Shown here one piece after another: positions 1 to 51,490 of a stretch of DNA of 51,490 nt. This DNA is from Candidatus Dormiibacterota bacterium (GTDB lineage Bacteria > Chloroflexota > Dormibacteria > Dormibacterales > Dormibacteraceae). The stretch spans positions 1 to 51,490 of the forward strand of contig PLYZ01000085.1 of the NCBI GenBank assembly GCA_003151935.1, written 5' to 3'. The position numbers and the translations under genes are program-made. The notes beneath the pieces are model-generated. The model had not been told where the DNA came from, ran no database searches, and saw only the letters and a program-made list of their open reading frames with translations. Positions within the stretch are counted from its first letter, which is position 1; each line of letters begins with the position of its first letter.

Positions 1-103
1 TTGCATTGTTTGCACTCACCACGCTCAAATTGCGGTAGAGCATCCCCGCCCGGCGGCTGTTACGGTGCACAATCAGGATTACAGGCAAAGGGGCAGGGGT
101 CAG

Positions 104-835
104 GTGAATCGTGTCATAAGGGCCGCATACAAGCGTCTTGGGATCATCCATCTCGGGAGGCGGAGAGTTCGGGATCTGATCGATTTCATCCAAGATCGCA
201 AGATCGACGTGGTGATCGATGTAGGCGCGAACATTGGACAGTTCGGTGAATCCTTGCGGGACGGCGGTTACCGGGGCAGAATTGTCTCCTTTGAACCGAT
301 TGCAGCCGCATTTCAGACCCTGGCCGGAAAGACCGCGGCGGATGGCAACTGGGAGGCTCACCACTGCGGTTTGGGCGCGGCTTCGGGGTCGGCCGCACTT
401 CATGTATCGGAGCTTTCCGTGTTCAGTTCTATCCTGGGAATGACTCCGGCCGCCGGCCTTCACGACAGCCGCGTGGCTGTGGACCACGTCGAGGAGGTTC
501 CGATTCGCACGCTCGATGAGGTTGCGGCCAGACTCTCCGGGAGGATACTTCTGAAGATCGACACCCAGGGCTATGAGAGGCAAGTGATCGAGGGTGGTCC
601 GGAGACGGTTCTGCGATCGCTGGGGATTCTCCTGGAATTGCCCATCGTTCGTATCTACGAGGGCGAGTGGCGGTTCCATGAGGCGCTGGAGTTCATGGCC
701 GGCAAGGGCTTTGTTCCCGCGCAGATTGAGCCTGTTGGCTATCACAGCAAGGACAACGTATCGGCGGTCGAATTCGATTGTCTTTTCCGCCCGCTGAGCG
801 AGGTGGATGGGCCTCCCGGTTCGGTGAAGGACTGA
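104..835 (+). CDS. FkbM-family SAM-dependent methyltransferase
   Basis: Predicted SAM-dependent methyltransferase of the FkbM family, which usually O-methylates sugars or polyketide-type products. The Rossmann-like core shows VIDVGANIGQFGE (SAM motif I) followed by IVSFEPIAAAF (acidic motif II) and LLKIDTQGYE, the family's characteristic KID-x-QGxE segment. The GTG at 104 is preferred because an AGGGG stretch lies just upstream; an in-frame GTG at 65 would add 13 residues but has no ribosome site. The protein is about 243 residues, normal for the family. It stands immediately before murD, where mraY or murF would be expected. Base use is a little less GC-rich than in the genes after 1.5 kb. 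The substrate cannot be told from sequence. Confidence 0.8.
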   Translation: MNRVIRAAYKRLGIIHLGRRRVRDLIDFIQDRKIDVVIDVGANIGQFGESLRDGGYRGRIVSFEPIAAAFQTLAGKTAADGNWEAHHCGLGAASGSAALHVSELSVFSSILGMTPAAGLHDSRVAVDHVEEVPIRTLDEVAARLSGRILLKIDTQGYERQVIEGGPETVLRSLGILLELPIVRIYEGEWRFHEALEFMAGKGFVPAQIEPVGYHSKDNVSAVEFDCLFRPLSEVDGPPGSVKD

Positions 836-896
836 AAGCGACAGCGCATTTTTTATCACAGAGAAGAAGCCAAGGAAGCCGTAGGATAGACCCAAG

Positions 897-2183
897 ATGA
901 TGGAACTCAAAGGCAAAAAAGTTCTGGTTGTGGGACTGGGAAAATCCGGTCTGGCCGCGGCCCTGTTTCTGCGCCGCAAGGGCGCGCAGGTCACCGTCTC
1001 CGATGTGCGCAGCGCCGAGGCGCTGGCCAAGGACATCCCGGCGCTGCTTGACGAAGGCATCATGGTGGAGGCTGGCGGCCACGGCCTGCTCACCTTCCGG
1101 CGTCAGGACCTGATCGTGGTCAGCCCCGGCGTGCCCTTGGATACGCCGGAATTGGTGCAGGTAAGAAACTTCGGCCTGCCTGTGATCGGCGAACTCGAGT
1201 TGGCCGCCCGCTTTCTCCAGGGCAAGATGGCGGCGATTACCGGCTCCAACGGAAAAACCACCACAACCACGCTGCTGGGCGAGATTCTGAAAGAAGCCGG
1301 CCTTCCCACGCTCGTGGGCGGCAACATCGGCGTGCCGGTGGTGGCGCTGATCGACCAAAGCACCGATCAAACATGGTCTGTACTTGAAGTTTCGAGTTTC
1401 CAGCTTGAGAGCACTGAGGAGTTTCACCCCACCATCGCCGTCATCCTCAACATCACGCCCGACCATCTCGACCGCCACGGAACCTTCGAGCGGTACGTCG
1501 ACCTGAAGGCGCGCGCGATCGAGTTCGCGGGTCGGGACGATTTCGCGGTCCTCAACGGGCGCGACGAGACGGTCCGCGGGCTCGCATCGCGCACGCGCGC
1601 CAAGGTGGTCTGGTTCGACCAGCACCAGCCCATCCCGCCGATGCCCTTGCCCGGCCGCCACAACATGGACAACGCGCTCGCCGCGGCGGCGGTGGGAAGG
1701 ATCGCGGGCCTCTCCGACGAGACGATCGACACGGCCATCCGCTCGTTCAAGGGCGTCGAGCACAGGCTCGAGCTGGTCGGGGAATGGGCCGGTGTGCGCT
1801 GGTACAACGATTCCAAGGCCACCAACCCCGACGCCGGCCGCGTCGCGCTGAGCTCGTTCCCCGGTGCTCCCGTGGTCCTTATCGCCGGCGGCTACGGCAG
1901 CGGCTTCGCGCTGGACGAGTGGGTGGCGGACGTGCTGAAAAGCGCCGAGGCGGTGGTTCTGATCGGCGCCTCGGCCGACCTGCTGCAAGACGCCCTTCGC
2001 GAGCATTCCAAGGTCGTCCGGGCGGCAAGCCTCGAGGAAGCGGTGAGCGCCGCGGCCGGTCTCTCGCGCCTAGGAGGCGTCGTTCTGCTCAGCCCCGCCT
2101 ACAAGAGCTTCGACATGTTCAAGGACTTCGAGGACCGTGGCAACCAGTTCAAGGCACTGGTCCGCAAGCGGTTCGCGGCTTGA
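897..2183 (+). CDS. murD: UDP-N-acetylmuramoyl-L-alanine--D-glutamate ligase
   Basis: MurD adds D-glutamate to UDP-MurNAc-L-Ala in the cytoplasmic steps of peptidoglycan synthesis, using ATP. Visible are the N-terminal Rossmann segment VLVVGLGKSG, the Mur-ligase P-loop GSNGKTTTT near residue 116, the central NITPDHLDRHG motif and the C-terminal YNDSKATNPDA and SPAYKSFDMFKDFEDRG motifs. At 428 residues it is close to the family norm. Two ATGs in tandem (897, 900) are possible starts. Its stop overlaps the TTG start of ftsW in a TTGA quartet. Codon use changes inside the gene: up to about position 1450 Lys is often AAA and Leu mostly CTG, with a protein sequence reminiscent of acidobacterial MurD, whereas afterwards AAG, CTC and GTC dominate as in the rest of the window. 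Confidence 0.97.
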   Translation: MMELKGKKVLVVGLGKSGLAAALFLRRKGAQVTVSDVRSAEALAKDIPALLDEGIMVEAGGHGLLTFRRQDLIVVSPGVPLDTPELVQVRNFGLPVIGELELAARFLQGKMAAITGSNGKTTTTTLLGEILKEAGLPTLVGGNIGVPVVALIDQSTDQTWSVLEVSSFQLESTEEFHPTIAVILNITPDHLDRHGTFERYVDLKARAIEFAGRDDFAVLNGRDETVRGLASRTRAKVVWFDQHQPIPPMPLPGRHNMDNALAAAAVGRIAGLSDETIDTAIRSFKGVEHRLELVGEWAGVRWYNDSKATNPDAGRVALSSFPGAPVVLIAGGYGSGFALDEWVADVLKSAEAVVLIGASADLLQDALREHSKVVRAASLEEAVSAAAGLSRLGGVVLLSPAYKSFDMFKDFEDRGNQFKALVRKRFAA

Positions 2184-3415
2184 GCACCGCCACCACGGCC
2201 GGGCGCGCGCAGGGCGCACGTTCAGACCGAAAGCAGCCTGACCGGCTGCTGCTCTTCACCACCGTCCTGCTGTGCGGGGCGGGGCTGGTCATGGTCACGA
2301 GCGCGAGCACCGCGTTCGCCTACACGCAGCACCAGTCAGCCTTCTATTACGCCGAGCGCCAGGCCGTCTGGATGGCCATCGGGTTCGTCGCGCTGTTCGT
2401 CCTCAGCCGCATCGACTATCGCCGGCTGCGTCCACTGGCGCCTGCGGGCGCGGTGGCGGCTGCGCTCCTCATGCTGCTGGTCCTCGTTCCACACCTCGGC
2501 GTGACCGTGAACGGCGCGCGCCGCTGGTTCGACGCGGGGCCGCTCGGTACGTTTCAGCCGTCGGAGCTGGGCAAGCTCGCCTTCGCCGTCTACATCGCGC
2601 ACTGGATCGACAAGCATTCGTCGTACATAGGCGATTTCCAGAAGACCTTCGTGCCCTTTGCCGCGATGCTGGCGGGCGTCCTGGTCCTCTTGATGCTGGA
2701 GCGCGACCTCGGAACGTCGGTCGTGGTGGTGGCGATTTTCGTCAGCGCGTACTGGGCGGGCGGCGGTCGAGTCCGGCACATGGTCTTCCTGGTGGCCGCA
2801 CTCGGTCTGGGCTTTGTCGCGCTGACCCTGCTCGAGTCCTACCGGATGGCGAGGCTGACCGCGTTCCTGAACCCGCTCGCGGATCCCCTGGGCACGGGCT
2901 TCCAGGCGACTCAGTCGATCTACGGCCTGGCCTCCGGTGGATGGTTCGGAGTCGGCATCGGCCACTCGATCGAGAAGTACGGCTGGCTCCCCGAGGCGCA
3001 CACGGACTTCATCTTCGCGATCGTCGGCGAGGAGACTGGCCTGGTCGGGACCACGCTGATCATGCTCGGCTTCCTCTTCTTCACGCTGCGCGGCTACCGC
3101 GCCTCATTGCGCGCGCCGGATCGGTTCGGCGTCGGCCTCGCGGCCGCGATCACGACGTGGATCGCCTTTGAGGCGTTGTTGAACATGGCGACGGTGACCA
3201 ACACACTGCCCATCACCGGAGTGCCCCTGCCGTTCTTCAGCTACGGCGGAACGGCGCTGGCGACCACGCTTGCGGCGGTTGGCGTGCTGCTCAGCATCGC
3301 CCGAAGTGGAACAGGATCATCACTAGGAAGGACAGATGAGGCTTTTGATCGCTGGCGGCGGAACCGGAGGGCACCTGTATCCGGCAATCGCCGTCGCCCG
3401 AGCGTTTCGCGCTGA
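2180..3415 (+). CDS. ftsW: FtsW lipid II polymerase (SEDS family)
   Basis: Septal peptidoglycan glycosyltransferase of the SEDS family, an integral membrane protein that works with a class B penicillin-binding protein. Family motifs are QPSELGKLAF, ERDLGTS, HTDFIFAIVGEETGLVG and the terminal PITGVPLPFFSYGGT loop; about ten hydrophobic segments alternate along the 411 residues. The start is TTG at 2180, overlapping the murD stop as TTGA; no in-frame ATG or GTG gives a sensible N-terminus. The reading frame runs on for 80 bases into murG in a different frame, so the last 26 or so arginine-rich residues are encoded inside murG. RodA is the alternative name for such proteins, but the position in the mur cluster favours FtsW. 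Confidence 0.95.
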   Translation: MSTATTAGRAQGARSDRKQPDRLLLFTTVLLCGAGLVMVTSASTAFAYTQHQSAFYYAERQAVWMAIGFVALFVLSRIDYRRLRPLAPAGAVAAALLMLLVLVPHLGVTVNGARRWFDAGPLGTFQPSELGKLAFAVYIAHWIDKHSSYIGDFQKTFVPFAAMLAGVLVLLMLERDLGTSVVVVAIFVSAYWAGGGRVRHMVFLVAALGLGFVALTLLESYRMARLTAFLNPLADPLGTGFQATQSIYGLASGGWFGVGIGHSIEKYGWLPEAHTDFIFAIVGEETGLVGTTLIMLGFLFFTLRGYRASLRAPDRFGVGLAAAITTWIAFEALLNMATVTNTLPITGVPLPFFSYGGTALATTLAAVGVLLSIARSGTGSSLGRTDEAFDRWRRNRRAPVSGNRRRPSVSR

Positions 3416-4406
3416 GGACCCTGGCGGCGCCTTGCTCCTGGTCGGACGCCGCGGCGGCCCGGAGGAGCGGCTTGTGCCCGCGGCCGGCTTCGAGCTGGCG
3501 ACGGTCAATATCCGCGGCCTCGACCGCGACGCGGTGTGGAAGAACCTCGCCCTTCCCGCGCTCGTACCGGCTTCGCTGCTTGCCGCCCTCCGCATCGTCG
3601 ATCGCTTCCGGCCGGACGTCGTGCTCGGTATGGGCGGTTACGTGATGGCGCCGGCGATCGCGGCAGCACGCATGCGCCGCATTCCGTACGTGCTGCATGA
3701 GAAGGACGTGCGCCCGGGCCTCGCGACTCGAATCTTCGCCGGCGGCGCCGCGATGATCTGCACCACGTTGCCCGGTACCGAAAAGCGGCTCCGCGGCCGG
3801 CGCACCGAGCTCACTGGTGTCCCGCTGCGGGCAGGCTTCACGCGGCGCACTCCTGAGGTTCCGCCGCGCACGCTGCTCATCACAGGTGGAAGCCAGGGCG
3901 CGCGCAACCTCAACCAGGCGGTCTGGTCCGCGCTCGACGACCTGTGCGGACGCTTCCACGAGGTGGTGCACGTGGCGGGCCGGCAGGGCGCGGCGGGAGT
4001 GGCGGAGCACGCGCATGCGCGTTATAGGGGGATGGCGTTCACTGATGACATGCCGGACCTGATGGCGCGTGCTGACCTGATCGTGAGCCGCGCCGGCGTG
4101 GGCACCATCGCCGAGGCCGCCGCGGTCGGGCTTCCGATGATCCTGGTCCCCGGCACCTTCGGCGGCGGGCATCAGGAGGAGAACGCCGCAGCGATGGTCG
4201 AAGCGGGCGCCGCCGTGCGGGTCGGCGACGCCGAGCTGAGCGGTGCGAGCCTCGTTGCGACGATCGCGGAACTCGACGACGATCGCCTGCGCGCGATGGC
4301 GAAAGCTTCGGCCTCGGCCGGCCGGCGCGATGCCGCCGACAGGGTCCTGGCGGTGCTCCACGAGGTCGCACGACCGCCGGGCGCGCGCAGGGCGCACACA
4401 AATTGA
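3336..4406 (+). CDS. murG: MurG: lipid II-forming GlcNAc transferase
   Basis: Transfers GlcNAc from UDP-GlcNAc to lipid I at the inner face of the membrane, giving lipid II. The N-terminal glycine loop GGGTGGHLYPAIA (residues 7-19) is diagnostic, with GMGGYVMAPA and VLHEKDVRPG following in the acceptor half. The UDP-GlcNAc half has LITGGSQGARNLN, the SRAGVGTIAEAAAVG motif and VPGTFGGGHQEENA. The glutamate usually found in the SGA/E loop is present. The start ATG has AGGAAGGA a few bases upstream even though it lies inside the 3' end of ftsW. 356 residues is the usual length. The stop overlaps the murC TTG as TTGA. Confidence 0.97.
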   Translation: MRLLIAGGGTGGHLYPAIAVARAFRAEDPGGALLLVGRRGGPEERLVPAAGFELATVNIRGLDRDAVWKNLALPALVPASLLAALRIVDRFRPDVVLGMGGYVMAPAIAAARMRRIPYVLHEKDVRPGLATRIFAGGAAMICTTLPGTEKRLRGRRTELTGVPLRAGFTRRTPEVPPRTLLITGGSQGARNLNQAVWSALDDLCGRFHEVVHVAGRQGAAGVAEHAHARYRGMAFTDDMPDLMARADLIVSRAGVGTIAEAAAVGLPMILVPGTFGGGHQEENAAAMVEAGAAVRVGDAELSGASLVATIAELDDDRLRAMAKASASAGRRDAADRVLAVLHEVARPPGARRAHTN

Positions 4407-5695
4407 GAGTTCACCTGATGGGTGCCGGCGGTGCGGGAGTGTCGGCCCTGGCGCGCGTCTTCCTGGCCCGCGGCGACGAGGTGAGCGGATGCGACACCAA
4501 GGTCTCGGACACGACCGAGGAGCTCGAGGACGCCGGCGTGCGCATCATGATCGGGCACGACCCCGAGCACGTCCTTTTTCAGGACCTGCTCGTTTACAGC
4601 GGAGCGATCAAGGGTTCGCCGGAGCTCGACGCGGCACGCGCGATGGGCGTGACGGTGCTGAGCCGGGCCGAAATGCTGGCGCAGCTGATCAACGGGTCCG
4701 ACTCGATCGCCATCGCGGGCACCGCAGGAAAGACGACGGTGACGCACATGCTCGGCCACATCCTGGTTACCGCCGGCTACGACCCGACCGTGCTGGTCGG
4801 CGACGGTGCAAGCGCGCGCGCCGGACGATCCAACTGGTTGGTCGCCGAGACGGACGAGTCGGACGGCACGCTCACGCTTCACCATCCGCGCCGCGCCATC
4901 GTCACCAACATCGAGCTCGACCACCCCGACCACTTCAGGGACGTCAGCGCGGTCCGCGACCTCTTCCAGTGGTTCATTGCGAACCTGCCGGCGGACGGCC
5001 TGGCGGTGGTGTGCTCGGATGACGAGCTGGTTCGAGACCTCAAGCCCCGGGCGCGGCGCGTCACGTACGGGTTCCGGCATGATGCCATGTATCGATGCGA
5101 GCCCGTCCGCCCGTTCCCGATCCATCACGAAGATCGTGAGCTCGGCCGCATCAACCTGAAGCAGCCCGGCCGCCACAACATCCAGAACGCGACGGCGGCG
5201 GCGGCGATGGCGATGGAGATCGGGATCCCGTTCGGCGACGTGGCGGCGGCGCTGGAATCGTTTCCGGGCGCGCACCGGCGCATGGAGCTCCTCGGCATCT
5301 TCCAGGGCGCGACCGTCTACGACGACTACGCCCATCATCCGACCAAGGTGCGTGCGACGATCGAGGCTGCGCGAGAGCTGCGTCACCGGCGCCTGATCGT
5401 CGTCTTCCAGCCGCACCGGTACTCGCGCCTTGCGGCGTTCATGTATGACTTCACCCGCGCGTTCGAGGGCGCCGACAAGGTGCTCGTCCTGGATGTCTAC
5501 AGCGCCGGGGAACAGAACACTTCCGGGGTGCAGGCCGCGGACCTGGCGCACCAGATGCCGAACGCGACCTACGCCGGCGACTTCAAGACGGCGCGCGAGA
5601 TGCTGGAAGGCCTGATCGGGCCGGGCGATCTGCTCCTGCTCATGGGCGCGGGCGACATCAACAAGCTGGGCGATGAGCTGGCGCACCGCGTCTAA
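4403..5695 (+). CDS. murC: UDP-N-acetylmuramate--L-alanine ligase
   Basis: MurC ligates L-alanine to UDP-MurNAc, the first amino-acid step of the peptide stem. The N-terminal motif is MGAGGAGVSALARVF, followed by the ATP loop GTAGKTTVTHM near residue 106, the ETDESDGTLTLHHP segment, TNIELDHPDHF and the C-terminal YDDYAHHPTKV. The P-loop reads GTAGKTT where most MurC proteins have GTHGKTT. The start is TTG at 4403, inside the murG stop (TTGA overlap). It is in normal murC position between murG and murB. Mpl, the related murein-peptide ligase, is unlikely given the complete mur context. Confidence 0.95.
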   Translation: MRVHLMGAGGAGVSALARVFLARGDEVSGCDTKVSDTTEELEDAGVRIMIGHDPEHVLFQDLLVYSGAIKGSPELDAARAMGVTVLSRAEMLAQLINGSDSIAIAGTAGKTTVTHMLGHILVTAGYDPTVLVGDGASARAGRSNWLVAETDESDGTLTLHHPRRAIVTNIELDHPDHFRDVSAVRDLFQWFIANLPADGLAVVCSDDELVRDLKPRARRVTYGFRHDAMYRCEPVRPFPIHHEDRELGRINLKQPGRHNIQNATAAAAMAMEIGIPFGDVAAALESFPGAHRRMELLGIFQGATVYDDYAHHPTKVRATIEAARELRHRRLIVVFQPHRYSRLAAFMYDFTRAFEGADKVLVLDVYSAGEQNTSGVQAADLAHQMPNATYAGDFKTAREMLEGLIGPGDLLLLMGAGDINKLGDELAHRV

Positions 5696-6593
5696 GGCCA
5701 AGTGGCTTGCTTCGCTGCCCGGGGTCAGCGAGGACGAGCCGCTCGCCTCGCGAACCTCCTTCGGCATCGGCGGTCCCGCGGACTTCTTCGTCGAGATGAG
5801 CCGGCCGCAGGCGATCGAGGAGCTCATCGAAGGCTGCGCGGAGCGCGGCATTCCGTATCTGCTGCTCGGGGCCGGCACCAACCTGCTGATCGCCGACGCG
5901 GGGGTGGATGGCCTGGTCCTCAGGGTGGTCAACCGCGAGCACCACGTCGATGGCAGGCAGGTGCGGGCAGGCGCCGGGCTGAAGATGATGCGTCTCGCGC
6001 GGATCGTCGCCGACGCGGGGCTGCGAGGCTTCGAGTTTGCGATCGGCGTCCCCGGCACTGTCGGCGGTGCGGTGTACCAGAACGCCGGCTGCTGGGGCAA
6101 GGAGCTGCGCGAGGTCCTCGTCGAAGTCGAAGGCTTCATGCCCAGCGCCGGGAAGAAGACCTGGAAGCCGGCGGATCTGAAATTCGGTTACCGCACCTCT
6201 GCATTGAAGGAGGGAGCGCTGAAGGGTGGGCTGGTGGTCGAGGCCACGATCCAGCTCGAGCGCGGGGATGGGGAACAGGCCAAAGCGCTGATGGCCAAGC
6301 TCACCAGAGAACGCGGCGAAACGCAGCCCATCAAAACCAAGAACTGCGGCAGCGTCTTCAAGAACCCGCCCGGTGACTCGGCGGGGCGCCTGGTGCAGGC
6401 CGCCGGCCTGAAGGGCGCCCGCGAGGGCAGCGCCGTGGTCTCGACGATGCACGGCAACTTCATCGTCAACGAAGGCGGCGCGACGGCGGCCGACGTGAAG
6501 GTGCTCATCGAACGCATCCAGGCAGAGGTCAGGCGGCGTTTCAACATCGAGCTGGAGACCGAGGTGGAGATGGTGGGGAGATTCAAGGGGTGA
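5673..6593 (+). CDS. murB: UDP-N-acetylenolpyruvoylglucosamine reductase
   Basis: FAD-dependent enzyme that reduces UDP-GlcNAc-enolpyruvate to UDP-MurNAc. FAD-binding motifs SFGIGGPADFFVE and LGAGTNLLIADAG lie in the first 70 residues, then GVPGTVGGAVYQNAGCWG. The catalytic serine is in KNCGSVFKNP and the acidic residue near the C-terminus in EVEMVGRF. At 306 residues it resembles the shorter (type II) MurB of Gram-positives. The ATG at 5673 overlaps the end of murC by 23 bases. The stop overlaps the GTG of ddl (GTGA). Confidence 0.96.
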   Translation: MSWRTASKAKWLASLPGVSEDEPLASRTSFGIGGPADFFVEMSRPQAIEELIEGCAERGIPYLLLGAGTNLLIADAGVDGLVLRVVNREHHVDGRQVRAGAGLKMMRLARIVADAGLRGFEFAIGVPGTVGGAVYQNAGCWGKELREVLVEVEGFMPSAGKKTWKPADLKFGYRTSALKEGALKGGLVVEATIQLERGDGEQAKALMAKLTRERGETQPIKTKNCGSVFKNPPGDSAGRLVQAAGLKGAREGSAVVSTMHGNFIVNEGGATAADVKVLIERIQAEVRRRFNIELETEVEMVGRFKG

Positions 6594-7543
6594 AGGTCGC
6601 GGTGCTGCGCGGCGGCCGGTCAGCCGAACGCGACGTCTCGCTCAGGTCTGGATCCCAGGTGGAGAAGGCGCTCCGCAAACGGGGCCACGAAGTCACCGGC
6701 GTCGACGTGGACCTCAACACCTGGGACGTGCTCAGGGATGGCGATTTCGAATGTGTCTTCAATGCCCTGCACGGAAGGCTCGGCGAGGACGGCACCGTCC
6801 AGGGGATGCTCGAGCTGCTCGGACTCCCGTACACGGGCTCCGGGGTGCTGGCGTCCGCGCTGTGCATGGACAAGGCGCGCGCCAACGCGATGATGCGCGC
6901 CGCGGGCCTGCACATCCCCGCGTTCGAAGAGCTCGAGATCAAGCAGGGGGTCGCGGCAGACCTCGTCGATAGGCTCGTCGCGACTTACGAGCTGCCGCTA
7001 GTGATCAAGCCGGTGCGCGAAGGTTCGACCATCGGCCTGACCATCGCGCAGGACGCGGACCAGGTGGCGAGCGGACTTGTCCTGGCGGCGCGGTACGACC
7101 GTCGTGTCCTGGTCCAGAAGTTCGCGCAGGGCGTAGAGATCACCATCGGCGTGCTGGCCACCCCTGAGGTGCTGGTGCTGCCCACGCTGGAAATCGTCAG
7201 CGACAACCCCGTGTACGACTACGACGCCAAGTACACGGCCGGCAAGTCGCACCACATCATCCCGGCCCGCATACCCGAGACTGCGCGGAGGGACGCATCG
7301 GAATCGGCGCGACGCGCATTCGTGGAGCTTGGCTGCGCCGGCATGGCGCGCGTCGACATCATCGTCGGCCCAGACGGCAAGCCTTGGGTCCTCGAGGTCA
7401 ATACCGTGCCGGGCCTGACCGAGCTCTCGCTCCTGCCGGACGCCGCACGCGCCGCGGGCATTGCGTTCGAGGATCTGTGCCAGCGGTTGGTCGATCACGC
7501 GGTCGGCCGCCACGAACGTCGTGTAGGCCCCCCGGCAGTATGA
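6590..7543 (+). CDS. ddl: D-alanine--D-alanine ligase
   Basis: ATP-grasp ligase that makes the D-Ala-D-Ala dipeptide for the peptidoglycan stem. Seen are the N-terminal VLRGGRSAERDVSLRSG, FNALHGRLGEDGTVQGMLE, IKPVREGSTIGL, YDYDAKYTAG and the metal-binding LEVNTVPGLTELSLLP near the C-terminus. Length, 317 residues, is typical. The GTG start at 6590 overlaps the murB stop. The YDYDAKY segment fits the D-Ala-specific enzymes rather than the VanA/D-lactate type. The murB-ddl-ftsQ order is the classical dcw arrangement. Confidence 0.96.
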   Translation: MKVAVLRGGRSAERDVSLRSGSQVEKALRKRGHEVTGVDVDLNTWDVLRDGDFECVFNALHGRLGEDGTVQGMLELLGLPYTGSGVLASALCMDKARANAMMRAAGLHIPAFEELEIKQGVAADLVDRLVATYELPLVIKPVREGSTIGLTIAQDADQVASGLVLAARYDRRVLVQKFAQGVEITIGVLATPEVLVLPTLEIVSDNPVYDYDAKYTAGKSHHIIPARIPETARRDASESARRAFVELGCAGMARVDIIVGPDGKPWVLEVNTVPGLTELSLLPDAARAAGIAFEDLCQRLVDHAVGRHERRVGPPAV

Positions 7544-7550
7544 AGTTGAG

Positions 7551-8468
7551 ATGAGGTTCCGCCGCCGCCGTAGCACGTTCGGCGCTCGCCCTCGGCGCGA
7601 GCTGGAGCAGACCGAGCCGTTGAAGGGGCAGGTCTGGACGCGTTCGGAGCAAGCGCTGCGCGAGCCCGGCGTGCACTGGGCGTGGCGGGGAGTGGCGACG
7701 GCGGCGGCGGTCGTGGAATGCGCCTTGCTGGCATGGCTGTGGTTTGGACCGGCGCTTTCGGTGCGGGCCGTTTACATCGAGGGAACCCAGCACATGACCC
7801 GCGCGCAGGTCGCGCGTGCTGCGGGATTGGGCGGCAGGACGTCGGTGATCTCCGTGGACGGTGAATCCGCCCGCCAGCACCTTCTGAACCAGACCTGGGT
7901 GCGCACAGCGAGCGTGGATGCGCAGCTGCCGGGAAGCGTCGTGATTCGGGTCAGCGAGTGGCAGCCCATCGCTGGATACCACGCGGGCAAGAGCGGGAAG
8001 CTCTTCTTCCTGTCGGACCAGGCGGTCGTCCTTGGCCTGGCCACTACCGAAGGAACGCTGGTCGACGTGCAGGGGCCGGCGGGCGCGGACCCTCGGATCG
8101 GTGACCACCCGCTGGACGCGCAGCTTCTGACAGCGCTCGTCAACATCCAGCGCGGCCTGCCGGGATTGATTGGCCAGCAGGCGGCCGGCTTTGTCTTCGA
8201 CTCGTGCGGTGATCTGACGCTGGTCGCGAAGCGCGGTTGGAAGGTCTACTTTGGCCGGGTGCTGACACCCGAAGAGTTCACCACGCTTCGCGACAAGCTC
8301 TCCGCGCTCAAGGCCATCGCCGGTCAGGTCAACTACAACTCCGCCGACCTCGAGTACGTCAACGTAATGAACCCTGCCGAGGCCGCGGTGGGATACAAGT
8401 CGCGCGAGCCGGCTCCGACCCCAGGCGCGCCGGCGCCAACTCCCACTCCTGGTGCCGTGTGCAAGTAA
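7551..8468 (+). CDS. ftsQ: Cell-division protein FtsQ/DivIB
   Basis: Bitopic division protein that scaffolds the FtsQLB subcomplex of the divisome. An arginine-rich cytoplasmic tail of about 43 residues precedes one transmembrane segment (about 44-68). A POTRA domain begins near residue 71 (VRAVYIEGTQHMTRAQVARAAGL), and an FtsQ/DivIB beta domain follows with VRISEWQP-like sequence. The last 20 or so residues are Pro/Ala/Thr-rich. The ATG at 7551 lies 8 bases after ddl. The 3' end overlaps the next gene by 10 bases. Identity rests on architecture and gene position more than on strong motifs. Confidence 0.88.
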   Translation: MRFRRRRSTFGARPRRELEQTEPLKGQVWTRSEQALREPGVHWAWRGVATAAAVVECALLAWLWFGPALSVRAVYIEGTQHMTRAQVARAAGLGGRTSVISVDGESARQHLLNQTWVRTASVDAQLPGSVVIRVSEWQPIAGYHAGKSGKLFFLSDQAVVLGLATTEGTLVDVQGPAGADPRIGDHPLDAQLLTALVNIQRGLPGLIGQQAAGFVFDSCGDLTLVAKRGWKVYFGRVLTPEEFTTLRDKLSALKAIAGQVNYNSADLEYVNVMNPAEAAVGYKSREPAPTPGAPAPTPTPGAVCK

Positions 8469-8791
8469 TCGTCGTCGCCGTCATCTTCGCCATCCTGGGC
8501 GTCTTGCTCGGCGTGCTTTCGCCCGTCACGATCCCCATCACCTACGCCCGCTACACGGCCGTCGCGCTGCTTGCCGCCCTGGACTCGATCTTCGGCGCGT
8601 TCAAGGCCTACATCGCGGGCACCTTCGAGCCTCGCGTGTTCTACAGCGGACTCGTGACCAACATGACGCTGGCCGCGGGCCTCACCTATTTCGGCGACAA
8701 GCTGGGAGTCGACCTGTCGATCGCCGCGATCGTCGCCTTCGGGGTGCGGATCTTCAACAACCTGGGAGCAATCCGCCGGCACTACTTATAG
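8459..8791 (+). CDS. Small basic protein, DUF1290 (Sbp) family
   Basis: A 110-residue membrane protein of the DUF1290 'small basic protein' family, found next to ftsQ or ftsA/ftsZ in Gram-positive and Chloroflexota division clusters; its biochemical role is unknown. Three hydrophobic helices are visible: VIVVAVIFAILGVLLGVL near the N-terminus, a middle helix, and VDLSIAAIVAFGVRIF. The family signature RYTAVALLAALDSIFGAFKA and the ending FNNLGAIRRHYL are present. The start is GTG at 8459, overlapping ftsQ by 10 bases; longer in-frame extensions lie wholly inside ftsQ and are not credible. It meets the minus-strand gene downstream with a 6-base overlap. Confidence 0.88.
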   Translation: MQVIVVAVIFAILGVLLGVLSPVTIPITYARYTAVALLAALDSIFGAFKAYIAGTFEPRVFYSGLVTNMTLAAGLTYFGDKLGVDLSIAAIVAFGVRIFNNLGAIRRHYL

Positions 8792-9022
8792 AACTTGTTC
8801 CACCCGCAACACCTTGACCTTCTCTTTGCCAGGTGGGAATGAGCGCTCCCAGCTGTCGTTGATCCGGTTCCAGTACGCCTCGTATGCATCCTCGATTTCC
8901 CATAGCCCTTCGCACCCTTCAAAGGCCGCGTTCGTCTCGGGGTCTATGCGCTCAGTGCGAGGTCCCGCTATCACAACGCCCGTATGCGGATCCAAGCCTA
9001 CAGCCGTTACGTCGTACTGCAT
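8786..9022 (-). CDS. Small acidic protein of unknown function
   Basis: I do not recognise this 78-residue protein. It begins MQYDVTAVGLDPHTGVVIAG, is acidic in the middle (EGLWEIEDAYEAYWNRI) and ends in a short beta-like strand VKVLRVEQVL; no signal peptide or membrane segment is visible. The ATG at 9022 has GGGAG eight bases upstream. An alternative GTG at 9028 would add two residues and would sit exactly 6 bases after a TAAAAT hexamer (9035-9040, minus strand), so this gene may be read from a leaderless or nearly leaderless mRNA. It is convergent with the small basic protein gene and lies next to the DUF222-HNH gene, in the stretch that splits the division cluster. Confidence 0.6.
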   Translation of the reverse strand: MQYDVTAVGLDPHTGVVIAGPRTERIDPETNAAFEGCEGLWEIEDAYEAYWNRINDSWERSFPPGKEKVKVLRVEQVL

Positions 9023-9127
9023 TGGCACACTCCCATTTTATGCATGGCCGTCAGATGCCACGTTTCCAACAACAGGATTCTTGCGATCACGCGTCGTCGA
9101 GAGAACGTCCTTAACCACCAACAGCAA

Positions 9128-10285
9128 CTAGTCGGGTCCCCGCGATGACGGACCGAACCTAACCGTCGGCGGGATGGTCACGATGCGGCCGTCGTCGCCA
9201 CGAACGATCTGCCAGTTGCCTTCATGCACCATCCAGTGATGCCGGTAACAGAGCAATGTCAGGTTGAGCGGCTCATTCGTACCGCCGTGGATCCAATGGC
9301 GAATGTGGTGACCCGAAGTCCAGCTCGCCGGCCGCTCACAGCCCGGCCAGGTGCAGCCCCGGTCGCGGATATTGAGCGCCTTGCGCGCTGGTCCGGAGAT
9401 CGTCCGCTTGGCCCGCCCGATATCAATGACCGTTGACTCCGAGTCGAGAATGATGCGGGTGACCGAAGCGTCGCAAGCCAACCGCTCCACTGTCTTGGAG
9501 GAGATGGGAACAGAGGAGAACTCCAGGTCCGCCGCCGGCGCGCCCGGCAGGCCGAGCAGAGTCTCGAGTGAGGTCGTGACCTGGAGGTGAGTGCGCTGCG
9601 ATCCCTGCTGCGGGATCAAGCCACTGTCCAGCGCGTGAGTAGCCAGGTCAACCACCGCATCCGCCAGCCGCTTCTCCCGAGTCCGGTCGTCATGGGCACC
9701 TGACCTGCGCGCCAGAGGTTCCACTGCCGTCCGAAATGCAGCCCCGCCGACCGGGTCCAAAACTCCGCTGATCACAACCGCACCGTCCTCGCAGGTGCTG
9801 ATCCAGAGCTTGCGGTTCTCCACCAGGTCCGCCTGCTCTGCCTCAAAGCCCTTGCGGTCGGCCGAGTGTCGGTAGTGGTTGCAGAGGTAATAGAACTTGC
9901 CCGGGGAGTTCTCCCGCGCTTTGGCGAGCAGCAAAGCCTCGTCAAATTTGGCGCCCACTGCATTGGCCGTCCGGACCATTGCTTTCAGATGCGCAAAGCC
10001 GATCTCACCATTGGAAGACGCCTGAGTGCTTTCCGGCACCACCTCCAGCTTCTTACCGACCGCGATCAGATCGGCGGCGGCAGTGCTCGTCTGGTGGCAG
10101 TTGAAGCGGATCCAGTCGATCGGGCTCGCGTAGCCCTGCTCGTCGTACTCATCGGTAGCCGCAAACCGCCCCGCCACGTCGGAAGCGCACAGGAGCAAAA
10201 GATCCACCTGATGGAGCACCTGCTTGAGCTCTACGCCGGCCTCCGCGGCCGACCCAGGAGGCTGCACGTCTTGCGTCGCGAGCAT
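9128..10285 (-). CDS. DUF222 / HNH endonuclease (13E12-repeat type)
   Basis: A 385-residue protein with an N-terminal helical DUF222 domain (about residues 20-250) and a C-terminal HNH nuclease domain. The HNH finger is CTWPGCERPASWTSGHHI, followed by GGTNEPLNLTLLCYRHHWMV and EGNWQIVRGDDG, giving the two zinc CxxC-like pairs and the His-Asn-His catalytic set. Such 13E12-repeat proteins are multi-copy and variable in actinobacteria, and several mycobacterial ones belong to the SOS regulon. It lies on the opposite strand between sbp and ftsA, interrupting the division cluster, and has its own promoter with a LexA-type box. The ATG at 10285 has no Shine-Dalgarno; the promoter spacing predicts a leaderless transcript. 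Cellular function is not established for the family. Confidence 0.88.
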   Translation of the reverse strand: MLATQDVQPPGSAAEAGVELKQVLHQVDLLLLCASDVAGRFAATDEYDEQGYASPIDWIRFNCHQTSTAAADLIAVGKKLEVVPESTQASSNGEIGFAHLKAMVRTANAVGAKFDEALLLAKARENSPGKFYYLCNHYRHSADRKGFEAEQADLVENRKLWISTCEDGAVVISGVLDPVGGAAFRTAVEPLARRSGAHDDRTREKRLADAVVDLATHALDSGLIPQQGSQRTHLQVTTSLETLLGLPGAPAADLEFSSVPISSKTVERLACDASVTRIILDSESTVIDIGRAKRTISGPARKALNIRDRGCTWPGCERPASWTSGHHIRHWIHGGTNEPLNLTLLCYRHHWMVHEGNWQIVRGDDGRIVTIPPTVRFGPSSRGPD

Positions 10286-10291
10286 AAAAAT

Positions 10292-10320
10292 AGCCTACCA
10301 AACAAACGTTCGTCTGTCAA
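10292..10320 (-). promoter_or_regulatory. Sigma70-type promoter with LexA box in its spacer
   Basis: Read on the minus strand: a perfect -35 TTGACA (10315-10320), a 17-base spacer, and -10 TAGGCT (10292-10297), then six bases (ATTTTT) and the ATG of the DUF222-HNH gene. Inside the spacer, 10299-10312 reads CGAACGTTTGTTTG, matching 13 of 14 positions of the Gram-positive/actinobacterial LexA box CGAACRNRYGTTYG. A repressor bound there would block polymerase. The -10 to ATG distance predicts transcription starting at or next to the start codon. Confidence 0.82.
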
Positions 10321-10362
10321 TGGTTCCGGCGATAAAAAACACAAGAAAATATCCTCTCCCGG

Positions 10363-10394
10363 CCCCTTCCCCCAACCACCCAAACCCCACCCCC
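10363..10394 (-). other. G-quadruplex-type tract
   Basis: On the minus strand this segment has five runs of three to five G separated by spacers of 1, 3, 5 and 2 bases, which satisfies the usual G3+N1-7 quadruplex pattern. It sits in a C-rich plus-strand tract (about 10352-10433) that contains almost no G, between the SOS-type promoter and the ftsA -10 box. Nothing else codes here. Folding in vivo is inference. Confidence 0.55.
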
Positions 10395-10499
10395 AACACC
10401 CTCTTCCTAGTCCCGTCCCTCGCGCCGCCCGACCACAAGGCGTGCCCCCCAATCCCGAGCGACCCACAAAATCTGGTCCCGCTCCAGCCCCGAAGCCCT

Positions 10500-10505
10500 T
10501 ATAAT
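10500..10505 (+). promoter_or_regulatory. -10 box, probable ftsA-ftsZ promoter
   Basis: A perfect TATAAT, rare in this GC-rich sequence, 55 bases before the ftsA start. No good -35 is present at 16-18 bases upstream. AGGAGG at 10541-10546 follows as the ribosome site. It probably drives ftsA-ftsZ and downstream genes because the insertion upstream breaks read-through from the mur genes. Confidence 0.55.
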
Positions 10506-10560
10506 CCCGGCAGCCCGCCCAATATCTCTCTCTACGTTCCAGGAGGCATCCCAGCACACT

Positions 10561-11793
10561 TTGTCACGGCGGAAGAAGACCGTCGGTCTCGACCTTGGCA
10601 CGAGCCGGGTCGCGGTGGTCATAGCCGAGTCTGACGACCCCGGAACTCCGGTGAGCATCATCGGGGTGGGTGAAAGCCCGTCCGAAGGCCTTCGCAAAGG
10701 CGTGGTCGTGAACCTCGACAAGACGATCGCGGCCATCCAGGCCGCCGCCGTCACCGCGGAGCGAATGGCCGGTCAGCGCATCGAGTCGGTGGTGGTCTCC
10801 ATGGCGGGAACACACCTCTGGTCGCAGAACTCCACCGGCGTGGTCGCCGTGGCGCGGCCCGACCACGAGATCGGCGAAGACGACGTCCAGAGGGTGGTCG
10901 AGGCGTCCAGGGCGATCAGCGTCGCCTCCGACCGCCAGGTCATCCACGTGATCCCACGCGCGTACACCGTCGACGGCCAGGACGGGGTCAGAGATGCCAT
11001 CGGAATGACCGGCCACCGCCTCGAGGTCGAGACGAACATCATCACCGGCGCCCAAACCGCCATCCAAAACGTCATCAAGTGCGTGCACGGAGCCGGGTTC
11101 GACGTCGAGGACGTGGTCTGTGCCGGGCTGGCTGCCGGCGAAGGCGTGCTCAGCCAGCAGGAGATCGAGCTCGGCGTCTGCCTCATCGAGATCGGCGCCG
11201 GCACCACGAACGTGGTGGTCTATAACGACGGCTCCGCCCGCCACCTCGCGGTCCTGCCCGTCGGCGGCAACCACGTGACCAGCGACATCGCGATCGGCCT
11301 GCGCACGACGCTCGACGAGGCGGAGAGCCTCAAGCTCAACTACGGTCACTGTCTTCCCGAGGCGATCGACCACGCGGAAAAGGTCGAGGTCCGCCAGGTG
11401 GGAGGCGACAGGATCACCGCTCTGCCACGCCGGTTCCTAGCCGAGATCATCGGCCCGCGCATGCAGGAGATCTTTCTGATGGCGCGCGAAGAGGTGCGCA
11501 AGACGGGCTTCGACCAGCTGCTCCCGGCGGGCGTCGTCGTGACGGGCGGCGGGTCGCGGCTGATGGGCACGATGGATGCCGCGCAGTACGTCTTCGACAC
11601 CTCGGCCCGGCTCGGCCAGCCAACAGGTCTCGTCGGCCTGGCCGACAAGGCGCAGGGGCCGTCGTTCGGGGTTGCGTCGGGCCTGGTGAAGTGGGGCTCG
11701 CGCGCGCCGGTCCGGAGTTACGGACCCCGCCAAACCGTGACGTTCGGCAACACGTATCAAAAAACAGTGAGGTGGCTCCGCGATTTTTTCTAG
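10561..11793 (+). CDS. ftsA: Cell-division actin-like protein FtsA
   Basis: Actin-fold ATPase that tethers FtsZ filaments to the membrane. The phosphate-1 loop VGLDLGTSRVAVV is at the N-terminus. The SHS2/1C insertion is in the region of residues 80-170. The second phosphate loop IEIGAGTTNVVVYNDG and the adenosine motif VVVTGGGSRLMG follow. The C-terminus TVRWLRDFF is a likely amphipathic membrane-targeting helix. 410 residues is normal. The start is TTG at 10561; AGGAGG lies 14 bases upstream, a rather long spacing, and no better in-frame start exists. ftsZ follows after 64 bases. PilM is the main look-alike, but linkage to ftsZ decides for FtsA. Confidence 0.93.
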   Translation: MSRRKKTVGLDLGTSRVAVVIAESDDPGTPVSIIGVGESPSEGLRKGVVVNLDKTIAAIQAAAVTAERMAGQRIESVVVSMAGTHLWSQNSTGVVAVARPDHEIGEDDVQRVVEASRAISVASDRQVIHVIPRAYTVDGQDGVRDAIGMTGHRLEVETNIITGAQTAIQNVIKCVHGAGFDVEDVVCAGLAAGEGVLSQQEIELGVCLIEIGAGTTNVVVYNDGSARHLAVLPVGGNHVTSDIAIGLRTTLDEAESLKLNYGHCLPEAIDHAEKVEVRQVGGDRITALPRRFLAEIIGPRMQEIFLMAREEVRKTGFDQLLPAGVVVTGGGSRLMGTMDAAQYVFDTSARLGQPTGLVGLADKAQGPSFGVASGLVKWGSRAPVRSYGPRQTVTFGNTYQKTVRWLRDFF

Positions 11794-11857
11794 AGAGCAA
11801 ACCCGAAGCCAGCTGGAGCTCGCCATTGCCAGAGCAAATCCGGATCAGGAGGACGTA

Positions 11858-12919
11858 ATGAAGGAAAGTTTGTTGCACGAAGGGCGAGCGCGAATCAAGG
11901 TCGTCGGCTGTGGTGGCGGTGGCGGAAACGCCGTCAATCGCATGATCTCGAAAGCGCTCAAGGTCGAGTTCATCGCCGTCAACACCGACAAGCAGGCGCT
12001 CGAACGCTGCCAGGCCGACGTCAAGGTCCAGATGGGAAGCAAGGTCACCCGCGGCCTCGGCGCAGGGGGCGACTGGACACGTGGTCGCGACGCGGCGGAT
12101 GAGAGCCGCACCGAGCTTTCTGCGGTCGTGCAGGACTCGGACATGGTGTTCATCACCTGCGGAATGGGCGGCGGCACCGGCACCGGGTCGGCCGCAATCG
12201 TGGCGGAGCTGGCCAAGGAGGCCGGTGCGCTGACGATCGGCGTGGTCACGCGGCCATTCGCGTTCGAAGGCCGCATTCGCAACGACACGGCCGAAGAAGG
12301 CATCAAGGCGCTCCGCAGCCAGGTCGACGCGCTGATCGTCGTCCCCAACGACCGGCTTGCGCAGGTGGCCAGCTCCAAGACCACGCTCGAGGAGGCCTTC
12401 CGGATGGCGGACGACGTCCTGCGCCAGGGCGTTCAGGGCATCTCTGATCTCGTGACGCAACCGGGCGTGATCAATCTCGACTTCGCGGACGTGAAGGCGA
12501 TCATGGAGAACGCGGGCGAGGCGCTGATGGGCATCGGTCACGGCGCCGGCGACACCCGTGCCGAGGATGCCGCGAAGCAGGCCGTCTCGAGCCCTCTGCT
12601 CGAAACCTCAATCGATGGCGCCAAGGGCATCCTGTTCAACATCACGGCGGGCAAGGACATCACCCTGCAAGAGGTGCAGAAGGCCGCCGAGATCGTGCGT
12701 GCGGCGGCGGACCCGGGCGCCAACATCATCTTCGGGGTCGTCCGCGACGAGAGCATGCAGGGCGAGATCAAGGTCACCGTCATCGCCACCGGCTTCGGCG
12801 GCAAGACCCAGGTCGAAGCCAAGCAGGAGACGATGCGTCGTACGATCGACCGGCCGGAGTTCGGCGCGGAAGAGCTCGGCGACATCAATATCCCGGCGTT
12901 TCTTCGCAACCGGATGTAA
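11858..12919 (+). CDS. ftsZ: Cell-division tubulin homologue FtsZ
   Basis: GTPase that forms the division ring. The G-box GMGGGTGTGSAA is at residues 103-114, T7-loop NLDFADVKAIMENAG is intact, and the C-terminal conserved peptide DINIPAFLRNRM, the FtsA/SepF-binding tail, is present after only a short linker. The start ATG has a strong AGGAGG seven bases upstream. Unusual is the T3 loop: where nearly all FtsZ proteins read GAGANPxxG, this one reads GAGGDWTRG (68-76), so the usual Asn-Pro is replaced by Asp-Trp. At 353 residues it is on the short side but complete. Followed by nrdR after 11 bases. Confidence 0.96.
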   Translation: MKESLLHEGRARIKVVGCGGGGGNAVNRMISKALKVEFIAVNTDKQALERCQADVKVQMGSKVTRGLGAGGDWTRGRDAADESRTELSAVVQDSDMVFITCGMGGGTGTGSAAIVAELAKEAGALTIGVVTRPFAFEGRIRNDTAEEGIKALRSQVDALIVVPNDRLAQVASSKTTLEEAFRMADDVLRQGVQGISDLVTQPGVINLDFADVKAIMENAGEALMGIGHGAGDTRAEDAAKQAVSSPLLETSIDGAKGILFNITAGKDITLQEVQKAAEIVRAAADPGANIIFGVVRDESMQGEIKVTVIATGFGGKTQVEAKQETMRRTIDRPEFGAEELGDINIPAFLRNRM

Positions 12920-12930
12920 CAAGGACAAAC

Positions 12931-13392
12931 ATGCGCTGCCCGTACTGCGGTCATCACGACCTGAAGGTGGTCGACTCGCGCGACTCGGAGGTCGGTGAGG
13001 CGATCCGTCGCAGGCGTGAGTGCCTGCAGTGCGGGCAGCGATTCACTACGTACGAAAGAATCGAGACCGTCCCGTTCTTCGTCACGAAGAAGGATGGGCG
13101 ACGAGAGGATTTCGATCCTCAGAAGCTTTTCACGGGCCTGAAGAAAGCGACCGAGAAGCGCGACATCTCGCCAGAGCGGCTGCGCGCGATCGTGGACGAC
13201 ATCGAGGCCGAGCTCCGGCGCTCCGGTCGCGTCGAGATTCCGAGCGGCGAGATCGGCGAGATGGTGATGGACCGGCTGCGCGACCTCGACGAGGTCGCCT
13301 ACATCAGGTTCGCATCGGTCTACCGGGAGTTCATGGATCTCCAGCAGGTCAAGAAAGAGATCGAACAGGTCCTCAGCTCTCGACGTTCGTAA
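12931..13392 (+). CDS. nrdR: Transcriptional repressor NrdR
   Basis: Zinc-ribbon and ATP-cone repressor of ribonucleotide reductase genes. The N-terminal zinc finger has CPYC and CLQC pairs around VVDSRDSEVGEAIRRRREC, followed by RFTTYERIE, the near-invariant NrdR sequence. The ATP-cone spans about residues 49-139. 153 residues is the family length. It follows ftsZ after 11 bases and is probably co-transcribed. No ribonucleotide reductase gene is in the window; the R2-like protein at 26.4-27.3 kb is an R2lox, not a true NrdB. Confidence 0.96.
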   Translation: MRCPYCGHHDLKVVDSRDSEVGEAIRRRRECLQCGQRFTTYERIETVPFFVTKKDGRREDFDPQKLFTGLKKATEKRDISPERLRAIVDDIEAELRRSGRVEIPSGEIGEMVMDRLRDLDEVAYIRFASVYREFMDLQQVKKEIEQVLSSRRS

Positions 13393-13402
13393 AGTTCTCG
13401 GC

Positions 13403-14110
13403 GTGATCGTCACGCCGCAGGTCCTAAAAATTCGTGAGCTCGATGATCCGGCATTTGTCCATGGCTTCTCCACAACGGCCTTGGGCTCGGTCGGCCTGTC
13501 TCACGCTCCGGACCCCGTACCCGTCCTGGCATCGCGGCGCGCTTTTGCCCGCGCCCTCCACACCGAGGGTGAGCGGCTGACCACTATGGGCGCCGTGCAT
13601 GGCTCGACCGTGGCGCGCGTCGACGAGCACAAGGACGTGGTGCAGGGGGTCGACGGACTGGTCACCAACGAGCGCGGGGTCGCGCTGTTCGCGACCTTCG
13701 CCGACTGCTATCCCATCGTCCTGTGGGACCCTGTGAAGCGGTCCGCCGGCCTCGCACACGCGGGCTGGCGCGGCACCGCGGCCGGCGTGGCGAAGACCGT
13801 CGTGAAGGCGATGCAGGACGAATACGGTTCAGCGCCCCAGGACATCCGCGCCGGGATCGGTCCTGGAATCTGCGGTCTGTGCTACGAGGTGGGCGGTGAG
13901 GTTGCCTCGCAGTTCGATCCGCGGTTTGTCACGCTGAGCGAAGGCGACCGCTTTCTCCTCGACCTGGCCGCAGCGAACCAGGCCCAGCTCGAGGAGGCCG
14001 GCGCGACGGTCCACGTGATCGGAATCTGCACCAAGGAATCGGATTTCCTGCCGTCGCACCGGCGCAGCCCGGACGGCACACGTTTTGGCGCCATCGTCGC
14101 CATCAGGTGA
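13403..14110 (+). CDS. pgeF: PgeF/YlmD purine nucleoside phosphorylase (laccase-domain)
   Basis: Cu-oxidase_4/YfiH family protein, described variously as peptidoglycan editing factor, polyphenol oxidase and purine nucleoside phosphorylase. The zinc-site ligands are visible as GAVHGSTV (His), FADCYPIVLWDP (Cys) and GLAHAGWRGTAAG (His), and GPGICGLCYEVGGEV is the following family motif. The ending SHRRSPDGTRFGAIVAI is also typical. The start is GTG at 13403, eleven bases after nrdR. It occupies the ylmD position of the Gram-positive ftsZ-ylm cluster. Its stop overlaps the GTG of yggS (GTGA). Confidence 0.9.
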   Translation: MIVTPQVLKIRELDDPAFVHGFSTTALGSVGLSHAPDPVPVLASRRAFARALHTEGERLTTMGAVHGSTVARVDEHKDVVQGVDGLVTNERGVALFATFADCYPIVLWDPVKRSAGLAHAGWRGTAAGVAKTVVKAMQDEYGSAPQDIRAGIGPGICGLCYEVGGEVASQFDPRFVTLSEGDRFLLDLAAANQAQLEEAGATVHVIGICTKESDFLPSHRRSPDGTRFGAIVAIR

Positions 14111-14781
14111 CCGAGCCCACGGTCGTCGAACGGCTGGCGCGTGTCAGCGCGCTCATCGCCGCGAGCGGCCGGAATCCCGACGAGGTCGCGATCGTGGCGG
14201 TCACCAAGGGATTCGGAGTCGAGGCCTGCCGCGAGGCGCTGGCGGCCGGGCTGCTGATGCTCGGCGAGAACCGGGTACAGGAGGCGCTCACGAAGATGGA
14301 AGCGGTCTCCGATGCGAAGTGGCACCTCATCGGCCACCTCCAGACCAACAAGGTCAAGCAGGCGGCCGGACGCTTCGAGCTCATCCAGACCGTCGACTCG
14401 GCCCGCCTCGCCGAGGCCATCGCTCGCCACACCCCCACCCAGGCGGTCCTGGTCGAGGTGAACATCGCCCGCGAGCCCCAGAGATCCGGAGTCTCACCAG
14501 AAGATGCCGTCGAGCTCGTCGCGACTGCGTCAAAACTGCTTGACGTGCAGGGTGTGATGGGAATGGGACCGGCCGAGGGGGATCCCGCGGCCGCGTTCCA
14601 GGAGCTGCGGCGCCTGCGCGACGAGGCCGAGCAGCGGATCGGGAAGCCGCTGCCCGTCCTTTCTATGGGGATGAGTGGCGACTTCCAGGCGGCCCTGGCC
14701 GCCGGAAGCACGATGCTACGATTGGGCCAGGCGCTGTTCGGACCTCGCGCCAACGCCGGGCGCGCGCACGGCGCTCTTTAA
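14107..14781 (+). CDS. yggS: YggS-family pyridoxal-phosphate homeostasis protein
   Basis: Single-domain fold-type III PLP-binding protein (PLPBP/YlmE), involved in vitamin B6 homeostasis and without a known enzymatic reaction. The Schiff-base lysine lies in VAIVAVTKGFG (about residue 35). LGENRVQEALTK, WHLIGHLQTNKVK and LSMGMSGDFQAALAAGSTMLRLGQALFGPR are the other family motifs. The start is GTG at 14107, overlapping the pgeF stop. 224 residues matches homologues. It corresponds to ylmE in Gram-positive clusters; the sepF gene that normally follows is missing. Confidence 0.94.
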   Translation: MTEPTVVERLARVSALIAASGRNPDEVAIVAVTKGFGVEACREALAAGLLMLGENRVQEALTKMEAVSDAKWHLIGHLQTNKVKQAAGRFELIQTVDSARLAEAIARHTPTQAVLVEVNIAREPQRSGVSPEDAVELVATASKLLDVQGVMGMGPAEGDPAAAFQELRRLRDEAEQRIGKPLPVLSMGMSGDFQAALAAGSTMLRLGQALFGPRANAGRAHGAL

Positions 14782-14792
14782 CCAAGTCGAAC

Positions 14793-15047
14793 ATGCTGAT
14801 CGCTTCACTCCTCATCTACGCCCTCTACGCCCTCATCATCCTGATCCTGGTGCGGGTTGTCTTCTCGTGGACGAACCCCTATCCGAACAATTCGGTGTAC
14901 AGGTTCGTCTTTCGGGCCACCGAGCCGATCCTGGCTCCGGTCCGGCGCCGTCTGCCGCCCATGTCTGGGATGGACCTCTCGCCGCTGGTCGTGACGCTGG
15001 TCGCCTACTTTGTCATCGCCGCCTTGCGCAACCTGACCGGCGCCTGA
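14793..15047 (+). CDS. yggT: YggT/YlmG-family membrane protein
   Basis: An 84-residue protein with two hydrophobic helices, one at residues 2-24 and one at about 63-79. The intervening segment FSWTNPYPNNSVYRFVFRATEPILAPVRRRLPPM carries the family's conserved Asn-Pro, T-EP-L-P-R-R pattern, shown here in full only by position. YggT/YlmG proteins are linked to division and envelope function but the mechanism is unknown. The ATG is 11 bases after yggS and ileS begins 3 bases after its stop. This is the ylmG position of the cluster; ylmH and divIVA, which often come next, are absent. Confidence 0.9.
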   Translation: MLIASLLIYALYALIILILVRVVFSWTNPYPNNSVYRFVFRATEPILAPVRRRLPPMSGMDLSPLVVTLVAYFVIAALRNLTGA

Positions 15048-15050
15048 GCG

Positions 15051-17894
15051 ATGTTCGAAAAAGTCGACCAGAAGGTCAGCTTTCCCGAGCTGGAGAAGCA
15101 GCTGATGGCGCGCTGGAAGGAGGAACGGACCTTCCAGAAATCGCTCGAGCTGCGCGCAGGGAAGCCTCGCTTCGTGTTCTACGAAGGCCCGCCCACCGCG
15201 AATGGCAAGCCGGCCACGCATCACATCCTCGCGCGCGCCTTCAAAGACCTCTTCCCGCGGTACAAGACCATGAAGGGCTTCTACGTGGAGCGGAAGGCCG
15301 GCTGGGACACGCACGGCCTGCCGGTCGAGATCGAGATCGAGAAGAAGCTCAAGATCTCAGGCAAGTTCGAGATCGAGAACGAGGTCGGCGTCGAGCGCTT
15401 CAACGAGCTGTGCCGCGCAAGCGTCCACGAGTATGTCTCCGACTGGGTGGCGTTCAGCGAGCGCATGGGCTTTTGGCTCGACTACGACAATGCCTACTGG
15501 ACCCTGACGCCGGATTACATCCAATCCGTCTGGTGGGCGCTGAGCGAGATGTGGAAGCAGGGCCTGGTTTACAAGGGATTCCGGGTCGCGCCGTACTGCC
15601 CGCGCTGCGCGACGCCGCTGTCGAGCCACGAGCTCGCCCTCGGATACAGGGATAACGTCCCGGACCCGAGCGTCTTCGTCAGATTCAGGCTGAAGAAAGA
15701 TCCAAAGACCGCGATTCTCGCGTGGACCACCACGCCGTGGACGCTGCCCGGCAACGTGGCCCTGGCGGTCGACAAGGACGTCGACTACATCAAGGTGAAG
15801 GAGGGCGACGATGGCTTCCTGATCCTCGCCGAGGCCCGGCTCGAGGTGCTGAACGAATCGCCGGAGGTCGTAGAGCGCATGAAGGGCAGCGACCTCGTCG
15901 GGCTCGATTACGAGCCGCTTTTCCCTTACTCGATCCCGACCGAAGGTCGTGCCCATTTCGTCGTCGACGCCGACTTCGTCTCGACCGAGGAAGGTACCGG
16001 CGTTGTGCACACCTCGGCGCTGTACGGCGTCGACGACCTACGCCTCTGCCAGGAGAAGGGCATCCCGTTCCGGCACACGGTGGGACTCGATGGGAAGTTC
16101 CTGCCTTACGTCGAGAAGTTCGCCGGGCTCCATGTCAAAGAGGCCGACCCGGTCATCCTCGACGACCTCAAGGGGCGCGGCCTCTTGTACAGGGCCGAGA
16201 CGATCCTGCACACCTACCCGGAGTGCTGGCGCTGCAGCACGCCGCTCATCTACTACGCGCTCGATTCGTGGTACGTGCGCACGACAGAGCGCAAGGCTGA
16301 GCTCATCGCCAACAACGCGGCGACCAACTGGGTGCCGGCCCACATCAAGACCGGGCGCATGGGCGACTGGCTGGAGAACAACGTCGACTGGGCGATCTCG
16401 CGGTCGCGCTACTGGGGTACGCCCCTTCCGTTCTGGGTCTGTGAGAAGTGCGGCGACCAGCGGTGCGTGAGCTCGTCGGCCGAGCTCGGTCTCAAAGAGG
16501 ACACTGACCTGCACCGGCCGTTCATCGACACGGTGACCCTGCCGTGCCAGAAGTGCGGCGGCCTGATGCGGCGAGTCCCCGAGGTACTCGATACGTGGTT
16601 CGACTCTGGATCGATGCCTTTCGCGCAGCGCGGCCATCCGCGCCATGGCACCAATGAGTTCGAGGAGACCTTTCCCGCGGACTTCATCGCGGAGGCGATG
16701 GACCAGACGCGTGGCTGGTTCTACTCTCTGCTCGCGATCTCGACTTTGCTCTTCAAGCAAAACGCCTACCGCAACGTCATCTGCCTCGGCCTGGTGGTCG
16801 ACCCGAAGGGCAAGAAAGCGTCGAAGTCGCGCGGCAATGTGCTGGACCCGAACTTCCTTTTCGACAACTTCGGCTCGGACGCGGTGCGCTGGTACTTCTA
16901 CACCTCCACCCAGGTTGGCGAGAACTACCGCACCGGCGCGGATACGCTGCGAGAGACCGTGCAGCAGTTCTTCATCCCTCTGTGGAACTGCTACTCGTTC
17001 TTCGTCACCTACGCACGGCTGGACAGCTTCGATCCGGCGCGGCCGGCCGTCCCGATCGCCGAGCGGCACGTGCTCGACCGCTGGCTGCTCTCGAAGCTAA
17101 GCGGCCTCGTCGCGACTGTTTCAGGTGGGCTCGACAGCTACGACGCGAATGAGCCCGCGCGACGGATCCATCGGTTTGTCGACGACCTTTCCAACTGGTA
17201 CATCCGGCGTTCGCGCCGCCGGTTCTGGAAGTCCCAGTCCGACAGCGACAAGCTGGCCGCGTACCAGACCCTGTACGAAGCCCTACGTACCCTCAGCCAG
17301 CTCATGGCGCCCTTCGTTCCGTTCATGTCGGATGCGATCTATCGAAACCTCTCAAACGACGAGTCGGTGCACCTCAGCGACTTCCCCGCGCCTATGTCTT
17401 ATCAGGACTCTCAGGTGGAGACCGACATGACGCGAGCGCGACAGGCGGTGGAAGCCGGGCTGTCGGCCCGAGACGCCGCCCGGCTGAAGGTGCGGCAGCC
17501 GCTGGCGTCGATCGCGCTGCCGGGTGAGCCGCTGCCGGATGACATCGCCGCGATCGTGCGCGAAGAGCTCAACGTCAAGGGCCTCGTGTTCGGGGCGCCG
17601 GAAGTGAAGCTCGACACGGAGATCACGGAAGAGCTGAAGCTAGAGGGGCTGGCCCGTGAGGTCGTGCGAGTGATCCAGGATCGCCGCAAGAAGCTCGGCT
17701 TCAACGTCGAGGACCGCATCGAGACGCGGTACCACGCCGATGGCATGCTCGTGCGAGCCATCGAGCGCCATGCGGACTACATCAAGAACGAAACGCTGTC
17801 TGTGAGCCTCGAGAAGGGGCGTGGCGACGATTTCGACGGCGACCAGCTGATGATCGAAGGAGAGCAGATCTGGATCGGCCTCAAGCGAAACTGA
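15051..17894 (+). CDS. ileS: Isoleucyl-tRNA synthetase, type 2 (IleRS2)
   Basis: Class I synthetase that charges tRNA-Ile; 947 residues. The catalytic domain is split by the CP1 editing domain, recognisable by TTPWTLPGNVALAV. GWDTHGLPVE and LDTWFDSGSMPFA are further core motifs, and the anticodon-binding helical domain fills the C-terminal third. The KMSKS loop reads KASKS (589-593). The HIGH motif is altered: after TANGKP the sequence is ATHH (55-58) instead of HxGH. Actinobacterial and MupA-type IleRS2 proteins have GxHH here. Two CxxC pairs lie before the LDTWFDSG motif. IleRS2 enzymes tolerate mupirocin, so intrinsic resistance is likely but inferred. The ATG is 3 bases after yggT; no T-box leader is possible in that gap. 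Confidence 0.96.
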   Translation: MFEKVDQKVSFPELEKQLMARWKEERTFQKSLELRAGKPRFVFYEGPPTANGKPATHHILARAFKDLFPRYKTMKGFYVERKAGWDTHGLPVEIEIEKKLKISGKFEIENEVGVERFNELCRASVHEYVSDWVAFSERMGFWLDYDNAYWTLTPDYIQSVWWALSEMWKQGLVYKGFRVAPYCPRCATPLSSHELALGYRDNVPDPSVFVRFRLKKDPKTAILAWTTTPWTLPGNVALAVDKDVDYIKVKEGDDGFLILAEARLEVLNESPEVVERMKGSDLVGLDYEPLFPYSIPTEGRAHFVVDADFVSTEEGTGVVHTSALYGVDDLRLCQEKGIPFRHTVGLDGKFLPYVEKFAGLHVKEADPVILDDLKGRGLLYRAETILHTYPECWRCSTPLIYYALDSWYVRTTERKAELIANNAATNWVPAHIKTGRMGDWLENNVDWAISRSRYWGTPLPFWVCEKCGDQRCVSSSAELGLKEDTDLHRPFIDTVTLPCQKCGGLMRRVPEVLDTWFDSGSMPFAQRGHPRHGTNEFEETFPADFIAEAMDQTRGWFYSLLAISTLLFKQNAYRNVICLGLVVDPKGKKASKSRGNVLDPNFLFDNFGSDAVRWYFYTSTQVGENYRTGADTLRETVQQFFIPLWNCYSFFVTYARLDSFDPARPAVPIAERHVLDRWLLSKLSGLVATVSGGLDSYDANEPARRIHRFVDDLSNWYIRRSRRRFWKSQSDSDKLAAYQTLYEALRTLSQLMAPFVPFMSDAIYRNLSNDESVHLSDFPAPMSYQDSQVETDMTRARQAVEAGLSARDAARLKVRQPLASIALPGEPLPDDIAAIVREELNVKGLVFGAPEVKLDTEITEELKLEGLAREVVRVIQDRRKKLGFNVEDRIETRYHADGMLVRAIERHADYIKNETLSVSLEKGRGDDFDGDQLMIEGEQIWIGLKRN

Positions 17895-18346
17895 TCAATT
17901 CCGGCCGAGTTCTGTTCGGCCTGGTCGCGGCGGCCGTCTTCATCCTCGACCGGGTGACGAAGAGCCTCGTCGAGGCGCAGGTCCCCTTCGGGAGCGAGGT
18001 CTCGGTCGTGGGCCGCTTCGTCGCCATCACCAACGTGCACAACTCGGGCGCCGCTTTCGGCCTGGTGCCCGCCGCGGCCGGAATCTTCATGGTCGCATCG
18101 GCGGTCGTGTCGATCGGACTCGTGGTTTATGTGGCTCGCACCCCCACCAGCCTGTGGGCCGGTGTCGTGCTCGGCTTGATCCTGGGCGGGACGATCGGAA
18201 ACGGTTTCGACCGGCTGGTGTTCGGCACTGTGACCGACTTCGTCAACGTCCACTTCTGGCCTGTCTTCAACGTCGCGGACTCGGCGATCAGCATCGGCGT
18301 GGTGGCGTTGATCGCCGGGTACCTGATACGACGACCAACCGCCTGA
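17891..18346 (+). CDS. lspA: Lipoprotein signal peptidase LspA, probable CTG start
   Basis: Membrane aspartyl protease that removes signal peptides from prolipoproteins. Four hydrophobic segments are present. Catalytic motifs are NVHNSGAAFG, GNGFDRLVFGTVTDFV (first Asp) and FNVADSAIS (second Asp). The first in-frame ATG/GTG/TTG, GTG at 17954, would delete the first membrane helix and the conserved Asp of LDRVTKSLV. No canonical start exists further upstream in this frame. CTG at 17891, which overlaps the ileS stop as CTGA, restores a normal N-terminus (MINSGRVLFGLVAAA) and a normal length of 151 residues. I therefore start the gene there; this is inference from family alignment. Confidence 0.9.
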   Translation: MINSGRVLFGLVAAAVFILDRVTKSLVEAQVPFGSEVSVVGRFVAITNVHNSGAAFGLVPAAAGIFMVASAVVSIGLVVYVARTPTSLWAGVVLGLILGGTIGNGFDRLVFGTVTDFVNVHFWPVFNVADSAISIGVVALIAGYLIRRPTA

Positions 18347-19290
18347 TCGCGGCGGCCGCGGCCGCGCGGCTGGACCGGTTTCTCGCCAAGCATGCTGAGG
18401 ACCTGAGCCGGTCAGCCGCCGCGCGCCTGATCAAGAGCCACCTCGTCCGGGTCAACGGCCAGACCGCCGATCCCGCGGACCGCGTGGTGGCGGGAGACGT
18501 TGTGGATTTCGAGATCCCTGAGGCTTACGTCGCGGAGGCCGTGGCGGAGGCGATTCCTCTCGAGATCGTTTACGAGGACGAGGATCTGGCCGTCATCGAC
18601 AAGCCGGCGGGCATGGTCGTCCACCCGGCTCCTGGCCACCACACCGGCACCCTCGTCCACGCGCTGCTGGGGCGCGGCGGAAGGTGGTCGGCGGTCGGCG
18701 GTGTCACGCGACCCGGCATCGTCCACCGGCTCGACAAGGGCACCTCGGGACTGATCGTCGTCGCGCGCAACGACGTGAGCCACCGAGCTCTATCGGCCCA
18801 GCTCAAAGACCGTTCGCTCAGCCGCTCGTACATGGCGATCGTGCGTGGACATCTGAAGGACGACGCCGGCGAGCTCGAAGGGCCGATCGGGCGAGACCCC
18901 AACGAGCGGAAGCGGATGGCCGTCGTCAGCGGCGGGCGGTTCGCGCGGACGCGCTACGAGGTGATCGAACGCCGCCGCGGCCATACTCTCCTGCGCTGTG
19001 ATCTCGACACGGGGCGAACACACCAGATCCGCGTGCACCTGGCCGCGTTGGGCCACCCGGTGGCGGGCGACGCGGAATACGGCGGTGCAGAGGCGGGCGC
19101 TTCCCGGCCCATGCTGCACGCGTGGCGGCTGCGCCTGCGACACCCCCGCACCGGGGCTGACATGAGCTTCGAAGCCCCGCCTCCTGCTGACTTCGAAGCA
19201 TTCTGGTCCTCGCTGGACTCCACTTCACCTCCCCACGATGTGGGGAGGCCGGCCCTGGCCGCGAAGCGGCTGCGGCCGGGTGGGGGTTAG
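18343..19290 (+). CDS. rluD: 23S rRNA pseudouridine synthase RluD family, probable CTG start
   Basis: RluA/RluD-type pseudouridine synthase. An N-terminal S4 RNA-binding domain (LDRFLAKHAEDLSRSAAARL through VRVNGQ) precedes the catalytic domain with VIDKPAGMVVHPAPGH and the active-site HRLDKGTSG (catalytic Asp), then RTHQIRVHLAALGHPVAGD. The only NTG that keeps the whole S4 domain without swallowing lspA is CTG at 18343, overlapping the lspA stop as CTGA; the next canonical start, upstream GTG at 18154, would translate 63 residues antiphase to lspA. The last 25 or so residues are encoded by a palindromic GC-rich element (19228 onward) and are not family-like, which suggests a repeat has extended the 3' end. 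Confidence 0.9.
   Translation: MIAAAAAARLDRFLAKHAEDLSRSAAARLIKSHLVRVNGQTADPADRVVAGDVVDFEIPEAYVAEAVAEAIPLEIVYEDEDLAVIDKPAGMVVHPAPGHHTGTLVHALLGRGGRWSAVGGVTRPGIVHRLDKGTSGLIVVARNDVSHRALSAQLKDRSLSRSYMAIVRGHLKDDAGELEGPIGRDPNERKRMAVVSGGRFARTRYEVIERRRGHTLLRCDLDTGRTHQIRVHLAALGHPVAGDAEYGGAEAGASRPMLHAWRLRLRHPRTGADMSFEAPPPADFEAFWSSLDSTSPPHDVGRPALAAKRLRPGGG
19228..19248. repeat. Perfect 9-bp inverted repeat in the 3' end of rluD
   Basis: CCTCCCCAC, a 3-base loop, then GTGGGGAGG form a perfect stem. A GC-rich imperfect repeat (GGCCGC...GCGGCC, about 19257-19278) follows directly. Together they encode the non-conserved tail of RluD and resemble a dispersed palindromic element. It may also act as a hairpin before gmk. 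No T-tract follows. Confidence 0.6.
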
Positions 19291-19294
19291 GGCT

Positions 19295-19903
19295 TTGAGG
19301 CGCGCGCCGACAAGAGGTCTCTTGATAGTCATCTCCGGTCCTTCCGGTGTGGGAAAGGACACACTGATCAAGCGCCTGCTCGAGCTCGATCGAAACCTGC
19401 GTTACTCGGTGTCCTGCACCACCCGCCCTGCACGCCCGGGCGAGGTCGACGGAGTCGACTACGCGTTTGTCAGCCGCGAGCGCTTCCAGCAGCTGATCGA
19501 CGAGGGCGCTTTCCTCGAGCACGCCACGTACAACGGCAACCTCTACGGCACGCTTACCGAACGGGTCGAGCGGGAGCGTGATGCGGGGCACGACGTCGTG
19601 TTGAAGATCGAGGTCCAGGGGGCCGAGCAGGTGCGCGCGAAGGCGCCCGACGGGGTTTTCATCTTCGTAGTGCCACCCTCGGTCGACGAGCTCGTGAGGA
19701 GGCAGGTCAAACGCAACACGGAAACTTCCAAAGACATGACGGCGCGCCGGCTGATCGCCACGCGAGAGATGGAGTATGCCTCGCGCTACGACCACGTCGT
19801 CGTCAACGACGAGCTCCAGCGCACCGTGGCCGAGGTGCTGGCCATCATCCACAGTGCGCGCGAGCGCGATATTCAAGACAAGGCGCGTTCGTCGCAAACT
19901 TAG
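19295..19903 (+). CDS. gmk: Guanylate kinase
   Basis: Phosphorylates GMP to GDP with ATP. The P-loop ISGPSGVGKDTL comes about 10 residues after the chosen start. The GMP-binding segment SVSCTTRPARPGEVDGVDYAFVS and the lid TYNGNLYGT with VLKIEVQGAEQV follow. RNTETSKDMTARRL and EMEYASRYDHVVVND complete the family pattern. The frame is open back to 19238 inside rluD. TTG at 19295 (after a run of G) gives a normal length of 202 residues; GTG at 19280 and TTG at 19322 are alternatives. coaBC follows after 3 bases; rpoZ, which commonly lies between the two, is absent. Confidence 0.94.
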   Translation: MRRAPTRGLLIVISGPSGVGKDTLIKRLLELDRNLRYSVSCTTRPARPGEVDGVDYAFVSRERFQQLIDEGAFLEHATYNGNLYGTLTERVERERDAGHDVVLKIEVQGAEQVRAKAPDGVFIFVVPPSVDELVRRQVKRNTETSKDMTARRLIATREMEYASRYDHVVVNDELQRTVAEVLAIIHSARERDIQDKARSSQT

Positions 19904-19906
19904 CTG

Positions 19907-21139
19907 ATGCCACTGGATAAGACGCCGATACCAGATGAGCTTCGCGGCCTGCGCCTCGCCCTGCTGGTGTCCGGCGGCGTCGCCGCGTACAAGGTCGTCG
20001 ACCTGGCCTCGGCCCTCACGCAGGCAGGCTGCCAGGTCCGCGTGGCTATGACCCCGTCCGCGATGCGCTTCGTGGGGCCTCCCACGTTCCAGGGCGTGAC
20101 CGGCAACCCAGTGCTCACGGGGCTGTGGCCGGCGGACGGTGCGCCAGAGCCTCACGTGTGGCTCGGCGACTGGGCGCAGCTGATCATCCTCGCGCCGGCG
20201 ACCGCCAACGTGATCGGCCGGATCGCCGGCGGCCGCTCCGACGACATCGTCACCGCCACCCTGCTCGCGGCACGCTGCCCGGTGGTGATCGCGCCGGCCA
20301 TGAACGACGCGATGTGGTCGAAGCAGGTTGTGCGGGAGAACGTGGCTGCGCTCCGGCACCGCGGCGTCACCGTTGTGGAGCCTGAGACAGGACACCTCGC
20401 CAGCGGCCACGTGGGCACCGGCCGGCTGGCGGACGCTTCGAAGCTGCTGAAGGCGATGGCCGAAGCCGTGCGTGCGCGCTACGACCTGGCCGGGCGCCGG
20501 GTCATCGTGACCGCCGGCGGGACGCGAGAACGGATCGACTCGGTTCGGTTCATCAGCAACTATTCGAGCGGCAAGATGGGTTTCGCCATCGCTGCCGCGG
20601 CCGCCGACCGCGGCGCGCAGGTGACCCTCGTGAGCACCGCCGGCCACCCGGTCCACCACGGAGTCGAGGTCAAGGAGGTGGTCACCGCGGATGAGATGCT
20701 GGAGGAGCTGCGCGCCGATATCAAAGGCGCCGACCTCCTGATGATGGCCGCGGCGGTCGCCGATTTTCGCCCCGCCAAGGCGGCTGAGGGAAAGATCCGC
20801 CGGGAGGACACGCCGACGCTGACTCTCGAGCTCGAATCGATCCCGGACCTCATCGCCGCGCTTGGACGCGAGAAGGATGCGGCGGGTGTCTTTCGAGTCG
20901 GCTTCGCGGCGGAGGATTCCGACCTCGCCGGCAAGGGACTCGAAAAGATGAAGCGCAAGGGCCTGCAGGGCATCGTCGCGAACGACATCTCGCGGAAGGA
21001 CATCGGCTTCGGCAGCGACCACAACGCCGGAGTGGTGTTGTTCAGCGACGGCTCCAGCCACGAGCTCGAGAAGATGACCAAGCGCGAGATGGCGGATCGC
21101 ATCCTGGACCTGGTGGTCCCTCGTTTGCCCAAGCACTAA
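19907..21139 (+). CDS. coaBC: CoaBC: phosphopantothenoylcysteine synthetase/decarboxylase
   Basis: Bifunctional coenzyme A biosynthesis enzyme. The N-terminal CoaC flavoprotein half begins LALLVSGGVAAYKVVDL; the active-site His is probably in EPHVWLGDWAQ and the PAMN motif is in IAPAMNDAMW. The C-terminal CoaB half has VIVTAGGTRERIDSVRFISN, SSGKMGFAIA and VANDISRKDIGFGSDHN. Where many CoaC domains have a catalytic Cys in an ACGxxGxGR loop, this one reads ASGHVGTGR, as in some actinobacterial CoaBC proteins. 410 residues is normal. It sits between gmk and priA as in many Gram-positives. Confidence 0.95.
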   Translation: MPLDKTPIPDELRGLRLALLVSGGVAAYKVVDLASALTQAGCQVRVAMTPSAMRFVGPPTFQGVTGNPVLTGLWPADGAPEPHVWLGDWAQLIILAPATANVIGRIAGGRSDDIVTATLLAARCPVVIAPAMNDAMWSKQVVRENVAALRHRGVTVVEPETGHLASGHVGTGRLADASKLLKAMAEAVRARYDLAGRRVIVTAGGTRERIDSVRFISNYSSGKMGFAIAAAAADRGAQVTLVSTAGHPVHHGVEVKEVVTADEMLEELRADIKGADLLMMAAAVADFRPAKAAEGKIRREDTPTLTLELESIPDLIAALGREKDAAGVFRVGFAAEDSDLAGKGLEKMKRKGLQGIVANDISRKDIGFGSDHNAGVVLFSDGSSHELEKMTKREMADRILDLVVPRLPKH

Positions 21140-21143
21140 AGCG

Positions 21144-23123
21144 TTGCTGTACGCCGAGGTGGCGGTGGAGGCGGCGCGCGGGTCTGGCCGCGAGACGTAC
21201 ACCTATGCGGTCCCGGAAGGGCTGGACGTCGTGCCCGGCCACCGCGTCACCGTCCCTTTCGGGAGGCGCAGCACGTACGGCTTCGTAGTCTCTCTCGGGA
21301 CCGAAGACCCGGGCGTGGAGGTCAAGCCGATCGCGACCGCCGGCAGCGAGCCGCTCCTGCTGCCGCACCAGGTCGCGCTGGCGCGCATGGTGGCCGACCA
21401 CTACTGGCTGCCGCTCATAGAATGCCTCCGCGCCATGCTTCCGCCGAGGGTGCGCGCCACCGGGTCGAGCGGCTCGCAGGCGTCGAGCCGCCAGCGGCGG
21501 CACAGCCGGCTGGTGGAGCTCGCCACTGGCCCCGCGTCAGCAGCCCCGCGGCTGGAGCTGACCGATGAGCAGAACGCGGCGCTGGATCTCATCGGCGCGA
21601 ACCAGGTCACCCTCCTCCACGGCGTAATCGCGAGTGGCAAGACCGAGGTCTACCTCGCGGCCGCCGAGCGAGCCCTGGCGGATGGCCTGCGCGTGCTTCT
21701 CCTGGTCCCTGACATCTCGCTCACGCCTCAGCTCGTTCAGCGCGTCCGGGCTCGCCTGGACGCTCCCGTTGCGATCCTGCACAGCCAGCTCACGGAGCTC
21801 GAGCGCGCGCAGCAGTGGTGGCGCACGCGCCGTGGCGAGGCGCGGGTCGTGCTCGGGAGCCGGTCGGCCGTCTTTGCCCCGATCCCCAGGCTCGGCCTCA
21901 TCTGCCTGGACGAGGAAGGCTCTGCCGCATACAAGCAGGACCGCACGCCGCGCTACGAGGCAGGCTGGGTCGCGCGCCGGCTGGCGTCCGTGACCGGCGC
22001 CCGGTTGGTGGCGGGCTCGGCGACGCCCAGCGTGGTCACCTATCACGACGCGACGCAAGGCGAGATGGCGCTGGCCACGCTGACCAGGCGGGTGCGAGGC
22101 CGCGACGCCGAGGTGGATCTCATCGACATGCGCGACGAGGCCGCGGCGGGCAACCGCCAGCCGCTCTCGAGCTGGCTGGTGGAGGCGATCACCTTGGCGC
22201 TGGGGAACCAGGAGCAGGTGATCCTGTACCTGAACCGGCGCGGGATGGCGACGTTCGTGCTGTGCCGCGACTGCGGAAAATCGGTGCAGTGCCTGGGGTG
22301 TTCGGTCGCGCTTGTGCAGCACGCCGAAATTGATGGTCTCATCTGCCACTACTGCGGTTACTCGCGCGCGATGCCTTCGGTGTGCGACCACTGTGGGAGC
22401 CGGAACATCCGCGGCATGGGCATGGGCACGCAGCGGCTGGAGGGAATGGTCAAGAAGCTCTGGCCGCAAGCGCGCGTATTGCGCCTCGACAGCGACGCCG
22501 CGCGGGGGCCCGATTCGTACTTCGAGATCTGGGAAACGTTCAGCGAGCGCCGCGCCGACATCCTCGTGGGCACGCAGCTCGTGGCGCGCGGCCTTGACCT
22601 GCCCGCAGTCACGTGCGTCGGTGTCGTCGATGCCGACCTGCCGCTGCACTTTCCCGACTATCGGTCCGCGGAGAACACGTTCTCGCTGGTGGTGCAGGTC
22701 GCAGGCCGGGCGGGGCGCGATGGACGGTCATCGCGTGTGGTCGTACAGACCAGCAACCCCGAGCACTACGCGCTTCGCTGCGCGGCCTCCAACGACTACG
22801 AGGGCTTCTACGCCGCCGAGCTGCCGTCGCGCAAGGCGTTCTCCTTTCCGCCCTTTGCGGACCTGGCGGTGCTCACGCGGACTGACGCGGATGACGCGAG
22901 GGCTGCGGCCTCGGCCCGCGAGGCGGCGGAGGCGCTGGCGGCCGGCCTGCTGAAGGAGGGGATCGAGGGCATCCGCGTGATGGGTCCGGCGCCTGCCTTC
23001 ATCCACCGCCTGCGCGGTGAATACCGCTGGCAGGTCACATTGAAAGGTGACGGCCTCGAACGCGCCCGCCACCTGGCGCCGCGTGGAAAAGGCTGGAGCT
23101 ACGACGTCGACCCTGTTATGTGA
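21144..23123 (+). CDS. priA: Primosomal protein N' (PriA), divergent helicase motifs
   Basis: Replication-restart protein. The N-terminal DNA-binding part has VPEGLDVVPGHRVTVPFG. The helicase core has Walker A HGVIASGKTEVYL (usually GVTGSGKTEVY), and the eight zinc-binding cysteines occur as CRDC, CLGC, CHYC and CDHC. The C-terminal core reads RGLDLPAVTCVGVVDAD and QVAGRAGRDGR. The Walker B/DEAH box reads LDEEGSAAYKQD (residues 255-266): the usual DEEH histidine is a glycine. PriA of many actinobacteria is helicase-degenerate; this one keeps Walker A but may be altered in coupling. 659 residues, shorter than the E. coli protein. The start is TTG at 21144. Confidence 0.94.
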   Translation: MLYAEVAVEAARGSGRETYTYAVPEGLDVVPGHRVTVPFGRRSTYGFVVSLGTEDPGVEVKPIATAGSEPLLLPHQVALARMVADHYWLPLIECLRAMLPPRVRATGSSGSQASSRQRRHSRLVELATGPASAAPRLELTDEQNAALDLIGANQVTLLHGVIASGKTEVYLAAAERALADGLRVLLLVPDISLTPQLVQRVRARLDAPVAILHSQLTELERAQQWWRTRRGEARVVLGSRSAVFAPIPRLGLICLDEEGSAAYKQDRTPRYEAGWVARRLASVTGARLVAGSATPSVVTYHDATQGEMALATLTRRVRGRDAEVDLIDMRDEAAAGNRQPLSSWLVEAITLALGNQEQVILYLNRRGMATFVLCRDCGKSVQCLGCSVALVQHAEIDGLICHYCGYSRAMPSVCDHCGSRNIRGMGMGTQRLEGMVKKLWPQARVLRLDSDAARGPDSYFEIWETFSERRADILVGTQLVARGLDLPAVTCVGVVDADLPLHFPDYRSAENTFSLVVQVAGRAGRDGRSSRVVVQTSNPEHYALRCAASNDYEGFYAAELPSRKAFSFPPFADLAVLTRTDADDARAAASAREAAEALAAGLLKEGIEGIRVMGPAPAFIHRLRGEYRWQVTLKGDGLERARHLAPRGKGWSYDVDPVM

Positions 23124-23141
23124 ACGAGTCAGGGAGAGAAC

Positions 23142-23600
23142 ATGACCGAGCTTCGAACAGTTGAGGCGCGCAAGGCTGATGTCCTGGCGGCGCTGCAGGG
23201 TCAGGGCGACCTCTGGCTCGCGACGGCAGACGCCGCCGGGCGGCCCCATCTCATCGCGGTTTCGGCGTGGTGGGATGGCACCGACCTGATCGTCGCGACC
23301 ACGGCGAGCAGCCGTACCGCGGCGAATTTTGCGGACAGGCCCACGGTGCGGCTGGCCTCCGGGTCACCGGCCGACGCGATCCTGATCGACGCGAAAATCG
23401 TCGAGAGTTCGGCCGCGAGCGAAGCCGCGGATCTCGCGGAAGGCTTTTCGAAGGCGGTTGGATGGGATCCGCGCGAGGTGGGGGAGGGATGGGCGTTCTA
23501 CCGGCTGCGCCCGACCCGGATCCAGGCCTATCGCGGCTACGACGAACTGGAGGGGCGCGAGGTGATGCGCAACTCGACCTGGTTGGGTAAGGATGGTTAG
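23142..23600 (+). CDS. Pyridoxamine-phosphate-oxidase-like split-barrel flavoprotein
   Basis: A 152-residue protein of the PNPOx-like FMN/F420-binding split-barrel superfamily. The N-terminal pattern LWLATADAAGRPHLIAVSAWWDG followed by LIVATTASSRTAANFADRPTVRLA matches F420- or FMN-dependent members of this group; the C-terminus WAFYRLRPTRIQAYRGYDELEGR is typical of the TIGR03668-like set. The exact substrate and cofactor cannot be settled from sequence, though another F420-type protein lies at 28.3 kb. The ATG has GGGAGA just upstream. It sits between priA and def, probably as the last gene of the priA transcript. Confidence 0.75.
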   Translation: MTELRTVEARKADVLAALQGQGDLWLATADAAGRPHLIAVSAWWDGTDLIVATTASSRTAANFADRPTVRLASGSPADAILIDAKIVESSAASEAADLAEGFSKAVGWDPREVGEGWAFYRLRPTRIQAYRGYDELEGREVMRNSTWLGKDG

Positions 23601-23628
23601 CGTCGATTAGGTCCAATGGGGTCGCGGG

Positions 23629-23634
23629 TAAAAT
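23629..23634 (+). promoter_or_regulatory. -10 box of def, leaderless spacing
   Basis: TAAAAT ends 7 bases before the GTG start of def, with no Shine-Dalgarno between. No clear -35 is seen. The spacing predicts transcription starting at or next to the GTG. Confidence 0.6.
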
Positions 23635-23641
23635 CGAACTC

Positions 23642-24160
23642 GTGATCCGACCGATCCTGACTTTCGAGTACCCGATCCTGCACCAGAAGGCGCGCAAGGT
23701 CGCGCGTGTCGACACGTCCATCCAGAGGCTGCTCGACGACCTCACGGAGACGATGCTCGACGCGCCCGGCGCGGGCCTGGCAGCGAATCAGATCGGGGTG
23801 CCGCTGCGCGTATGCGTCGTGAAGGGCGACGAGAACCAGATCTGGGGCCTGGTCAACCCAGTGATCGTCAAGGCAGCTGGGAGCCAGGTCGGCTACGAGG
23901 GCTGCTTGAGCAAGCCGGGTTGGGTGGGCGAGGTGGAGCGCCACGAGGCTGTCGTGGTCAAGGCACTCAACCGCCATGGGAAAGAGGTGCGCATCAAGTC
24001 CACCGGGTTTACCGCTCGCGCTTTCCAGCACGAGCTCGACCACCTCGACGGCGTGCTCTTCACCGACAGGTTGACGAGCCTCGACACGCTGCGTCGCGTG
24101 GAGGAGCTCGTGGGCGAAGAGAAGCGCGAGGCCGAAGCCGTCGCGGCCGTTTCGGGCTAG
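23642..24160 (+). CDS. def: Peptide deformylase
   Basis: Fe/Zn hydrolase that removes the N-formyl group from nascent proteins. The three family motifs are present: GAGLAANQIGVPLRV (motif 1), GYEGCLSKPG (motif 2, metal Cys) and FQHELDHLDGVLF (motif 3, HExxH-type metal His). 172 residues. The GTG at 23642 has no ribosome-binding site but is preceded by TAAAAT at 7 bases. fmt follows immediately, the usual def-fmt pair acting on formyl-methionine. Confidence 0.96.
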   Translation: MIRPILTFEYPILHQKARKVARVDTSIQRLLDDLTETMLDAPGAGLAANQIGVPLRVCVVKGDENQIWGLVNPVIVKAAGSQVGYEGCLSKPGWVGEVERHEAVVVKALNRHGKEVRIKSTGFTARAFQHELDHLDGVLFTDRLTSLDTLRRVEELVGEEKREAEAVAAVSG

Positions 24161-24168
24161 GCGCTTTC

Positions 24169-24993
24169 CTGAAGATTGTCTTCGCCGGCACGGCCGAGTT
24201 CGCCGTGCCGTCGCTCCGAGCTCTCGTCGACGCGGGTCATGAAATCCAGCTGGTGATCACTCAGCCCGATCGACCCGCGCGCCGGGGCATGAAGCTGACG
24301 CCGCCCCCAGTTAAGCCGGCCGCGCGGGAGCTCGGACTTGAGGTGTATCAACCCGAGCGGATACGCGAGCCGGAGGCGGTGGAGCGGCTTCGCCGGCTGC
24401 AGCCGGACCTGCTGGTGGTTGTGGCTTACGGGCAGATCATCCCGCGGTCAGTACTGGCGATTCCGCGGTTCGGGGCGATCAACGTTCATGCGTCCTTGCT
24501 GCCCCGGCATCGAGGGGCGGCGCCGGTGGCACATGCGATCCTCGGCGGCGATTCCGAGACGGGCGTCACGATCATGCGCATGGACGAGCAGCTGGACCAC
24601 GGGCCGGTCCTGGCGACGAGCGCGACCGTGATCGCGGCGAGCGAGGACGCGACGGGGTTGACCTCTCGACTGGCCGAGTTGGGCGCTGAGCTCCTCGTTG
24701 AAACGCTGGAGCACCTCGAGGAGATCAAGGCAGTCGAGCAGGACCATGGGGCGGCCACTGTCGCGCCGAGATTTCGCAGGGAAGATGGACAGCTCGAGTG
24801 GGGAATAGGGGCGCAGGAGATTGATCGACGCGTGCGGGCTCTTCAGCCGTGGCCTGGCGTAACGCTGCCGACCAAGCGGGGCCGGGTGAAGGTGTTGAGC
24901 GGGCACGTCGAAGGGGATCGCTACGTTCCGGACATGGTTCAGCTGCCGGGGAAGCGGCCGGCGCCGGCGAAGCAGGTGCTGGGCGATGCCTGA
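24169..24993 (+). CDS. fmt: Methionyl-tRNA formyltransferase, probable CTG start
   Basis: Formylates initiator Met-tRNA using 10-formyl-tetrahydrofolate. The N-terminus KIVFAGTAEFAVPSLRAL, the catalytic INVHASLLPRHRGAAPV and TIMRMDEQLDHGPVLA are diagnostic. Homologues start one residue before KIVFAGT, and here that codon is CTG (24169). The nearest canonical start upstream is over 200 bases away inside def, and nothing in between fits. Length from the CTG is 274 residues, some 35 less than usual. The deficit is in the C-terminal OB-like domain, which jumps from VKVLSGHVEGDRY to MVQLPGKRPAPAKQVL, apparently lacking the segment with the usual gly-rich turn. The end overlaps smpB by 8 bases. Confidence 0.92.
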   Translation: MKIVFAGTAEFAVPSLRALVDAGHEIQLVITQPDRPARRGMKLTPPPVKPAARELGLEVYQPERIREPEAVERLRRLQPDLLVVVAYGQIIPRSVLAIPRFGAINVHASLLPRHRGAAPVAHAILGGDSETGVTIMRMDEQLDHGPVLATSATVIAASEDATGLTSRLAELGAELLVETLEHLEEIKAVEQDHGAATVAPRFRREDGQLEWGIGAQEIDRRVRALQPWPGVTLPTKRGRVKVLSGHVEGDRYVPDMVQLPGKRPAPAKQVLGDA

Positions 24994-25450
24994 CCGAGAT
25001 GACAAGCAGCGCGACATGGCGGTGAACCGGCGCGCGTACCACGACTACTTCATCGACGAGAAGATGGAGGCGGGCATCATGCTCACCGGTTCCGAGGTGA
25101 AGTCTGTACGCAACGGGCGGACCAACTTGCGGGATGGGTTCGTGCGAATAGATGGCAACGAGGCGTGGTTGGAGAACGTGAACATCTCTCCGTACACGCA
25201 GGCCAACCTGATGAACCACGAGCCGATGCGTCCGCGCAAGCTGCTGCTCCACCGCAAGCAGATCGCCAGCCTGATCGGCAAAGTGCGACAGAAGGGATAC
25301 ACGCTGATTCCGCTGCGGGTGTACTTCTCGCGGAACCACGCCAAGGTGGAGGTCGGGCTCGCGAGAGGCAAGAAGCAGTACGACAAGCGCGAGGCGATCG
25401 CTGAGCGGGACGCGAAACGAGAGATCGCTCGAGCGATGAGGCGGGGCTGA
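24986..25450 (+). CDS. smpB: tmRNA-binding protein SmpB
   Basis: Binds tmRNA and carries it to stalled ribosomes for trans-translation. The OB-fold core is intact: NRRAYHDYFIDEKMEAGI, LTGSEVKSVRNGRTNLRDG, then MRPRKLLLHRKQI and the basic C-terminal tail KKQYDKREAIAERDAKRE, which enters the mRNA channel. 154 residues. The ATG overlaps fmt by 8 bases. Its partner ssrA is 1.9 kb downstream on the same strand. Confidence 0.97.
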   Translation: MPDRDDKQRDMAVNRRAYHDYFIDEKMEAGIMLTGSEVKSVRNGRTNLRDGFVRIDGNEAWLENVNISPYTQANLMNHEPMRPRKLLLHRKQIASLIGKVRQKGYTLIPLRVYFSRNHAKVEVGLARGKKQYDKREAIAERDAKREIARAMRRG

Positions 25451-25485
25451 CGCGCATCAGCGGATTGAAAGAACGGAGTGAGGAG

Positions 25486-25935
25486 ATGACTGGCGATCGC
25501 GCGGTTCCCGTGAGTGGGGTATGTGAGATCACGCTCGAGCAGAGCGACCTGGCGGCGGCCGAGGAGTTCTACGCGGGCGTTCTGGGGTTTCCGGTGGTTG
25601 AGCGGTGGGCCGACGAGACAGTGTGGGTGATGGCAGGTGACCGGACTCGGATCGGCCTATGGCGGGCGCAGATCGGATTGGGCGGCGGTCGCGGTGGCGT
25701 TCATGTCCACTACGCGATGGGGCTGCCGGCTGAATCCTACGAAGCGGTTGTCGAGCGGCTGCGAAAGCGCGGCTACACGGTGCTCGACCATGACCACGGC
25801 GGATATGGGCCGCACGGTCGGGGGCGGGCGGCCTATGTCACCGATCCGGGCGGCCATGTGGTGGAGTTCTGGACCTGGGACGTGGCGGAGCATTTGCGGG
25901 AGCTGGCTGCGGGGAAGTCGCCGGGCTCGCGCTGA
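25486..25935 (+). CDS. VOC-family (glyoxalase-fold) protein
   Basis: A 149-residue single vicinal-oxygen-chelate domain. The pattern CEITLEQSDLAAAEEFYAGVLGFPVVE starts the first beta-alpha-beta module, and YVTDPGGHVVEFWTWD near the C-terminus carries the metal-type Glu. GRGRAAYVTDPGGH is the usual VOC loop. The substrate is unknown; family members include glyoxalases, dioxygenases and antibiotic-binding proteins. The ATG at 25486 is preferred over TTG at 25465 because GGAG lies 7 bases upstream. It converges with the GNAT gene. Confidence 0.8.
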   Translation: MTGDRAVPVSGVCEITLEQSDLAAAEEFYAGVLGFPVVERWADETVWVMAGDRTRIGLWRAQIGLGGGRGGVHVHYAMGLPAESYEAVVERLRKRGYTVLDHDHGGYGPHGRGRAAYVTDPGGHVVEFWTWDVAEHLRELAAGKSPGSR

Positions 25936-25956
25936 GCCCCGCCTGCGGTGGGCGGC

Positions 25957-26412
25957 CTAAAACCGCCAGGAAAACATGAGCGGCTGGTTCTCGACATCTC
26001 CGTCCGCCTTCCGGTACGTGGCCGCGGCCGCTGCGTTCTCGTCGTCGACCAGGACCCACATCCCGTAGCACCGATGCTCGCGAGCAACATCAGCGAGTGC
26101 CCGCACGAGCGCCGTGCCGATGCCGTGGTGGCGATGGGCCGTGTCCACGGCCAGCTCGTACAGGAACATCTCGGTTCCCTTGTCGGGGTGGGTCACCTCG
26201 ACCCCGGATACGAAACCGGCGGGCGTGCCGGCGGAGTAGGCGATCAAGAGGTGATGAGTCGGGTCGGCCAGGAATCGGGCCAGGGCATCCGGCAGGGGTG
26301 CGGTGTCGAAGAGGTCCGCGGCCTCGGCCACGCGTTCGTCATCGCCCGGTCCCATCCGCAGGATTTCCACGGCGGGCCGCGGGTCGCGCTCAGGCGGCCA
26401 GGTTGATTCCAA
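25957..26412 (-). CDS. GNAT-family N-acetyltransferase
   Basis: Acetyl-CoA dependent transferase fold. Motif A reads LYELAVDTAHRHHGIGTALVRAL, with the HxxHGIG acetyl-CoA loop, preceded by PAGFVSGVEVTHPDKGTEMF. The overall pattern and the ending resemble AAC(3)-I type aminoglycoside acetyltransferases and their many uncharacterised relatives, but this is not enough to call resistance. The ATG at 26412 overlaps the R2lox gene by 23 bases; a GTG at 26370 would remove the overlap and give 137 residues. Probably co-transcribed behind R2lox. Confidence 0.78.
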   Translation of the reverse strand: MESTWPPERDPRPAVEILRMGPGDDERVAEAADLFDTAPLPDALARFLADPTHHLLIAYSAGTPAGFVSGVEVTHPDKGTEMFLYELAVDTAHRHHGIGTALVRALADVAREHRCYGMWVLVDDENAAAAATYRKADGDVENQPLMFSWRF

Positions 26413-27310
26413 TCGCCCTCAGTCGCTTGTTCAGCGATTCAAACGCGAACTGGAGGATCTCGCTCTCTGTATGCCCGAATTCGGTGATGTAGCGCGGATC
26501 CGGCGGGTCCAGCGTGCCCGTGACCAGCGGAAGGCAGTCGACCAGCGTCTTCTGGATCAGCGGGGCGAAGCGCCCCGCGTCTTCTCGGACCGCCTCCTGC
26601 AGCACCTTGATGCCGAAGCTCACGTGCCGCGACTCGTCGCGTGCGACGGCGGTGAATCCTTGGTAGAAGCCCCGGTCGGTGCTCCCCAGCTCGCGCATCG
26701 ACTCCAGCTCGAAACGTTGTCCGGTCAGGGCGATCGTCGCCTCGACGATGATGTGATAGATCGTGACCCCCTCGATGAAGGCGTCGATGTCTTTCGGGTT
26801 GCTGGCCAGCCGCTGAGCCGCGGACGGCAGCCGGTCGTAGAAGAGGGTGTTGTATCCCTCGTTGGCCTGGGGCCGAATTTCGGCCAGCAGCGTTCCCAGG
26901 TCCTTGGCCTCCGTCCCCACCACCTCGTGCCACCAGCGCTGGAAGAAGACCGTGTGCCTGGCCTCGTCGACCATCTGGGTGGACAGAAAGATCTCGATCT
27001 CCGGCGTTGGCGCGGCCCACACGAACGGCGCCAGCGTGGATGTGACGCGCTCCTCTCCATTGAAGAAGAGGCGATGCGACCACAGCGTCGACTTTCGCTC
27101 GAGCTCGGTCGCCTTCAGCCAGTCCTCGCGGTCGAGCGTGAAGTCGAGGTCCGCCACGGCCCACTGCTGGGACTCCCAGCGCCGGTAGAGGTCCATGTAG
27201 CTGGGCATGTTCTCGATCCCGCGATCGATGAACGACAGCACGTCATCGATGCGGATATCGCCCAGCTCCTTGAGGCTGGCGCGGCCGATGTGGTCGAGGT
27301 TCGCTGCCAT
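26390..27310 (-). CDS. R2-like ligand-binding oxidase (R2lox)
   Basis: Ferritin-fold Mn/Fe protein related to the R2 subunit of ribonucleotide reductase, of the mycobacterial Rv0233 type; a ligand-binding oxidase of unknown physiological substrate. All metal ligands can be placed: E86 in FFNGEERVT, E116 and H119 in VDEARHT, E190 in HIIVEAT, E226 and H229 in RDESRHV. The Val and Tyr that form the R2lox ether cross-link are also at the right spacing: V89 (E+3) and Y185 (E190-5). This separates it from true NrdB/NrdF, which need a radical Tyr and an NrdA partner, neither seen here. 306 residues. It is divergent from ssrA. Confidence 0.9.
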   Translation of the reverse strand: MAANLDHIGRASLKELGDIRIDDVLSFIDRGIENMPSYMDLYRRWESQQWAVADLDFTLDREDWLKATELERKSTLWSHRLFFNGEERVTSTLAPFVWAAPTPEIEIFLSTQMVDEARHTVFFQRWWHEVVGTEAKDLGTLLAEIRPQANEGYNTLFYDRLPSAAQRLASNPKDIDAFIEGVTIYHIIVEATIALTGQRFELESMRELGSTDRGFYQGFTAVARDESRHVSFGIKVLQEAVREDAGRFAPLIQKTLVDCLPLVTGTLDPPDPRYITEFGHTESEILQFAFESLNKRLRAIGINLAA

Positions 27311-27346
27311 CGGAATGCGTTCAGTGTAGGAGCGCGGGCCGATGGG

Positions 27347-27352
27347 TAGAAT
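27347..27352 (+). promoter_or_regulatory. -10 box upstream of ssrA
   Basis: TAGAAT lies 28 bases before the mature 5' end of tmRNA, suitable for a short 5' precursor removed by RNase P. No convincing -35 is visible. Confidence 0.45.
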
Positions 27353-27380
27353 CTGACCTGCAACCAGGTTCGGCTTCGTT

Positions 27381-27759
27381 GGGGGTGTCTGGTCTCGACG
27401 GGGCAGTTGAGCTTTGGGATTGCGAGCCGAGGGCGCGCGCGTTACAGCGCAGGCGTTTTTACAAATGCCAACAAGACCAACGCTTTCGCCCTCGCTGCGT
27501 AAGCAGTAGAGACGTAAGCCCCGGGACTTAGATCCCGGGTGTCGTCCCGGTCAATCCGGCGGATTGGGGAACGGCATCACATAGACCGGATTGCCGCTCC
27601 AGGGGCGCCGCGGCCCTGGAGCGGGACATGCACCGCGGCTGGCTGAAGCGGATCCCGTCAGGAGGAGCCGCCAGGCGAGAACCAAAATCCTGGACACGCT
27701 CGTAGAGATCTCGGAGGAAGCTGCTTCGGACGCGGGTTCAATTCCCGCCACCTCCACCA
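27381..27759 (+). ncRNA. ssrA: tmRNA (transfer-messenger RNA)
   Basis: The 5' end GGGGGTG pairs with CACCTCC before the encoded ACCA, giving the 7-bp tRNA-like acceptor stem, with one G-U pair. The T-arm GCGGG-TTCAATT-CCCGC is just before it, and the 5' D-loop analogue reads TCTGGTCTCGACGGGG. The tag frame opens at GCC 27467 and ends with TAA at 27502, encoding ANKTNAFALAA, a typical degradation tag ending in ALAA. Downstream are GC-rich helices consistent with the pseudoknots. Total 379 nt, one-piece form. It rescues stalled ribosomes together with SmpB (24986-25450). Confidence 0.97.
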
Positions 27760-27777
27760 GGCCGAGCCTGTTGCAGC

Positions 27778-28269
27778 TCAGTCGAAGGCCGCTTCGATCG
27801 ATCCCTGGTGCTGCTTCATGTGTCCGATCAGCACCTTCTCGACGCGCTCGGCGGCGGACATCGAGCCTGCGGGCGTGCTGCGCTGGATGTCGAGCTGATC
27901 ATCCGGAATGGCGCGCACGGCATTAGCGATTCGGCCCTTGCTCGCGCGCAGGAGCCGCAGCACCTCATCCTTCGTCACGTTGGCGTGGGACCTGGCGTGT
28001 TCAGAGTTGATCGCGCGCATGTTGACCGGCGCCAGAGGTCCGCCTGCGAGCATCGTCTGAATCCGCTCAGTGATCCAGTCGCCATTGGTTGCAACGTGGT
28101 GGGCTATGACGCCCACAGGCCGGCCCTCGTCCTCGTTGTCGATGCGCTGCGGAAAGTTCTTGCCGGCGAGGTGCCATTGGTCGTCGTCCAGCGACTCCAC
28201 GAGACGGACGAACTCATCGTGGGCGGCTTCGTACTGCTCCGCAAGAAGGGCCGATCGGGTATTGGTCAA
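27778..28269 (-). CDS. DinB-superfamily protein
   Basis: A 163-residue four-helix-bundle protein of the DinB/YfiT (maleylpyruvate isomerase N-terminal) type, a group of metal-dependent, often thiol-cofactor-using transferases. Putative metal histidines are in GVIAHHVATNGDW and IGHMKQHQGSIEA, at the expected ends of helices 2 and 4, and AEQYEAAHDEFVRLVESLDDDQW is the usual first helix. The start is TTG at 28269; TATAGT at 28292-28297 (minus strand) is a likely -10 box. Reaction unknown. It is divergent from the F420-type gene at 28340. Confidence 0.78.
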   Translation of the reverse strand: MTNTRSALLAEQYEAAHDEFVRLVESLDDDQWHLAGKNFPQRIDNEDEGRPVGVIAHHVATNGDWITERIQTMLAGGPLAPVNMRAINSEHARSHANVTKDEVLRLLRASKGRIANAVRAIPDDQLDIQRSTPAGSMSAAERVEKVLIGHMKQHQGSIEAAFD

Positions 28270-28339
28270 GCTCGACGGCTCATCGCTACCGACTATAAGA
28301 CACGGAATGAACGCGCCGCTTTAAGCGGTATCACCTTGG

Positions 28340-28759
28340 ATGAGCACAACTTTTCAAGATTTCAACCGTGACCTGATCAAGGATCTTCGGACCAACGGAA
28401 AGGCGACGTCCGGACCATTCTTGGGGAAGCACGTGCTGATCCTCACGACCGAAGGCGCTAAGTCGGGCGACGTGCGCGAGAATCCGCTCGTTTACACCCG
28501 CGATGGAAACCACTATGTCATCGTCGCCTCCAAGGGCGGTGCGCCCACGCACCCGGCCTGGTACCACAACCTGGTGAAGCACCCCGAGGTGACCGTCGAG
28601 GTGGGGAATGAGAAGTTCGAGGCCCGCGCGCACATTGCGCAAGGCGGCGAGTACGAGCGCCTGTACACGCAGCACGCCGACATCAACCCGGGCTTCCACG
28701 ACTACAGGCAGAAAACCACGCGCAAGATCCCTGTGATCGTCCTGGAGCGCATCCACTAG
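28340..28759 (+). CDS. F420-dependent nitroreductase/quinone reductase-like (Ddn family)
   Basis: A 139-residue split-barrel protein of the deazaflavin-dependent nitroreductase family. The typical run is LILTTEGAKSGDVRENPLVY (the TTxGxKSGxxRxxPL motif), then YVIVASKGGAPTHPAWYHNL and VTVEVGNEKFEARA. Known relatives use reduced F420 to reduce quinones or activate nitro-compounds; F420 use in this organism is inferred from this match. The ATG follows a short palindrome CCGCTTTAAGCGG-like sequence (about 28317-28329). The stop is 9 bases before the next gene. Confidence 0.86.
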   Translation: MSTTFQDFNRDLIKDLRTNGKATSGPFLGKHVLILTTEGAKSGDVRENPLVYTRDGNHYVIVASKGGAPTHPAWYHNLVKHPEVTVEVGNEKFEARAHIAQGGEYERLYTQHADINPGFHDYRQKTTRKIPVIVLERIH

Positions 28760-28768
28760 CCTGCGGGC

Positions 28769-29476
28769 ATGCACTTCGCCCTCGTCCATGGCGCATATCA
28801 CGGCGCCTGGTGCTGGGACATGCTTCGCACGGAGCTCAAGCGCGACGGCCACTCCACAAGCGCCGTCGATCTTCCTTGCGAGGACCCTGAGGCCGGGGCG
28901 GAGTGTTACGCCGAGCTGGTCGTCCGCGCGATTCCACCTGGAACGGCAGCCGTGCTGGTCGGCCATTCGCCCGGCGGCCTCACGATCCCCGTCGTGGCTT
29001 CGAGAACGCCAACCCTGATGACCGTCTACCTCTGCGCCCTGGTTCCCGTCCCAGCACTGAGCTTCGATGCGCAGCACGCGAACATCGCGACTGGTTTCCA
29101 TCCCTCGGCGCCGGCGATCAGCCACTCGGACGGGAGCGCGTCGTGGCCCGAGGCCGGCGCGCTCGAGGTCTTCTATCACGACTGCGAGCCGAAAATCGCC
29201 AGGGATGCGGCCGGCCGCCGGCGCAGGCAGCACTGGCGCGCGACCCAGGAAGTTACGCCGCTCCATGAATTGCCGGCGGTCAGTGCCGCCTACATTCTTT
29301 GCACGGACGACCGCATGGTGTCCTCCGAGTACAGCCGTCGCTCGTCACAAAAGCTCTTGGGATTTGAGCCGGTCGAGATTCGAGGTGGACACTCGCCATT
29401 CCTTGCACATCCGCGAGAGCTCGCGACCCTGCTGGAGCGTGTGAGCTCGGGGGCGCCTGAGGGAACCCCCGGTTAA
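28769..29476 (+). CDS. Alpha/beta-hydrolase
   Basis: Alpha/beta-hydrolase fold protein of 235 residues. LVHGAYHGAWCWDML forms the oxyanion-hole strand, the nucleophile elbow is GHSPGG, and the late histidine is in GGHSPFLAHPREL; an acidic residue is in CTDDRMV. The pattern resembles salicylate/methyl-ester hydrolases (EstC, MenH-like), but the substrate is unknown. The ATG follows TAGCCT by 6 bases and has no Shine-Dalgarno, so a leaderless transcript is possible, although the TAG of that hexamer is also the stop of the gene before. Confidence 0.82.
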   Translation: MHFALVHGAYHGAWCWDMLRTELKRDGHSTSAVDLPCEDPEAGAECYAELVVRAIPPGTAAVLVGHSPGGLTIPVVASRTPTLMTVYLCALVPVPALSFDAQHANIATGFHPSAPAISHSDGSASWPEAGALEVFYHDCEPKIARDAAGRRRRQHWRATQEVTPLHELPAVSAAYILCTDDRMVSSEYSRRSSQKLLGFEPVEIRGGHSPFLAHPRELATLLERVSSGAPEGTPG

Positions 29477-30584
29477 CCAGCCCGTCTCGCTCCGGCAGCT
29501 GAATCGCTGGACGCTCGCCCGCCAGATGCTTCTCGAGCGCGCGGAGCTCGACGCGGTCACGGCGATTGAGAGGCTCGCGGGCATGCAGGCGCAGTACTCA
29601 CCCTCGCCATACATAGGCCTCTGGTCGAGGGTTCGCGGCTTCAAGCGCGAGGAGCTCGAAGCGGCGCTCGCGGCGCACCTGGTCTACAAAGCCACGCTCA
29701 TGCGGGGAACGCTTCACCTGGTCAGCGCGCGCCAGTTCGATCTCTTCCGCCTCGCCTCGAGGTTCCCGCGCCACGTCTGGTCGGAGGGCCCCAGGCAGCT
29801 CGCGGAACGCGGAGTCGACGTCGACGCTCTGCGTGAGGACATCCTCGCCGCGCTCGATGCCCAGCCCCTCAAGAAACCGGAGCTCGAGAAGGTGTTCCGG
29901 CACCGCATTCCCGCCGACCTGCCCGACTGGGTTGCCTTCAGCGTCATCGTCTCGGTCGGCGCCGCGATCAACCATCACGAGGACGCCCGATTCGGACATT
30001 TCGCCGGCAGCCGCTACCGCCGTGCGCCGCTGCCCGTCGCGGATCCCGAGGACGCCATCCGGGCCGTGGTCACGTCCTATCTCGCCGCCTTCGGTCCCGC
30101 GAGTCGCGCCGACCTGGCCGGGTGGCTGGGTCGCTCGGTCGGCATCTTCTCAGCAGCTCTCGATTCACTCGATCTGGTCACGTTCCAGGCCGAGGACGGG
30201 CGCAAGCTGGTCGACCTGCGCGATGCTGCCCGTCCCGACTGGAACGTGCCGGCCCCGGTGCGCTTTCTCCCCAAGTGGGACAACCTTCTGCTTGCGTATG
30301 ACCGGCGGGAGCGCGTGCTCCCAGAGCCGCTGCGCAAGACCGTGATCCGGAAGAACGGCGACGTGCTGTCCACGTTCCTGGTGGACGGGGTCGTGGCGGG
30401 AGCCTGGGAGGCGCCCATGCGGGGCCGCTCGATCATGTCGTTGACCTCATTCGGTTCGCTTTCGATCAAGCACCGCCGGGCAGTCGAGCGCGAAGCCGAG
30501 GGCCTCCTGGCCTGGCTTCGCCCTGGGGCTGCCCCCGGCGAGATCACCTGGAAAATCCCCACGAACTCAGCGGCTTCGCCGTGA
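29457..30584 (+). CDS. Winged-helix DNA-binding domain protein (HTH_42 / YcaQ-like)
   Basis: Protein of the winged-helix family PF06224, whose characterised members AlkZ/YcaQ are DNA glycosylases that unhook interstrand crosslinks. Typical motifs are IERLAGMQAQYSPSPYIGLW, LMRGTLHLVSARQFDLFR, and late FLPKWDNLLLAYDRRERVL with VDGVVAGAW. Homologues carry an N-terminal LRxLNRxxLARQ stretch, which is present here before the first ATG (29526). No ATG, GTG or TTG precedes it in the open frame, so CTG at 29457 (or 29499) is the probable start. The last few residues are encoded by the palindromic repeat that contains the stop codon. Catalytic function is not shown. Confidence 0.8.
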   Translation: MREPPVNQPVSLRQLNRWTLARQMLLERAELDAVTAIERLAGMQAQYSPSPYIGLWSRVRGFKREELEAALAAHLVYKATLMRGTLHLVSARQFDLFRLASRFPRHVWSEGPRQLAERGVDVDALREDILAALDAQPLKKPELEKVFRHRIPADLPDWVAFSVIVSVGAAINHHEDARFGHFAGSRYRRAPLPVADPEDAIRAVVTSYLAAFGPASRADLAGWLGRSVGIFSAALDSLDLVTFQAEDGRKLVDLRDAARPDWNVPAPVRFLPKWDNLLLAYDRRERVLPEPLRKTVIRKNGDVLSTFLVDGVVAGAWEAPMRGRSIMSLTSFGSLSIKHRRAVEREAEGLLAWLRPGAAPGEITWKIPTNSAASP

Positions 30585-30594
30585 GTTCGCGGGG
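30557..30594. repeat. Palindromic repeat element, copy 1
   Basis: Arms CCCCACGAACTCA and TGAGTTCGCGGGG pair over 13 bases with one A-C mismatch, around an inner CGGC-TTC-GCCG hairpin. It includes the stop codon of the winged-helix gene. Related copies are at 37810-37847 and 43049-43086 (inverted). It may work as a terminator, but no T-run follows. Confidence 0.78.
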
Positions 30595-30643
30595 GCACCT
30601 GTTTAAAGCCGGAGTAAACCCACGAAACGCGGTTCAAAACGGG

Positions 30644-30649
30644 TAACCT
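30644..30649 (+). promoter_or_regulatory. -10 box of the LapA-like gene, leaderless spacing
   Basis: TAACCT ends 7 bases before the GTG start at 30657, with no ribosome site between. The 11-base context GGTAACCTTCG recurs before the gene at 47914-48891. Confidence 0.55.
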
Positions 30650-30656
30650 TCGGCCG

Positions 30657-31271
30657 GTGCGCGACCTGAGTCATCTCTGGCAGCGGTTCCTGCTCGCTAG
30701 CGCGCTCGTAGTGGGCCTGGCCATAGGCGCGGCGGCGACCGTCTTCGGCTACAGCAACCTGGCGAGCGTCAACGTTCGCTGGTCCATCTTCCACGTCGAC
30801 GGGATTCCCCTGTGGACCGTCGCGGTGGTCCCGCTCGCGATCGTGCTGGTCGCCGGCACCGTGTACCACTGGATGGACGGCCTTCACCACTTCACCGAAC
30901 ACATGCGGCATCGGCGCCGCGTCCACGAGCTGGAGGCGGAGGTGGCGTCGTTGAGGGCACACCTCGACCAGGTGCTCGAGATGCCCGACCACTCGACCTC
31001 CCCGCTTCCGCGAAAGGCGGTGACGGCAGAGGCGTTGGAACCGATGCCCGCTCGCGCAGCAGGTTCGGTAGAGATGGCGATGCCCGCGCTGCCCGAGCCC
31101 GAAGCCCAGGCTGAGACGGCGTCGGCCAACGGAGCCAAGACCGTTCACCACAGGCGCAAGCGGGCCACGCTCGAGGTGGTCGCCAAGGCCGCCGAGCCGG
31201 CCTCCACCAACCCGATCGCGACCAAGGGCGGCCAGGAGACCGCAGCCGCCGAATCCGCACCCGAGATCTAG
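30657..31271 (+). CDS. LapA/DUF1049-like membrane protein
   Basis: A 204-residue protein with two membrane helices (about 11-33 and 51-70) in the LapA/YciS (DUF1049) arrangement: FLLASALVVGLAIGAAATVF, a strand with NLASVNVRWSIFHVDGIP, and LWTVAVVPLAIVLVAGTVY. A short coiled coil follows (about 85-107, HELEAEVASLRAHLDQVLEM), then a long Ala/Pro/Glu-rich tail with a basic patch. In proteobacteria LapA-family proteins assist lipopolysaccharide assembly; in this lineage the role is unknown. The GTG start has a -10 hexamer 7 bases upstream. LOG-family gene follows after 5 bases. Confidence 0.7.
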   Translation: MRDLSHLWQRFLLASALVVGLAIGAAATVFGYSNLASVNVRWSIFHVDGIPLWTVAVVPLAIVLVAGTVYHWMDGLHHFTEHMRHRRRVHELEAEVASLRAHLDQVLEMPDHSTSPLPRKAVTAEALEPMPARAAGSVEMAMPALPEPEAQAETASANGAKTVHHRRKRATLEVVAKAAEPASTNPIATKGGQETAAAESAPEI

Positions 31272-31276
31272 GCCCC

Positions 31277-32047
31277 ATGTCCGACCGCCGGAGAGCCGGC
31301 CGTCTTGTCGTTCCGACCGAGCAGGCGCCGGCCGACAAGGCGCTGCTCGAGCGCGACTCGATCGAGGAGCTCAGCCACCACGCCGATCCCTGGCGCGTAC
31401 TCCGCATCCTCTCCGAATTCGTGGAGGGTTTCGACGCCCTGGGTGAGGTCGGTCCGGCGGTCACCGTGTTCGGGTCCGCGCGCTCCAAGCCCGATGACCC
31501 CTACTACAAGGATGGAATCCTCCTTGGCGCGGCGCTCGCCCGCCGGGGTTTCGCCGTCATCACAGGTGGCGGTCCCGGAATTATGGAAGCGGTCAACCGC
31601 GGGTGCCACGAAGCGGGCGGGCTATCGGTCGGCTGCAACATCGAGCTTCCTCAGGAGCAGTCGCTGAACAAGTACGTCGACCTGGGCGTCGAGTTCCGGT
31701 ACTTCTTCGTCCGCAAGAACATGTTCGTCAAGTACGCGCGCGGCTTCGTCATCTTCCCGGGCGGGATCGGTACGCTGGACGAGCTGTTCGAGTCGCTGAC
31801 CCTGGCCCAGACCGGGAAGATCGAGCACTTCCCGATCGTGCTCTACGGCACGAGCTACTGGAAGGGTCTGCTGGACTGGCTCAAGGACGTCGTCCTGAGC
31901 GCGGGCGCGATTGCGGCGGACGATCTCAAGCTATTGAGCTTCACCGATGACCCGGAGGAAGCGGCCGAGATGGCCACACGGCCCCTGCCGGTCAAGGTCC
32001 AGGAGCCGCGCGAGCAGACCGGAGAACCCGAGGTGGACGCGCGATAG
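31277..32047 (+). CDS. LOG-family nucleotide 5'-monophosphate nucleosidase (TIGR00730)
   Basis: Rossmann-fold protein of the LOG/YgdH lineage; members hydrolyse cytokinin riboside monophosphates or purine/pyrimidine nucleotides. Visible motifs are VTVFGSARSKPDDPYY, GGGPGIMEAVNRGCHEAGG and FVIFPGGIGTLDELFE, the PGGxGTxxE signature. 256 residues, longer than the minimal LOG domain through N- and C-terminal extensions, as in the YgdH-like group. Its TAG stop overlaps the proposed ATA start of the phospholipase D-like gene. Confidence 0.9.
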   Translation: MSDRRRAGRLVVPTEQAPADKALLERDSIEELSHHADPWRVLRILSEFVEGFDALGEVGPAVTVFGSARSKPDDPYYKDGILLGAALARRGFAVITGGGPGIMEAVNRGCHEAGGLSVGCNIELPQEQSLNKYVDLGVEFRYFFVRKNMFVKYARGFVIFPGGIGTLDELFESLTLAQTGKIEHFPIVLYGTSYWKGLLDWLKDVVLSAGAIAADDLKLLSFTDDPEEAAEMATRPLPVKVQEPREQTGEPEVDAR

Positions 32048-33129
32048 CCACCACCAACCCTCTCGAGCTGTTCTTCCTCAACGACGGCGGCCAGACCGCC
32101 GACGTCGTCGCGCAGCGGGTCGCTTCGTTCCTCGATGGCGCGACCAAGACGCTGGACCTCGCCCTGTACGACCTGCGCCTGGAGGCTGGTCCGTCGGACA
32201 CGCTGTTCGGCTCTTTCGACGCGGCGCTGAAGCGCGGCGTGGCTGTCCGTCTCCTCTTCAACCAGGACCACGCCCAGGCGATCCCAGTCCCGCCACCGCC
32301 GGACATCGACTGGGCGTTCATCGACCGGCTGAAGGCGATCGGCGTCCAGATCAAGCCTGTGTCCGGCGTTCCCGACCTGATGCACCACAAGTACGTGGTG
32401 CGCGACGTCGGTACGCCGGCTGCGGCGCTGCTGACCGGCTCGACGAACTGGACCAACGATTCGTGGAATCGTGAGGAGAACGTCATGGTGACGCTCGCCT
32501 CCGCGGAGATCGCCTCGGATTACCGTGCCGACTTCGAAGAGCTCTGGCAGAAGCCGGTGGTCGCCGCGTCGGGCCGCGTCTCGGTGGGCTGGACGGCGCT
32601 GGCCGACGGCACGGAGCTCCGGCCGTACTTCTGTCCTGGGGGCGCCATGAAGCTGGTCCACGCGATGGCAAAGTCCATCGCCTCCGCGCAAAAGCGCATC
32701 CGCATCTGCTCGCCGGTGATCACATCTGGCCCCATCCTGGGTACTCTCGCCGAGGTCTGCGAGCATCCCGGCATCGACATCGCCGGTGTGTACGATGCGA
32801 CGCAGATGGACGAGGTGAAGCACCAGTGGGCATCGCAGGCCACCGCCTCCTGGAAGATCACTGCGTTCAACACGGTCGTGGCCGCTGTCAAGTTCGGCGC
32901 CAAGCGCTCAACGCCCTACGCCAAGGGCACGGTGCACGACTTCATGCACGCGAAGATCCTGGTCGCGGACGACTACGTCTACACGGGGAGCTTCAACCTT
33001 TCGCACAGTGGTGAGATGAACGCCGAGAACGTGATCCAGCTCCACAGCCCCGCGGTGGCGGCGATGTGCGCCGCGTACATCGACCGCGTGGCCGCCCGCT
33101 ATGGCGGCGCTCCTCTCCCGGTGGCCTAG
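32044..33129 (+). CDS. Phospholipase D-like protein, non-canonical start
   Basis: Two-HKD-motif PLD superfamily protein. Counting from 32044, motif 1 is H114-x-K116-x4-D121 in MHHKYVVRDV with GSTNWT, and motif 2 is H302-x-K304-x4-D309 in MHAKILVADDYVYTGSFNLS. The superfamily includes phospholipases, nucleases and cardiolipin synthases; without membrane helices, a nuclease or soluble hydrolase is possible. The first ATG/GTG/TTG in frame is GTG at 32239, well inside the first PLD domain (after LFFLNDGGQTADVV and LDLALYDLRLE). The open frame reaches the end of the LOG gene. ATA at 32044 (ATAG overlap, GAGGTGG upstream) or CTG at 32068 are the only plausible starts. 361 residues from the ATA. Confidence 0.8.
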   Translation: MATTNPLELFFLNDGGQTADVVAQRVASFLDGATKTLDLALYDLRLEAGPSDTLFGSFDAALKRGVAVRLLFNQDHAQAIPVPPPPDIDWAFIDRLKAIGVQIKPVSGVPDLMHHKYVVRDVGTPAAALLTGSTNWTNDSWNREENVMVTLASAEIASDYRADFEELWQKPVVAASGRVSVGWTALADGTELRPYFCPGGAMKLVHAMAKSIASAQKRIRICSPVITSGPILGTLAEVCEHPGIDIAGVYDATQMDEVKHQWASQATASWKITAFNTVVAAVKFGAKRSTPYAKGTVHDFMHAKILVADDYVYTGSFNLSHSGEMNAENVIQLHSPAVAAMCAAYIDRVAARYGGAPLPVA

Positions 33130-34521
33130 CTGCCGAGCCCTCGGGTCTTAGGGCTTGTGGCCGCAGCGGTGGCCATCGGGGCCATGGTGCTTGTTCTGGT
33201 GCTGCCACGCCTGCAGCCGTCGACCGGGACGCTGCTGGTGGCGGTGGCCGGGCGGACGGACGGCTCGCTGCCGAAGTCGCCCCTGATGATCCACGGCGGC
33301 GGCCAGTGGGTCGCGCTGGGCGATGTCTCAGGTGCGGCGCCCGCGGCTCCGGCCGAGCACGAGGTCACGACGGTCACCATTCCGGCGGGCGGCTACGACT
33401 GGGTGCGGCTGGGGGGCGACATCCAGAGGGTGCCGATCACGATCACGGCCGGCCAGGTCGAGCCCCTCTTGCTCGGGATAGAGTCCGGCCACCTCATCGC
33501 AGGGGCCGCATACGCCGGAAACGACGAGGTCAACCTTGGGCTCGGCGAGCTGGGGGGCAAGTTCGTGGCCATGCCCAACTACGAGCTCGTGGACCAGTCG
33601 GGGCAGCCCTTCAACCCCGTGACGACCGCCGGGAACGACCTCGTGATCGCCGCATTCCACACGACATGTCACGAGACCTGCCCGCTTTACACAGCGCTTT
33701 TCTTTCAACTCGAGCAGCACCTGCCGCCCGGGGTGACCCTGGCCGAGATCACGACCGACCCCGGCACGGACACCCCGTCCGCGCTCACCGACTATGCGCA
33801 CAGCATCGGCGCGCCATGGACGTTCGCGACCGGCAGCGCAGGCGCCCTCACGTCGTTCTGGAAACCGTTCGGGGTTCAGCTCGCGACCGGGGACGTCCAC
33901 ATCTCGACCCTCGCCCTCGTGGACCGGCACGGCTACGTGCGCCTGGTATACCGCGGAGTTCCCGACATCGGCGGCGGAATGCCGCCGTCCTTGATCTCAG
34001 GATTGAGCGTGCAGGGGCTCCACGATCTCGCTTCTGGTGGCGACGGCTGGGGCGCGCCGGACGTGCTCCAGTCGCTGGTCACGATCGCCGGTCCGCAGCC
34101 GGCATCGCCGGCCGCCGGGGGGACCGCTCCCGCGTTCGCATTGACCGGAACAGACGGGCGCCAGGTCACACTGGCAAGCCTTGCCGGTAAGCCCGCGGTG
34201 ATCAACTTCTGGGCCAGCTACTGCCCGCCGTGCCGGGCCGAGATGCCGTTGCTGCAGAGGCGCGTGGGGCAGCAGTCAGGCGCGCAACTCGTCCTGGTCG
34301 ATGAGGGCGACAGCAGCCAGGCCGCCCGAGATTTCCTCGGCTCGCTCGGAATCAAGCAGGCGGCGCTGCTGGACGCGGACCTCGGCGTGGGGCACGCATA
34401 CGGTGCGATCGCCCTGCCCACGACGGTTTTCGTGCACGCCGACGGCACCATAGCCGCACGCCACATCGGCCAGCTCGACGATGGCGTGCTCACAGCCCAG
34501 CTCGCGACTCTGGGAAACTAG
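33130..34521 (+). CDS. SCO1/SenC-TlpA fusion, cytochrome oxidase copper assembly
   Basis: Membrane-anchored protein joining two thioredoxin folds. An N-terminal helix (VAAAVAIGAMVLVLVL) anchors it. An unassigned beta-rich region follows. Numbered from GTG 33157, the SCO1/SenC domain has copper ligands CHETCP at 171-176 and the partner His in DVHISTLALVD. The C-terminal TlpA/ResA-like domain has FALTGTDGRQVTLASL and the active site CPPC at 356-359. Such proteins load copper into, or reduce, the CuA site of cytochrome c oxidase; ctaA and ctaB follow directly. GTG 33157 lies inside the hydrophobic segment. CTG at 33130, touching the PLD stop, would supply MPSPRVLGL with a positive N-terminal residue and is my preferred, tentative start. 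Confidence 0.85.
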   Translation: MPSPRVLGLVAAAVAIGAMVLVLVLPRLQPSTGTLLVAVAGRTDGSLPKSPLMIHGGGQWVALGDVSGAAPAAPAEHEVTTVTIPAGGYDWVRLGGDIQRVPITITAGQVEPLLLGIESGHLIAGAAYAGNDEVNLGLGELGGKFVAMPNYELVDQSGQPFNPVTTAGNDLVIAAFHTTCHETCPLYTALFFQLEQHLPPGVTLAEITTDPGTDTPSALTDYAHSIGAPWTFATGSAGALTSFWKPFGVQLATGDVHISTLALVDRHGYVRLVYRGVPDIGGGMPPSLISGLSVQGLHDLASGGDGWGAPDVLQSLVTIAGPQPASPAAGGTAPAFALTGTDGRQVTLASLAGKPAVINFWASYCPPCRAEMPLLQRRVGQQSGAQLVLVDEGDSSQAARDFLGSLGIKQAALLDADLGVGHAYGAIALPTTVFVHADGTIAARHIGQLDDGVLTAQLATLGN

Positions 34522-34528
34522 GTCGCGC

Positions 34529-35440
34529 ATGACCGGCGTCACGCTGTTCCGCCGCCTCGCTGTCGTGACCGCGATCTTCGCCTACTTGCAGATCGCGCTC
34601 GGCGGCGTCGTTCGCGTGTCCGGCTCCGGGCTTGGTTGTCCCGACTGGCCTCTGTGTCATGGCCGGCCTTATCCGCCCGCGGACGTGCATTCGATCATCG
34701 AGTACTCGCACCGCGCGGCCGGCAGCGTGACCGGTGTGCTGATCATCGCGACGGTAGTCCTCGCATGGATCGTCTGGCGCACACGCCGCCCGGTCGTGGC
34801 GTGGCTTGCGACCGCGTCGCTGATCGGTGTTGTGGGGGAGGGGCTGCTCGGAGCTGGGGTGGTCGCGACCGAGCTCGCGTCCTGGCTCGTGCTCATCCAT
34901 CTCGGCCTAGCGATGATCATCCTCGGCTTCCTGGTCGCGGCGGTGGCGATGTCGATGGCGCCGGGGCCTGGCGTTTCCGATCCCCGCTTCCGTTGGCTGG
35001 CCGCGATCGCCGTGGGCGCGACGTACCTGCTCCTGCTGACCGGATCGACCGTGGTGGCGAGCGGCGCCGACACAGCCTGCCACTCGTGGCCCCTGTGCGG
35101 TTCGGGCTTCACGTTTGACTTCACCGGCTTCAACGCGTTCACGATGCTGCATCGAGGCTCGGTGCTGGTCGTCGGAGCGCTCCTCGTGTTCGTCCTGCTG
35201 CGCGCGGCCAGGCTCCCTGGCCTGAGGGCTGCGTCGATCGGGACGCTCACGGTTTTCGTTTTGCAGGTCGCCGTGGGCGCCGGCGCCGCCGTGACGGACG
35301 GGGAGCTCTTCAACGGCCTTCACGTCGCGCTGGCCACGCTGGTCTGGGCGGGCGTGCTGACGACGGCGGTGCTCACACTGCCGCGTGTGGATCATGACGT
35401 CCAGCCTTCGCGCATGGTCGCGGAGAAGGGATCCGCATGA
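34529..35440 (+). CDS. ctaA: Heme A synthase (CtaA/Cox15)
   Basis: Membrane enzyme converting heme O to heme A for cytochrome oxidase. VVRVSGSGLGCPDWPLCHGR is the hallmark of the first extracellular loop. IIEYSHRAAGSV carries the first heme-ligand His; a second half repeats the fold with GADTACHSWPLCGSG, a loop Cys pair, and MLHRGSVLVVGALL. Eight hydrophobic segments in 303 residues. The ATG at 34529 is preferred to the upstream GTG/TTG inside the SCO gene because family members begin with a short tail before LFRRLAVVTAIFAYLQIALGG. The end overlaps ctaB by 4 bases (ATGA). Confidence 0.95.
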   Translation: MTGVTLFRRLAVVTAIFAYLQIALGGVVRVSGSGLGCPDWPLCHGRPYPPADVHSIIEYSHRAAGSVTGVLIIATVVLAWIVWRTRRPVVAWLATASLIGVVGEGLLGAGVVATELASWLVLIHLGLAMIILGFLVAAVAMSMAPGPGVSDPRFRWLAAIAVGATYLLLLTGSTVVASGADTACHSWPLCGSGFTFDFTGFNAFTMLHRGSVLVVGALLVFVLLRAARLPGLRAASIGTLTVFVLQVAVGAGAAVTDGELFNGLHVALATLVWAGVLTTAVLTLPRVDHDVQPSRMVAEKGSA

Positions 35441-36327
35441 GCGCGGTGACCACTCTGGCGGCGCGCAGCGCTACGAGCGTCGCGCGCGACTACCTCAGCC
35501 TGCTCAAGCTGCGCATCGTCGCGCTGCTGGACGCGACCGCGGTCGGCGTGATGATCCCGGCGGCGCACGGCCATCCACGACTCGTCGCGGTGCTGGCCGT
35601 CCTGGTCGGGGGCACCCTGGCGGCGGGCGGCGCGCACGCCATCAACTGCTGGTTCGACCGCGACATCGACGCCGAGATGAGCCGGACCCGCCGGCGCCCC
35701 CTGCCCGCGGGTCGCATCCCGGCTTGGCACGCGCTTGCGATCGGGATCGGGCTCAACGTCCTTGCCTTCGCGGTCCTCTGGGGGGACGCCAACCTGCTGG
35801 CGGCCGGCCTCGCCCTCGCGGGCACGCTCATCTATGTCTTCGTCTACACGGTCTGGCTGAAGCGCTCCACGCCGCAGAACATCGTCATCGGCGGTGCGGC
35901 CGGCGCTGTCCCGCCGCTGGTCGGGTGGGCTGCCGCCACAGGCCACCTGGACGTCACCGCGCTGGCCCTTTTCGGAGTGATCTTCTTCTGGACCCCGCCG
36001 CATTTCTGGGCCCTCGCGCAGATGATCAAGACGGACTACGCTCGGGCGCGCGTCCCGATGCTTCCGGCCATCGGTGGCGAGCGCTCGGCGAAGCGCCAGA
36101 GCATCGTGTACGCGGTGCTCACCACGGCGGTCAGCGTCGTCCCGTTCTTCACGGGGTCAGCCGGCGCGATCTACCTCGCCGGAGCAGTCGTGCTGGGTGT
36201 CGGGCTGGTCGGCCTCACGGTCCTGGACTTACATGGGCGCCGGTGGACGAGGCGCGTCTTCACGTATTCGCTCGCCTACGTGGCGCTGCTTTTCATGCTC
36301 TTTGCTGTCTCCCCGTTCTTGCCCTAG
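35437..36327 (+). CDS. ctaB: Protoheme IX farnesyltransferase (heme O synthase)
   Basis: UbiA-family prenyltransferase that converts heme B to heme O. LKLRIVALLDATAVG begins the protein. The first Asp-rich motif is NCWFDRDIDAEMSRTRRRPLP in extended form, the second is in TDYARARVPMLP, and TPPHFWALAQMIK is typical of CtaB rather than other UbiA proteins. Nine hydrophobic segments in 296 residues. The start overlaps ctaA (ATGA), so heme O and heme A synthesis are coupled. No ctaC/D/E oxidase subunit genes are in the window. Confidence 0.96.
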   Translation: MSAVTTLAARSATSVARDYLSLLKLRIVALLDATAVGVMIPAAHGHPRLVAVLAVLVGGTLAAGGAHAINCWFDRDIDAEMSRTRRRPLPAGRIPAWHALAIGIGLNVLAFAVLWGDANLLAAGLALAGTLIYVFVYTVWLKRSTPQNIVIGGAAGAVPPLVGWAAATGHLDVTALALFGVIFFWTPPHFWALAQMIKTDYARARVPMLPAIGGERSAKRQSIVYAVLTTAVSVVPFFTGSAGAIYLAGAVVLGVGLVGLTVLDLHGRRWTRRVFTYSLAYVALLFMLFAVSPFLP

Positions 36328-36333
36328 GCCGTC

Positions 36334-36990
36334 ATGGAGATAGTCCGCCTGCACCTGGCGAAGATCGGCGGACTCAACAACATCCCGGTGCACGGCTTCG
36401 TGATCAAGCATCCAACCGAGGGCGCGATCCTGGTGGACACCGGAGTGGGCTGGCCGACTGAGCTGGTCCAGGAGTGGAAAGTCGTCAACCGCCACGCCGC
36501 CGACGCGCTGGCTGAGCACGACCTCAGCCCGGCCGACGTGCGCATCGTGATCAACAGCCACCTTCATTTCGACCACTGCGGGCAGAACGCCGTGTTCAAG
36601 CACGCGCCGTTCTACATTCAGCGTGCGGAGCTGGACCGTGCACGACGCGCCGAGACTGTCACATCTCAGTGGTTCGATTTCGTGGGCGCGCGCTTCGAGC
36701 TTCTTGACGGCGACGCACAGATCGCCGATGGCGTGCGCGTTGTGGCCACCCCAGGCCACACTGTCGGTCATCAGAGCGTCATCGTCGACACCCCAGACGG
36801 CGGGGCGGTGCTGATCGGAGACGCCGCGTATACGTCGGAGATCTATCGCCAGGTCGATGACGCCGACCTGGCTACCTGGAATGGGCAGTACGAGGATCGG
36901 GACGCGTGGTCGAAATCGCTGCATATGCTCCACGGCATGCATCCACATGAAGTCCATTTCTGCCATGACACGCACGTGGTTTCCACATGA
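36334..36990 (+). CDS. Metallo-beta-lactamase-fold hydrolase (lactonase-like)
   Basis: MBL-fold enzyme of 218 residues. The zinc motif is INSHLHFDHCGQN (HxHxDH), further ligands are in VVATPGHTVGHQSVIV and IGDAAY, and the last His is in VHFCHDTHV. The N-terminal VHGFVIKHPTEGAILVDTGVGW places it near N-acyl-homoserine lactonases (AttM/AiiA-like). The rhodanese gene overlaps its stop by 4 bases, which could instead point to a persulfide-related role, though sequence is closer to lactonases. Substrate undetermined. Confidence 0.85.
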   Translation: MEIVRLHLAKIGGLNNIPVHGFVIKHPTEGAILVDTGVGWPTELVQEWKVVNRHAADALAEHDLSPADVRIVINSHLHFDHCGQNAVFKHAPFYIQRAELDRARRAETVTSQWFDFVGARFELLDGDAQIADGVRVVATPGHTVGHQSVIVDTPDGGAVLIGDAAYTSEIYRQVDDADLATWNGQYEDRDAWSKSLHMLHGMHPHEVHFCHDTHVVST

Positions 36991-37805
36991 GCTTCGGGCC
37001 GCTCGTCAGCGCCGACTGGCTTCGGGATCACATCGGCGATCCCGACGTGACGGTGATCGACTTTCGCTGGTATCTCATCGATCGTAGCGGCCGCGACGAG
37101 TACCTGCGCGGACACATCCCGGGCGCCATGTTCGTCGACCTGGAATCGGTGACAGGCGGCAAAGGTGGCGGCCGGCATCCGCTGCCGGCGGCGTGGCAGG
37201 TGCAGGACGAGATGCAGAAGGCGGGAGTGGACGACGGCACAAAAGTGATCGCCTACGACGACGCGGGCGGATCGGTCGCCGCGCGGCTGTGGTTCCTGCT
37301 CGACTGGTTCGGCCACGGCGCGCAGGCGGTGCTCGACGGCGGGCTCCAGGCCTGGGGAGAGCCGCTCGAGACGCGAATACCTTCCGTCACCCGCGGCGCG
37401 TTTCGCTCCAAGCCCCCGGACCGCACGCGAATCCTGGACTACGAGGCCGTGCGCGGGCTCGAGACTGGGCCGCTGCTCGACGCCCGCGCGGGGGAGCGAT
37501 ATCGCGGCGAGAAGGAGCCGGTCGACCCGAAGGCCGGCCACATTCCCGGGGCGCTCAGCGCGCCGTGGATGGAGAACCTGGGTCCCGACGGACGCTTCAA
37601 ACCACCCGATGAGCTGCGCGACCGCTTCTCCTCTCTGGGGGCGGACGATGGCGCGGTGTTGTACTGCGGATCCGGGGTCAACGCGTGCCACGACCTGCTC
37701 GCGATGGAAATAGCCGGATTGCCCAAGGGCCGCCTCTACGCGGGATCGTGGAGCGACTGGTCCAATCGCGATGCGCCGGTGGCCACCGGCAAAGAACCTC
37801 GTTAA
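36987..37805 (+). CDS. sseA: Thiosulfate/3-mercaptopyruvate sulfurtransferase
   Basis: Two-domain rhodanese of 272 residues. The inactive N-terminal domain has VIDFRWYLIDRSGRDEYLRGHIPGAMFVDLE split across the usual CH2A/B motifs. The C-terminal domain holds the catalytic Cys227 in YCGSGVNACHDLLA. The active loop CGSGVNA resembles CGSGVTA of 3-mercaptopyruvate sulfurtransferases more than the CRKGVTA of thiosulfate rhodaneses. The ATG overlaps the MBL gene by 4 bases. A palindromic repeat begins 4 bases after its stop. Confidence 0.88.
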   Translation: MSFGPLVSADWLRDHIGDPDVTVIDFRWYLIDRSGRDEYLRGHIPGAMFVDLESVTGGKGGGRHPLPAAWQVQDEMQKAGVDDGTKVIAYDDAGGSVAARLWFLLDWFGHGAQAVLDGGLQAWGEPLETRIPSVTRGAFRSKPPDRTRILDYEAVRGLETGPLLDARAGERYRGEKEPVDPKAGHIPGALSAPWMENLGPDGRFKPPDELRDRFSSLGADDGAVLYCGSGVNACHDLLAMEIAGLPKGRLYAGSWSDWSNRDAPVATGKEPR

Positions 37806-37809
37806 GGAA

Positions 37810-37847
37810 CCCCACGAAGTCAGAGGCTTTGCCGTGACTTCGCGGGG
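37810..37847. repeat. Palindromic repeat element, copy 2
   Basis: Arms CCCCACGAAGTCA and TGACTTCGCGGGG with a 12-base loop. The arm carries a G where copy 1 has C, and the opposite arm carries the compensating C, so the stem is conserved. It lies between the rhodanese stop and the fabI promoter and could end the upstream transcript. Confidence 0.8.
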
Positions 37848-37858
37848 ACCCCTTGTTC

Positions 37859-37864
37859 TAGGAT
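37859..37864 (+). promoter_or_regulatory. -10 box of fabI, leaderless spacing
   Basis: TAGGAT followed by six bases (TTTGGC) and the GTG start of fabI, with no Shine-Dalgarno. Confidence 0.6.
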
Positions 37865-37870
37865 TTTGGC

Positions 37871-38659
37871 GTGATTCTAAAAGGCAAGAAAATCCTGATC
37901 GCGGGCATGTCGGACAGGCGCAGCATCGGCTACTCCATCGCGGTCGAGGCGCAAAAAGAGGGTGCGGAGCTGATCCTCACGAGTTTCGGCCGGATGATGA
38001 CCATCACCCAGATGACAGCGAAGAAGCTCGACCCGGTGCCGGAGGTTCTCGAGATGGACGTGCAGAAACCGGCTGACATCGCCGCCGCCGCGAAAGCAGT
38101 CGGGGAACGCTGGGACAGGTTGGATGGACTCGTGCACTCAGTCGCATACGCGCCGCCGGATGCGCTCGGGGGGAACTTCCTGAACACGCCGTGGGAAAGC
38201 GTTGCGATTGCGCTCCAGGTCAGCGCGTTTTCATTCAAAGAGCTGGCCGCTGGCTTTCTTCCTTTAATGAAGGATCACGGAGGTTCGCTCGTCACTCTGG
38301 ATTTCGACAACTCAACGCAGGCATGGCCCAAATACGACTGGATGGGCGTCTCCAAAGCTGCGCTCGAATCGGTGACGCGCTACCTCGCGCGGGACCTCGG
38401 TCGCTACAAGATTCGCGTCAACGCAGTCTGCGCCGGGCCGCTGGCGACGCTAGCCGCGAGCGGCATTCCGGGTTTCAAGGACTTCGAAGAGGTGTGGGAA
38501 AATCGCGCACCGCTCGGGTGGAGCCTGCAGGACAAATCGCCCGTCGGCCGCGCCGCGTGCGCCCTGCTCTCTGACTACCTGAGCATGACCACAGGCGAGC
38601 TCCTGCACGTCGATGGGGGCTACCACGCAATGGGGACGGAGCTGCCTCCCACAGACTAG
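37871..38659 (+). CDS. fabI: Enoyl-ACP reductase, InhA-like
   Basis: NADH-dependent reductase of the last step of fatty-acid elongation, a divergent SDR protein. N-terminal LKGKKILIAGMSDRRSIGYSIA is the FabI/InhA nucleotide-binding segment. LEMDVQKP and LVHSVAYAP follow, with the catalytic Tyr155 and Lys162 in YDWMGVSKAAL (Y-x6-K). VNAVCAGPLATLAASGIPG and APLGWSLQDKSPVGRAACALLSDYL match mycobacterial InhA closely in pattern. 262 residues. The GTG start has TAGGAT 6 bases upstream. A single-gene unit between the palindromic repeat and the RNase H-fold gene. Confidence 0.94.
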   Translation: MILKGKKILIAGMSDRRSIGYSIAVEAQKEGAELILTSFGRMMTITQMTAKKLDPVPEVLEMDVQKPADIAAAAKAVGERWDRLDGLVHSVAYAPPDALGGNFLNTPWESVAIALQVSAFSFKELAAGFLPLMKDHGGSLVTLDFDNSTQAWPKYDWMGVSKAALESVTRYLARDLGRYKIRVNAVCAGPLATLAASGIPGFKDFEEVWENRAPLGWSLQDKSPVGRAACALLSDYLSMTTGELLHVDGGYHAMGTELPPTD

Positions 38660-38696
38660 GGGGATTTCGATTGACCCTACATGTTGTGTCCGCGCC

Positions 38697-38725
38697 GGGA
38701 CAAGGGCCCAACATCATGCTAGGCT
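38697..38725 (+). promoter_or_regulatory. Probable promoter of the RNase H-fold gene
   Basis: GGGACA (38697-38702), 17 bases, then TAGGCT (38720-38725). The -10 hexamer is identical to that of the SOS-type promoter at 10292. AGGAGGG at 38742-38748 follows, 7 bases before the TTG start. Confidence 0.5.
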
Positions 38726-38755
38726 CTCTCAAATTCTCCTTAGGAGGGATGCAGT

Positions 38756-39169
38756 TTGCGGGAGTGCCTGGTGATCTACGTGGACGCCGCTCTCGACAAG
38801 AACGGCCGGGCCGGATGTGGCCTGGCCGTTTTCGTTAGGGGCCGCGCGGTGTATACGGAATCGTTCGGCTTTTCGCATCTCGGCGGGTCCGCTCAGCTCG
38901 AGGCGCACGTGTGCGCGGGCGCTCTCGATCTCGCCGCCGCGCGCTGGCCTTATCACCGCGTGATCGTGCGCACGGATTGCGCTCCCGTGGTGCGCAGTCG
39001 CATGCCGTCCAGCGACAGTTTTCGCATCGCAGTTCATGAAGTTCGCGAGCGCTGCAGGCGCGGTTGGCGCGTCGTTCGTTATGTGAACCGTAAAGCGAAT
39101 CCTGCACACGAACTGGCACGTGAAGGACTCAAGAGTCTGTCGAGACAACAGGTGCTCGCGGCCGCATAG
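38756..39169 (+). CDS. RNase H-fold protein (RVT_3-like)
   Basis: A 137-residue single-domain protein with an RNase HI-like order of acidic residues: VIYVDAALDKNGRAG (first Asp, with GxG turn), SAQLEAHVCAGALDLA (Glu, on the helix), VIVRTDCAPVV (second Asp) and late VNRKANPAHELAREGL, where plant-type RNase H-like proteins carry the final metal residue or His. It is more divergent than true RnhA, so activity on RNA/DNA hybrids is uncertain. The TTG start has a strong AGGAGGG 7 bases upstream; a nearby ATG is out of frame. The next gene encodes a very basic protein. Confidence 0.7.
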   Translation: MRECLVIYVDAALDKNGRAGCGLAVFVRGRAVYTESFGFSHLGGSAQLEAHVCAGALDLAAARWPYHRVIVRTDCAPVVRSRMPSSDSFRIAVHEVRERCRRGWRVVRYVNRKANPAHELAREGLKSLSRQQVLAAA

Positions 39170-39213
39170 ACTAGGGTCTTCCGGCCAGATACTTTGAGAC
39201 ACCAGGAGTCCAT

Positions 39214-39588
39214 ATGTCAGCAGACGACACAACGCAGGGACAGGGCGCTCCGGCCCGTCGGGGCCGTCGGGGGCGCCCGGCCGGCGCGGGAAGCACAACC
39301 ACCACACGCACGCGACGCAGGCGGCTCGGCGGCCCCGAGCTCACGGAGCAGCTGAATCACATGGTGGCCGAGCTGATCAAAGAGAACCGGAAGCTGAAGC
39401 GCCAGGTCGTGAAGCTCACCGAACGCGGGACCAAGGTCGCCAGCAGCACGGTCGATCGGACTCTGCGCACGATCCAGCGCCGAGTGCAAAAGGCTCTGGC
39501 CGCGCCCGCAAAGCGGCGCCGCAGGAAGACGGCAGCGACCACGACTCGGAAGAAGGCAGTGACGCGGAGGCCGCGAAAGAAGACCTAG
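39214..39588 (+). CDS. Small highly basic protein, coiled coil plus Lys/Arg tail
   Basis: I do not recognise a defined family. The 124-residue protein has a Gly/Arg/Thr-rich start (RRGRRGRPAGAG), a central amphipathic helix with heptad pattern (LTEQLNHMVAELIKENRKLK onward, about residues 43-75), and a C-terminal tail of Arg/Lys/Thr/Ala clusters (RRRRKTAATTTRKKAVTRRP). This looks like a histone H1/HU-tail style nucleic-acid binder, by composition only. The ATG has AGGAG 7 bases upstream. It may share the promoter of the RNase H-fold gene. Confidence 0.7.
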   Translation: MSADDTTQGQGAPARRGRRGRPAGAGSTTTTRTRRRRLGGPELTEQLNHMVAELIKENRKLKRQVVKLTERGTKVASSTVDRTLRTIQRRVQKALAAPAKRRRRKTAATTTRKKAVTRRPRKKT

Positions 39589-39625
39589 TCTCGGGCGAGC
39601 CTTTCACCTCCACGCCCTGCGGTTC

Positions 39626-39648
39626 GACCCTGGCCAAAGGCCACGGTC
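39626..39648. terminator. Hairpin between convergent genes
   Basis: GACCCTGGCC, loop AAA, GGCCACGGTC: nine of ten pairs. It stands in the 89-base gap between the basic-protein gene and the convergent zinc-ribbon gene and could terminate both. No T-run. Confidence 0.5.
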
Positions 39649-39677
39649 GGGAGGGGAGAGTCGAGCTTGTAGAAGGA

Positions 39678-40067
39678 CTAAGCGGTGCGGCCGGCTGTGG
39701 CAGCCTCGGCTTGCATGTGCCTGGCTGTTCGGTACGCGTCGACGATGCTGAAGAGCCACAACGTGCCGCCGCCCAGCTCCATCGGCACGCCGACGACTGC
39801 ACCGATGGCGGTGAGGTCCAGGTCGAACCCGAAAAACTGCAGGCCTCCAATGCCGAGCAGGTAGGCGAGGCCCTTCATGTTGTGCCCCAGGTAGAAATGC
39901 CCGCAGCCGGGGATCACGGCCAGCGCGGCTGCCGTCAGCGGGCTCTTCCGGCCCCTCGTGACCGCGCCGTGGTAGCTGCCTGAGGCAGGCGCCCCGCAGC
40001 GAGGGCAGGGGGCGTTGGGATTCGCGAGCACAGAACCGCAGCGACCGCAAAAAACATCAGCTGCCAT
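39678..40067 (-). CDS. Zinc-ribbon plus TM2-like membrane protein
   Basis: A 129-residue protein. An N-terminal zinc ribbon has CGRC and CPRC pairs (residues 7-10 and 21-24). Two hydrophobic segments follow: one with ALAVIPGCGHFYLGHNMKG, which has the Gly-x-His-phe-Tyr-leu-Gly pattern of TM2-type domains, and one at YLLGIGGLQFFGFDLDLTAI; a third weakly hydrophobic stretch precedes IVDAYRTARHM. Function unknown. The ATG at 40067 is 6 bases after a TTTAAT hexamer on the minus strand and has no ribosome site. Confidence 0.78.
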   Translation of the reverse strand: MAADVFCGRCGSVLANPNAPCPRCGAPASGSYHGAVTRGRKSPLTAAALAVIPGCGHFYLGHNMKGLAYLLGIGGLQFFGFDLDLTAIGAVVGVPMELGGGTLWLFSIVDAYRTARHMQAEAATAGRTA

Positions 40068-40073
40068 TCGACT

Positions 40074-40079
40074 ATTAAA
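40074..40079 (-). promoter_or_regulatory. -10 box of the zinc-ribbon/TM2 gene, leaderless spacing
   Basis: TTTAAT on the minus strand, five of six matches to TATAAT, ending 6 bases before the ATG at 40067. Confidence 0.5.
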
Positions 40080-40098
40080 CGATTAGACGCGGCCAGTT

Positions 40099-40117
40099 GG
40101 CCGGATTTACTCCGGCC
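40099..40117. repeat. Inverted repeat in the divergent intergenic region
   Basis: GGCCGGA, loop TTTAC, TCCGGCC: a perfect 7-bp stem. The half GGCCGGAGTAAAtCC (minus strand) resembles GCCGGAGTAAACC at 30608-30620 and GGCCGGGAGTAACC at 40149-40162. Meaning unknown; possibly regulatory. Confidence 0.4.
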
Positions 40118-40262
40118 GTCCCACGCACGCCTGACCGCCGCCTGGCATGGCCGGGAGTAACCAATCCGGTAAATCCCATCCCGGGAAGATGAGCAGGCCC
40201 GTCGGCGGGAACACGACCGGCCGATGCAATCAGTAAGTCCCTTCCTGGTCGCGCTCGCGCGC

Positions 40263-40286
40263 AGAAGGAACAGTCCGGTTCCTTCT
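40263..40286. promoter_or_regulatory. Inverted repeat upstream of the acyl-CoA dehydrogenase, operator candidate
   Basis: AGAAGGAAC, six bases, GTTCCTTCT: a perfect 9-bp palindrome 33 bases before the start codon and just upstream of the predicted -10. Size and place suit a TetR/FadR-like operator overlapping the -35 region, but a hairpin cannot be excluded. A CAGTCCGGTT/CTGTCCGGTTT direct repeat overlaps it. Confidence 0.5.
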
Positions 40287-40306
40287 CATATCTCTGTCCG
40301 GTTTGA

Positions 40307-40312
40307 TAGCCT
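40307..40312 (+). promoter_or_regulatory. -10 box of the acyl-CoA dehydrogenase operon, leaderless spacing
   Basis: TAGCCT ending 7 bases before the GTG start at 40320, with TTCTCA as a weak -35 about 18 bases upstream and no Shine-Dalgarno. Confidence 0.5.
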
Positions 40313-40319
40313 CTAAATC

Positions 40320-41492
40320 GTGGATCTGGGCTTTACGGCGGAGGAGGAAGCCTTCCGGCAAGAGGTCCGAACGTGGCTCGATCTCAACCTGCCCGCCGAT
40401 TGGCGGCATCGCGGCGTGGGCGGCTATCGCGAGGACGACGAGACCGAGCTCCAGCGCCAGTGGCAGGGGCGGCTTCACGAAGGCGGCTGGCTGAAGCTGG
40501 CGTGGCCTCGCGAGGCTGGAGGCCGCGGCGCATCGCCGGTCATGCAGGCGATCTACCAGGAGGAGATGGCGAAGTCCGGGGCTCCGATCATCCTCGGCCG
40601 CCTCGGAGTGAGCCTCCTGGCGCCCACGCTCCTCGTGCACGGATCGCAGTGGCAGAAGGATGAGTACGTCGAAAAGATCCTGAGTGGCGAGCTGGTCTTC
40701 TGCCAGGGCTTCAGCGAGCCCGACGCCGGCAGCGACCTCGCCGGCTTGCGGACACGCGCTGAAAAGCGGGACGGCGGATGGGTGCTGACCGGCCAGAAGA
40801 CGTGGTCGAGCGGCGCGCACTACGCGGACAAGAGCTTCCTGCTGGCCCGAACCGACTCTCAACCCGAAGCTCATCGCGGAATCGGCTTCTTCCTGGTCGA
40901 CATGCGTCAGCCGGGTGTCGAGGTCCGGCGCATTCGCCAGATGACCGGAGGCGGCGAGTTCTGCGAGATCTTCCTGTCGGGCGCCGTGGTCGACGAAAAA
41001 GACATGGTCGGCGAGCCTGGCGCGGGCTGGAAGATCGCGATGACCGTTTTCGGTTTCGAACGTGGCGGGCTCGCGCAGGCGGCTCGGTTCGAGCGGGCCG
41101 TCGAGCAGCTCGCGACCCTCGCTCGCGACCGGGGAGCCGGAGCCGATGTCCGCGTCCGCCAGCAGGTCGCGCAGGCGCAGATCGAGGCGCACGTCTTCAG
41201 GCTCATCGGCCTGCGCAACCTGACCAAGGCGCAGCATGGCCAGGCGCCTGGGGCGGAGGCAAGCCTCACCAAGCTCTACTGGAGCGAGATGGACAAGCGG
41301 ATTCAGGAGACGGCGCTGAGCATTGAGGGCCCGTACGGCGCTCTCGCGCCCGATTCTCCGTTTGCGGTGGAGGACGGGCGCTGGCAGTACGGCTGGATGT
41401 GGGCGCAGGCGGAGACGATCTACGCCGGGTCTTCCGAGATCCAGCGCAACATCATCGCCGAGCGCGTGCTCGGGCTTCCCCGCGGCCGGTGA
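40320..41492 (+). CDS. Acyl-CoA dehydrogenase
   Basis: FAD flavoenzyme that introduces an alpha-beta double bond into an acyl-CoA. The N-terminal helical domain has VDLGFTAEEEAFRQEVRTWL and LAWPREAGGRGASPV. FAD/substrate motifs are FCQGFSEPDAGSDLAGLRTRA and WVLTGQKTWSSGAHYAD. The C-terminus reads IYAGSSEIQRNIIAERVLGLP. Where MCAD-type enzymes have the catalytic Glu (YEGTxEI) this one has Ala369, as in many actinobacterial FadE proteins, so its base lies elsewhere or in a partner. 390 residues. The stop overlaps the GTG of the next gene, forming a three-gene operon with two hot-dog subunits. Confidence 0.93.
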   Translation: MDLGFTAEEEAFRQEVRTWLDLNLPADWRHRGVGGYREDDETELQRQWQGRLHEGGWLKLAWPREAGGRGASPVMQAIYQEEMAKSGAPIILGRLGVSLLAPTLLVHGSQWQKDEYVEKILSGELVFCQGFSEPDAGSDLAGLRTRAEKRDGGWVLTGQKTWSSGAHYADKSFLLARTDSQPEAHRGIGFFLVDMRQPGVEVRRIRQMTGGGEFCEIFLSGAVVDEKDMVGEPGAGWKIAMTVFGFERGGLAQAARFERAVEQLATLARDRGAGADVRVRQQVAQAQIEAHVFRLIGLRNLTKAQHGQAPGAEASLTKLYWSEMDKRIQETALSIEGPYGALAPDSPFAVEDGRWQYGWMWAQAETIYAGSSEIQRNIIAERVLGLPRGR

Positions 41493-41944
41493 GCGATCAG
41501 TTTGTTCCACCCTCATCGGGCTTGCCCGCCGCGAACGTGTCGGTCCTGGAACGCCTGCGCGCCCGGATCGGGGAGGCGGCCCTGTCGACCGAAGCGACGG
41601 TCGAGGCCGGTCACCTGAAGCGATTCGCGGAGGCGATCGGCGATCCCAACCCCCGCTGGACTCGGGAGGCGCCGCCGACGTTCCTTGTCGCGCTGGCGCC
41701 GGCATCGCTTCACCTCGCGGAGGCGGAGGAATACGGCAAGGGTTGGCTGAACGGCGGCAACCGCTTCGAGTACTTCGAGCCCGTGAAAGTGGGGGATCGG
41801 ATCACCGCGACGGGACGTGTGGCCGACGTTTACGAAAAGACAGGTTCCAGCGGCAGCCTGCTCTTCATCATCTTCGAGACCGAGTACGTCAACCAGGACA
41901 GCCGGACCGTCGCGAAGCTGCGCGGGACCGCGATCAGACGTTGA
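41489..41944 (+). CDS. FAS1-like/MaoC N-terminal-type hot-dog dehydratase subunit
   Basis: A 151-residue hot-dog-fold protein of the MaoC N-terminal (FAS1-like dehydratase, HadA-like) type. STEATVEAGHLKRFAEAIGDPNPRW is the entry helix, PPTFLVALAP the central strand, NRFEYFEPVKVGDRITATGRV and IIFETEYVNQDSRTVAK the later ones. These proteins are usually the non-catalytic or substrate-binding half of a two-subunit hydratase/dehydratase. The GTG overlaps the dehydrogenase stop (GTGA), and its own TGA overlaps the TTG of the next subunit (TTGA). Confidence 0.85.
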   Translation: MSDQFVPPSSGLPAANVSVLERLRARIGEAALSTEATVEAGHLKRFAEAIGDPNPRWTREAPPTFLVALAPASLHLAEAEEYGKGWLNGGNRFEYFEPVKVGDRITATGRVADVYEKTGSSGSLLFIIFETEYVNQDSRTVAKLRGTAIRR

Positions 41945-42333
41945 GCGTCAAAGTTGGAGACGAGCTGTCCGAGCTGGTCAAGCATCCGACCACGCGCCAG
42001 CTCGTCCAGTACGCCGGTGCGCAGGGCGACTTCTATGAGATCCATTACGAGCAGGCTTACGCGCAGAGCGTCGGGCTGCCGGGAGTGATCCTCCACGGCC
42101 TGCTCAAGGCCGGGTTCGTCGGCCAGCTCGTGACGGACTGGCTCGGCGACCGCGGCACGCTCAAGAGCTTCGAGGTCAGCTATCGGGGCATCGACCAACC
42201 CGGCCGGCCCTACCACTGCCGCGGCCGTGTGACCAGAGTCGACGGCGATCAGGTCGAACTTGAGGTGTGGGGTGAGGATTCGGCAGGCAACCGCACGACG
42301 GTGGGCACCGCCACGGCAGAGATGAAGGGCTGA
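41941..42333 (+). CDS. MaoC-type (R)-hydratase catalytic subunit
   Basis: A 130-residue hot-dog protein, the likely catalytic partner of the preceding subunit. The hydratase-2 motif is YAGAQGDFYEIHYEQAYAQ, with the Asp and His of the catalytic pair, followed by GLPGVILHGLLKAGFVGQL. The pair resembles HadAB or ChsH1-type enoyl-CoA hydratases. With the acyl-CoA dehydrogenase it could carry out consecutive dehydrogenation and hydration of a CoA-thioester. The TTG at 41941 is inside the previous stop. Its last 85 bases overlap, antisense, the gene on the other strand. Confidence 0.86.
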   Translation: MSVKVGDELSELVKHPTTRQLVQYAGAQGDFYEIHYEQAYAQSVGLPGVILHGLLKAGFVGQLVTDWLGDRGTLKSFEVSYRGIDQPGRPYHCRGRVTRVDGDQVELEVWGEDSAGNRTTVGTATAEMKG

Positions 42334-43028
42334 GCGCGAACCCAGGCGAGTCCACGCATGGCCAGCAGCACCGAGGCGTCGATTACGCAGTAGCCGCCGG
42401 CGATCACGGAGGGCGGGTTGCCTGAGGGGATGTGCGTCCACGGGGCCACTGGCAGCCAGGCCCAGTTGCCGAATGCCGTGCCGAAGATCTCGAGCTCACC
42501 GGTCGCGATGAAGATGGCGGAGAACAGCGCCCACCGCGGCGAGCGCAGGACGAAGTAGGCGAACACCGGAAGACACAGCGCCCCTTGTACGTCGACGCGG
42601 CCCGTGATGACCGGCAGGATGGTCAATCCCGCCAGCGCCCATGTGGTGGCGCCCGCGAGCACTACGTGCGCCACGCGCTTTCCGTACCGCAGCACGACCG
42701 GGGTGCGCGCAGCCAGCAGGCCGAACAGGTAAACCATGCCGTGGCCCGGGGGCACGAAGAGCGGCACGTTGTGCAGGCGGTACCGGTACACGCCCCAGAT
42801 CAGCGAGCCGAAGATCTCGAACCCGGTCGCAACGACGACGCAAGTCCAGACCTGGAGGCGCTGCTCCTTCGGCGCTTTGAGCGCAGCGAGGTACAGCACC
42901 GCAAACGTGAGCAACCCCAACAGCCACTGCTGCCAGAGGGCTGTGATCCGGCTGTCCGCGAACAGCAGGATCGGCGTGTACATGAGTAGGTAGGCGTGAA
43001 GCCAGTAAGGCTTGAGTCGAGCTAGCAC
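42249..43028 (-). CDS. Polytopic membrane protein of unknown function
   Basis: A 259-residue protein with about seven hydrophobic helices, starting MLARLKPYWLHAYLLMYTPI. Conserved-looking polar spots inside the membrane part include TGFEIFGSLIWGVYRYR, VPPGHGMVYLFG and ATGELEIFGTAFGNWAW; the repeated GFEIFG/ELEIFG hints at an internal duplication. I do not recognise the family. The C-terminal tail from about residue 232 is Ala/Val/Pro/Ser-rich and lies antisense over the end of the hydratase gene. No neighbour suggests a role. Confidence 0.72.
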   Translation of the reverse strand: MLARLKPYWLHAYLLMYTPILLFADSRITALWQQWLLGLLTFAVLYLAALKAPKEQRLQVWTCVVVATGFEIFGSLIWGVYRYRLHNVPLFVPPGHGMVYLFGLLAARTPVVLRYGKRVAHVVLAGATTWALAGLTILPVITGRVDVQGALCLPVFAYFVLRSPRWALFSAIFIATGELEIFGTAFGNWAWLPVAPWTHIPSGNPPSVIAGGYCVIDASVLLAMRGLAWVRAQPFISAVAVPTVVRLPAESSPHTSSST

Positions 43029-43048
43029 CGATCGAATACTACTGGGGT

Positions 43049-43086
43049 CCCCGCGAACTCACGCCGTAGGCTCGGAGTTCGCGGGG
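43049..43086. repeat. Palindromic repeat element, copy 3 (inverted)
   Basis: A perfect 12-bp stem CCCCGCGAACTC / GAGTTCGCGGGG around a 14-base loop; GGG/CCC outside extends it after one mismatch. Read on the minus strand it aligns with copies 1 and 2, including the conserved GCCGTGA-like right half. It sits between the membrane-protein gene and the transporter operon. Confidence 0.8.
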
Positions 43087-43093
43087 TCCCGTA

Positions 43094-43120
43094 GCGAGGC
43101 CGGTTGTGAACCGGCCTCGC
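43094..43120 (-). terminator. Terminator-like hairpin after the transporter operon
   Basis: GCGAGGCCGGTT, three bases, AACCGGCCTCGC: a perfect 12-bp stem starting 9 bases after the stop of the substrate-binding-protein gene. No U-tract follows on the minus strand, but copy 3 of the palindrome lies just beyond. Confidence 0.7.
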
Positions 43121-43129
43121 TTCGGATGG

Positions 43130-44395
43130 CTACTTGATCGTTCCGCGCTCGTCGATGAGGCTGCCCTGGAGTGTCCAGCCCGTGCCGTTCCAGGTGATCA
43201 CCTGCTCCTGAGTGATCGGGAAGTGATCGCTCGATGTCGTCTTGACGACGACCCCGGGAAGCAGGAATGGATTGTTGGTCTCATTGAGGCCGCTCGTCGC
43301 GATGCTCACGACGTTGGCCCGCGTCATGTTGGATCCTGCTTGCTTTAGAACGTCCACCATCGTCCAGGCCACAGCGGCACCGTAGATGTTGAACCCGTCG
43401 TTGACGTTGCAGGTCGTGCAGTTCGCGATGACCGTCTTGTAGAGCTGCATGCCCGAGTCGCTGGCCCACTGCGGGTCGGTCGGGTCCTTGATGTAGCCGA
43501 CACTCGTCACGTTCTTGAGCGCAGCGCCGTTCGCCTTCGCGATGCCCATGTAGACCTGCGGGTTGGAGACCGAGTTCAGGTAGATCGCCGGGGCCCAGCC
43601 CAGCTTGGTCACTGTGACCAGCGCTGGAATTGTGAAGCCGGGCGTCGTGAACAGGAACAGAGTGTCAGCCCCGCTGGCCTTGAGCTTCACGAGCTGAGCG
43701 ACGGTGCTGGCGGCGGTGACGTCGTAGCTTTCTGAGTCCACGATCATCGATGCGTTAGAGCCCAGACCGTCCTTCAGGCCCTTCAGGTAGTCCTGGCCGT
43801 AGTCGTCGTTCTGGTACAGGACGCCGATCTTGGCTCCGGCGTGGTTGGCGAGAACGTCCTTGGCATAGATGCGTGCCTCGCCCTGGTAGGGGGGCTGCCA
43901 GCCGATCGAGTAGTTCCACTTGATGGACGAGTCCGCCGTGCTCGGCTTGCCGTAGTCGGCCATGAACGTGGTCGCGCCCGTGGCGACGAAGAGCTGGGGC
44001 ACCTTCTTGCTGTTCAGGTAGTCGCGCACCGCAGTCTGATCCTGTGTGCCAAGGCCGCTGAACATGGCGAAGACCTGGTCCTGCTCGACCAACTGCTTGG
44101 TCAGCGTGACCGTGTTAGCCGGGTTGTACCCGTCGTCGAGGATCTTGAAATTGATCTTCCGGCCGTTCACTCCACCCTGGGTGTTGTTGATGTACGTGAA
44201 GTAGGCGAGCTCGGCGTTGGCGATGGTCCCGTAAGCGGCCGCCGGCCCTGACTGGGCGATCGTGTTGCCCAGCAGGATTGAGTTGCTGGTTACTCCGACA
44301 TCTGTCTGAGCGGCGGGAGTGCTGGAGCCGCCACAGGCGGCCAGGCCGACGAGAAAGGCAGCGATCGCCGCGATGTGAGACCCACTTTTTGTCAT
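43130..44395 (-). CDS. livK: Branched-chain amino-acid type ABC substrate-binding lipoprotein
   Basis: Periplasmic-binding-type protein (Peripla_BP_6, LivJ/LivK-like) of 421 residues. The signal ends in a lipobox LVGLAAC, so Cys21 would be lipidated after cleavage by LspA. LLGNTIAQSGPAAAYGTIANAE is the first-lobe ligand loop; VGVLYQNDDYGQDYLKGLKDG is the hinge-region motif of this class. It is the last gene of the minus-strand operon, with GGGAGGG before its start. Urea, amide or aromatic ligands are alternatives to branched-chain amino acids. Confidence 0.93.
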   Translation of the reverse strand: MTKSGSHIAAIAAFLVGLAACGGSSTPAAQTDVGVTSNSILLGNTIAQSGPAAAYGTIANAELAYFTYINNTQGGVNGRKINFKILDDGYNPANTVTLTKQLVEQDQVFAMFSGLGTQDQTAVRDYLNSKKVPQLFVATGATTFMADYGKPSTADSSIKWNYSIGWQPPYQGEARIYAKDVLANHAGAKIGVLYQNDDYGQDYLKGLKDGLGSNASMIVDSESYDVTAASTVAQLVKLKASGADTLFLFTTPGFTIPALVTVTKLGWAPAIYLNSVSNPQVYMGIAKANGAALKNVTSVGYIKDPTDPQWASDSGMQLYKTVIANCTTCNVNDGFNIYGAAVAWTMVDVLKQAGSNMTRANVVSIATSGLNETNNPFLLPGVVVKTTSSDHFPITQEQVITWNGTGWTLQGSLIDERGTIK

Positions 44396-44428
44396 ATAGA
44401 AACCCTCCCGGCTTATATGGAGATGTAT

Positions 44429-45520
44429 TTAACCAGTCTGAGGATCTGGCGGCATCTGTCCACTGTCCCGATCGGCCGCCCCGCGCAGACGCCTTCGCAG
44501 CCGAGCATAGCCCGCCGTGATCAGGCCGACGACACCGTTCGGAGCGAAGATCATTATGAGGATCAACACTACCCCGTACGTGACTGCAGGTCCGGCCTTC
44601 TCCACCGTCGAGGCAATCTGGCTTGGGATCCAGGTCTGGGTCGGAACCCACTGGTTTGACTCGATCGGAAGGAAGTAGGCGAAGATGGCGCCGATCAAAG
44701 GTCCCGGGATCGACGCCAGGCCGCCGACCACAGTGCCCACGAGCAACTGGATCGACAGCGCCACCGGGAATGTGTCCGGGCTGACGAAACCGACGGCCAG
44801 ACCGAAGAGGGAGCCTGCGATGCCCGCATAGAGGGCGGAGATGCCGAACGCGAGGGTCTTGTACCCGGCGATGTTGACTCCCGATGCTGCGGCCGCGACC
44901 TCGCCGTCGCGGATGGCCCGCATCGCCCGACCGGCGCGGTGCCGGACGAGGTTCCAGGCCAGCCAGAAGAGGACCAGCGCGAAGGCCAGGGTCACGTAGT
45001 AAATCCACTGGTCGGACGTCATCGCCGTGCCGGTCACCGCGGTGAATGCGTCGCTTGCGAGCGGCGGCGGATCGATGGGCGGAAGGATGATTCCCTGCAC
45101 GCCACCCGTCAGCTCGGCGGGCCGCTTGATCAGGCTCGGAGTGACGACGGCGAGGGCGAATGTAGCCAGGGCAAGGTACAACGCCGAGAGGCGCAAGGCG
45201 GGCACTCCAAACAGGAAGCCGATCATTCCGGTCAGCAGCCCCGCGATGGGAATCGTGACGAGGTAATCCATCTTGTATTTGTGCACGAGAATCGCCGACG
45301 CATACGCGCCGATCGCCATGAACGCGCCGTGGCCGAGCGAAATCTGGCCGCTGTATCCGACCAGGATGTTCAGGCCCATGATCGCGATGGCGAGGATGAG
45401 CACCTGTGCCCATTCGCTGGCCTGGAAGCTGCCGATGACTGTCGGCAAGCCGATGAAGAACAGGATGACCACGACCACGAGCCAGTAGCGCGGGGGCGAG
45501 TTGCGGATGCGCTGCAGCAC
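44429..45520 (-). CDS. livM: Branched-chain amino-acid type ABC permease LivM
   Basis: Membrane permease of 363 residues with eight or more helices. ILAIAIMGLNILVGYSGQIS and LGHGAFMAIGAYASAIL form the LivM signature, and the cytoplasmic ATPase-contacting loop is RHRAGRAMRAIRDGEVAAAASG. The C-terminus is short and charged. The ATG is 5 bases after livH; the substrate-binding protein gene follows by 33 bases. Confidence 0.95.
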   Translation of the reverse strand: MLQRIRNSPPRYWLVVVVILFFIGLPTVIGSFQASEWAQVLILAIAIMGLNILVGYSGQISLGHGAFMAIGAYASAILVHKYKMDYLVTIPIAGLLTGMIGFLFGVPALRLSALYLALATFALAVVTPSLIKRPAELTGGVQGIILPPIDPPPLASDAFTAVTGTAMTSDQWIYYVTLAFALVLFWLAWNLVRHRAGRAMRAIRDGEVAAAASGVNIAGYKTLAFGISALYAGIAGSLFGLAVGFVSPDTFPVALSIQLLVGTVVGGLASIPGPLIGAIFAYFLPIESNQWVPTQTWIPSQIASTVEKAGPAVTYGVVLILIMIFAPNGVVGLITAGYARLRRRLRGAADRDSGQMPPDPQTG

Positions 45521-45525
45521 CGGCC

Positions 45526-46407
45526 TTACACTCGGCGGACGCTGGGCCGGCCGAACAGGCCGTTCGGCTTCAGCACCAGTACACCGACGATGATCGCCAG
45601 CGCGACGGCGAGCTGAAGGTCACCGCCGACGAACGGCAGGTACACCCCGGCGAGGTTGACCGTGACGCCGACGATCACGCCACCGACGACAGCGCCGAGC
45701 GGGCTTTCGATTCCGCCCAGGACGGCGGCGGCGAACGCGTAGATGATGATCGTCTGCATCATGTTCGGCTGCAGGAGAAGGATCGGGGCGACCATGATCC
45801 CGGACACTGAGCCCACGGCTGAGGCGAGGCCCCATCCGAGCGCAAGCATCCAGCTCACGTGAACGCCGAGCAGGCGGCTGGCTTCGGGATGGTGCGCGGC
45901 GGCTCGCATGGTGAGCCCGACGGTCGTGTGCTGGAGCAGCATGTAGATCGCCAGCAGAACCACGCCGGAGACCGCGATCACGCCAAGGTCCTGGTAGCTG
46001 GCCAGCGCGCCGAGAATGTTGACCGTCTGCACTGAGAAAGGGCTTGGAAACGCACGCGGCACATACCCGAAGATGAAGCCGGCGAGGCCGTTGATCAGCG
46101 TCGCGAGGCCGAGTGTGATGATGACCAGCGTCAGGATGGGAGCGCGCTCCACCGGCCGGATCACGACGCGCTCGATCGCGATGCCGCCTGCGAACGCGAT
46201 CACCAGGGTCACCGGGAATGCAATCCAGTAGTTCATCCCGTGGTCGATCAACGCAAGCGCCACGAAGGTCGCGAGCATGGCCATCTCGCCCTGTGCGAAG
46301 TTGACCAGGCCCATCGCGTTGTAGATGAGGACGAGCGCCAGGGCGAGGCTGGCGAAGATGCCGCCGGTGGCGATGCCGCTGACGATCTGCTGCAGGAGCT
46401 CTTGCAT
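45526..46407 (-). CDS. livH: Branched-chain amino-acid type ABC permease LivH
   Basis: Membrane permease of 293 residues with about eight helices. GLVNFAQGEMAMLATFVAL is the LivH signature near the N-terminus; the ATPase-contacting loop is HTTVGLTMRAAAHHPEASRLLGV. The start overlaps the livF stop by one base. It pairs with LivM to form the channel. Confidence 0.95.
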   Translation of the reverse strand: MQELLQQIVSGIATGGIFASLALALVLIYNAMGLVNFAQGEMAMLATFVALALIDHGMNYWIAFPVTLVIAFAGGIAIERVVIRPVERAPILTLVIITLGLATLINGLAGFIFGYVPRAFPSPFSVQTVNILGALASYQDLGVIAVSGVVLLAIYMLLQHTTVGLTMRAAAHHPEASRLLGVHVSWMLALGWGLASAVGSVSGIMVAPILLLQPNMMQTIIIYAFAAAVLGGIESPLGAVVGGVIVGVTVNLAGVYLPFVGGDLQLAVALAIIVGVLVLKPNGLFGRPSVRRV

Positions 46408-47117
46408 CAGTACCCCAGGTACGAGCGGCGCACCGCATCGTTTCCCTTCAGCTCCGAGCTGGTGCCGCTCACGGCGACGCGACCGACCTCCAGCACATAC
46501 GCGTCGCTCGACATCTCCAGGGCGAGGCGAGCGTTCTGCTCCACGAGCAGAACCGCGACGCGGTCCTCCGTGTTGATCGTGCGGATGATCTCGAAGATTG
46601 CGCGGACGATCAACGGCGCGAGGCCGAGCGAGGGCTCGTCGAGGAGCATCAGGCGCGGCTTCATCAGGAAGGCTCGCGCGAGCGCAAGCATCTGCTGCTC
46701 ACCGCCGGAAAGCGTGCTGGCCGACAGCCCGCGGCGCTCGCGCAGAACCGGGAAGTATTCGAACACGCGGTCGTAGTCCTTGCGGACCGCCGCGCCGTCG
46801 CGGCGGAGGTGTGAGCCGAGCTTCAGGTTCTCGTCCACCGTGAGCTCCGTGAGAATGCCCCTACCCTCCGGGACGTGCGCGATGCCGCACCTGACGACAT
46901 CCTCCGTGTGCATGCGGCGCAGCGAGCGGCCCGCAAAACGGATGTCGCCGGTCCAGTGCACTCCACCGGTGATGGATCGCAGCGTGGTGGTCTTGCCCGC
47001 ACCGTTCGCACCGAGCAGCGAGACGATCTGGCCTTCGGGCACGGAAAGCGAGACGCCGTGAAGCACCGAGGTCGGGCCGTATCCCGCCCGGACTTCTTCC
47101 AGCTCGAGCAAGGCCAT
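46407..47117 (-). CDS. livF: ABC transporter ATPase LivF
   Basis: ATPase of 236 residues. Walker A is [13 protein letters not shown], the signature is [16 protein letters not shown], Walker B is [13 protein letters not shown] and the switch His is absent of the C-terminal extension seen in Liv[26 protein letters not shown] is the typical LivF start. It overlaps livG by one base (TGATG). Confidence 0.95.
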
Positions 47118-47878
47118 CAGGCGGCGCCCAGATACGCTTCGATCACGGCCGGGTTCCTCTGGACCTCGCCTGGGCTGCCCTCGGCGATCTTCCGGCCGAA
47201 GTCCAGCACGACGACGCGATCGGAAATGCCCATCACGAAGGCCATGTGGTGCTCGACCAGCAGCACGGTCATGCCCAGCTCGTCGTGAATGCGCCGCAGC
47301 AGGCGGGCGGTGGCGTCGACCTCCTCGTGGCTGATGCCGCCGGCGGGCTCGTCCAACAGGAGGAGTCGCGGTTTGGAGACCAGGGCGCGGGCCAGCTCCA
47401 CGCGTTTCTGCGTGCCGAACGGCAGGGCCGCCACCGGCCTCATCGCGACATCACCCAGGCCGACGAAGTCGATCATCTCCATCGCCCTTGTCCTGGCCTT
47501 TGCCTCCTCCCTCACAGTTCCAGGCATCGGAATCATCGACTCGAGCCATCCGCTCCTAGTTCTCGTGTGGTCGCCGACGATGACGTTCTCGAGAACGCTC
47601 ATCGATCGGAACAGGGCGACGTTCTGAAATGTCCTCGCAAGGCCGTGGCGCACGACGTGATGAGGAGGCATGCGTGAAACGGGCTGGCCGTCGACAAGGA
47701 CGCTGCCGGAGCTCGGCCGGTACACCCTGGTGATGACGTTGAAAAGCGTGGTCTTACCGGCGCCGTTGGGCCCAATCAGGGCCACGACCTCGCCCGCGTC
47801 GACGGTGAAGGAAACGCGATCCAGCGCCACGACCCCCCCGAAGCGGACGCCCAGCTCGCGCACGTCGAGCAGCGTCAT
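47117..47878 (-). CDS. livG: ABC transporter ATPase LivG
   Basis: ATPase of 253 residues. Walker A is [13 protein letters not shown], signature [14 protein letters not shown], Walker [16 protein letters not shown]; the family C-terminus [24 protein letters not shown] is intact. In LivG proteins the C-loop is usually LSYGQQR; here it is LPFGTQKR, a common variant. First gene of the livGFHMK operon. TAGACT lies 9 bases before the ATG as a likely -10 box. Confidence 0.95.
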
Positions 47879-47913
47879 CAGCGCGAAAGTCTATAAGCGA
47901 ACAGGGCGGCTGG

Positions 47914-48891
47914 CTAATACTCTCCTGGCTCGGGCAGGTCGGGAGGTTCGTCGGGCGCGGCGGCGAGGTCGGACGGCGGTGCCTCCGGTGGTGTCGCCGG
48001 AGGCTCGTCGGGCGCGGCGGATGTGACCTCGTGAGGCTGCTCGGACGCTTGAGCCTCCGGAGGCGTCGATGGTGCAGCAGGTTGGGGTGGGGCCGTTGCG
48101 GGCGGGAGCACATCGGCCCACGGCGACGGAGGGGTCGCCGGCTGCGCGGCGGCGGGCGGTGGCGCGCCGAAACCCGCGGCGTAATCCGGCCGTGTCGCAA
48201 GGTGCGCGACCGCAACCGATTTCAGTGGCTTCTGTTGGGGACGCAGCACGGTGCTCAAGATCCAGTAGATCACCGCGATCGCAACGCCCAGGCCTGCGAT
48301 GATCGGCAGAATCACAAACGGCGGCTTCAGCATCTGGTCGATTCCGCTGACGGTCGCCGCGGCCGGCGTCGGGCTGACGTCAGCGGTCGGGCTCGTGCTG
48401 GGAGACGGTGACGGTGAGGTATCGGGTGATGGCGACGGCGACTCCTGCGGTGTCGGCGTGGACGCGAGCGGCTGCAGGGTGAAGCTGGCACAGGGATTGG
48501 GCGGGACGCTGGCGCATAGGCGGTGAACGCCAGGGGCGTCGCCCGCGAAAGGCTTGACCTTGGTGGTGAAGTTTCCGCTCGCGTCGGCGTTGGACGCTCC
48601 GGCCACTTTTGTCGGCTGGTCCCAGTAGAGGCTTGTCGACTCATTCGCCAGGAAGGCGGAGCCGTTGACCGTGATCTGCGTATTCGGGTCGCCGGCCGTG
48701 ATGTCGAGGGAAAGGAATGCGTTCACGGGTATAGGGGTCGGAGACGGTGGAGGTGGAGTCACACCGCTGGCGTCCGTGCCGACAGTCGCTCGCGCCATCG
48801 GCGCCAAAGCAACAAGCGCGACGGCTGAGCCGATGGCGCCAACGATTGGGGCGAGAGAACGCAGCCTCCGAGAGATACCGGAGAAACGCAT
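47914..48891 (-). CDS. Secreted/membrane protein with proline-rich regions
   Basis: Unrecognised 325-residue protein. A basic N-terminus and hydrophobic segment (about 13-35, ending MARAT) act as a signal peptide. A beta-rich domain of about 80 residues (LSLDITAGDPNTQITVNGSAF onward) resembles an IPT/Ig-like adhesive module. A Pro/Ser/Thr linker follows, with repeated SPSPSP, then one membrane helix (FVILPIIAGLGVAIAVIYWIL, about 193-213) and a long Pro/Ala/Glu tail predicted inside. No catalytic motif. The upstream GGTAACCTTCG is identical to that before the LapA-like gene. Transcribed toward the livG gene, 35 bases apart. Confidence 0.7.
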   Translation of the reverse strand: MRFSGISRRLRSLAPIVGAIGSAVALVALAPMARATVGTDASGVTPPPPSPTPIPVNAFLSLDITAGDPNTQITVNGSAFLANESTSLYWDQPTKVAGASNADASGNFTTKVKPFAGDAPGVHRLCASVPPNPCASFTLQPLASTPTPQESPSPSPDTSPSPSPSTSPTADVSPTPAAATVSGIDQMLKPPFVILPIIAGLGVAIAVIYWILSTVLRPQQKPLKSVAVAHLATRPDYAAGFGAPPPAAAQPATPPSPWADVLPPATAPPQPAAPSTPPEAQASEQPHEVTSAAPDEPPATPPEAPPSDLAAAPDEPPDLPEPGEY

Positions 48892-48917
48892 GAAAACCCG
48901 CGAAGGTTACCAGTTAC

Positions 48918-49673
48918 CTAAACGGGCGGCCAGGGGATCGACCACGCGGACGTCGGCTCAGGGAAACGCCATGCGGGATCCAGGACGCCGCGCAGGCGGC
49001 GCTTGAGGAGGCGCACCTCGGCTGGGTTGAGCAGCCGGTCGAGCGTCTTAGCCAGCCGGCCCTTCTCGACCTCGGCCAGCGCCCGCTCGACGTCACCGCA
49101 CAGCGCCGGTGGCAGGGCTTCTCCGGAAAAGTCCCAGATCACCGTCCGCAGCTTCTGGTCCACATGGAACGTGAGGCCGTGGTCGATCACCCACACGTCG
49201 TCTTTCGAATCGAACAGGCAGTGCCCGGACTTGCGGTCCGCGTTGTTCACGATGACATCGAAGAGAGCGACCTGCTCCCAGGTACCTCTCCGCTTCGATT
49301 GCTCGTCGAGGAAGTGCCGGTGGTCCGCTTCGATGAACTGCTGCACCGCTCCTACGCCGTGCGGTGCTTTCCGGCGCACCACGGTGGGCGGGATGCGCGG
49401 CCAGCCCAGGACCTTGCTCAGCTCGTACGCCGCGACCTCGCGTTGGTACAGCGTCCCCGCCTCGAAATCCCACAGCGGCGACTCGCCGCGAGCCGGCTTG
49501 TACACCGCAAGGAGGCCCGCCGGCGGATGCGGTTCGAGCCGCGCGAGGAAGGTGTAGTTCGACGAACCGTGCAGGAGGCCGAGCACCTTGAGGTCAGGAA
49601 GCCCGGCGAGCAGCCGCTCGGTCTTTTCTACCGGTGCGCGCCCGCCTGGATCAGAAGATCGGCCGCGCGCCAT
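48918..49673 (-). CDS. SCO1664-family protein (PI3/4-kinase-like)
   Basis: A 251-residue protein of the actinobacterial SCO1664 family, which shares remote similarity with phosphatidylinositol 3/4-kinase and HipA-like kinase folds. Candidate nucleotide-binding residues are Lys in LLAVYKPARGESPLWDF and the metal residues in DVIVNNADRKSGHCL and VWVIDHGLTF. Function is unproven. It overlaps the DUF3090 gene by 23 bases; the two occur together across actinobacteria and Chloroflexota and probably act together. Confidence 0.83.
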   Translation of the reverse strand: MARGRSSDPGGRAPVEKTERLLAGLPDLKVLGLLHGSSNYTFLARLEPHPPAGLLAVYKPARGESPLWDFEAGTLYQREVAAYELSKVLGWPRIPPTVVRRKAPHGVGAVQQFIEADHRHFLDEQSKRRGTWEQVALFDVIVNNADRKSGHCLFDSKDDVWVIDHGLTFHVDQKLRTVIWDFSGEALPPALCGDVERALAEVEKGRLAKTLDRLLNPAEVRLLKRRLRGVLDPAWRFPEPTSAWSIPWPPV

Positions 49674-50160
49674 TGGAAACCGGGCATGGGTGGCCTGCGG
49701 GGTCCATGGGCAGCCCGCAGCGCGGGCAGAGGGGCCGGCCCGCGGTGAGCACGGTCTCCGCTTGCTTCGAGAAGGCGACCACCTGGTCGTGGCTCAGCCA
49801 GAAGCGAATGCTCGGCGCGCTGTCGTCTGGCGACGCCTCCTCGCCGACAGCGGCATCGCTCGCGACCAGGACGAACATCCGGCGCGCCTCGTTGTAGCCC
49901 AAGCCCATCTCTCCGACCTGCCATTCCGGCTCGCCAAGCACCAGCCCGGTGGTGGCGCGCGCGTGCTCTGCCGCCGGGATGCCCTTCTCCTCCATCATCT
50001 GGTTCAGCCGGACGATCAGCGCTTGCACCTGGGACTTCTCGCAGGCCAGCGTCAGCTGGCGGCCCGAGCCGCTGGCCAGGAGGAAGAACTGGCGCCGGCC
50101 AGGCTGGCCGACGGCAGCCACAGCGATGCGGTCAACCGGGTCGAGCTCGAAAATCGCCAC
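49651..50160 (-). CDS. DUF3090-family protein
   Basis: A protein of about 169 residues from GTG 50160 (VAIFELDPVDRIAVAAVG). The family has the FELxPVDRI start, QFFLLASGSGRQLTLACEKSQVQAL in the middle and a C-terminal zinc-type site CPRCGLPMDPAGHPCP. A longer reading from 50226 would add 22 residues but family members start at this V-A-I-F or just before. The GTG has TAGGCT 7 bases upstream. Role unknown; linked to the SCO1664 gene. Confidence 0.83.
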   Translation of the reverse strand: MAIFELDPVDRIAVAAVGQPGRRQFFLLASGSGRQLTLACEKSQVQALIVRLNQMMEEKGIPAAEHARATTGLVLGEPEWQVGEMGLGYNEARRMFVLVASDAAVGEEASPDDSAPSIRFWLSHDQVVAFSKQAETVLTAGRPLCPRCGLPMDPAGHPCPVSNGARPIF

Positions 50161-50167
50161 GCGTACT

Positions 50168-50173
50168 AGCCTA
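50168..50173 (-). promoter_or_regulatory. -10 box of the DUF3090-SCO1664 pair, leaderless spacing
   Basis: TAGGCT on the minus strand, 7 bases before the GTG at 50160. Same hexamer as at 10292 and 38720. Confidence 0.5.
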
Positions 50174-50264
50174 GGGCCTGTTTTGATGCGGCCGCCTGGG
50201 GGAAAGACAGAACGGTAGAAATTCAAATTCGCGCCAAGCTGCGCACCTGGAGGAAAAGCGACAT

Positions 50265-51490
50265 ATGCCGAAGACCGTAGGAATCGATTTAGGGACTACA
50301 AACTCCGTCATCGCCGTCATGGAAGGCGGTGAGCCCGTGGTCATCCCTAACTCCGAAGGTTCCCGGACCACGCCCTCGGTCGTGGCCTTCACGAAGTCAG
50401 GTGAGCGCCTCGTGGGCAACCTCGCCCGCAGGCAGGCGGCGGTCAACCCCGAAAACACCGTCTACTCGATCAAGCGTTTCATGGGCCGCAAGTACGCCGA
50501 GGTCGTAGAGGAACGAAAGATCGTGCCCTACGAGGTCAAGGCGGGCAAGGACGACCGTGTCGTCGTTCAGATCCCCAACGCGAACAAGGAGTTCACGCCG
50601 GAAGAGATCTCGGCCATGATCCTCCAGAAGCTGAAGGCGGACGCCGAGGCTTACCTTGGCGAGAAGGTCACCGACGCGGTGATCACGGTGCCAGCCTATT
50701 TCAACGACGCGCAGCGGCAGGCGACCAAGAACGCCGGCCAGATCGCGGGCCTGAACGTGGTCCGCATCATCAACGAGCCCACCGCGGCGTCTCTGGCCTA
50801 CGGCCTGGACAAGAAGGCCAACGAGACGATCCTGGTCTTCGACCTGGGCGGCGGAACCTTCGACGTTTCCGTCCTCGACGTCGGCGACGGCGTCTTCGAG
50901 GTCAAGTCGACCAACGGCGACACGCACCTTGGTGGCGACGACTACGACCGCCGCATCGTGGACTGGCTGGCCGAGGAGTTCAAGAAGCAAAACGGAATCG
51001 ACCTCAAGGCCGACCGCCAGGCTCTGCAGCGCCTCACCGAGGCGGCGGAGCGGGCCAAGATCGAGCTGTCCAGCCGGCTGGAGACCAGCCTCAACCTGCC
51101 CTTCATCACGGCCGACCAGACAGGCCCGAAGCACCTGGAGATGACGCTCACGCGCGCCAAGTTCGAGTCGCTGACGGCCGACCTGACGGAGCGCTGCCGC
51201 GGCCCGTTCCTGGCTGCGCTCAAGGACGCGAACCTGACCCCGCAGCAGATCGACGAGGTCGTTCTGGTCGGCGGTTCCACCCGTATGCCGGTGATCCAGG
51301 GTTTGGTCAAGAACCTGCTCGGCGGCAAGGAGCCCCACAAGGGCGTCAACCCGGACGAGGTCGTCGCGATCGGCGCGGCGATCCAGGCCGGTGTGCTCCG
51401 GGGCGAGGTCAAGGACATCCTTTTGCTCGACGTCACGCCGCTTTCGCTGGGGGTCGAGACCCTCGGTGGCGTCATGACCAAGCTGATCGA
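50265..51490 (+). CDS. dnaK: Chaperone DnaK (Hsp70), 5' part; runs off the window
   Basis: ATP-dependent chaperone. The ATPase domain starts [20 protein letters not shown], with [49 protein letters not shown] and [14 protein letters not shown] all intact. The window ends in the substrate-binding domain at [21 protein letters not shown], after 408 codons. The ATG at 50265 has GGAGGA upstream. No CIRCE element (HrcA) and no clear HAIR element (HspR) was found in the 104-base gap to the divergent DUF3090 gene. Confidence 0.97.

Follow-up and report, generated by a model that had tools for sequence, protein, structure and literature searches.

The locus described here raises the question of whether two oxidase assembly factors, a Sco1/SenC protein and a TlpA-type thiol reductase, are truly joined in one polypeptide and, if so, what such a chain would do. 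It lies in a window of 51,490 nucleotides, the whole stretch of DNA that was analyzed, taken from a MAG-like assembly of Candidatus Dormibacterota (2.94 Mb, 97 contigs, 99.6% complete) that belongs to a lineage of uncultured soil bacteria. A preliminary description of the window had reported the fusion ahead of ctaA-ctaB, left the N-terminal 130 residues without an assignment and suggested a check for missing separate Sco and TlpA genes. The two activities occur as separate proteins elsewhere: according to excerpts of published reports, Bradyrhizobium TlpA reduces ScoI and CoxB (PMC6696091; PMC9145763), Bacillus subtilis Sco (YpmQ) works without PCuAC, and ResA keeps apocytochrome c reduced (PMC9145763).

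Gene and domain architecture

Positions 33130-34521 of the forward strand form a single uninterrupted frame, closed by a TAG ending at 34521 in the ORF reading of the window. The first ATG, GTG or TTG in this frame is the GTG at 33157, from which a mechanical ORF yields 454 aa; residue numbers of the fusion protein are counted from this codon. If the CTG at 33130 is the translation start, the gene probably spans 33130..34521 on the + strand, with 463 codons and a stop. It is abutted by the stop of an upstream gene for a phospholipase D-like (PLD) domain protein (32239..33129, + strand), assigned by PF13091 (E 1.2e-29) and synteny. The downstream genes are those named in the preliminary description, namely ctaA for heme A synthase (34529..35440, + strand; PF02628, E 1.4e-33) and ctaB for heme O synthase (35437..36327, + strand; TIGR01473, 296.9 bits against a cut-off of 210.3).

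Analysis with Pfam confirmed that both domains lie in the same 454-aa frame, with SCO1-SenC at residues 141-248 (E 1.5e-18) and Redoxin/AhpC-TSA at residues 320-441 (E 1.3e-24). The chain runs, all on the + strand, from a membrane helix through a beta-sandwich, a Sco1/SenC domain and a low-confidence linker to a TlpA/ResA-type thioredoxin domain; the AlphaFold2 model of the whole protein, built on 44 orthologues, had a mean pLDDT of 85.2 and a pTM of 0.58. The predicted membrane anchor (residues 2-19, 33160..33213) is a helix in the model with a hydrophobic sequence, and an eight-stranded beta-sandwich follows (residues 23-120, 33223..33516). The Sco1/SenC domain (residues 137-272, 33565..33972) was assigned from PF02630, conservation and matched Sco structures; it carries the CxxxCP motif and distal histidine of that family (C171, C175, H248), and its PF02630 score of 67.5 bits exceeds the curated cut-off of 22.8. 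It continues into a modeled helical C-terminal extension (residues 273-311, 33973..34089), which is also present on the free-standing Sco of two other loci (L097 and L098). A linker with pLDDT <50 (residues 313-320, 34093..34116) leads to the thioredoxin domain (residues 321-454, 34117..34518; PF08534/PF00578), in which the CxxC, cis-proline and AhpC-TSA/Redoxin family match of TlpA/ResA/DsbE-type proteins were all found (C356-P-P-C359, cis-Pro 421).

In an alignment of 44 distinct fusion frames from the source genome and related genomes, C171, C175, C356, C359 and P421 were present in 44/44 and H248 in 43/44, the Sco histidine being missing from one member (L072). The CHETCP...H and CPPC motifs reported earlier fall at C171, C175, H248, C356 and C359. 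The earlier label of a TlpA-type reductase held as far as the CPPC motif and the Redoxin family match are concerned, but the nearest solved relative of the domain was Bacillus ResA (TMt 0.89), with B. japonicum TlpA lower in the list, and the fusion protein scored below the NCBIfam cut-offs for ResA (81 bits of 170), DsbE (62.4 of 123.15) and TlpA (52.6 of 230). The domain is therefore filed as TlpA/ResA-type and not as TlpA or ResA proper.

A missed stop or an assembly error joining two genes was ruled out by 44 continuous orthologous frames from many assemblies, all of which are open across the linker. The sole frame break seen was at L045 (5875-7255), where the N-terminal part is spread over two frames by an apparent frameshift in one assembly. 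The fusion is real, and within its class it is old.

The N-terminal domain

The N-terminal 130 residues, which the preliminary description had suspected of being a further domain, proved to consist of a membrane helix and a beta-sandwich. The latter was modeled with confidence by AlphaFold2 (pLDDT 96.4 and pTM 0.89 when modeled alone). The window's own N-terminal domain matched nothing in Pfam at E ≤1; among the 44 members the Pfam matches were weak and each concerned single members. A PDB profile search gave a single match (E 0.82), and in Foldseek searches against structure libraries the best PDB match had E 9e-3, with none <0.001. VIA returned assorted beta-sandwiches, with transthyretin- and Ig-like folds compared, at Z up to 7.2, which lies within the range of unrelated matches.

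Two candidate identities were considered. PCuAC or another metal domain does not fit because conserved His/Met ligands are absent; just one alignment column holds His, Met or Cys in at least 30% of rows (His in 22/44). DUF4382 is an improbable identity: PF14321 matched weakly in 1/44 members (E 0.23) and was not found in 41 relatives that could have served for comparison. Among the Sco-thioredoxin chains seen, the beta-sandwich is particular to the window-type fusion.

Distribution and phylogeny

The fusion, counted as both domains in one frame or as a contig-cut remnant, was present in 41/61 genomes (the source genome and 60 relatives). Loci repeating genomes already included (L027-L035 among them) were left out before counts were made. 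By family, it occurred in 34/37 genomes of the source genome's own family f1, in 3/8 of f2, in 4/4 of f4 and in 0/12 of f3. The three f1 genomes without it either had no CtaA match (G017, G027) or had CtaA cut by a contig end (G004), so the fusion locus is probably unassembled there. When 400 genomes drawn from the phylum were surveyed, all 39 carriers belonged to the own class (39/55 class genomes) and 0/345 were found elsewhere; four candidates were scored per genome, and the matches listed reached down to about E 1e-36, far weaker than the fusion scores. A contig scan gave 37 loci, of which 20 were near full-length relatives, all from Dormi(i)bacterota, Dormibacteraeota or Chloroflexi, and the remaining 17 matched the thioredoxin part alone.

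Trees were computed for both domains by quick searches with SH-aLRT support only and with long-branch warnings. For the thioredoxin tree, most close fusion rows were removed, leaving 29 window-type rows, and the rows of several Mucilaginibacter thioredoxins, of four Sco proteins and of the contig-cut L082 were left out. In this tree the fused domains grouped with the free TlpA of a second oxidase operon (SH-aLRT 91), apart from CcmG; the ccmG of the source genome fell in another group. In the Sco tree, the free-standing Sco proteins of two f21 genomes (G183, G267), which share the helical extension after the Sco fold, grouped with the window-type fusions (SH-aLRT 99). The second Sco of the source-genome type, the G013 proteins and a Frondihabitans protein fell outside the window-type clade.

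A plasmid search with the window protein gave no record at 80% cover, and a search with a two-domain relative gave one. The Frondihabitans protein, WP_066284294.1, is encoded on a plasmid of Frondihabitans sp. PAMC 28766, where its gene comes after a CtaG-type gene and a CcdA family gene, and is annotated as a redoxin domain-containing protein. Like the window protein, it combines a Sco domain with a C-terminal CxxC thioredoxin domain on one chain (CTDLC...H and CTAC); it differs in its length of 383 aa, which leaves no room for a beta-sandwich, and in having a Sco of another clade, so it looks like an independent fusion. The Sco-thioredoxin fusion thus appears to have arisen at least twice. 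In G013, two further proteins pair a Sco domain with a thioredoxin-like region (L083, 4318-5469; L105, 1425-2555), without a beta-sandwich; in the one examined, L105, the second domain has no CxxC. In the open-access literature searched, we found no description of a Sco-TlpA fusion or of the Frondihabitans Sco-Trx protein. The component domains are known ones; what is new is the variant that unites them, with an extra domain, in one chain.

Gene neighborhood and start codon

The family retains the gene order LOG-PLD-fusion-ctaA-ctaB-MBL-rhodanese-FabI; L027 and L028 are examples of its LOG-to-ctaB part. At four loci (L064, L069, L070, L082) the interval from the fusion to ctaB contains no ctaA match, and ctaA is found on other contigs; at four further loci (L065, L066, L068, L071) the fusion has a CcmG-clade gene as its neighbor, and the probes used gave no cta match. 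Second fusion copies were seen in L074 (G031 C2) and L073 (G024 C82), each adjoining a free TlpA-like gene. The surroundings of L074 include CopC-CopD and genes for a BlaI-type regulator and for a DsbD_2-cupredoxin protein; a DsbD_TM gene is found about 100 bases from the fusion copy. DsbD_TM (CcdA-type) matches were present in 53/61 genomes, above the cut-off in 38/61, and numbered two in the source genome. In f3, G046, G042, G044, G048 and other genomes have adjoining DsbD_TM and TlpA matches on the same strand, with equal frame length (~400 aa); these frames likely represent a CcdA-TlpA fusion, in a family without the Sco-TlpA fusion.

When the fusion gene starts were compared across 26 close orthologous loci, codons -8 to +3 relative to the homologous start contained no ATG, GTG or TTG (0/26). 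Among the neighboring genes, a canonical start within 8 codons was found for LOG (16/16), CtaA (25/25), MBL (18/18), rhodanese (18/18), FabI (17/18), PLD (18/24) and CtaB (17/23). As the misses for PLD and CtaB indicate, measuring from the homologous start is itself subject to error. Near-cognate codons occupied the homologous start position in 25/26 aligned rows (CTG 18, ACG 4, ATC 2, ATT 1), lying -4 to +7 nt from the PLD stop and forming a CTGA overlap in seven rows. In a nearby leucine column (+2), CTC was commoner than CTG (15 vs 7). More distant f1 fusions had ATG or GTG at the start position in 10/11 cases, and at three loci (L020, L025, L042) the next canonical codon would cost most or all of the membrane helix. 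These counts are not independent because the loci are related. In the window, the probable near-cognate start is the CTG at 33130..33132 (+ strand), directly after the PLD stop, as placed by orthologue comparison. The pattern suggests that the fusion gene may be translated by coupled (re)initiation on a near-cognate codon, mostly CTG, after the upstream stop.

Separate Sco and TlpA genes and the two oxidases

The idea that separate Sco and TlpA genes are missing was not borne out, and loss in the source genome was ruled out by a Sco gene on contig C30 and TlpA-like genes on contigs C49 and C75. Across the class, 34/41 carriers had no Sco above the Pfam cut-off outside the fusion frame; the carriers with an additional Sco were G000, G002, G003, G008, G013, G022 and G059. 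A match to COX2, the CuA oxidase subunit, was found in 32 of the 34 sole-Sco carriers, the other two (G014 and G035) being represented by assemblies that are 59% and 85% complete. PCuAC was found in 0/61 class-level genomes, with positive controls matched. In f3, 7/12 genomes had no Sco above the cut-off and 6 of those 7 had a COX2 match. This counts against an essential role, since Sco is apparently dispensable for building CuA in this class. The f3 genomes without Sco are also without a PCuAC match.

The source genome encodes two oxidases. The first, coxA-coxB with coxC, lies on C11, a contig separate from that of the fusion, and has no adjoining Sco. The second is split between C30 (Sco, an unknown gene, CoxB2 and a small protein) and C49 (CoxA, CtaG, a CtaB-like UbiA protein and a free TlpA). 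In a relative the locus is contiguous (L104), with the order Sco2-X-CoxB2-small-CoxA-Y-CtaG-CtaB2-TlpA2, and this order is kept in L103 and L102, although the CtaB2 match was not seen in L102. The CuA motif CxExCx3HxxM is retained in the CoxB of both C11 and C30, and the ccmG of the source genome sits in a ccm cluster. The unfused pair thus serves the second oxidase, and we infer that the fused pair serves the first.

Discussion

The link to oxidase assembly proposed in the preliminary description is supported by the synteny with ctaA-ctaB, the phyletic pattern and the kinship of the fused domain to an oxidase-operon TlpA, and the protein is probably an oxidase assembly factor. The reading we favor, with a fair but far from complete degree of conviction, is that this membrane-anchored protein helps, as a single chain, to assemble the CuA site of the main heme-copper oxidase. 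The N-terminal helix would hold the protein at the outer face of the membrane, where the beta-sandwich may act as a spacer or docking domain. A CcdA/DsbD-type membrane protein would reduce C356-C359 of the TlpA domain, which in turn, by analogy with Bradyrhizobium, would reduce C171-C175 of the Sco domain or the CuA cysteines of CoxB, both within reach on a flexible tether. The Sco domain would bind copper through C171, C175 and H248 and pass it on to CoxB, PCuAC not having been found in these genomes. The coupling of thiol reduction with copper delivery on one chain is plausible. Further points in favor are the fusion as sole Sco in most carriers that have a COX2 match, the CuA motif in both CoxB proteins, the copper and DsbD-type genes around L074, and the CtaG and CcdA neighbors of the Frondihabitans chain. 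Points against are the position of coxAB/coxC of the main oxidase on C11, away from the fusion, the f3 genomes with COX2 but no Sco above the cut-off, the short Sco loop, the missing histidine in L072, the CcmG-clade neighbors at L065, L066, L068 and L071, the scores below the NCBIfam cut-offs, and the genomes in which DsbD_TM gave no clear match. We regard as possible, though doubtful, an extended version in which the fusion would be a class-wide one-chain machine for CuA metallation, made up of an anchor, a docking beta-domain, a chaperone and its own reductase, with its level set by reinitiation on a conserved near-cognate (mostly CUG) start, and replacing PCuAC and a separate TlpA.

Other explanations of the same data were weighed. 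The Sco domain could act purely as a disulfide reductase in a thiol relay, with copper reaching CoxB by another carrier. Between the conserved TG and the Sco histidine, the window family has 22 residues, compared with 25 in the L104 free Sco (91% identical to the free Sco of the source genome) and 42 in f4 fusions, and the short loop before H248 in the window family leaves room for such a relay; the second redox domain on the chain points the same way, as does a reductase role proposed for Sco1 in Thermus ba3 assembly in an excerpt of one report (PMC7558416). However, a pure reductase could dispense with H248, which is kept in 43/44 members, PCuAC as the copper carrier was not found in the 61 genomes, and copper genes adjoin a second fusion copy; we therefore consider a purely thiol-based role unlikely.

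The protein could also help in cytochrome c maturation, its TlpA/ResA domain reducing apocytochrome c with the Sco domain as an auxiliary. That ResA is the best solved relative and that a CcmG-clade gene adjoins the fusion at L065, L066, L068 and L071 would fit this role, but the source genome has a ccmG in its own ccm cluster and the fused domain groups with oxidase-operon TlpA, which makes such a helper highly improbable. Finally, the fusion might be a convenience of co-expression, with the domains acting on different targets and their linkage having no mechanistic role. The low-confidence linker, the pTM of 0.58 and the lack of a fixed interface in the model agree with this, and separate genes suffice for the second oxidase; yet the fusion is kept in three of four sampled class families and a Sco-Trx fusion apparently evolved a second time in another lineage, and we give this explanation very little credence.

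As a CuA assembly factor, the fusion resembles Bradyrhizobium TlpA and ScoI, as far as these are covered in the excerpts cited above, in its two activities, the CxxxC...H motif, the thioredoxin-type folds and the CuA subunit as target. It differs in that the Bradyrhizobium factors are two separate proteins working with PCuAC-type chaperones, whereas the fusion is one chain with an extra beta-sandwich, in a group with PCuAC in 0/61 relatives. B. subtilis Sco (YpmQ) and ResA are likewise separate proteins; among solved structures, ResA matches the C-terminal domain best. The second oxidase operon of the source genome (Sco on C30, TlpA on C49) offers the same pair of functions and the nearest free kin of the fused TlpA domain; in contrast to the fusion, its pair is unfused and inside the oxidase operon, with a Sco of another clade.

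Taken together, the existence of a natural Sco-TlpA fusion itself supports the pairing of both factors. Should the conserved near-cognate start prove real, it would be one of the rare instances of lineage-wide non-AUG initiation. With the fusion, reduction and copper loading could be measured jointly on a single construct, and the source genome, which carries one fused and one unfused pair linked to different oxidases, offers a built-in comparison.
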